Origin: an uncultured Planctomycetaceae bacterium
GTDB taxonomy: Bacteria > Planctomycetota > Planctomycetia > Pirellulales > UBA1268
Direction: 5' to 3'
Length of the DNA: 35,999 nucleotides
Assembly: GCA_903917235.1 (NCBI GenBank)
Contig: CAIWZS010000247.1
Span: forward strand, 1-35,999
In this document: one piece after another, positions 1-35,999 of the stretch
How positions within the stretch are numbered: the first letter of the stretch is position 1
Layout: each line of letters opens with the position of its first letter
Program-made: the position numbers and the translations under genes
The notes under the pieces: model-generated
What the model was told of the DNA's origin: nothing
The model's input: the letters and a program-made list of their open reading frames with translations, nothing else
Databases searched by the model: none

Positions 1-1
1 C

Positions 2-1009
2 GTCAAGGACATGGTGCCGCTGCTCGAAGCGGTCGTGCAGCAGAGCAAGCCGCTGTTGATCATCGCGGAAGAAGTCGAAGGCGAGGCGCTCGCCACGCTG
101 GTCATCAACAAGCTGCGCGGCACGTTCCACTGCGTGGCCGTGAAGGCGCCGGGCTACGGCGACCGTCGCAAGGCGATGCTCGGTGACATCGCGGTGCTCA
201 CCGGCGGCCAGGCGATCTTCAAGGATCTCGGGATCCAGCTCGACTCGGTGAAGATCACCGACCTCGGCCGCGCGAAGAAGGTGATCATCGAGGCCGAAAA
301 CACGACGATCGTGAGCGGAGCCGGGTCGAAGGACGCGATCGACGGTCGCGTCCGGCAGATCCGTGACGAGATCGAGAAGACGACGAGCGACTACGACCGC
401 GAGAAGCTCCAGGAACGGCTGGCCAAACTCGCCGGCGGCGTCGCGCAGATCAACGTGGGGGCGGCCACCGAGACGGAGATGAAGGAGCGAAAGGCCCTCA
501 TCGACGACGCGAAAAGCGCCGTGCAGGCGGCCCTCGCGGAGGGGATCGTGCCGGGCGGCGGCGTCGCCCTCGTTCGCAGCGAGAAGGCGGTCGCAGGCCT
601 CGATCTCGACGGCGATGAGCGGCTCGGCGCCACGATCGTCAAGAACGCCCTCCATTACCCGCTCGAGGCGATCGCCTCCAACGCCGGCGTGGACGGCTCG
701 GTGGTGGTGAACCGCGTGCGGCACCTCAAGGGGAAGAACGAGGGCTACGACGCCGACAAGGGCGAGTACTGCGACCTGGTGAGCGCCGGGGTCATCGACC
801 CGGCGAAGGTCGTGCGCACGGCGCTGCAGAACGCGGCGAGCGTGGCGGCCCTGCTGCTGACGACCGACTCCCTCATCACCGAGATCCCCAAGGAAGAGGA
901 GGAGGCCGGCGGCGATCACCATGACCACGGCATGGGCGGCGGCATGGGCGGCATGGGTGGGATGGGCGGCGGCATGGGCGGGATGGGTGGCATGGGCGGC
1001 ATGATGTGA
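2..1009 (+). CDS. groL: Chaperonin GroEL (60 kDa), C-terminal part; gene starts upstream of window
   Basis: Reading frame is open to the window edge ([30 protein letters not shown]...). Contains [31 protein letters not shown] and a C-terminal GGM-repeat tail. Confidence 0.97.
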
Positions 1010-1112
1010 TGCTGCCCGGCGCCGGAGTCTCCTGTTTCCGTCACCACCTTCGATTCACGACAGCGTGTTCCTGACAAACAATCCCTGATCACTCTCACGG
1101 AGAAACCTGCAG

Positions 1113-1418
1113 ATGGCCGCGAAGAACCTGAAGATTCGCCCGCTCGAAGATCGTGTCGTCGTCGAGCCCGTCGAGGCCGAGGAGCGGACGGCCGGAGGCA
1201 TCGTGCTGCCCGACACCGCCAAGGAAAAGCCGCAGCGCGGCCACGTCGTCGCGCTCGGACCCGGCAAGCTGCTCGAGAGCGGCCAGCGGGCTCCGCTGTC
1301 GGTGTCGGTCGGCGACGAGGTGATCTACGGCAAGTATTCGGGCAGCGACATCGAGGTTGACGGCCACGACGTGAAGATCCTCCGCGAGAGCGACATCCTC
1401 GCGAAGGTGCTCAGCTGA
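1113..1418 (+). CDS. groS: Co-chaperonin GroES
   Basis: 101 aa: [45 protein letters not shown]...[11 protein letters not shown]; the mobile loop region is present. Confidence 0.97.
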
Positions 1419-1432
1419 CCGCGTGAGCCCGC

Positions 1433-1450
1433 GCACCACGCGCGTGGTGC
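1433..1450. repeat. 18-bp perfect palindrome between groES and groEL2
   Basis: GCACCACGC|GCGTGGTGC; each half is the reverse complement of the other. Confidence 0.8.
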
Positions 1451-1513
1451 CGGCTCCCGCCGACCGCTTCCATTCCCCGACGACCTTCCCGCGTTTCCTA
1501 CGGAGAGACAGAC

Positions 1514-3133
1514 GTGCCCAAGCAACTCATGTTCGACGACAGCGCCCGTGCGAAGCTGCTCAAGGGCGTCGAGAAACTCGCCGGTGCGGTGGCGGTGACG
1601 ATGGGCCCCACGGGGCGGAACGTCATCATTGACAAGTCGTTCGGCGGCCCGACCGTGACGAAGGACGGCGTGACGGTGAGCAAGGAGGTCGACCTCGAGG
1701 ACGCCTTCGAGAACATGGGGGCGAAGCTGGTCAACGAGGTGGCGTCGAAGACGAGCGACCTGGCCGGCGACGGCACCACGACGGCGACCGTGCTGGCCCG
1801 GGCGATCTTCCGCGAAGGCACGCGGAACGTGGCCGCCGGCTCGAACCCAACCGCGGTGCGGCGCGGCATCGAGAAGGGCGTCGCGGCGGCCGTGCAGCGG
1901 CTCATGGAGATGGCCCGCAAGGTGGAGCGGCCCGAGGAGATCGCCCAGGTCGGTGCGATCAGCGCCAACCACGACCGTGCGATCGGCGACCTTCTCGCCG
2001 AGGCCCTGCAGAAGGTGGGCAAGGACGGTGTGATCACCGTCGAGGAGGGCAAGACGACCGAGACGACCGTGCGCTTCGTGGACGGCATGCAGTTCGACAA
2101 GGGTTTCGTGTCGCCGTACTTCGTCAACAAGCCGGCCGAGATGGAGTGCCAGCTCGACGACGCCCTGATCCTCATCCACGAGAAGAAGATTTCGAACCTG
2201 CGGGATCTCCTGCCGCTCCTCGAGAAGGTGGCGCAGTCGGGCAAGCCGCTGCTCATCATCGCCGAGGACGTCGACGGCGACGCCCTGACGGCGCTCGTCG
2301 TCAACAAGCTGCGCGGCGTGCTCAATGTCTGCGCGGCGAAGGCGCCGGGCTTCGGGGACCGACGCAAGGCGATGCTCGCCGACATCGCCACGCTCACCGG
2401 TGGCACGCTCATCAGCGAGGACCTCGGCCTGAAGCTCGAAAGCCTCGACCTCTCGCACCTCGGTCGCGCCAAGAGCGTGACCGTGGACAAGGGGGAGACG
2501 ACGATCGTCGAGGGCGCGGGCAAGCAGTCCGAGGTGCAGGCCCGGGTGCACCAGATCCGCAACCAGATCGAGGGCACCGAGAGCGAGTACGACCGCGAGA
2601 AGCTGCAGGAGCGGCTCGCGAAGCTCACCGGCGGTGTCGCGATCGTATCGGTCGGCGCCGGGACCGAGGCCGAGATGAAGCAGAAGAAGGCCCGCGTGGA
2701 GGACGCCCTCCATGCGACCCGCGCCGCGGTCGAGGAGGGGATCGTGCCGGGCGGCGGCGTCGCCCTGCTGCGGTGCCGCGATGCCGTCGAGAAGGCGCGG
2801 GGCCAGGCGAAGGGAGACGAGAAGATCGGCGTGGACATCGTGCTGCACGCGCTCGAGGCTCCGATCCGGCAGATCGCGGAGAACGGCGGCATCGACGGCG
2901 CGGTGGTCGCCGACGAGGTGGCCGGAAAGGATCTCAACGTCGGCTTCGACGCCAACAAGGGCGAATACGTCGACATGCTGAAGGCCGGGATCATCGATCC
3001 GGTCAAGGTCGTGCGGGTCGCGCTCACGAATGCGGCGAGCATCTCGGGTCTCCTGCTCACGACCGAGGCCCTCGTCACGAATCTCGACAAGGACGACGCC
3101 AAGAAGCGGAAGATCGAGGGCAGCGTGCGGTGA
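1514..3133 (+). CDS. groL: Chaperonin GroEL, second complete copy, no GGM tail
   Basis: 539 aa: [58 protein letters not shown]; ends ...[13 protein letters not shown]. Confidence 0.97.
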
Positions 3134-3171
3134 CGGACGGCTGGATGCCGTCCGCCGTGGTGCGGCCGCCC

Positions 3172-3219
3172 CTGGATGGTGTGCTGGACGGCGTGCTGAA
3201 TGGCGCCCTCGATGGGCCC
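3172..3219 (+). repeat. Four degenerate 12-bp tandem units between groEL2 and dnaJ
   Basis: ctggatggtgtg / ctggacggcgtg / ctgaatggcgcc / ctcgatgggccc. Confidence 0.7.
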
Positions 3220-3285
3220 TTCGGCACGTCGCGCCCGGGCGACGACGGGTGACGGACACGGCACAGCGGGAGGTGACGTCACCCC

Positions 3286-4443
3286 ATGGTCGGCCAGCGT
3301 GACTTTTACGAGGTGCTCGGGGTCGAGCGGCGGGCGACCGCCGCGCAGATCACCGACGCCTACCGCAAGCTCGCGATCCGGTTTCACCCGGACAAGAATC
3401 CGGGCAATCCGGATGCGGCCGCGAGCTTCAAGGAGGCCGCGCGGGCCTACGAGGTGCTTTCCGACACCGATCTGCGGGCCCGCTACGACCGCTTCGGCCA
3501 CGCCGGGGTCGAGGGGGGTGGCCGCCATGACTTCAACGATATCTCCGACGTCTTCGAGGCGTTCGGCGACCTCTTCGGCGGCGGCATCTTCGGCGAGGCG
3601 TTCGGGGGAGGCCGGCGGCGCGGTCCTCGGGCCCGCAAGGGCCGTGACGTCTTCTGCCAGGTGCGGCTGTCGCTCGTCGAGGCCGCCCGCGGGACGAATC
3701 GGACGATCACCTTCGGGCGTCACGAACCGTGCACCGCCTGCGACGGCAGCGGGGCGAAGTCCGGGACGAAGCCGCAGCCGTGCGACTATTGCAGCGGCCA
3801 GGGCCAGGTGATCCAGCAGGCGGGCGTGTTTCGCCTGCAGACCACCTGCCCGGCATGTCGGGGCGCGGGGGCGGTGATTCGCGAGAAGTGCGCCGGCTGT
3901 GGTGGAGAGGGCTTCACCGAGGAACAGGTCGAGCGGCGGGTGACGATCCCGGCCGGCGTCGACAGCGACGTGCGGGTGCGTCTCGCGGGCGAGGGAGAGC
4001 CGGGAGGCAACGGCGGACCGCCGGGAGACTGCTACTGCGTCATCGAGATCGAGGCGCATCCGTTCCTCACCCGCGAGGGGCGCGACCTCCACTGCGAGAT
4101 TCCGGTGACGTTCTCCCAGGCGGCGCTCGGCGCCACGATCGACGTCCCCACCCTCGACGGGCCGCGGCCCCTGGAGATCGCCCGGGGCACGCAGGCCGGT
4201 GACGTGATCCGCGTGCGCGGACTCGGCATGCCCGAGGTGCGCGGCCGGGGCGTCGGCGACCTGCACGTGCACGTGCACGTCGAGGTGCCGAAGACACTCT
4301 CACCCAAGGCCGAGTCGCTCCTGCGCGAACTGGCCGCGGAGGAGCATGCGGCGGTGAGTCCCAGACGATCCTCGTTCTTCAGCCGGCTGGCCGAATATTT
4401 CCAGGGTCGGGAGGGCGAGGGCACCGAGGAGGTGAAGGAGTGA
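3286..4443 (+). CDS. dnaJ: Chaperone DnaJ
   Basis: J domain with HPD (RFHPDKNPG), G/F region, four CxxCxGxG-type zinc motifs (CTACDGSG, CDYCSGQG, CPACRGAG, CAGCGGEG) and the C-terminal substrate-binding domain. Confidence 0.97.
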   Translation: MVGQRDFYEVLGVERRATAAQITDAYRKLAIRFHPDKNPGNPDAAASFKEAARAYEVLSDTDLRARYDRFGHAGVEGGGRHDFNDISDVFEAFGDLFGGGIFGEAFGGGRRRGPRARKGRDVFCQVRLSLVEAARGTNRTITFGRHEPCTACDGSGAKSGTKPQPCDYCSGQGQVIQQAGVFRLQTTCPACRGAGAVIREKCAGCGGEGFTEEQVERRVTIPAGVDSDVRVRLAGEGEPGGNGGPPGDCYCVIEIEAHPFLTREGRDLHCEIPVTFSQAALGATIDVPTLDGPRPLEIARGTQAGDVIRVRGLGMPEVRGRGVGDLHVHVHVEVPKTLSPKAESLLRELAAEEHAAVSPRRSSFFSRLAEYFQGREGEGTEEVKE

Positions 4444-4952
4444 GCGGCGTGGATCATCCGGACGACATGCCCCATGCCACCGCGGCGGACGAGTCGCCTT
4501 CGGGACATGGGTCGGCCGACGACCAGGTGCGGGAGGCGCAGGACCGCCTCCTGCGGACCCAGGCGGAACTGGAGAATTTCCGCAAGCGGTCGCGACGCGA
4601 GTTCGAGGAGGCCCAGCGGTATCGCGAGGTCGACCTGCTCCGTGACCTGCTGCCGGTGCTCGACAACGTGCATCGGGCGCTCGAGGCGTCGGCCCGCACC
4701 GACGACGTCGAGAGCCTCCGCGCGGGATTTCGCATGACCGCCCAGCAGATCGAGAAGGTGCTCGCCGACCACGGCTGCCGCGCCATCGAGACCGACGGCG
4801 CGGCGTTCGACCCGACGGTGCACGACGCGATCCTCGAGCAGCCGGCGCCGGGAATCGTGCCGGGTACGGTCGTCGGCACGGCGGTCCGCGGGTACACGCT
4901 GCACGATCGCGTGGTCCGCCCGGCACAGGTGATCGTGGCGAAGGGAGCGTGA
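4440..4952 (+). CDS. grpE: Nucleotide exchange factor GrpE (GTG start, overlaps dnaJ stop)
   Basis: RTQAELENFRKRSRREFEEAQRYREVDLLRDLLPVLDNVHRALEA...FDPTVHDAILEQPAPGIVPGTVV...GYTLHDRVVRPAQVIVAKG. Confidence 0.93.
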   Translation: MSGVDHPDDMPHATAADESPSGHGSADDQVREAQDRLLRTQAELENFRKRSRREFEEAQRYREVDLLRDLLPVLDNVHRALEASARTDDVESLRAGFRMTAQQIEKVLADHGCRAIETDGAAFDPTVHDAILEQPAPGIVPGTVVGTAVRGYTLHDRVVRPAQVIVAKGA

Positions 4953-4955
4953 GCG

Positions 4956-5270
4956 ATGCCGACGTATGACTACGTGTGCGACGCGTGTGGACACGCCTTC
5001 GAGCTGTTCCAGCCGATGACCGAGAATCCGAAAAAGACCTGCCCCTCGTGCAAGAAGAAGAAGCTGCGTCGCCTCATCGGGGCGGGTGCCGCGCTCGTGT
5101 TCAAGGGATCGGGTTTCTACAAGACCGACTACCGCAGCGAGTCGTACAAAAAGGGAGCGGCGGCCGACTCCGGCGGGGATGCGAAGCCGGCGGGCAAGCA
5201 GGGCGGGTCGTCGTCCGACGGCGGCGGCTCGGGGGGCGGTTCGTCCAAGCCGGCGTCGCAGGGAGACTGA
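4956..5270 (+). CDS. FmdB-family zinc-ribbon protein with low-complexity Gly/Ser tail
   Basis: MPTYDYVCDACGHAFELFQPMTENPKKTCPSCKKKKLRRLIGAGAALVFKGSGFYKTDYRS. Confidence 0.9.
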   Translation: MPTYDYVCDACGHAFELFQPMTENPKKTCPSCKKKKLRRLIGAGAALVFKGSGFYKTDYRSESYKKGAAADSGGDAKPAGKQGGSSSDGGGSGGGSSKPASQGD

Positions 5271-5273
5271 GCG

Positions 5274-5480
5274 ATGCCCCGCTGCCCGGTCTGCTCGGCC
5301 GCGGTCGACCTGGTCGTCGCGACCGCCGCGCCGTTCTGCAGCGAGCGGTGCCGCCTCATCGATCTGGGCCGATGGCTCGGCGAGTCCTACCAGGTGCCGC
5401 TTCCCCGGCACGCAGCCGAGGATGACGAGGACGAGCAGGCGGGCACGGGCGGCCCGGCGCATCCCGCGGACGACGAATGA
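5274..5480 (+). CDS. yacG: DNA gyrase inhibitor YacG-like zinc protein
   Basis: CPVCSAAVD...PFCSERCRLIDLGRWLGESYQVP: two CxxC-type pairs and the conserved RCRLIDLGRWL block. Confidence 0.85.
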   Translation: MPRCPVCSAAVDLVVATAAPFCSERCRLIDLGRWLGESYQVPLPRHAAEDDEDEQAGTGGPAHPADDE

Positions 5481-5578
5481 CCCGGCTGCGCGATCGGATC
5501 GGGTGCCCTATACTCCGTCGCCACGCGTGAATCGGCACCGGCGTCAGGTCCGCGTGCGCGTGCAGGATCGAGGGCACC

Positions 5579-6739
5579 ATGACGACCGACAGGACGATGA
5601 CCGGGAGTGTCCCGCCCGGAGGCGTGGTTCACGAAATCCGCTGGAGCGAGGCGTTGCCCTGGTGGCTGCTCGTGCGGGCGGCCGGTGCGGCGTTCTCGCC
5701 GTCGGTGATCCTGCTTGCGGCCTTCGGCGCCGTGGCCGCGTGGGCTGGCTGGTCGATCGCGGATCAGCTCGGCATTCCCGGCGTGGCGCGTCCGCTGGTG
5801 GCCGACGCCGATGCGGGTGGCATCGCCTCCCTCCCGTCCGCCGGTCTCGTCCCGAGTCGCCGCGGCGTGCCCTGGCTCGCGTGGGCCGCGACGCTCCTGC
5901 CACGCACGGCCGCTGACGTGGTCGGCCTCCTCGGGGTGCCCTTTCGCGCCTCGGCGAGCTTCGCCGAGATGACCGGTGCCCTGCTCCGTCTCGGCTGGTT
6001 CATCCTGGTCTGGGCGATCTTCGGCACCGCCATCAGCAGGCAGGTGGGCCTCTCGCTTTCGGGCGAGGAGGCGCCCGGCGTCGTCGGCGCCACGCTCTAC
6101 GGATCCCGCAAATGGCTCCCCGCCTTCAACTCCGTGCTCTTCGTGCTCGCCGGCATCGCGGTGCTCAGCGTGCCCGGCGCGGTGCTGGGGCTGCTCATGC
6201 GCACCGGCTGGGGGCTCGCGATCGCCGGGGTGGTCTGGCCGCTCGTGCTCGCCGGCGCGCTGGTGCTGGCGATCCTCGCCATCGGCGTCGCGGCGGGCTG
6301 GCCACTGATGGTGGCGTGCGTCGGTGTCGAGCGCGGCGACAGTTTCCAGGCGATCTCGACGGCGTTTTCGTACCTCTACCAGCGGCCGCTGCACGTCGCG
6401 TTCTACGGCGCGGTGGCGGTGGTCGTGGCCGTGCCCGCGCTTGCGGCAGCGGGTGTCTTCGCCGATGCGACGAGCGGGCTGGCGGTGTGGGCGGCGAGTT
6501 TCGGGATGGGGCACGCCCGCACCGAGCAGGTGCTCGTGGGGCTCGCGGGTGGTGCCGACGCCTCCTGGGGCATGCGGGCGATCGCCTTCTGGCACCGCGG
6601 ACTCGAGACGCTCTTGTCGTCGTTCGGCTGGGGCTACTTCTGGTCGCTCGTCACGGCCGGCTATCTGCTCCTGCGGCAGGACGTGGACGGCACGGAACTC
6701 GACGAGGTCGTGCTCGACGAACCGGGCACGGCGGGCTGA
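5579..6739 (+). CDS. Hypothetical multi-pass membrane protein
   Basis: 386 aa with several long hydrophobic segments (SVILLAAFGAVAAWAGW, VLFVLAGIAVLSVPGAVLGLL, VVWPLVLAGALVLAILAIGVAAGW); no family recognised. Confidence 0.75.
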   Translation: MTTDRTMTGSVPPGGVVHEIRWSEALPWWLLVRAAGAAFSPSVILLAAFGAVAAWAGWSIADQLGIPGVARPLVADADAGGIASLPSAGLVPSRRGVPWLAWAATLLPRTAADVVGLLGVPFRASASFAEMTGALLRLGWFILVWAIFGTAISRQVGLSLSGEEAPGVVGATLYGSRKWLPAFNSVLFVLAGIAVLSVPGAVLGLLMRTGWGLAIAGVVWPLVLAGALVLAILAIGVAAGWPLMVACVGVERGDSFQAISTAFSYLYQRPLHVAFYGAVAVVVAVPALAAAGVFADATSGLAVWAASFGMGHARTEQVLVGLAGGADASWGMRAIAFWHRGLETLLSSFGWGYFWSLVTAGYLLLRQDVDGTELDEVVLDEPGTAG

Positions 6740-6768
6740 CGCCCATGCCGCGGCCGCACGCGTGATCC

Positions 6769-7164
6769 TCACCCGCGCCAGCGGCGGACGAGCGCCGGAA
6801 ACGAGCCGAGGAGTTCGCCCCGGCTGATCGCCTCGTCGGCGCCTGCCGCGACGGCATCGTCGAGCCGCTGCCGCGCGACGTGCGGACCGAAGGCGACGAG
6901 CCGCGGGAGCGTCGCCCGTGCGGAGTCCCCTCGTGCGTCGCCCTGCGGCTCGCCCACCACCGCACGGAGCCGGCTGACGATGACGGCGGCGTCGCCCGGC
7001 ACGCCCTGCAGGTCGAGCAGGACGACGTCGCAGGGCCCTTCGGGCGCGGGGCCATCGAGGGTCCGCAGCGTCTCCACCCGTGCGCCGTGCTCGCGGCCGA
7101 GCGCGGCGACACGACTGGTCGCCATCAGGTCCGGTGAGACGAGCAGGATCCGAAGATCGTCCAT
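6769..7164 (-). CDS. Degenerate response-regulator receiver (pseudo-receiver) domain protein
   Basis: DLRILLVSPDLMATSRVAALGREHGARVETL...CDVVLLDLQGVPGDAAVIVSRLR...LVAFGPHV...AGADEAISRGEL. Receiver fold pattern with altered acidic pair and missing conserved Lys. Confidence 0.6.
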   Translation of the reverse strand: MDDLRILLVSPDLMATSRVAALGREHGARVETLRTLDGPAPEGPCDVVLLDLQGVPGDAAVIVSRLRAVVGEPQGDARGDSARATLPRLVAFGPHVARQRLDDAVAAGADEAISRGELLGSFPALVRRWRG

Positions 7165-7237
7165 CGCATGCTCCCGCGTGTCTTCCCGTCCGCCGCCTCA
7201 GCCCGCCGCCACGTCCTGCCCGGGTGACGGCCGGCGG

Positions 7238-7546
7238 TCAGACCGCCTCCGGACCCCGCACCGAGCGGTAGATCTGGACGGCCTCGGCCATCGGCAGCAC
7301 GCACACGCGGCCCGCGGTCGGGTCGCCGCCGGCACCGATCACCGCCGCCACGGCATCGAGCGTGCGTCCCACGAAGTCGTCGTTCACCGCGATTTCGAGC
7401 ACGACCTCCTGGGCAAGGACGTCCGGGACCTGCAGATCATAGCCGTGTGCGTCGGCGACCGTCATGCGGGTGACGTGGATGGCGGCGAGCGCCTGACGCA
7501 CGCCCTCGACGAGCCCCGGATGCAGGACCGCGACCACCAGTCGCAT
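7238..7546 (-). CDS. PII (GlnB/GlnK)-like signalling protein with shortened T-loop
   Basis: MRLVVAVLHPGLVEGVRQALAAIHVTRMTVADAHGYD...EVVLEIAVNDDFVGRTLDAVAAVIGAGGDPTAGRVCVLPMAEAVQIYRSVRGPEAV matches the PII core on both sides of the T-loop. Confidence 0.75.
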   Translation of the reverse strand: MRLVVAVLHPGLVEGVRQALAAIHVTRMTVADAHGYDLQVPDVLAQEVVLEIAVNDDFVGRTLDAVAAVIGAGGDPTAGRVCVLPMAEAVQIYRSVRGPEAV

Positions 7547-7572
7547 GCGGACCCTCCCGGGGCGTGCGGACG

Positions 7573-10410
7573 TCAGGGACGCGGCAGCGTGAGCCGCGCG
7601 TCGAGCACGGCACGGACGCGCGCCTGCGTCTCGGAGAGATGGGCCCGCGAGTATGCGTCGAGCTTGACGTCATCCTTCGCGAGAAGCGCCGAGATGTCGG
7701 TGTCGATCGTTCGCAGATGCTCGGCGGCGAGCGCCTGGGCGTCGGCGTTGGCGGCTCCGCCGACCGTGGCGATGCCGGCGAGCCGGGCGACATACGCCCG
7801 CTGCAGACCCCGGCGGAGCGTGTCGATCGCCGGCTTGCGGGGCGTGTAGTCGCCCGGCCCCGCGGTTCGCACCTCCGTCATGATCGACCGCGACAGTCGC
7901 TCGAGCAGTTCGGCCATCGTGAAGGCATCCTCGTCGGCCGGGATCTTCAGTTCGTTGTCGCGGATGCGGGCGAGCGCGAGCGGGTCGAGCAGCCGGCCGA
8001 GCACGCGATCCTGCCACATCAGGATCGCCTCGTGCACGGGGTAGTCCTCGCGGTCCACCTCCTGGGTGCCCCAGTGCGACCAGCGGCTCGCGGCCAGCTG
8101 GTTGTAGAGCTGGGGTGGGAACGCGAAGGGCTTCGTGGCGAAGAGCTGCGATTCGAGCAGTTCGAGCGCCTCGCGTTGCTTCGCGGGGGGCACCACGGTG
8201 AACGGCGGACGCGCGTTGGCGTCGCCGCGGTGGCTGCGCGACGTCACGAGGCCGCCGATGAGTCGCGCGGCGGTGTCCATCGCCTTGCCGTGGGTCGCCA
8301 GCAGCACGCCGAACGCCTGCCGCACCCGCTCGTAGCCGCCCCCGGAGCCGTCGGCATCGCGGGTGGCCATCCGCTCGACGACGACCGGCATCACCTGCGC
8401 GACGAGTTCGGCCCGGGCGCGGGCGAAGGCGACCAGGTCGTCGCCGAGATCGAAGCGATTGGAGAGCGGGTCGGGGTCGCCCCACTCCGTGTCCTCGTCG
8501 GTCGCATAGGCGAGCGCCGGCTCGCCGCTGCGCCCGGCGATCTTTTCGAGTTCCCCGAGTTCCCCCTCGGGTGACGACGCCGCGAGCGGCCTGTAGCCGT
8601 ACTCGATCGCCCATACGTCGTACGCGCCGAGACGCGCGGCATAGTAGTCGCCCTGCGTCCTCCCCTTCGGCATGATGTTCACGGGGATGTAGTCCATCAC
8701 GCTCGTGCTGGCGCCTCCGCTCGAGGTCTTCGCGACATCGTTGATGTCGGCGAGCGAGCGAAACGCGCTTCCCTTGAAGTTGTGCCTGAGACCGAGCGTG
8801 TGCCCCACCTCGTGCATCGTCACGAGGGTGAGCCCCTGGATCACGAGCTTCTCCTTCTCCGCCTCCGACAGGCCGCCCGGAGCGGCCGCGGCGAGCGCGG
8901 CGGCCGCCAGCGCGGTCTCGCGGGCGTGGCCGTCGAAGATCTGACAGGCCGCCGTGCCCGCCGCGCGGCACGTCGGGCAGTCGTCGTGGTCGGAGGTCCA
9001 CGCCCCGGCCCGGCGGCCCGGCGGATCGCCGCCGGTGAGCCGTGCGACCGACTGCGGCGTGAAGGTCTCGTACTCCTGCCGCCAGAACTGCAGGAAGTCG
9101 GCGTCGAAGATGATGTCGGCGTCGAGGATCTGGCCCGTGCGGGGATTGACGCGAGACGGACCCATGGCGAATCCCTGACCCGCGGTGATCCAGCGGAACG
9201 TGTTGTAGTTGACGTCCTCGGGATCCCAGTCGGTCTGGTCGGGCTGCTGTCGCACCTCGATGGCGTTGGCGAAGCCCGCCTTCTCGAACGCCTCGTTCCA
9301 CGCCTCGATGCCGTCCCGGATCGCCGCGCGGTAGCGGAAGGGCACGGTCTTCTCGATCCAGAAGACGATCGGCTTCTTCGGCGGCGAGACGGCCGCCTTC
9401 GGGTCGGCCTTCTCGAGGTTCCAGCGGTTGATGTAGCGCACGAAGCGATCCTCGTCGACCTGCTGCGAGAAGTCCTTGAGCGCCGTCACGAAGTAGCCGA
9501 CGCGGTCGTCGGCAAGCCGCGGGCGGTACGCATTCTGTGGCAGCAGGCTCAGTGAGTAGTGCACCGTCACCGTCACGCCGCGGCTGTCAGGCACGGTATC
9601 GAGGCTGGTGCTGCCGCTCGACCCGTAGGTCGCGGCCACCTCGAGTTCGACGTTGTCGGGGAAGCCCTTCACGCGGGCCCACGTCGATCGGTCGCCGGCG
9701 AAGCTGAATCCCGGCAGGCGGTTCCCGATGCGCGGCAGGTCGGAGAGGAAGATGCGTCCGAGGTCGATGACGTGCCCGCCCCCAGGGCTCGTCGTGGCGA
9801 TCGGCACGCTGAAGAGCACGCTGTCGGTGTAGGCGAGATCGACCGCCTTCTGCTCGGGGCTGCCCTTGTCGGCGAAGAAACGCACGTTCTTGCGCACGAC
9901 GTGGATGGAATCGTCGACCTTGCGGAAGACCCAGACCCAGTCGTCGCCGAATCCCAGGCTCAGCCCGCCGAGCACCGACCGATCGCCGATGCCACGCGCG
10001 ATCGAGATGAGGACGAAGAACTCCTTGTCGAGCATGGCGTTCGAGAGTTCGGCGTAGACCTTGCCGTCCTTCCGCCACAGCGGCACGAGCCCGTCCACCC
10101 GGACGGCGTCCTTCAGCAGGACGGCGAACGGGGGCGTGCCCGGCTTCGCCTCCGCGGCGGCGTTCGGCGGCGCCTGCGGCGCGGCGGGCTTTGCCGGCTC
10201 GTCCGCCGTCGCGACGCCCGCGAGCCACGCGACCACCATGACCATCAGGCTCGTCGGCCCGCATGACCCGGCCCCGGGCCGGCCCGGGGCCGGCCCGGGC
10301 TTCACGTCGAACGCCTGCGTCAGGCCGCGGCCTGACGAAGCGGCCGCCACGTCGGGAGCCTCGTCGCGAACCAGCACCATGTCGGTCATGATCATCTCCC
10401 GGTGCGTCAT
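7573..10410 (-). CDS. Zinc-dependent metalloprotease (DUF5117/DUF4953-type zincin); start uncertain within 10244-10410
   Basis: HEVGHTLGLRHNFKGS zinc motif followed by SVMDYIPVNI Met-turn. N-terminal DAVRVDGLVPLWRKDGKVYAEL...LISIARGIG resembles the DUF5117 region. The ORF track runs to 11388, but the sequence upstream of ~10410 does not look like this family. Confidence 0.85.
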   Translation of the reverse strand: MTHREMIMTDMVLVRDEAPDVAAASSGRGLTQAFDVKPGPAPGRPGAGSCGPTSLMVMVVAWLAGVATADEPAKPAAPQAPPNAAAEAKPGTPPFAVLLKDAVRVDGLVPLWRKDGKVYAELSNAMLDKEFFVLISIARGIGDRSVLGGLSLGFGDDWVWVFRKVDDSIHVVRKNVRFFADKGSPEQKAVDLAYTDSVLFSVPIATTSPGGGHVIDLGRIFLSDLPRIGNRLPGFSFAGDRSTWARVKGFPDNVELEVAATYGSSGSTSLDTVPDSRGVTVTVHYSLSLLPQNAYRPRLADDRVGYFVTALKDFSQQVDEDRFVRYINRWNLEKADPKAAVSPPKKPIVFWIEKTVPFRYRAAIRDGIEAWNEAFEKAGFANAIEVRQQPDQTDWDPEDVNYNTFRWITAGQGFAMGPSRVNPRTGQILDADIIFDADFLQFWRQEYETFTPQSVARLTGGDPPGRRAGAWTSDHDDCPTCRAAGTAACQIFDGHARETALAAAALAAAAPGGLSEAEKEKLVIQGLTLVTMHEVGHTLGLRHNFKGSAFRSLADINDVAKTSSGGASTSVMDYIPVNIMPKGRTQGDYYAARLGAYDVWAIEYGYRPLAASSPEGELGELEKIAGRSGEPALAYATDEDTEWGDPDPLSNRFDLGDDLVAFARARAELVAQVMPVVVERMATRDADGSGGGYERVRQAFGVLLATHGKAMDTAARLIGGLVTSRSHRGDANARPPFTVVPPAKQREALELLESQLFATKPFAFPPQLYNQLAASRWSHWGTQEVDREDYPVHEAILMWQDRVLGRLLDPLALARIRDNELKIPADEDAFTMAELLERLSRSIMTEVRTAGPGDYTPRKPAIDTLRRGLQRAYVARLAGIATVGGAANADAQALAAEHLRTIDTDISALLAKDDVKLDAYSRAHLSETQARVRAVLDARLTLPRP
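10268..10293. repeat. 26-bp perfect GC-only palindrome
   Basis: CCGGCCCCGGGCC|GGCCCGGGGCCGG; lies inside the predicted N-terminus of the metalloprotease. Confidence 0.85.
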
Positions 10411-10549
10411 CACCGATCCTCGAGGACCGGTGCGACGTCGCATGCCGACCACCGCCCTCATCCGTCGAGCGTACCATCGCCCGGAACGCCCGACCAACGT
10501 CCGCTCAGGCCGGAATATCCTCTTGGAAGGCACGATCACACCCGCTGCG

Positions 10550-11692
10550 GTGACGCCGTCGGGCGCCGGGCCGACGGACCTCGGGTCCATCGCGGCGACC
10601 TGGCTGGGCGAGCGACCGACGCGGCTCGAGTCGCTGGGCTCCGGTGGCCTCAGCGGTGCGCCGGTCGTGCGGGTGGGGCGAGCCGGCGGCTGCGATGTGG
10701 TGCTCAAGCGTGTCGCCGGCGACGCGGCTGCGGCAGGCCGTGCCGCCTGGGTGCACACGCTCATCCACCGCGCGCGGTCGCACGGCGTCCGTGAACTCGC
10801 GACGCCGCTTTCCACGCCGGCCGGGGCCACGCTCGTCGCCGATACCGGGGGCGGCGTCTGGGAACTGGTGCCATTCATGACGGGTCGTCCGCTCGAGCGA
10901 CCCTCGACGGTCGAGGTCGCTCGCGCGATGGATGTGCTCGCGCGCCTGCATGAGGCGTGGGGTTCGGATGCGGGCGACGGTGGGCCACCGCAGGCATCCG
11001 CTCCTCCCCCCTCGGTCGTCCGTCGGATCGAGCAGGCGCGGACGCTCGCGCGCCTGCCATGGTCGCTGCGTCGCGACCGCTGTCTGCCCCTCCTGTCGGC
11101 CATCACGGGCGGTGCCGATGCCATGGCGCCGCTCGTGGCTGACGTCATGGAGACGTGGGAGCGTGCGATCGTGATGTTCACGGCGCTCGACGGCACCCGC
11201 ATCGTGCGTCGGGTCGCCGGGATGGGGCCGGCCCCCCTGCCCCTCCAGCCGGCGCTCCGCGACGTCTGGTTCGACCACGTGCTTTTCGAGGGGCTTCCGG
11301 CGGGGGGGCCGCCCAGCGATCGGCACGCTCGGGTCGCCGCCGTGATCGATCTGCACGGTGCGGGCGTCGACTCACCGGCGACCGACATCGCGCGGCTCGC
11401 CGGGAGCTGGTGGTCGCCCGATCTCGGCGTTGCTTGTGATGCGTGGCTCGCCGCTGCGGTGGACCGCTACTCCGACCGTCGCGCGCTCGGTGCGGGTGAG
11501 CGGGCGCTCGTGCCCTGGCTGCACGCGGTCGGCGTGATCTGCTCGCTGGACAACTGGTTTCGGTGGGTCTTGGAGGAGCGCCGCGTGTTTGCCGACGCTC
11601 CTCGCGTGCGCGCGAGGCTCGCGCGTCTGGTCGAGGCGCTGCCCGGCTCGCTCGCATGGCTTGCCGTGGATTCGGCGGCGAGCCGGGTTTGA
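10550..11692 (+). CDS. APH/choline-kinase-like phosphotransferase; start uncertain (GTG 10550 proposed)
   Basis: CDVVLKRVAGD (ATP-binding Lys), WELVPFMTGRPLERP, LQPALRDVWFDHVLFEG (catalytic loop), AAVIDLHGAGVDSPATDIARLAGSWW (metal loop). Confidence 0.6.
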   Translation: MTPSGAGPTDLGSIAATWLGERPTRLESLGSGGLSGAPVVRVGRAGGCDVVLKRVAGDAAAAGRAAWVHTLIHRARSHGVRELATPLSTPAGATLVADTGGGVWELVPFMTGRPLERPSTVEVARAMDVLARLHEAWGSDAGDGGPPQASAPPPSVVRRIEQARTLARLPWSLRRDRCLPLLSAITGGADAMAPLVADVMETWERAIVMFTALDGTRIVRRVAGMGPAPLPLQPALRDVWFDHVLFEGLPAGGPPSDRHARVAAVIDLHGAGVDSPATDIARLAGSWWSPDLGVACDAWLAAAVDRYSDRRALGAGERALVPWLHAVGVICSLDNWFRWVLEERRVFADAPRVRARLARLVEALPGSLAWLAVDSAASRV

Positions 11693-11718
11693 CCGGTGAA
11701 AACGCGACCTCGTACACT
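11689..11718 (+). promoter_or_regulatory. Candidate sigma70-type promoter for dsbD
   Basis: TTGACC (11689-11694), 18-bp spacer, TACACT (11713-11718), at the end of the preceding gene and ~145 bp before the likely dsbD ATG. Confidence 0.35.
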
Positions 11719-11837
11719 CGTGTGGTGGGAGTGCGTCAAGGAGGAGCCCGACGAGGCGCGGAGTCGGTCGGCGTTCGCTCCGATCCCCGGCAGGGCGGAC
11801 GACATGGCTTGCGACCGGCTCGAACGCGCGATCGTCG

Positions 11838-11865
11838 ATGCTCCCCGCCGCGCGGCGGGGAGCAT
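11838..11865. repeat. 28-bp perfect palindrome abutting a candidate dsbD start codon
   Basis: ATGCTCCCCGCCGC|GCGGCGGGGAGCAT; its last two bases are the first two of ATG 11864. Confidence 0.85.
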
Positions 11866-14353
11866 GGCCACGGCCGCGATTCCGTCTCGGCGACGAGCCG
11901 TACGGTCAGGCGGGCCCTGGGTGCGGCGCGCGACGACGGCCGTCGTCGTGCTCAGCATCGGGTGCGCGTGGGCGGCTGGTGTCCGAGGGGCCGATCGGCC
12001 GGTCCTCCCTGGAACGGCTGCAGGTCGCCCGCTTCCCCAGATCGGGGGCGGTGATCCGCTCGAGTTTCTTCGGGACGGGGCCGCGGGGCCGGTCACGGTC
12101 ACGGCCTCGATCGAGCCCGGGGTGGCGGGCATGCCCGACGTGCTCGCCGTGACGGCGACCGCGGAGCCTGGCTGGCACTTCTACTCGTTGACACAGAAGT
12201 CGGGCGGCCCGCTGCCGACCCGCATCGAGATCGCGAGCGATTCATCGCGGCAGGTCACGGCGGCCTTCATGCCCGATCCGCGGCCGGTGCGGCACACCGT
12301 CGACGACATCCCGGCGTGGAAGGGGCTCGTCGTGGAGGAGCATGCCGGCACGGTCACCTGGAGGGCCCCGCTCAACGCCCCGTCCGGCGGCGGCACCGTG
12401 CGCGGCGGCGTGACGATGCAGCTCTGTCGCGACAACGCCTGCAGCCCGCCGGAGACGTTCGCCTTCGAGGCGACGGCACCCGCCGCGGGCGGAGCGGAGG
12501 CGGGAGTCCGCCACCGTCCCGAGCGGGCGCATGCCTCGGTGTCGGCGGTCGTGCGGTCGCCGCGCGAGGCGGGCGGAAAGGCTGTCCTGCCGATCGTGCT
12601 CGCCATCGAGCCGGAGGAGGGCTGGCATGCGTACGCGCCATCGTCCCAGGGCACGAGCGGCGTCGGCGAGGGCCGACCCACGATCGTCGCACTTGATCCG
12701 GCGGGCACGCCTCCGACGGTACGCGAGGTCGTCGTCGCCAGCGTCACGCCGAGCCAGTCCCCGGAACTGTCCGCAGCCGGTGGCGTGGACGGTCCGCTCG
12801 TGCTGCACGTGCTCGTCGATCCGGCGACGGTCGTCGGCCCGTTCGATCTCCTCCTCGGCCTGCAGACGTGCACGGAGACGAGCTGCGATCCCCCGGCGGG
12901 CGTCCGGCTCACGGTGCGGCCCGTCGAGGGCCGGTCGCCCGAACTGGTGTTCGCGGAGGCCAGATATGCCGAGGCGGCCCGCGCGCCGCTGTCCGTGACG
13001 AGCGCACCGAGCGTGCTGTCGGCGGTCGGTGGTGACGACGCCGCGGCGGCCGTGTCGGCGCGTGCGCGGGCCGGACTCACCCTACCGCTCGCCCTGCTCA
13101 TGGGACTCGCGGGAGGCCTCATCCTCAACCTGATGCCGTGCGTCCTGCCGGTGCTCGGTCTCAAGCTCATGTCGTTCGCGCAGCAGTCGGGCCGGGCCCG
13201 CCGCGAGGTGTTCGAGATGAACCTGTGGTACTGCGCGGGGCTCTTCGCCGTGTTCTTCGTGCTCGCGACGGCCAGCGTGGCGGCGAACATCGGCCTCGGA
13301 AGCGCGAACCTGGCATGGGGCGAGCAGTTCACGTCCGCCGGCTTCAACATCACGATGGCCGGCATCGTCTTCGCCTTCGCGCTGTCGTTCCTCGGCGTCT
13401 GGGAGCTGCCGATCCCCGGCTTCATCGGTGAACAGGCCGGTCACGTGCAGACCCGCGAGGGCCCCATGGGGGCGTTCCTCAAGGGCGTGCTCAGCACGGT
13501 GCTCGCGACGCCCTGCAGCGGGCCGTTCCTCGGTCCCGTGCTCGGATTCACGCTCACGCAGCCGACGATCGTGACCTACGCGGTCTTCGGCGCGATCGCG
13601 ACGGGCATGGCCCTGCCCTACATCCTCGTCGGCGTCTTCCCGGGCCTCGTGCGCTTCATGCCACGGCCGGGGGCGTGGATGACGACGTTCAAGGAGCTTC
13701 TCGGCTTCGTGATGCTCGGCACCGTGGCGTTCCTCCTGACGTTTCTGCCGTCCAGCTGGTTCGTGCCGACCTTCGTCATGCTGATCGGCATCTGGATGGG
13801 CTGCTGGTGGGTGGGGCGGGCGCAGGAGCGGAGCGGTGCCGTCGGCTTCGGACGTTGGGTGCAGGGGGCCACGATCGGCGTCGCCGTCGGCACGGCGTCC
13901 TTCATGCTCTTGGGGCCGGTGGCGTCGGTCATCGACTGGCAGACGCCGTTCACCCGGGCCCGGATCACGGAATTGCGCGCGCAGGGCAATACGGTGCTCG
14001 TCGACTTTTCCGCCGACTGGTGCCTCACCTGCAAGGCCAATCTCCGATTCGCCATCGAAACGCCGCGCGTGCGCACGGCGATCGAGCGCAACCGGGTCGT
14101 GCCGGTGCTCGCCGACTGGACCGAGCCCTCCGACGAGATCAAGCTCGCGCTCGAGAGCCTCGGCAGCAAGTCGATCCCGGTCCTCGCGATCTTTCCGGCA
14201 GGCGAACCCGGTGGCCCGCCCCCCGAGCCGATCGTGCTGCGCGACCTGCTCACGGAGGCGCAGGTGCTCGAGGCGATCGAGCGCGCGGGTCCATCCTGCT
14301 GCCCGCCGCCGGAGATTCGGGCCGCGTCGGCGCCCTCACCGGCCGGACGATAG
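11864..14353 (+). CDS. dsbD: Thiol:disulfide interchange protein DsbD (start 11864 or 11804)
   Basis: Signal peptide, two N-terminal DsbD-alpha-like domains, transmembrane block (LILNLMPCVLPVLGLKLMSF, FLKGVLSTVLATPCSGPFLGPVLGF) and C-terminal thioredoxin domain (VDFSADWCLTCKANL). Confidence 0.92.
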   Translation: MATAAIPSRRRAVRSGGPWVRRATTAVVVLSIGCAWAAGVRGADRPVLPGTAAGRPLPQIGGGDPLEFLRDGAAGPVTVTASIEPGVAGMPDVLAVTATAEPGWHFYSLTQKSGGPLPTRIEIASDSSRQVTAAFMPDPRPVRHTVDDIPAWKGLVVEEHAGTVTWRAPLNAPSGGGTVRGGVTMQLCRDNACSPPETFAFEATAPAAGGAEAGVRHRPERAHASVSAVVRSPREAGGKAVLPIVLAIEPEEGWHAYAPSSQGTSGVGEGRPTIVALDPAGTPPTVREVVVASVTPSQSPELSAAGGVDGPLVLHVLVDPATVVGPFDLLLGLQTCTETSCDPPAGVRLTVRPVEGRSPELVFAEARYAEAARAPLSVTSAPSVLSAVGGDDAAAAVSARARAGLTLPLALLMGLAGGLILNLMPCVLPVLGLKLMSFAQQSGRARREVFEMNLWYCAGLFAVFFVLATASVAANIGLGSANLAWGEQFTSAGFNITMAGIVFAFALSFLGVWELPIPGFIGEQAGHVQTREGPMGAFLKGVLSTVLATPCSGPFLGPVLGFTLTQPTIVTYAVFGAIATGMALPYILVGVFPGLVRFMPRPGAWMTTFKELLGFVMLGTVAFLLTFLPSSWFVPTFVMLIGIWMGCWWVGRAQERSGAVGFGRWVQGATIGVAVGTASFMLLGPVASVIDWQTPFTRARITELRAQGNTVLVDFSADWCLTCKANLRFAIETPRVRTAIERNRVVPVLADWTEPSDEIKLALESLGSKSIPVLAIFPAGEPGGPPPEPIVLRDLLTEAQVLEAIERAGPSCCPPPEIRAASAPSPAGR

Positions 14354-14522
14354 CCCCGTCACAGGCGACGCACGCGGGGCAGTCGCTCGGGTTCACCCGG
14401 CGTGATGCCGACCGCAGGTCTGCCCGCATCTCCCGATGGAGGGGACACGCGATCCACCGAGTGTTGCGATCGCAGCCGGATCCCGCACAGGATGGTGACC
14501 GCAAGGGAAGCAGGTCTGATGG

Positions 14523-16442
14523 TCAGAAGGACCAGCGGCGCGGTTTGCCTGCGGGCAGAGAGAGCGTGATCTCGTCGAGATCAACGGCTGGAGATCCCTG
14601 GGGCAAATAGAGTCGGAGGATGCCAGCCTTTTCCTCGACGGGCAGTTCGAGGGTCACGGCCTCCCATACGGAATCACCGGAGACCTTGTAGGGCACGGAG
14701 AGCGACTCGGCACCGCCAGTTTCACTCAAGAGAACGACTCTTCCTTCTCCGGCCTGTGGTGCTCGAATCCGGAACATGATTCGGGCGGTGCCGGGTGTGA
14801 TTCCGGCAGCGACGCCAAGGAAGGAGCGAGCCCCTGTCGATTGGACGGTGAGGACACCGTCGTGGACGACGGCCTCGCCGGCCCGGTTCTTCCATCCTCC
14901 GGGGAGCTCGTGGGACGCGGGGGCCTTTTTTTTGGCGGTGGCATCGGCATTCGACGGACCTTTGCCAAAGTTGGGATTGAGCACGGGAATGACCGCCTCG
15001 TTTTCCACCAGGTGACGCTGCAACAGTTCGTTCAGATCAGAGGCAAGCTCGGGCTTCTCATGCACGAGGTTGTGATGCTCGCCGGGATCCTCGGAGAGGT
15101 CGTAGAGTTCAAGTTCATCGGAGCCGTTGTCAGCCCGCGCGTAGAAACGGATGAGCTTGAAGCGTCCCTCACGGATGGAGGAGCCGGCGTAGAAGCCGTC
15201 CATCACGGCATCGCGACGGGCGTCTCCGTGCGGGAAGTGACAGAAGATGTGCGTCCGCGGTGAAGGCCCGCCTTGGAGCGCGGATACCTGGTCGAAGCCG
15301 TCCATCTTCTGCCCGGCCTTGGGCTCGACGCCGCAAGCCCCGAGGATGGTCGGGTAGAGGTCCGTGGACTGCATGAGGAAGTCGGCGGTCGAGCCCGGCT
15401 TCACGACGCCGGGCCAGACGACGATGCCTGGTTCGCGCGTGCCACCCTCGTAGAGCGACGCCTTGCCGCTGCGGAAGGGCAGATTGCTGGTCGCGGGAAT
15501 CTCGGCGTAGCCCTCGGGATCCGTTTGTTTGGGGGGATAGGCGTAGCCGCCGTTGTCCGACCAAAACACGATGAGCGTGTTGTCGGCTTCGCCCGACTCA
15601 TCGAGGTGCCGCAGGAGCCGCCCGACGGCGTCGTCCATGCTCTTGACCATGGCGGCAAAGAGCGGGTTTCTCTGCGGATTGGCCGGGTCGGTTTTCTGGC
15701 GGAAATACCCCACGTAATCCGCGCGTGCGTTCCAGGGCGAGTGGACGGAGAACAGCCAGAAGTTGATGAAGAAAGGCCGCCCCTTGCTGGAGCGGATGAA
15801 TGCGCCGGCCTCGTCGGCCATGCGCTCATCCACGTGGCGGCCGATGTCGTCCTTGATTGCCGGGTCGCTGATGAACCTTTCCCAAGGTGCCAGGTAGCCT
15901 CCGAGCGGGCCGGCGGCCCGCGGGGCGTGCGGCCAATCGAGATCGAATCCCTGGTCCTTCGGTTCGTACGCGTCTCCGGGAGCCATGTTGTGTCCGAGGT
16001 GCCACTTTCCAAAATGACCGGTGGCGTATCCCGCGTCTCGGAGTGCTTCAGCGAGCGTGTGATACGTCGGCTTCAGGCGGGTGACTGAATTGGCGACGTT
16101 CACGCGCGCGTTGCCCGACACGAGTTTCTTCGTCAAGATCACCTTCGCGCTATGGCAGGCCGGAGCGGTAATGCCCGTGCGAGCTGGATTCTGTCCGACC
16201 ATGATGCTCGAACGTGTCGGAGAACACAGGGGGCTGGCGGAGTAGGCGTTGGTCAAACGAACGCCGCGTGATGCGAGTCGGTCGATGTTCGGTGTTTCGT
16301 AATAGGTGCTGCCGAAGCACCCCACGTCGTGGGCTCCCAGATCATCGGCGAGGATCAAGACAACGTTGGGGCGGTCCGCCGCACGTGCCGTGAACGGCGC
16401 GAGCAGCAGCGTGACGAGTATCCCGAGGCGTACGTGTTTCAT
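14523..16442 (-). CDS. Secreted sulfatase (arylsulfatase-type) with C-terminal accessory domain
   Basis: PNVVLILADDLGAHDVGCFGSTYYETPNIDRLASRGVRLTNAYSASPLCSPTRSSIMVGQNPARTG: C-S-P-T-R formylglycine motif. Also HFGKWHLGH and ELYDLSEDPGEHHNL. Confidence 0.96.
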   Translation of the reverse strand: MKHVRLGILVTLLLAPFTARAADRPNVVLILADDLGAHDVGCFGSTYYETPNIDRLASRGVRLTNAYSASPLCSPTRSSIMVGQNPARTGITAPACHSAKVILTKKLVSGNARVNVANSVTRLKPTYHTLAEALRDAGYATGHFGKWHLGHNMAPGDAYEPKDQGFDLDWPHAPRAAGPLGGYLAPWERFISDPAIKDDIGRHVDERMADEAGAFIRSSKGRPFFINFWLFSVHSPWNARADYVGYFRQKTDPANPQRNPLFAAMVKSMDDAVGRLLRHLDESGEADNTLIVFWSDNGGYAYPPKQTDPEGYAEIPATSNLPFRSGKASLYEGGTREPGIVVWPGVVKPGSTADFLMQSTDLYPTILGACGVEPKAGQKMDGFDQVSALQGGPSPRTHIFCHFPHGDARRDAVMDGFYAGSSIREGRFKLIRFYARADNGSDELELYDLSEDPGEHHNLVHEKPELASDLNELLQRHLVENEAVIPVLNPNFGKGPSNADATAKKKAPASHELPGGWKNRAGEAVVHDGVLTVQSTGARSFLGVAAGITPGTARIMFRIRAPQAGEGRVVLLSETGGAESLSVPYKVSGDSVWEAVTLELPVEEKAGILRLYLPQGSPAVDLDEITLSLPAGKPRRWSF

Positions 16443-16767
16443 CGTCGTGCTGAAAAAGCATGGAGCGAACGGGGCGGAGCCGATCCGGGGAAGGATAGCC
16501 CGATCAAGAGCTCGCCGCGACCGTTTTCCGGGGGTGTGTCGGAGGTACGGGCGACCTCTGGCGGGTTGTTGCCGACATGCTCCACGACGCTCTTGGGTTC
16601 GACGAAGCTGTGATCCCCGCGTTCAATAGCGGGTTGGTCCAGGAGCGCTCGGAGCCCCCGAGCCTGGATGCCATACTCGGGGGCCTTCGGAACGGCAGAT
16701 GCGCCCACCGGAGTGGATCGTGCATGCACGCCGGACGAGCCGTGCTCAAGCAGTGAGGGGTCTTTCG

Positions 16768-17613
16768 ATGGGGCGTTTCTCGCATCGGGCCCACGGGGCG
16801 TTGCTCATCCTGTGCGTCGCGCCGGCTGTCGCGGTGGCTGCGGATCCGCTCGCCATCACCTGGGAGAAGAACACCCTGACGATCTCCGGTGCCCATCTCT
16901 CCGGTGGCGAGATCACAGTCAACTATCTCGAGGCCTACTGTCGCAGCGGCTCGACGGACGCCGACTGGGTGAAGCACACGGTCGTCGGACACACGACCAA
17001 GCTCGTGGAGGCCAGCGAAGACAAGACCCTGGTGCGGCTCGAGGATGCCGTGAACGACGGCCTGCGGGTGCGTCACGAGATCCGTTCCACGCCCGATGAG
17101 GTGCGATTCGAGATCACCGCACACAACCCGACCGACCGGCGCTCGGAGGCCCACTGGGCCCAGCCGTGCATCCGGCTCGCGAAATTCACGGGCGCAGACC
17201 AGCAGGGGTATCTCGCCAAGTCATTCGTTTTCCTCGATGGCCAACTGGCACGCATGCCCACGCGGGATTGGGCCACCCAGGCCCGTTACACGCCTGGCCA
17301 GGTTTGGTGCCCGGCGCACGTCGATCGCAACGACGTGAATCCGCGCCCCTTGAGCCCACTCGTCACGTCGAATGGACTGATCGGCTGCTTCTCTGCCGAC
17401 GACAAGCAGGTGTTCGGCACGGCCTTCGATCCCTACCAGGAGCTTTTTCAGGGTGTCATCGTCTGCCTTCATTCCGACTTCCGCCTCGGGGGGCTGGAGG
17501 CTGGTGAGACGAAATTGATCAAAGGCCGCATCTATATCGCCCCCAACGTGGAGCAGCTTCTGTCGCGCTACCGCGCCGACTTTCCGCACCACGGTCGGCA
17601 GCCCCCCCGCTGA
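16768..17613 (+). CDS. Secreted hypothetical protein
   Basis: Start MGRFSHRAHGALLILCVAPAVAVAADPLAITW with signal peptide; gaggggt Shine-Dalgarno-like sequence upstream of ATG; ~280 aa of coherent protein-like sequence; no family recognised. Confidence 0.7.
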   Translation: MGRFSHRAHGALLILCVAPAVAVAADPLAITWEKNTLTISGAHLSGGEITVNYLEAYCRSGSTDADWVKHTVVGHTTKLVEASEDKTLVRLEDAVNDGLRVRHEIRSTPDEVRFEITAHNPTDRRSEAHWAQPCIRLAKFTGADQQGYLAKSFVFLDGQLARMPTRDWATQARYTPGQVWCPAHVDRNDVNPRPLSPLVTSNGLIGCFSADDKQVFGTAFDPYQELFQGVIVCLHSDFRLGGLEAGETKLIKGRIYIAPNVEQLLSRYRADFPHHGRQPPR

Positions 17614-17826
17614 CTCGGCATCCGCGCCTTCGCTTCGGAGGCCCGCGAGCCGGCGGAGGTCGCGCCCCGTCGGGTGGCTTCACCGGAGGCCGGTGTGCTG
17701 CTCTCCGTGTTCGGAAGCTGCCGGTGGTGTTGAGATGGCGGCACGACGCCCATCCCCGCGCCGACGAGCGCGACGTCATGATCGCCTGGCCGGGGTAGAC
17801 TGTGGCGATCGGGCAAGGTGCCGGTG

Positions 17827-20800
17827 ATGAAGAACAACGCCGTCTGTCTTCCGTGGATCACCCTCTCCACGCTCCTGGTCGTGGGCTCGGCGCAGGCTCC
17901 GGCTGCCGACCCGGCCCTCGATCACTTCGAGTCGCGGATTCGGCCGCTCCTCCTCGAGCGGTGCCAGGGATGCCACTCGGGTGCGACCGGCAAGACCAGC
18001 GGCGGGCTCGCCCTCGATACACGTGCAGGCTGGCTGAAGGGGAGCGATTCCGGACCAGTGATCGTGCCCGGCGATCCTGACGCCAGCCTCCTCGTGGCGG
18101 CCATCCGCTCCGGTGCGGACGGCGCGAGGATGCCACCGGAGGACCATGGCGGACCGCTCGCGCAGCGCGACGTCGATGCGGTGGTCGCCTGGATCGCCGC
18201 CGGTGCGCCCGATCCCCGCGAAGGGTCCGCCTCGCTCGGCGGGATGACGCCTCAGGAGGCCCGCGGGTGGTGGGCGTTCCAGCCGCTCGTCGCCGTCGTG
18301 CCTCCCGATGTGAGCGACGCCGGGTGGCCCCGCGGCGACATCGATCGATTCGTCCGAAAAGCGCAGGAAATCCGCGGCATCGAGCCGCTTGAGGATGCCG
18401 ACAGGCGGACGCTCCTTCGCCGGGCGACGTTCGATCTCACGGGCCTGCCACCCACACCGGAGGAGATCGCGGACTTTCTTGCCGACGGCTCGCCCGACGC
18501 GTTCTCCCGCGTCGTGGATCGCTTGCTCGACTCACCGGCGTACGGGGAGCGATGGGGGCGGCACTGGCTCGACGTCGCCCGCTACGCCGACACTGCAGGC
18601 GACGGCGCCGACTATCCGGTGCGGGAGGCGGGCCGCTATCGCGACTGGGTCGTCGCCGCCCTCAACGCTGACCAGCCGTTCGACGAGTTCGTCCGCGACC
18701 AGATCGCCGGCGACATCCGTGCGGCCTCGGGACCAGCCGAGGACTATGCCAGCCGCGTCACGGCCACCGGTTTCCTTGCCATCGGCAAGCGATACGGCTA
18801 CGCCCCCAAGCCCACCTACCAGCATCTCGATTTCGCGGACACGATCGACTCGCTCGGCCGCGCGCTGCTCGGCTTGTCGCTCGGCTGCGCCCGCTGCCAT
18901 GACCACAAGTACGACCCGGTCACGATGGCGGACTATTACGGCCTCTACGGCATCATGCAGAGTTCGAAGTGGGCCTTTCCGGGCGGCGAGGAACACAAGC
19001 GTCCCGCCGACTTCGTGCCTCTCGTGCCGGCCGCAGAGGCGGCGCGTCTCGACGCCGAGCACGCCACCCGACTTCGTGCGGTTGACACCGAATTGGCCGC
19101 CGCCCAGATCGAGCGCGCGCGGCTCGACCCGAACTGGTGGGCTGGTGGAGTCGACCTCGCTTTCGAGGCCCAGAAACCCGGTTCGCAGCCCGCGGCAGCG
19201 TGGCTCGGTATGGGTCCGAACGTCGTGGTGGCCGAGGCACAGAGCCCGTTCACCCACATTCACCCCGCGGGCACGCGCGGGGTGCGGATGGGGACGGGCA
19301 AGCCCAACGAGGGTGTCCGACACGTCTTCGCCCAGCCACTGCGGACCCGCCCCGGCGGGCGAATCCATCTGGCGATCGACTTCCGCACGGTCGCCCCGGC
19401 AGAGCACGGCGGAGCCTACCGGTTCTATGTCGGCCGTGGCGTCGTCGAGTCACTCGCGCTCGAGTGCAGCGTCAGTGCCCGGGAGTTCGCGGTGCGCGGT
19501 GGCGGCGAGTGGAGGGTTGTCCGATCGCTGGAGCCGGGCACGTGGTACACGCTCGCCTGCACGATCGATGGCGACCACCGCACGATCTCGGGAACGGTGG
19601 GCACCTCCGACGACCGCTCGACGTTCGCCGACATTCCGGTTGCGGCGGCATGGGATGGCGTCGTCGACACGTTCATCTGCGACGGCATCGGCCACGTCGC
19701 CGGCCCATCCCCCGCGCGGGACCTCGACAACCTCGCGATCCAAGAGGAACCCTTCGCCCCCGTGGGCACGGCGGTGAACCGTCCCGCCGCCCCCGCCGAC
19801 GCGACCACGCGGATCACCGGAGTCGATGCCCGCATCGCGGAACTGAAGCAGTCGCGCGAGTCGCTCGTTGCCGCGCCCCCCTATCCCGTCGCATACGGTG
19901 TCAGCGAGGGCCGGGCCGGCCCGGCTCGGATCCAGAAACGCGGCGAACCTCACCTGCAGGGGGACGAGGTGCCGCGCCGCTGGATCGACGTGCTCGGCGG
20001 CGATTCGCTCCCAGCCGAGGGGGCCGGCAGCGGCCGGTTGCAGCTGGCCGATTGGGTGACCCGCTCATCCGCGCCGCTCGTCGCCCGTGTCTTTGTCAAT
20101 CGTGTCTGGCAGTGGCACTTCGGCCGAGGCATCGTGCCGACGCCGAGCGACTTCGGCAACCGCGGTGAGCCGCCCTCGCACCCCGAACTCCTCGAATGGC
20201 TGGCGCACGAGTTCGTGGCCTCCGGCTGGCGACTCAAACCGCTCCACCGCCGGATCATGCTCTCGAGGACCTATCAGCTCTCGGGCGGCTCGGACGCGGA
20301 GATCGAGGCGGTCGACCCGGAGTCCGTCTGGCTCTGGCGATACGTCCGTCGCCGCCTCGACGCCGAGTCGATCCGTGACGCGATGCTTTTCGTTTCGGGC
20401 CAACTCGACCGGTCGGTGCCGGATTGCCATCCGTTCCCCGACGTGGCGACGTGGGGATTCACCATCCACAAGCCCTTCCACGCGGAGTACGACTCGAATC
20501 ACCGCAGCCTGTACCTGATGGTGCAGCGAAACCGCCGCCATCCCTATCTGGCTCTCTTCGACGCGGCGGACCCCAACCAGAGCATCGACCGCCGCCTGAC
20601 CACGACGACGCCCACGCAGGCCCTCTACCTCATGAATTCGCCATTCGTCCACCGCCAAGCCGAAGCCTTCGCCGCCCGTCTCGACGCAACGGGCGACGCG
20701 GAACCGCGGCGGATCGAGCGCGGCGTCGAAATGGCATCGGGGTTTCGGCCCGATGCAGCGGATCGCGATCAGTGCGCGGCGTTCCTCGCGTCCTATCGGG

Positions 20801-20907
20801 AGGGACTCGTCGCGCGTGGCAGCCCGACGGATCAGGCGGATGCCGAGGCGTGGGCGGCGCTGTGCAGGGTGCTCCTCACCGACAATGCCTTCCTGAGCGT
20901 GGACTGA
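17827..20907 (+). CDS. PSD1-type planctomycete cytochrome c / DUF1549 / DUF1553 protein with LamG-like insert (alternative GTG start 17818)
   Basis: Signal peptide; RPLLLERCQGCHSG (CxxCH haem motif); FDLTGLPPTPEEIADFL (DUF1549); CARCHDHKYDPVTMADYYGLYGI; RVFVNRVWQWHFGRGIVPTPSDFGNRGEPPSHPELLEWLA (DUF1553). Confidence 0.95.
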   Translation: MKNNAVCLPWITLSTLLVVGSAQAPAADPALDHFESRIRPLLLERCQGCHSGATGKTSGGLALDTRAGWLKGSDSGPVIVPGDPDASLLVAAIRSGADGARMPPEDHGGPLAQRDVDAVVAWIAAGAPDPREGSASLGGMTPQEARGWWAFQPLVAVVPPDVSDAGWPRGDIDRFVRKAQEIRGIEPLEDADRRTLLRRATFDLTGLPPTPEEIADFLADGSPDAFSRVVDRLLDSPAYGERWGRHWLDVARYADTAGDGADYPVREAGRYRDWVVAALNADQPFDEFVRDQIAGDIRAASGPAEDYASRVTATGFLAIGKRYGYAPKPTYQHLDFADTIDSLGRALLGLSLGCARCHDHKYDPVTMADYYGLYGIMQSSKWAFPGGEEHKRPADFVPLVPAAEAARLDAEHATRLRAVDTELAAAQIERARLDPNWWAGGVDLAFEAQKPGSQPAAAWLGMGPNVVVAEAQSPFTHIHPAGTRGVRMGTGKPNEGVRHVFAQPLRTRPGGRIHLAIDFRTVAPAEHGGAYRFYVGRGVVESLALECSVSAREFAVRGGGEWRVVRSLEPGTWYTLACTIDGDHRTISGTVGTSDDRSTFADIPVAAAWDGVVDTFICDGIGHVAGPSPARDLDNLAIQEEPFAPVGTAVNRPAAPADATTRITGVDARIAELKQSRESLVAAPPYPVAYGVSEGRAGPARIQKRGEPHLQGDEVPRRWIDVLGGDSLPAEGAGSGRLQLADWVTRSSAPLVARVFVNRVWQWHFGRGIVPTPSDFGNRGEPPSHPELLEWLAHEFVASGWRLKPLHRRIMLSRTYQLSGGSDAEIEAVDPESVWLWRYVRRRLDAESIRDAMLFVSGQLDRSVPDCHPFPDVATWGFTIHKPFHAEYDSNHRSLYLMVQRNRRHPYLALFDAADPNQSIDRRLTTTTPTQALYLMNSPFVHRQAEAFAARLDATGDAEPRRIERGVEMASGFRPDAADRDQCAAFLASYREGLVARGSPTDQADAEAWAALCRVLLTDNAFLSVD

Positions 20908-20908
20908 C

Positions 20909-22303
20909 ATGCATCCGGGCCCGCCCCTCTCACGTCGTGAATGGCTGCAGCGAGCGCACGGTGGCTGCGGTGCGCTGGCGCTTGCGGCCCTGTTGCGGGA
21001 CGAGGCTGCCGCACGCGATCCGCTGGCAGCGCACCCCGGTCACCATCCGGCCAGGGCTGACGCGGTGATTTTTCTGTTCGCCACCGGCGGCGTGTCGCAC
21101 GTCGATACGTTCGACCACAAGCCGCTCCTCGATCGCGATCATGGCAAGACCATCACCGCCTCGCGCTGGCTGAATCAGTCGGGTGCCTACGAGCGGTTCC
21201 TGATCAGGTCACGCTGGGGGTTTCGGCGTCACGGCTCGAGCGGCACGTGGGTCAGCGAACTGTTTCCCCACGTCGCGGGCGTCGTGGACGATCTCTGCTT
21301 GCTCAACGCGATGCACTGCGACAGCGACGGACACGACAAAGCCACTCTCGCCGCTCACACCGGCTCGGCCCAGTTCGCGCGGCCGAGTCTGGGATCGTGG
21401 GTGAGTTATGGCCTGGGAAGCGAGAATGCCAACCTGCCGTCCTTCCTCGTGCTGGCGCCGGCAGCCCCCTACGCCGGGGCACAGACCTGGGGCAGCGATT
21501 TCCTGCCCGCCTGCCACCAGGGCACCCACGTGGTGCCTGGTCCGGAGCCCCTGGCCAACGTGAGGCCGCGGGTCGCGGCGGCCGACATGCAGGCCCTGGA
21601 ACTGGATCTCCTCGCCCGGCGCAATCGTCGGCACCGCGAGCGCGCCGGCGCCGACGCTGGGCTCGATGCGCGAATCCGCTCGTTCGAGACGGCCTTCGGG
21701 ATGCAGCGCGCGGCCCCGGAAGCGTTCGATTGCTCGGGCGAGACCGCGGAGACACTCGCCCTCTATGGCGTCGAACCGGGCTCCACGGCGGGCTTCGGCT
21801 GGCAGTGCTTGATGGCCAGGCGGCTCGTCGAGCGGGGCGTCCGCTGCGTCGAACTCATCGACGTCGGTTCGAGCAACAACTGGGACTCCCACGCCACCAT
21901 GACCGACCACGAGCGGCTGGCCGGGAACGTCGATCGGCCGATCGCCGCGCTCGTCACCGACCTGAAGCGGCGCGGGATACTCGAGCGGACACTCGTGGTG
22001 TGGACCACCGAGTTCGGACGCACCCCGTTCAACCAGACCCGTGATCATGCGGGCCGCGAGCATCACAACCTCTGCTTCACCTCATGGTTGGCCGGGGGCG
22101 GCGTCCGCGCCGGCCTCGTGCATGGCCGGTCCGACGATCACGGGATTCTGCCCGTCGAGGGGGCCGTGCACACGCACGATCTCCATGCGACGATACTGCA
22201 TCAACTGGGAATCGACCACGAACGTCTCACCTTCCGCCACGCCGGGCGTGACTTTCGTCTCACCGACGTGGCCGGCCGGGTCGTCCGCGAGATCCTCGCC
22301 TGA
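20909..22303 (+). CDS. DUF1501 family protein
   Basis: SRREWLQRAHGGCGALALAALL (Tat-like leader), VIFLFATGGVSHVDTFDHKPLL, ...TLVVWTTEFGRTPFNQTRDHAGREHHNLCFTSWLAGGGVRAG; starts 1 nt after the PSD1 stop. Confidence 0.95.
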   Translation: MHPGPPLSRREWLQRAHGGCGALALAALLRDEAAARDPLAAHPGHHPARADAVIFLFATGGVSHVDTFDHKPLLDRDHGKTITASRWLNQSGAYERFLIRSRWGFRRHGSSGTWVSELFPHVAGVVDDLCLLNAMHCDSDGHDKATLAAHTGSAQFARPSLGSWVSYGLGSENANLPSFLVLAPAAPYAGAQTWGSDFLPACHQGTHVVPGPEPLANVRPRVAAADMQALELDLLARRNRRHRERAGADAGLDARIRSFETAFGMQRAAPEAFDCSGETAETLALYGVEPGSTAGFGWQCLMARRLVERGVRCVELIDVGSSNNWDSHATMTDHERLAGNVDRPIAALVTDLKRRGILERTLVVWTTEFGRTPFNQTRDHAGREHHNLCFTSWLAGGGVRAGLVHGRSDDHGILPVEGAVHTHDLHATILHQLGIDHERLTFRHAGRDFRLTDVAGRVVREILA

Positions 22304-22386
22304 TCGCACGGCCGGGGCGGATCGGTCGCCCCTCGACACGCTGGCGTTTGCGGAAATCCGATCGGCCGCCATATCCTGCGTCGCCG

Positions 22387-24168
22387 ATGGCAGGAGATCG
22401 GACCGGCGACGTCTTCTCTCGGAGGGTCGGGCGCGTGCGGAACATTCATGGCTGGCTCGTCATTGCAGCGATCGTCCTTCCACAAGGTTCCGGTTTCGCC
22501 GACTCCGACTTTCAGGCCCTCACCGCCGACATCATCGCCAGCCACCTGCAGGCGAGGCCGATCCAAGCCGTGAAGTACGGCATCCATGAGCACGATGGCC
22601 GCTATATCGTGCCCGATCGCGAGATGCTGGCCCGGGAAAGCGCGCGATTCGCCCGGTTTCTCGAGGCCCTCGACAGGGTCGACCGCGCGCGACTCACGGC
22701 TTCGGAGCAGGCTGACTGGCGGATTCTCAGGCAAACGCTGGCGAAGGATCGGTGGGAGCTGGAAGTCCAGCGGCAGCCGTGGCGTGACCCGTTGTTTTAC
22801 ACGAGGAACCTCGACGTCAGCGTCTACCTCAAGAGGGACTTCAAGCCGCTTCACGAACGGGTTAGGGACATGGCCGCGATTCTCCGGCACGTGCCGGCGA
22901 CGTTGGCCGCAGCCCGCGACAATCTCGATCTCGTGCTGGCGAAGCCGGTCGTGGAAAGCGGGATCAAGTCGGCGCAGGGCATGGCCAGTTTTTTGGAGAA
23001 GGATCTGGCCGACGAAGCCGGAAAGATCGGCGATGGTCCGATCCTGGATGAGTTTCGGCGGGTGAATACGATCGCGGCCGCGGAGTTTCGGTCGTTCGTC
23101 GCATGGCTCACCCAGGCCCGGCTCCCCACGGCGGATCAGTCGTACGCGCTCGGTGCGGCGGCGTTCGCCGAGATGCTGCGAGCCGATGACGTCGAGATGT
23201 CGCCCGCCGACGTGCTGGAACTGGGCCTCGGTGAACTGAAGCGGGAACAGGCGCGGTTCGCGGCCGCTGCCGCGGAGATCGATCCCACGGCCAGTGCCGT
23301 CGATACCTACCGGGCGATCCAGCGGGAGCATCCGACCGCCGAGGGCCTGTTGCCCGAGGCGCGCAAGAACGTCGAGCTGATCCGCGCGTTTCTCGTCGAC
23401 AGGAACATCGTCACCATCCCGAGCGAAGTCAGGCCGATCATCGCGGAAACACTGCCACCGTTTCGCGCCACGAGTTTCGCCTCGATGAGCACGCCGGGGC
23501 CGTTCGAAAAGAAGGCGACGGAGGCGTACTACTACATCACGCCGGTCGATGCCACGTGGTCGCCGAAGCAGCAGGAGGAATGGCTGACGGCCTACAACTA
23601 CTACACGACCGACGTGCTCACGATCCACGAGGCGTATCCGGGGCACTACCTGCAGTTTCTTGCCCTGAACGCATCGCCGGCGAGCGATGCCGCCAAGTTG
23701 TTCCACACCTACGCCTTCGTCGAGGGATGGGCGCACTACGCCGAGCAGATGCTGATCGAAGAGGGCTTCGCCCAGCCGACGGACGCCGCCACAGCGTCGA
23801 AGGAGGAGCGCGTTCGGGCCGCTAAATATCGGCTCGCGCAGTCCGGCGAAGCCCTGCTGCGGATCTGCCGGTTGTGCTGCTCGGTGAGGATGCACACGGA
23901 GAACATGTCCCTCGACGAGGCGACGCGATTCTTCATGGCAAACTGCCACTACGAGCTGCAGCCGGCCCGGCAGGAGGCGACCCGCGGCACGTTCGATCCC
24001 GGCTATCTCTACTACACCCTGGGCAAACTGCAGATCGTCAAGCTCCGCGAGGAGTGGCGCGAGCAGGAGGGGGCGCGCTTCACCCTGCAGCGGTTTCACG
24101 ACGAGTTTCTCAGCCATGGGGCGCCGCCGATCGCCCTGCTGCGCGACGTGATGCTGAAGCGTCGGTAA
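22387..24168 (+). CDS. DUF885 family (zincin-like) secreted peptidase
   Basis: Hydrophobic leader; ARPIQAVKYGIHEHDGRY; LTIHEAYPGHYLQFLALN (HExxxGH-type motif); FVEGWAHYAEQMLIEEGF; YTLGKLQIVKLREEWR. Confidence 0.92.
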   Translation: MAGDRTGDVFSRRVGRVRNIHGWLVIAAIVLPQGSGFADSDFQALTADIIASHLQARPIQAVKYGIHEHDGRYIVPDREMLARESARFARFLEALDRVDRARLTASEQADWRILRQTLAKDRWELEVQRQPWRDPLFYTRNLDVSVYLKRDFKPLHERVRDMAAILRHVPATLAAARDNLDLVLAKPVVESGIKSAQGMASFLEKDLADEAGKIGDGPILDEFRRVNTIAAAEFRSFVAWLTQARLPTADQSYALGAAAFAEMLRADDVEMSPADVLELGLGELKREQARFAAAAAEIDPTASAVDTYRAIQREHPTAEGLLPEARKNVELIRAFLVDRNIVTIPSEVRPIIAETLPPFRATSFASMSTPGPFEKKATEAYYYITPVDATWSPKQQEEWLTAYNYYTTDVLTIHEAYPGHYLQFLALNASPASDAAKLFHTYAFVEGWAHYAEQMLIEEGFAQPTDAATASKEERVRAAKYRLAQSGEALLRICRLCCSVRMHTENMSLDEATRFFMANCHYELQPARQEATRGTFDPGYLYYTLGKLQIVKLREEWREQEGARFTLQRFHDEFLSHGAPPIALLRDVMLKRR

Positions 24169-24249
24169 GGGGGGTTCCCGCCGTCGAGGGAATCCGGGAC
24201 GCGGCCGAGGTCCGCGCCGGCAGGTGTCGCGTCCGGGGCTCTCACGGGT

Positions 24250-24495
24250 TCAGTCGCGAGGGGCCGCGATCGGAGGCGGCAGGTGGGCCGAAAGACGTCG
24301 GACCACGTCGGCATTCCCGGGCCGGGCCGCGACGTTCACCGTCTCGTGCGGATCATCCCGCTCGTCGTAGAGTTCGCGCTCGACGATCGTGCCGTCGCTG
24401 CGGTCCCGCCACAGCGTCAGCCGCCAGCGGGCGTCACGAATGCTGGAACCCATGAGTGGCCGGCCGCCGGTGTGCCCCGCCGCCGACCGCTCGTC
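24250..24495 (-). pseudogene. C-terminal remnant of an iduronate-2-sulfatase-like sulfatase
   Basis: In-frame minus-strand read after a stop: DEERSAAGHTGGRPLMGSSIRDARWRLTLWRDRSDGTIVERELYDERDDPHETVNVAARPGNADVVRRLSAHLPPP. Typical sulfatase C-terminus (xELYDxxxDPxExxNVA) with no catalytic part adjacent. Confidence 0.65.
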
Positions 24496-24630
24496 TCACT
24501 GATCCCGCTCGCGGCCACGAGCATGAGGCCTCACGCCGAGTGGAGGCGGGCATGCCGTGGTAGAGTCCTGCCGAGTGTCCTCCGGTCGACGGCCGTCGTT
24601 CGGGGAAAGGACAAGACGGGTCCCTGGCTC

Positions 24631-25752
24631 ATGCGCGGCACGAAGGTCGTCGTCATCGGTGCCGGTGTCATCGGGCTCACGCATGCCGTGACCGCCCGGG
24701 AAGCCGGCTGCGCGGTGACGGTGCTCGAACGCGACGGCCGCGCCCTGGGGGCGTCGGTTCGGAATTTCGGGACGCTCTGGCCCATCGGCTGCGTGCCGGG
24801 AGTGGAACGTGAGCAGGCGCTGCGGGGTGTCCGCCGCTGGCAGGAGATCGCCGGTGTGGCCAGGTTCTGGCACGATCCCTCGGGCTCCGTCAGCCTCGCC
24901 TATCGCGCGGAGGCCTGGCAGGTGCTGCAGGAGTTCGCCGGCACGAGCGCGGACTTCGAACTGCTCGACGCGGCGGCGTGCGTCCGCCGCTTCCCGGCCG
25001 TGAATCCCACCGGGCTGCGCGGCGGACTGTTCAGCCCGGCGGAGACGCTGCTGCACTCGCCCACGGCGATCCCGGCACTCGCGGAGCACGTCCGTCGGCT
25101 CGGGGTGACGGTGCACGTCGGCACGCCGGTGGCGCGGGTGCTCGCCGACCACGTGGAGACCAGCGATGGCCGACGCTTCGAGTTCGACCGGCTCGTGATC
25201 GCGGCAGGAGAGGAGATGCGGCTCTTCTTTCCGGAGGCCGTCGCCGCGGCGCAGATCCAGCCCTGCAGGCTGCAGATGATGCGGACGGTGCCGCAGCCGG
25301 CCGGCTTCACCCTCGGGGCGATCCTCGTCGGTGACCTGACCCTCTGTCACTATCCGGCCTTTCGCGACTGCCCGAGCATGCCGCGGCTGCGGGCCCGGCT
25401 GCAGGCGGAATTGCCCGAGCATCACCGCTGGGGCATTCACGTCATCGCGGCCCAGCACGCCGACGGCAGCCTCACCCTCGGCGACTCGCATGAGTATGGT
25501 CTCGACCTGCCGCCCGACAGCCGCCCCGAGGTGGACGACATGATCCTCGCCTCCCTGCGCGAGTTCGCGGTCGTTCCGGATCTGCGGATCGCGGCCCGCT
25601 GGCAGGGTGTCTACCTGAAGAGCACCGTAGGCCGGACGCAGGTCGTGCTCCAGCCCCGCGAACGTGTCACCATGGTCACGGCGATGGGGGGCCTCGGCAT
25701 GACGCTGAGCTGGGGGCTCGCCGAACGAACCATCTCCTCGTGGCGGGCATGA
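24631..25752 (+). CDS. FAD-dependent oxidoreductase of the phosphonate-associated type (TIGR03364-like)
   Basis: GAGVIGLTHAVTAREAGCAVTVLERD (FAD-binding), ASVRNFGTLWPIG, WGIHVIAAQHADGSLTLGDSHEYG, GGLGMTLSWGLAERT. Immediately precedes phnX. Confidence 0.88.
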   Translation: MRGTKVVVIGAGVIGLTHAVTAREAGCAVTVLERDGRALGASVRNFGTLWPIGCVPGVEREQALRGVRRWQEIAGVARFWHDPSGSVSLAYRAEAWQVLQEFAGTSADFELLDAAACVRRFPAVNPTGLRGGLFSPAETLLHSPTAIPALAEHVRRLGVTVHVGTPVARVLADHVETSDGRRFEFDRLVIAAGEEMRLFFPEAVAAAQIQPCRLQMMRTVPQPAGFTLGAILVGDLTLCHYPAFRDCPSMPRLRARLQAELPEHHRWGIHVIAAQHADGSLTLGDSHEYGLDLPPDSRPEVDDMILASLREFAVVPDLRIAARWQGVYLKSTVGRTQVVLQPRERVTMVTAMGGLGMTLSWGLAERTISSWRA

Positions 25753-26550
25753 ATGTCGATGGGTGAGCCACTGCAACTCGTCGTCTTCGATTGGGCCGGC
25801 ACGCTGCTCGACTTCGGCTGCCGCGGGCCACTGAACGCCTTCCACGACGCCTTCCGTGCCGCGGGCCTGCCGATCACCGACGCGATCGCCCGCAGGCCGA
25901 TGGGCGCCCACAAGCGGGATCACGTGCGGGAGATCCTCCACGACGTCGATGTCGTCGCCCGCGTCCGCACGTCCCTGCGACGCGAGCCCGACGAGCAGCT
26001 CGTGGAGACGATCTACGAGGATTTCGCCCGGCGGCTGCCCGCGATGCTCCCCTTGCATGCCGACCCGATCCCGGGCGCCGTCGAAACACTCGCCTGGCTG
26101 CGTCGCTCGGGCATCCACGTCGGCAGCACGACGGGCTACACGCGCGACATGATGGACGTGCTCGAGCCGTTGGCCCGGGCCGCCGGCATCGCGCCCGACG
26201 TGGTGATCTGCGCCGACGAGGTGCCGCAGGCCCGGCCCGCCCCGTGGGCCTGCTTCCGAATCGCCGAACGGCTCGGCGTCTATCCGCTGTCGCGGGCCGT
26301 CAAGGTCGGTGACACGCCGGCCGACATGGCGGAGGGCCGAAACGCGGGCATGCGCTGCGTCGGGCTCAGCGAATGTGGCAACGAAGTGGGACTCGGCAGA
26401 GAGGCGGTCGAGGCGCTCGACCAGGCGGAGCGGACGCGGCTGGTCGCCGAGGCTGAGCGACGGCTGCGCGCGGCCGGTGCCCATGCGGTGCTTCGCAGCG
26501 TCGCCGATCTCCCGGCGTGGATCGAGTCACAGGCGGCACGAGGGCCATGA
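25753..26550 (+). CDS. phnX: Phosphonoacetaldehyde hydrolase
   Basis: LVVFDWAGTLLDFG (HAD nucleophile), RRPMGAHKRDHVREIL (Schiff-base Lys), DPIPGAVETLAWLR, GSTTGYTRDMMDVL, GRPAPW-like ARPAPWACFRIAERLGVYP, KVGDTPADMAEGRNAGM. Confidence 0.95.
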   Translation: MSMGEPLQLVVFDWAGTLLDFGCRGPLNAFHDAFRAAGLPITDAIARRPMGAHKRDHVREILHDVDVVARVRTSLRREPDEQLVETIYEDFARRLPAMLPLHADPIPGAVETLAWLRRSGIHVGSTTGYTRDMMDVLEPLARAAGIAPDVVICADEVPQARPAPWACFRIAERLGVYPLSRAVKVGDTPADMAEGRNAGMRCVGLSECGNEVGLGREAVEALDQAERTRLVAEAERRLRAAGAHAVLRSVADLPAWIESQAARGP

Positions 26551-27589
26551 ATCCTGTGAACGCTTCACACGCCCGGGTCGCCATCTTCGACGGCCCCGGG
26601 AGACCGTTTCGCCTCGCGGATCTGGAGATCCCGTCGCGGCTCGACCCGGGCGAACTGGTCGTCGAACTCTCGCTCGCGACGATCTGCGGCTCCGATCTGC
26701 ACACGCATGCCGGAACCCGCCGGGAGCCGACTCCCTGCGTGCTCGGCCACGAGGGTGTGGGGACGGTCGTGGCGGCGGCCGCCGACCGCACGACCTGGCT
26801 TGGAAAGCGGGTGACGTGGAGCTCGACCGACTCCTGTGGCCGTTGCCCCGCATGCACGACGTGGAGACTGCCGCAGAAGTGCGCTCGTGTCTTCAAGTAC
26901 GGCCACGTGTCCCTGAACGAGGCCCGCGGCCTGCACGGCAGTTACGCCTCCCATCTCGTCATCCGCGGCGGAACGCACCTCGTGGAGGTGCCGGACCACG
27001 TGCCGGACGCCGTGGCGGCATCGCTCAACTGCTCGCTGGCCACCATGGCCAATGTCACCGAACGGCTGCCCGATCCGTGCGCGGTGGCCGTGGTTCAGGG
27101 GGCGGGTCTGCTCGGGCTCCATGGCTGCGGTCTGCTCCGTGCCGCTGGCGTCGGTCGCGTGATCGTGGTCGATCCCGATGAAGGCCGCCTGGCCCGGGTG
27201 GCCGAGTTCGGGGGGGAACCGGCCCGAAGCCACGAGGTGCCCGATCGCGCGGCCGACGTGGTCATCGAGGTCGCCGGTGCCGCCGCCGTGGTTCCCGAGG
27301 GCCTGCGGATGCTCAGGCCCGGGGGCATTACCTGTTCGTCGGCATGGTGCATCCACGATCGCTGCTCGACCTCACCGGCGAGGCGGTCATCCGCGGCTGC
27401 ATCAGCCTGCGGGGTTTTCACAACTACGCACCCCGCCACCTCGACCAGGCGGTGTCCTTTGCCGGACACTCCACACTGCCGTGGAGCTCGCTGGTGAGTC
27501 CGCCACTTCCCCTCGCTTCGCTCGACGAGGCCTTCGCGCTCGCGGCGACGCGACGGTGGCCCCGGGTGGCCGTCTCGACACGGGCCTGA
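26547..27589 (+). CDS. Phosphonate-catabolism-associated zinc alcohol dehydrogenase (TIGR03366-like), disrupted by an apparent 1-nt deletion near 27321-27325
   Basis: TICGSDLHTHAG, VLGHEGVGTVV, structural zinc cysteines CGRCPACTTWRLPQKC, Rossmann region VVQGAGLLGLHGCGLLRAAGVGRVIVVD. The continuation HYLFVGMVHPRSLLDLTGEAVIRGCISLRGFHNYAPRHLDQAVSF is in another frame. Overlaps the phnX stop (ATGA). Confidence 0.85.
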
Positions 27590-27676
27590 CACGGCCGTCC
27601 TTTTCCGCTCCGAGGCCATCGGCATGGCGCATCACACCCTCGAGACGATGGTCGCCACCTGCCGCCGAGGGAATCC

Positions 27677-28984
27677 ATGACGGACGGCACGAGGCTCGGG
27701 CGCCTCATGGCGCGGCCCTGGTTCTTCACGCTCTGGACCGTGGCGGCCACCTTTGGCTGCTACGCCTGCATGTACGGCTTTCGAAAGCCCTTGACGGCGG
27801 CCGGATTCGGCGAGCCCGAAACCAAGGCGTGGCTGGTCACCGCACAGGTGCTCGGGTACGCGGTCTCCAAGTTCCTCGGCATCAAGGTGATCGCCGAAAT
27901 GTCGCCGGCGAGCCGATCACGGACCCTGCTGGCGATCATCGGCTGTGCGCAGGCGATGCTGCTCGTGTTCGCGCTGGCCCCGGCCCCCCTCGATGCGGCC
28001 TGCCTCTTCGGCAACGGCCTCGCGCTCGGGTTGGTCTTCGGGCTCGTCCTCGGATTCGTGGAGGGACGGCAGCTCACCGAGCTGTTCGTGGCGGGGCTGT
28101 GCGCGAGTTTCATTCTCGCCGACGGCGTGGCGAAGACGATCGGCGCCGCACTGCTGCACCGCGGTGTCGCCGAACGATGGATGCCCTTCACGGCGGGCAT
28201 GCTCTGCCTCCCGCCCCTGATCGCCTTCGTGTGGATGCTCGGCCGGATTCCGCCCCCGTCACGGCACGACGAGCGTGCACGGTCCCATCGCCCGCCCATG
28301 ACCGTGGCGGAGCGTGTCGGTCTCTTGCAGCGGCACGGTGTCGGCCTGCTGGCGATCGTCGTCGCCTACCTCCTGATCACCATCCTGCGCAGCATTCGCG
28401 GCGACTTCGCGCCCGAGATCTGGGCCGGGATGGGGATCCAGCCGCAGGCGGCCGTCTTCACCCAGTCGGAACTCTGGGTGGCTCTGCTCGTCGTGGCCGC
28501 CAACGGGGCCCTCGTGCTGGTGAAGGACAATCGCCGCGCGTTCTTCATCGGGCTGCTGCTGTCCGGTGGCGGCATGGTGCTGGGGCTGGTCTCGCTCGGG
28601 GCCTATCGCGTCGGCTTCCTCTCGCCGTTCACCTTCATGGTCGTGCTGGGAGCCGGCCTGTACGTGCCCTATGTGGCGGTGCATACGACGGTCTTCGAAC
28701 GGCTCATCGGCCTCACGCGCGAGCGGGCCAATCTGGGGTTTCTCATCTACGTGGCCGACGCCTCCGGGTATCTCGGCTACGGCGCGGTGATGTCGGGCCG
28801 CAGCCTGTTTCCCGCCCACGAGCAGTTCCTCGGCTTCTTCATCGGCACGTCGGCGGTCCTGCTCGGGGCCGCGTTCGCGTGCGTGTGCGTCGCCATGGGG
28901 ATCTACGCCCACCGCATCGGGCTCCTGACCAAGACGAGCGCGTCGTGCGGCCTCGTGCTGCTCCTCCTCGCTCGCGGCGTGTGA
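27677..28984 (+). CDS. MFS-type transporter, DUF5690-like
   Basis: 435 aa with ~12 hydrophobic segments; MARPWFFTLWTVAATFGCYACMYGFRKPLTAAGF; ITILRSIRGDFAPEIWAGMG; FGxxYVADASGYLGYG-like region. Confidence 0.8.
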   Translation: MTDGTRLGRLMARPWFFTLWTVAATFGCYACMYGFRKPLTAAGFGEPETKAWLVTAQVLGYAVSKFLGIKVIAEMSPASRSRTLLAIIGCAQAMLLVFALAPAPLDAACLFGNGLALGLVFGLVLGFVEGRQLTELFVAGLCASFILADGVAKTIGAALLHRGVAERWMPFTAGMLCLPPLIAFVWMLGRIPPPSRHDERARSHRPPMTVAERVGLLQRHGVGLLAIVVAYLLITILRSIRGDFAPEIWAGMGIQPQAAVFTQSELWVALLVVAANGALVLVKDNRRAFFIGLLLSGGGMVLGLVSLGAYRVGFLSPFTFMVVLGAGLYVPYVAVHTTVFERLIGLTRERANLGFLIYVADASGYLGYGAVMSGRSLFPAHEQFLGFFIGTSAVLLGAAFACVCVAMGIYAHRIGLLTKTSASCGLVLLLLARGV

Positions 28985-29033
28985 TCCGCACGCAGGTATC
29001 GATCGGAAGGCCACGGGTGCCGTGTGCGTTCCG

Positions 29034-30104
29034 TCAGGCGAGGACGACCCGCGGCACCTCGGTCGCCGCGGAACGCACGGTGCCGATCGGGCAGCTCTCC
29101 TGGCCGAGATCGGCCAGCCGCCGCATGATCCCCTCGGCGGCGTGCGGCGCGACGACCAGCACCATGCCGATGCCCATGTTGAACACGCGCTCCATCTCGT
29201 CGTCCGCGATGCGTCCGAGCCGCTGCACCCACGGGAAGACGGCCGGCACGGGCCAGCTGCCGCGCTGGAGCACCACCTGCACGTGCTCCGGCACGATCCG
29301 GCCGAGATTCTCCACGAGACCGCCGCCCGTGATGTGGGCGATGCCGTGGACCACCTGACCATCGCGGTCGTGCGCGAGGGCGGTCCGCACGGCGCGGGCG
29401 TAGAGCCGCGTCGGTTCGAGGAGGACGTCGCCGACCGTGCGGCCGCCGAAGTCGGGCAGGATCTCGCCGCACGTCAGCCCGCCCATGTCGAAGACGGCCT
29501 GACGCACGAGGCTGTAGCCGTTGGAGTGCAGCCCGCTCGATGCCAGGCCGAGCGCCACGTCACCCGCCGCGATGGCACGGCCGTCCACGAGCCGCCGACG
29601 CTCCACGACGCCCACGCAGAACCCCGCGAGGTCGTACTCGCCGCGCTGGTACATGTCGGGCAGGATCGCCGTCTCGCCCCCGACCAGCGCGCAGTCGCAG
29701 GCGGCGCAGGCGTCGGCGATGCCCCGCACGATCTGCTCGAGGAGGGCCGGGTCGTCGTGCGAGAGCGCCACGTAGTCGAGGAAGAAGAGCGGCTCGGCAC
29801 CGGTGCAGAGGCAGTCGTTGACGCTCATCGCCACGAGGTCGATGCCGACGGTGTGATGGACGCCTGCGGTGACCGCGACCTTGAGCTTCGTGCCGACGCC
29901 GTCGGTGCACGACACCAGCAGGGGCTGCTCGTAGCCGCGCGCGAAGAGGCCCGGCAGGTCGAGCGCGAAGAGCGCCGCGAAGCCTCCCTCGGCGCCGAGC
30001 ACGCGCGGGCAGTGCGTGCGGCGCAGGTGGGCCGGCAGTCTCGCCATGCCCTCGCGGTAGAGGGCGAGATCGACACCGGCCGAGGAGTAGGTGGCTCCGC
30101 TCAC
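29034..30104 (-). CDS. purM: Phosphoribosylformylglycinamidine cyclo-ligase (GTG start)
   Basis: VSGATYSSAGVDLALYREG..., LLVSCTDGVGTKLKVAVTAGVHHTVGIDLVAMSVNDCLCTGAEPLFFLDYVA, ALVGGETAILPDMYQRGEYDLAGFCVG, HITGGGLVENLGRIVPE. Confidence 0.97.
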   Translation of the reverse strand: MSGATYSSAGVDLALYREGMARLPAHLRRTHCPRVLGAEGGFAALFALDLPGLFARGYEQPLLVSCTDGVGTKLKVAVTAGVHHTVGIDLVAMSVNDCLCTGAEPLFFLDYVALSHDDPALLEQIVRGIADACAACDCALVGGETAILPDMYQRGEYDLAGFCVGVVERRRLVDGRAIAAGDVALGLASSGLHSNGYSLVRQAVFDMGGLTCGEILPDFGGRTVGDVLLEPTRLYARAVRTALAHDRDGQVVHGIAHITGGGLVENLGRIVPEHVQVVLQRGSWPVPAVFPWVQRLGRIADDEMERVFNMGIGMVLVVAPHAAEGIMRRLADLGQESCPIGTVRSAATEVPRVVLA

Positions 30105-30228
30105 GCGGGTATCATCGCCGGGGAATTCCGGCCCGCAAGGCCGCCGCGTCGCGCCGCGTGTGCACCGAAGCGCGATCCGCGGTGACGCGCGGTGACGCGT
30201 CGCCGCGCCGGTCGACACCGGTGGTATC

Positions 30229-32451
<2,223 letters not shown>

Positions 32452-32519
32452 CGGCTACCCTTACCAGAGTCGGTCGCGCGGCCAGCCGTCGTTCCCCCCG
32501 CCCTCCCCGGAGCTTCTCG

Positions 32520-33119
32520 ATGTCGCCCTCCCGCCTCTCTCTGCCCCGTGCCGGCCTGGCCGGCACGCTCTCTGTGCTCGTCGTCGGCATCGCCGCTTTG
32601 TGGGGATGTGCCCCGGCGACGGCGCCGAAGCCTCCGGCCGGCCCCATGGCCGGCGGCGATGGCCATGCCGACCACGACCATGATCACGACCACGATCATG
32701 CGAAGCACGACCATGGGGACAAGGACGGGAAGGACGCCCACGGCGATCACGACCATCCGGAGACGCTGGCGGAGGGCGTCGCGGAGCTCGAGACGCTGCT
32801 TGCGGACGTCGGCGAGAAACTTGGGTCGGGGGCGAAGGATGCGGCGGATGATGCCGTGCATGCCGCCGGACACCTCCTCGAGGATTTGAGGGGACTGCTG
32901 GAGAAACAGGAGCTGGCCGCCGATCTCAAGGAGGCGGGTGGCAAGGCGCTCGACGAGCTCTTCGAGTGCTTTGACAAGCTCGACGTCGCCCTCCACGCCG
33001 GCGCCGATGCCAAGGAGACCCCGGCCGAGGTGCATGCGTCGCTCGAGGAGCGGTTCAAGGCGGCGCTGGGCTCGCTCAAGGAGCGGTTCGCCACGCGAGC
33101 CGCCGCGGAGGAAAACTGA
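32520..33119 (+). CDS. Putative His-rich lipoprotein
   Basis: MSPSRLSLPRAGLAGTLSVLVVGIAALWGC (lipobox-like LWGC), then GHADHDHDHDHDHAKHDHGDKDGKDAHGDHDH and a long helical Ala/Glu/Lys/Leu-rich region. Confidence 0.65.
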   Translation: MSPSRLSLPRAGLAGTLSVLVVGIAALWGCAPATAPKPPAGPMAGGDGHADHDHDHDHDHAKHDHGDKDGKDAHGDHDHPETLAEGVAELETLLADVGEKLGSGAKDAADDAVHAAGHLLEDLRGLLEKQELAADLKEAGGKALDELFECFDKLDVALHAGADAKETPAEVHASLEERFKAALGSLKERFATRAAAEEN

Positions 33120-33121
33120 TC

Positions 33122-33682
33122 ATGAATCGGATTCGCACGGTCATGGGATCCGTCGGCGGTGGAGCACGCGGTGTGGCGACCGCCCTGGTGGCCGCCGCGA
33201 CCGTCCTTGCAGCGACGGCGGTACGAGCGGAGTTCGACGTCGCCGCGGCACGGGGTCGGCTCGTGCTGGCCGACGAACCCGCCGGGGCACTGTCGCTCAC
33301 CGCGGCGAAGGAAAAGCTCACACCCGAGCCGCAGCCGATCGTCGTCGTCGGCCGGATCGGTGGCCGTGGCATGGACCCCTTCGTGAAGGGCAAGGCGTCA
33401 TTCTCCCTCGTCGAGATGCCCGACGGCCACGCGTCGAAGCCGGGACACAAGGCGGATGACTGCCCCTTCTGCAAGAAGCGCGCGGCCAGCGCGCCGATCG
33501 CGGCGGTGCAGTTCGTCGGGGAGGATGGCGCGGAACTTCCGATCGACGCCCGCGCGCTCTTCGGCGTGAAGGAGGGGCAGGACGTGGTGATCCGTGGCAG
33601 CGGCAGGTTCGACCCGAAGCTCGGCATCCCCGTCATCCAACTGACGGGCGACGGCATCCACGTGCGGCCGGCGGCGAAGTGA
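33122..33682 (+). CDS. Secreted small protein with CPFC motif, possibly OB-fold-like
   Basis: Signal peptide (GVATALVAAATVLAATAVRAEF), PIVVVGRIGGRGMDPFVKGKASFSLVEMPD, DDCPFCKKR, GQDVVIRGSGRFDPKLGIPVIQLTGDGIHV. Confidence 0.65.
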   Translation: MNRIRTVMGSVGGGARGVATALVAAATVLAATAVRAEFDVAAARGRLVLADEPAGALSLTAAKEKLTPEPQPIVVVGRIGGRGMDPFVKGKASFSLVEMPDGHASKPGHKADDCPFCKKRAASAPIAAVQFVGEDGAELPIDARALFGVKEGQDVVIRGSGRFDPKLGIPVIQLTGDGIHVRPAAK

Positions 33683-34224
33683 GCGCGGTTCCGCTGCGGG
33701 GCCGTGATCCCGACGCGACGTGGCCGACGGCGCCCCCGCGCGCCGCGTTCAAGGAATGGGCCGTCGTCTGCCGTGCCCTCGCGGCCGGGCGGCAGGACGT
33801 GATCCTGCGCAAGGGCGGCATCGTGGAACCGGGTGGCGGGTTCCGGGTCGAGCACGACGCCTTCCTGCTGCTCCCGACGTTCCTCCACCAGTCGGCGGAG
33901 AGCCTCGTGGCGGACGCCCGCGACCTGCTCGCCGACATCGACGCCGATCGTCCGCCGGAAGGCACGGTCGTGTTCCGTCATGCGGCCCGTGTGCGGGAGT
34001 CACGCCGGCTCGAGTCGCTGCGTCAGCTCGCCGCGTACCGTGGCCGCCACGTCTGGTCCGACGCCGTCGTCGAGGAGCGCTTCCACCGTTGGGGCGACGG
34101 TGTCCATCTGCTCGTCGTCGACGTGGCCCGGCTGCCCGAGCCGCTCACCCTCCCCTGGCGCGAGTCCTACGGCGGCTGCCGCTCATGGGCGGACGTGGTG
34201 GACGCACCGACCGGCATACGCTGA
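33679..34224 (+). CDS. DUF1802-like protein (GTG start overlapping previous stop)
   Basis: AFKEWAVVCRALAAGRQDVILRKGGIVEPGGGFRVEHDAFLLLPTFLHQSAESL; LPWRESYGGCRSW. Confidence 0.75.
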   Translation: MSAVPLRGRDPDATWPTAPPRAAFKEWAVVCRALAAGRQDVILRKGGIVEPGGGFRVEHDAFLLLPTFLHQSAESLVADARDLLADIDADRPPEGTVVFRHAARVRESRRLESLRQLAAYRGRHVWSDAVVEERFHRWGDGVHLLVVDVARLPEPLTLPWRESYGGCRSWADVVDAPTGIR

Positions 34225-34340
34225 ATCGGTCATGCCTGCCGCGATGCTCTTCGGGTCGCGTGCGCAGGGCACACACACGGCATGTTTCGACGTCGATCTG
34301 GGCGGCCCCTATGCCGGCCTGGCCGCTCGCGCACCCCTGT

Positions 34341-34371
34341 TTGACGCAGCAACGGGTACGTCAAGTACAAT
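34341..34371 (+). promoter_or_regulatory. Candidate promoter for the Uma2-like gene
   Basis: TTGACG (34341-34346), 19-bp spacer, TACAAT (34366-34371), followed 44 bp later by GTG 34415 preceded by CAGGAG. Confidence 0.4.
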
Positions 34372-34414
34372 TCGTCATTCGGGAGTCGAGAGCGTCTGCC
34401 CGCAGGAGTTTGGC

Positions 34415-34945
34415 GTGAGCACGGCCCCGCGATACCTGCCGCACTACACCGTGGCCGATTACGCTGCGTGGAAGGGCGATTGGGAGTTGCTCGACGGGGT
34501 CGCCGTGGCGATGACCCCCAGCCCGTTTGGACCGCATGCAGAGCGACTCTCCCGCCTGGCGGCCGTGTTGTGGAACGCGATCGATGCCGCCGGCTGCCGG
34601 GCGACCGTGCTCGCGGAAATCGATTGGATCGTGACCAACGACACCGTGGTGCGGCCGGACATCGTGGTCGTGTGTGGCCCGGCCCCGCGACACCATGTCG
34701 AAGAGCCACCGGCGCTCGTGGCCGAGATTCTCTCCGCGGCGACTCGTGATCGCGACCTGACGGTGAAACGGGAACTGTATGAGGCGAACGGCGTGCCCTG
34801 GTATTGGATCGTGGATCCCGATCACGCCGAGCCGTCCCTGCTGCGGCTGGGAGAGAACGGCCGGTACCAGCCCGTGCCGGCCCGCGGTCGGCGCGAACTC
34901 GATCTCTGCCCCGATTGCAGGATCTCGCTCGACTTCCGTGGCTGA
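34415..34945 (+). CDS. Uma2/DUF820-family putative restriction-endonuclease-fold protein
   Basis: YTVADYAAWKGDWELLDGVAVAMTPSPFGPHAERLSRLAAVLWNA...EIDWIVTNDTVVRPDIVVVCG...PPALVAEILSAATRDRDLTVKRELYEANGVPWYWIVDPD. Confidence 0.88.
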   Translation: MSTAPRYLPHYTVADYAAWKGDWELLDGVAVAMTPSPFGPHAERLSRLAAVLWNAIDAAGCRATVLAEIDWIVTNDTVVRPDIVVVCGPAPRHHVEEPPALVAEILSAATRDRDLTVKRELYEANGVPWYWIVDPDHAEPSLLRLGENGRYQPVPARGRRELDLCPDCRISLDFRG

Positions 34946-34982
34946 ACCAGGAGTCGTGATGGGTGCGACGTCAGCGCCGAGT

Positions 34983-35999
34983 TTAGCGGCCCCGTCGCCG
35001 TGGAGTGACCGAAAACAGGGTGGGTGACGCGCCGTCGATCTCGCCGGCGGCGAGGCTGCCCCACACGCGCATCGGCACCCGCACACGCGAGACGTTGCCG
35101 GCGACGTCCACCTGACGCACCCGCACGTTGTTGCGTCCGGCACGCGGCTCGAGTGACTCCGTCCAGGCTCGGCCGTTGACCGAATACTCGACCCGCGCCC
35201 CGGGCTCGATCCCCGCGACCGTGAGGCTCCCCTCCGAGATGGAGAGGGCCACGGGCGTGTCCCCGCCGGCGACGACGGCCATGCGCGGGGCGAGCGGCCG
35301 CGACCGGTCGAGCGTGAATGTGAAGGTCGTCGCGGGCGAGGCGAGTCCGTCACGATCGACCTGACGGACGAGCACCGTGTTGCTGCCCGGACGCGCGCGA
35401 AACCCGCGTCGCCAGGTCTCGCCCCCGTCGCGTGAATACTCGGCCCGGAAACCGGGGGCCGTGTCGACGCGCAGCCGGCCGTCGCGCGTGATGCGATCCT
35501 CGGCACTGTGGCCGGTGTCCCGGACGAGATGCACCTCGGGCGCGGCCGCGGGCGCCCCGAGTCCGCGAAGCAGGGCGGACCAATCGCCTGACCCGGACAC
35601 GCTGCCCTCCGCTGCCCAGTCGGGTGCCTGCACCATCACCATCACCATCGTCGTGAACATGATTTCCATGTTCGATCGGCTGCGGAACACCACGAATGCC
35701 GATTGGCTGCCGTCCGTCGGCTCCGCCTGCGCATCGAACGTGTCGAACGGGACCGGTTCGGAACCGCCGAGCAGGCTGCCGTCGCCGGCGTAGACCACCG
35801 TCGAGGAGGTGCTCTCCGATCCGCCGTCGGCGAAGAGCTGCATGGCGGGATCGACGACCGAGTCGGGGTTGAGGCGCAGCCAGAGCGGCATCGCGGTGAA
35901 TGACGACGTCTCGCCGGTCGAATAATCCGTGATCCACAGGACGATGACACCCGCGTCTCCCTGCTGCGCGTCGACCAGCCAGGCCGCGTTGCCGGGACC
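34983..35999 (-). CDS. C-terminal portion of a secreted/surface protein with tandem Ig-like repeats; open at window edge
   Basis: Frame is open to 35999 (GPGNAAWLVDAQQGDAGVIVLWITDYSTGETSSFTAMPLWLRLNPDS...). Repeated VEYSxxGxxW...GxNxVxVRQVDxxG units. Confidence 0.75.
   Translation of the reverse strand, partial: GPGNAAWLVDAQQGDAGVIVLWITDYSTGETSSFTAMPLWLRLNPDSVVDPAMQLFADGGSESTSSTVVYAGDGSLLGGSEPVPFDTFDAQAEPTDGSQSAFVVFRSRSNMEIMFTTMVMVMVQAPDWAAEGSVSGSGDWSALLRGLGAPAAAPEVHLVRDTGHSAEDRITRDGRLRVDTAPGFRAEYSRDGGETWRRGFRARPGSNTVLVRQVDRDGLASPATTFTFTLDRSRPLAPRMAVVAGGDTPVALSISEGSLTVAGIEPGARVEYSVNGRAWTESLEPRAGRNNVRVRQVDVAGNVSRVRVPMRVWGSLAAGEIDGASPTLFSVTPRRRGR

Follow-up and report, generated by a model that had tools for sequence, protein, structure and literature searches.

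The locus raises the question of what supplies phosphonoacetaldehyde (PAA) to PhnX in a planctomycete genome without the aminotransferase PhnW. The phnX gene lies in a phosphonate operon at positions 24631 to 28984 of the window (the whole 35,999-nucleotide stretch of DNA analyzed), which contains the following features:

24631..25752, + strand: pbfD (TIGR03364/HpnW_proposed), a divergent FAD-dependent amine oxidoreductase of 373 aa (349 bits; PF01266)
25753..26550, + strand: phnX, phosphonoacetaldehyde hydrolase, intact, 265 aa (TIGR01422, 303 bits)
26547..27320, + strand: 5' part of hpnZ (TIGR03366), zinc-dependent alcohol dehydrogenase (profile positions 2 to 243; zinc ligands)
27323..27589, + strand: 3' part of hpnZ, in another reading frame (TIGR03366 positions 247 to 314; coding-like codon-position GC)
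27677..28984, + strand: DUF5690 (PF18943) membrane protein of 435 aa (PF18943, 407 bits), predicted from fold, residues, and synteny to be an OPA-type (GlpT/G6PT-like) phosphonate permease

The operon is real. Its first three genes are packed head to tail, as the initial annotation had described, with the pbfD stop (25750 to 25752) directly abutting the phnX ATG at 25753 and the phnX stop overlapping the dehydrogenase ATG as ATGA at 26547 to 26550. Scans for promoters and terminators at the operon returned nothing. Chance adjacency of the operon genes was rejected, as PbfD and PhnX co-occurred in 54 of the 247 genomes surveyed from the order (Fisher P about 4e-26) and were mostly adjacent. The family identities first proposed for the oxidoreductase and the hydrolase held in profile searches, in which both proteins scored above the cutoffs (285 bits for TIGR03364 and 220 bits for TIGR01422). 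PhnX retained 30 of 33 conserved columns, including D13, K54, and D187; we take an Asp nucleophile and a Schiff-base Lys to be the catalytic residues of this family.

No phnW was found in the window, in agreement with the first description, or in the rest of the host assembly (93% complete, 553 contigs), in which the best match reached 21 bits against a cutoff of 401. The search of the assembly covered PhnW, C-P lyase PhnJ, and PEP mutase, and neither PhnJ nor PEP mutase was found over the cutoff; a C-P lyase route and phosphonate biosynthesis were rejected on these grounds. Across the order, PhnX-bearing genomes carried PbfD only (51 genomes), PhnW only (16), both (3), or neither (5) (Fisher P about 2e-9). 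Within the genus of the window, one genome (G188) carried PhnX and a confirmed PhnW with no PbfD, and two (G000 and G093) carried PbfD-PhnX with no PhnW; of the genomes of this genus, 2 of the 14 sampled with the order had a PbfD, as did 8 of 22 in a search of the genus. Because PhnW, C-P lyase, and PEP mutase were missing from the genome and PbfD and PhnW alternated in both the order and the genus, a transaminase-independent phosphonate route in the host is well supported. It is very improbable that the PAA comes from an aminoethylphosphonate (AEP) transaminase, whether a PhnW of the usual kind or some other, with PbfD merely adding N-methyl-AEP to the substrates: the assembly is incomplete and four relatives (G114, G144, G197, and G100) hold both PhnW and PbfD, but nothing in the assembly resembled PhnW above 21 bits, and PhnW was absent from 61 of the 65 PbfD genomes of the order, of which many are 95% or more complete.

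The transaminase-free route, initially put forward as a candidate, has already been published for Mariniblastus fucicola. Zangelmi et al. 2023 (PMC10590968) showed that PbfD2 of this phnW-less planctomycete oxidizes AEP and N-methyl-AEP to PAA and named PbfD2 plus PhnX as a pathway. Common to M. fucicola and the window operon are a pbfD that adjoins phnX, a genome without phnW, and a planctomycete host. In contrast to PbfD2, which was assayed, the PbfD of the window is known from its sequence and lacks several residues conserved in relatives. The window operon further includes DUF5690 and the broken HpnZ; M. fucicola was compared for pbfD, phnX, and phnW alone. The PhnX step and the PAA intermediate are shared with the PhnW-PhnX phosphonatase pathway, from which the window operon differs in lacking PhnW.

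With PhnW absent genome-wide, the best reading is still that the flavoenzyme replaces it, as the initial annotation had suggested, but the case is weaker for this particular PbfD. The protein was modeled with confidence (pLDDT, 91.5), with glycine and sarcosine oxidases as the closest folds (amine-oxidase fold), and the FAD-binding GxGxxG motif was present (G10, G12, and G15). Of 91 columns that were at least 90% conserved among relatives (n = 43), however, 67 were kept and 24 changed, versus 0 to 7 changes in 42 of the 43 relatives; this was the highest count among 44 sequences except for one member paired with another hydrolase, TIGR03351. Changes at residues kept by nearly all relatives included Q54C, S66G, E95A, P143S, and R239C; an Arg found in 43 of 43 relatives is among the residues changed. 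The window PbfD stood on a very long branch (2.31 versus a median of 0.22), and no relatives of this allele with more than 45% identity were found in the genus or family. Given its long branch and its loss of residues that relatives conserve, the window PbfD is of uncertain substrate, which may even be a non-phosphonate amine, and the M. fucicola activity is therefore not transferable to it.

The same divergence would also be expected if PbfD had shifted to another aminophosphonate or amine, or had recently lost its function in an operon that is being dismantled, and such an explanation could draw further on the broken frame of hpnZ, on a gene order that differs from that usual for the family, and on an adjoining sulfatase-like remnant. 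It is nevertheless unlikely, given that PbfD keeps its FAD motif, the 67 conserved columns, and a frame of 373 codons without a break and with coding-like composition (GC3, 0.88), that its model is confident and amine-oxidase-like, and that PhnX is intact. That PbfD has diverged so far yet carries no stops speaks for selection along the greater part of its branch.

The third gene had been likened to the TIGR03366 dehydrogenases. Both of its pieces matched this family, at 199 and 56 bits against a cutoff of 328; hpnZ as assembled is not one open frame, a break that had been overlooked. The frame that opens at 26547 carries the match to about 27320, and another carries it from about 27323 to 27589, with the shift in a G run near 27321 to 27325. 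As a single stretch, the window copy scored ~201 bits. Copies from 47 other genomes of the order reached 300 to 425 bits, and those of relatives were intact. The catalytic and structural zinc ligands were kept (C47, H68, E69, C97, C100, C103, and C112), and the codon-position GC of the 3' part was still coding-like (GC3, 0.81).

No paper testing the function of the TIGR03366 (HpnZ_proposed) family was found in the literature. In some clusters, HpnZ was the only candidate source of PAA beside PhnX or PhnA (phosphonoacetate hydrolase), which suggests, from sequence and context, that HpnZ is a 2-hydroxyethylphosphonate dehydrogenase. As an alcohol dehydrogenase that adjoins PhnX in many loci, and with acetaldehyde as the PhnX product, HpnZ might instead detoxify or use that acetaldehyde, or reduce PAA, and not feed PAA at all. 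This alternative is rather unlikely, in that HpnZ also occurred with PhnA in two clusters without PhnX (L085 and L089), in which acetaldehyde is not expected, and in that its pairing with a transporter (of 48 cases, 29 with DUF5690 and 8 with a GlpT-type protein) fits an uptake-and-oxidation module.

The fourth gene, described at first as a major-facilitator-type transporter, encodes a DUF5690 protein with a major-facilitator fold in its model (pLDDT, 91.5); the top ten of 798 PDB fold matches were all G6PT/SLC37A4. In MAFFT alignments, the GlpT phosphate-binding residues R45, K46, K80, and R269 (for roles, see PMC4598623) were the same in all 23 DUF5690 proteins aligned, which came from three phyla, and an equivalent of GlpT His165 was absent. 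No match was found among NCBIfam profiles or in a sequence search of the PDB. Alignment to GlpT by hhalign was weak, in the wrong register, and in no case reliable; the case from the binding residues is therefore built on MAFFT alignments in three modes and on the fold search.

DUF5690 was present in 62 of the 65 PbfD genomes of the order, and 62 of 105 copies had a phosphonate gene no more than 8 kb away, versus about 1 expected. Its phosphonate-gene neighbors were seen in Planctomycetota and Alphaproteobacteria as well as in gut Bacteroides, and plasmids of other phyla carried it directly before or next to TIGR03364-phnX, phnX-phnW, or HpnZ/PhnX-like genes. A precedent for GlpT-like AEP uptake is AepP, a 2-AEP permease (PMC8316502), which DUF5690 resembles as a major-facilitator protein with GlpT phosphate-binding residues and a (predicted) tie to AEP catabolism; unlike AepP, DUF5690 forms a separate Pfam family with no detectable GlpT-profile match and no His165 equivalent. 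On sequence, model, and context, DUF5690 is a probable phosphonate permease. Transport of other cargo, such as phosphate (export) or another organic acid, with the phosphonate link due to chance or regulation, would agree with the lack of profile and hhalign matches and with the 43 of 105 copies that stood away from the searched markers. It is quite improbable in light of the synteny in three phyla, the OPA fold with invariant phosphate-binding residues, and the GlpT-type protein that takes the place of DUF5690 beside HpnZ in 8 loci.

With DUF5690 read as a permease, the locus is likely a phosphonatase-type operon centered on PAA. DUF5690 would import an AEP-like compound. PbfD with FAD would oxidize the amine, which is probably AEP, N-methyl-AEP, or both, and the resulting imine would hydrolyze to PAA, placing PbfD in the position of PhnW; this oxidation by PbfD was experimentally shown for relatives. 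PhnX, by family assignment, would convert PAA to acetaldehyde and phosphate. HpnZ, the frame of which is broken here, probably was a second feeder that made PAA by oxidizing an alcohol analogue, with 2-hydroxyethylphosphonate as the likeliest substrate.

The pathway is already known, and the window copy therefore mainly widens its range, with its genus showing a swap between PhnW and PbfD within one genus. The combined proposal, that DUF5690 is a new OPA-type phosphonate permease family used in several phyla, with gut Bacteroides among the users, and that HpnZ is the missing 2-hydroxyethylphosphonate dehydrogenase yielding PAA without C-P lyase, is tentative and falls short of an even chance. 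DUF5690, whose domain family has no function assigned to it, becomes a testable candidate phosphonate importer. HpnZ likewise becomes a testable candidate for the oxidation of 2-hydroxyethylphosphonate. In the high-molecular-weight dissolved organic matter of the sea, this compound and methylphosphonate together make up as much as 20% of the phosphorus (PMC9381506).

Four genes lie head to tail on one strand in the window, which is one contig of a 4.67-Mb assembly (553 contigs; estimated to be ~93% complete).
24631-25752, + strand: PbfD, predicted FAD-dependent amine oxidoreductase, above the NCBIfam cut-off
25753-26550, + strand: PhnX, predicted phosphonoacetaldehyde hydrolase, above the NCBIfam cut-off
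26547-27589, + strand: HpnZ, predicted zinc-dependent alcohol dehydrogenase, matched by NCBIfam only in two pieces in two frames
27677-28984, + strand: DUF5690, membrane protein, the fourth gene of the operon

Gene identities, the lack of PhnW in this assembly, gene distributions, synteny, fold matches, and residue alignments are shown by the analysis, and all reactions and transport activities in this organism are inferred. The gene junctions in the initial annotation were exact to the base. Zinc ligands and a coding-like base composition persist in HpnZ, and its frame break is therefore either recent or an assembly error. Upstream were planctomycete-type genes with PSCyt1, PSCyt2, PSD1, and DUF1501 domains, comprising a PSCyt1/DUF1549/DUF1553 and DUF1501 pair followed by a DUF885 protein (17818-22303 and 22348-24168), from which a planctomycete origin can reasonably be inferred. 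An open stretch on the - strand (24250-24495), with no intact gene around it, has an end, ELYDERDDPHETVNVAARPGNADVVRRL, which we take to resemble a sulfatase C terminus; it is probably a sulfatase remnant adjoining the operon, and the site is a possible rearrangement junction. In five family members (G093, G041, G125, G169, and G176; loci L042 to L046), HpnZ-DUF5690 is divergent from PbfD-PhnX, a gene order other than the single-strand order of the window. A Phn-HD oxygenase-type gene (TIGR03276 in both members tested) lay between or beside PbfD, HpnZ, and DUF5690 in 11 loci (L046, L047, L051 to L055, L060, L084, L093, and L099); the window operon showed none.

The best match to the profile of the 2-aminoethylphosphonate (AEP) transaminase PhnW in the assembly scored 21 bits. 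Profile searches of the assembly did not detect C-P lyase PhnJ, and the PEP mutase profile returned only a distant relative, under the cut-off; the operon therefore appears dedicated to catabolism. Among 247 genomes of the order, PbfD was found in 65, PhnX in 75, and PhnW in 33 (32 above the family cut-off and 1 with PhnW split across contigs). Genomes with PhnX carried PbfD only (51), PhnW only (16), both (3), or neither (5). Within the genus, G188 encodes PhnX and PhnW without PbfD, and the window genome and G093 encode PhnX and PbfD without PhnW. Functional replacement would be expected to give such a pattern, which is a correlation among related genomes and not proof. The transaminase-independent route initially proposed is right in kind but not new. 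PbfD2 purified from the planctomycete Mariniblastus fucicola, whose genome apparently lacks phnW, oxidizes N-methyl-AEP and, four-fold more slowly, AEP, and a PbfD2-PhnX pathway was drawn (Zangelmi et al. 2023, PMC10590968).

The window PbfD was altered at 24 of the 91 columns that were ≥90% conserved among 43 relatives, a number exceeded only by the G181 protein. Seven of the altered columns do not vary among the 43 relatives; one of them is that of Arg239, which lies in the LTLRHY motif. Its branch was long (2.31; median end branch, 0.22), with its position within the tree not fixed, and searches of the genus and family yielded no relative with >45% identity. The protein retains the FAD motif, an unbroken reading frame, and a predicted fold whose nearest matches are glycine and sarcosine oxidases. 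We read it as a predicted enzyme that is functional but either shifted or recently relaxed, and its substrate should not be assumed from relatives. In a subset of PbfD loci, a PhnX-like hydrolase replaces PhnX (G013, G053, G100, G162, and L058 of G181); the very divergent G181 PbfD perhaps has another substrate, since it is paired with a TIGR03351 hydrolase.

DUF5690, a family that carries no functional assignment and for which no paper mentioning it was found, is a candidate phosphonate permease. All of the top ten PDB matches to its structure model (pLDDT, 91.5) were G6PT/SLC37A4, an organophosphate:phosphate antiporter. Equivalents of GlpT Y38, Y42, R45, K46, Y76, K80, and R269 were invariant in 23 aligned DUF5690 proteins from three phyla, and that of His165 was not kept; the chief substrate residue of GlpT is R45, and K46, R269, and K80 contribute (PMC4598623). 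A GlpT-like AEP permease, AepP, is known (PMC8316502). A profile comparison with GlpT failed to match, which counts against the permease reading. DUF5690 occurred in 62 of 65 PbfD genomes of the order, and 62 of 105 copies lay ≤8 kb from a phosphonate gene (~1 expected); the other 43 were not near the genes searched, which also counts against the permease reading. All five plasmid copies found outside the phylum adjoin phosphonate genes. Novosphingobium has the arrangement DUF5690-TIGR03364-PhnX, Chondrinema has DUF5690 together with HpnZ and a PhnX-like hydrolase, and gut Bacteroidales (Parabacteroides, Bacteroides, and Phocaeicola; L104, L105, and L108) have DUF5690-phnX-phnW in records labelled plasmids.

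HpnZ in the order (48 genes) neighbored DUF5690 in 29 cases and a GlpT/PgtP-type transporter in 8 others. Three genomes in which neither PhnW nor PbfD was found (G223 being 83% complete and G078 having 8% contamination) carry HpnZ in phosphonate loci. Its partner in G222 is PhnX; in G078 it accompanies PhnX plus a GlpT-type transporter; and in G223 it lies with the phosphonoacetate hydrolase PhnA, a GlpT-type transporter, and an aldehyde dehydrogenase (251 bits, far under the PhnY cut-off of 636). No acetaldehyde would be expected in PhnA clusters, and HpnZ is the only visible source of phosphonoacetaldehyde in these three loci. No paper on a 2-hydroxyethylphosphonate dehydrogenase was found; such a role was weighed and excluded for the unrelated PbfF (PMC12366243). 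Although limited by the incompleteness of G223, the contamination of G078, the low PhnY score in G223, and G059 (L082), which lacks PhnX, PbfD, and PhnW and has DUF5690 and HpnZ alone as a divergent pair with no known partner, the simplest reading is that HpnZ would oxidize 2-hydroxyethylphosphonate to phosphonoacetaldehyde.
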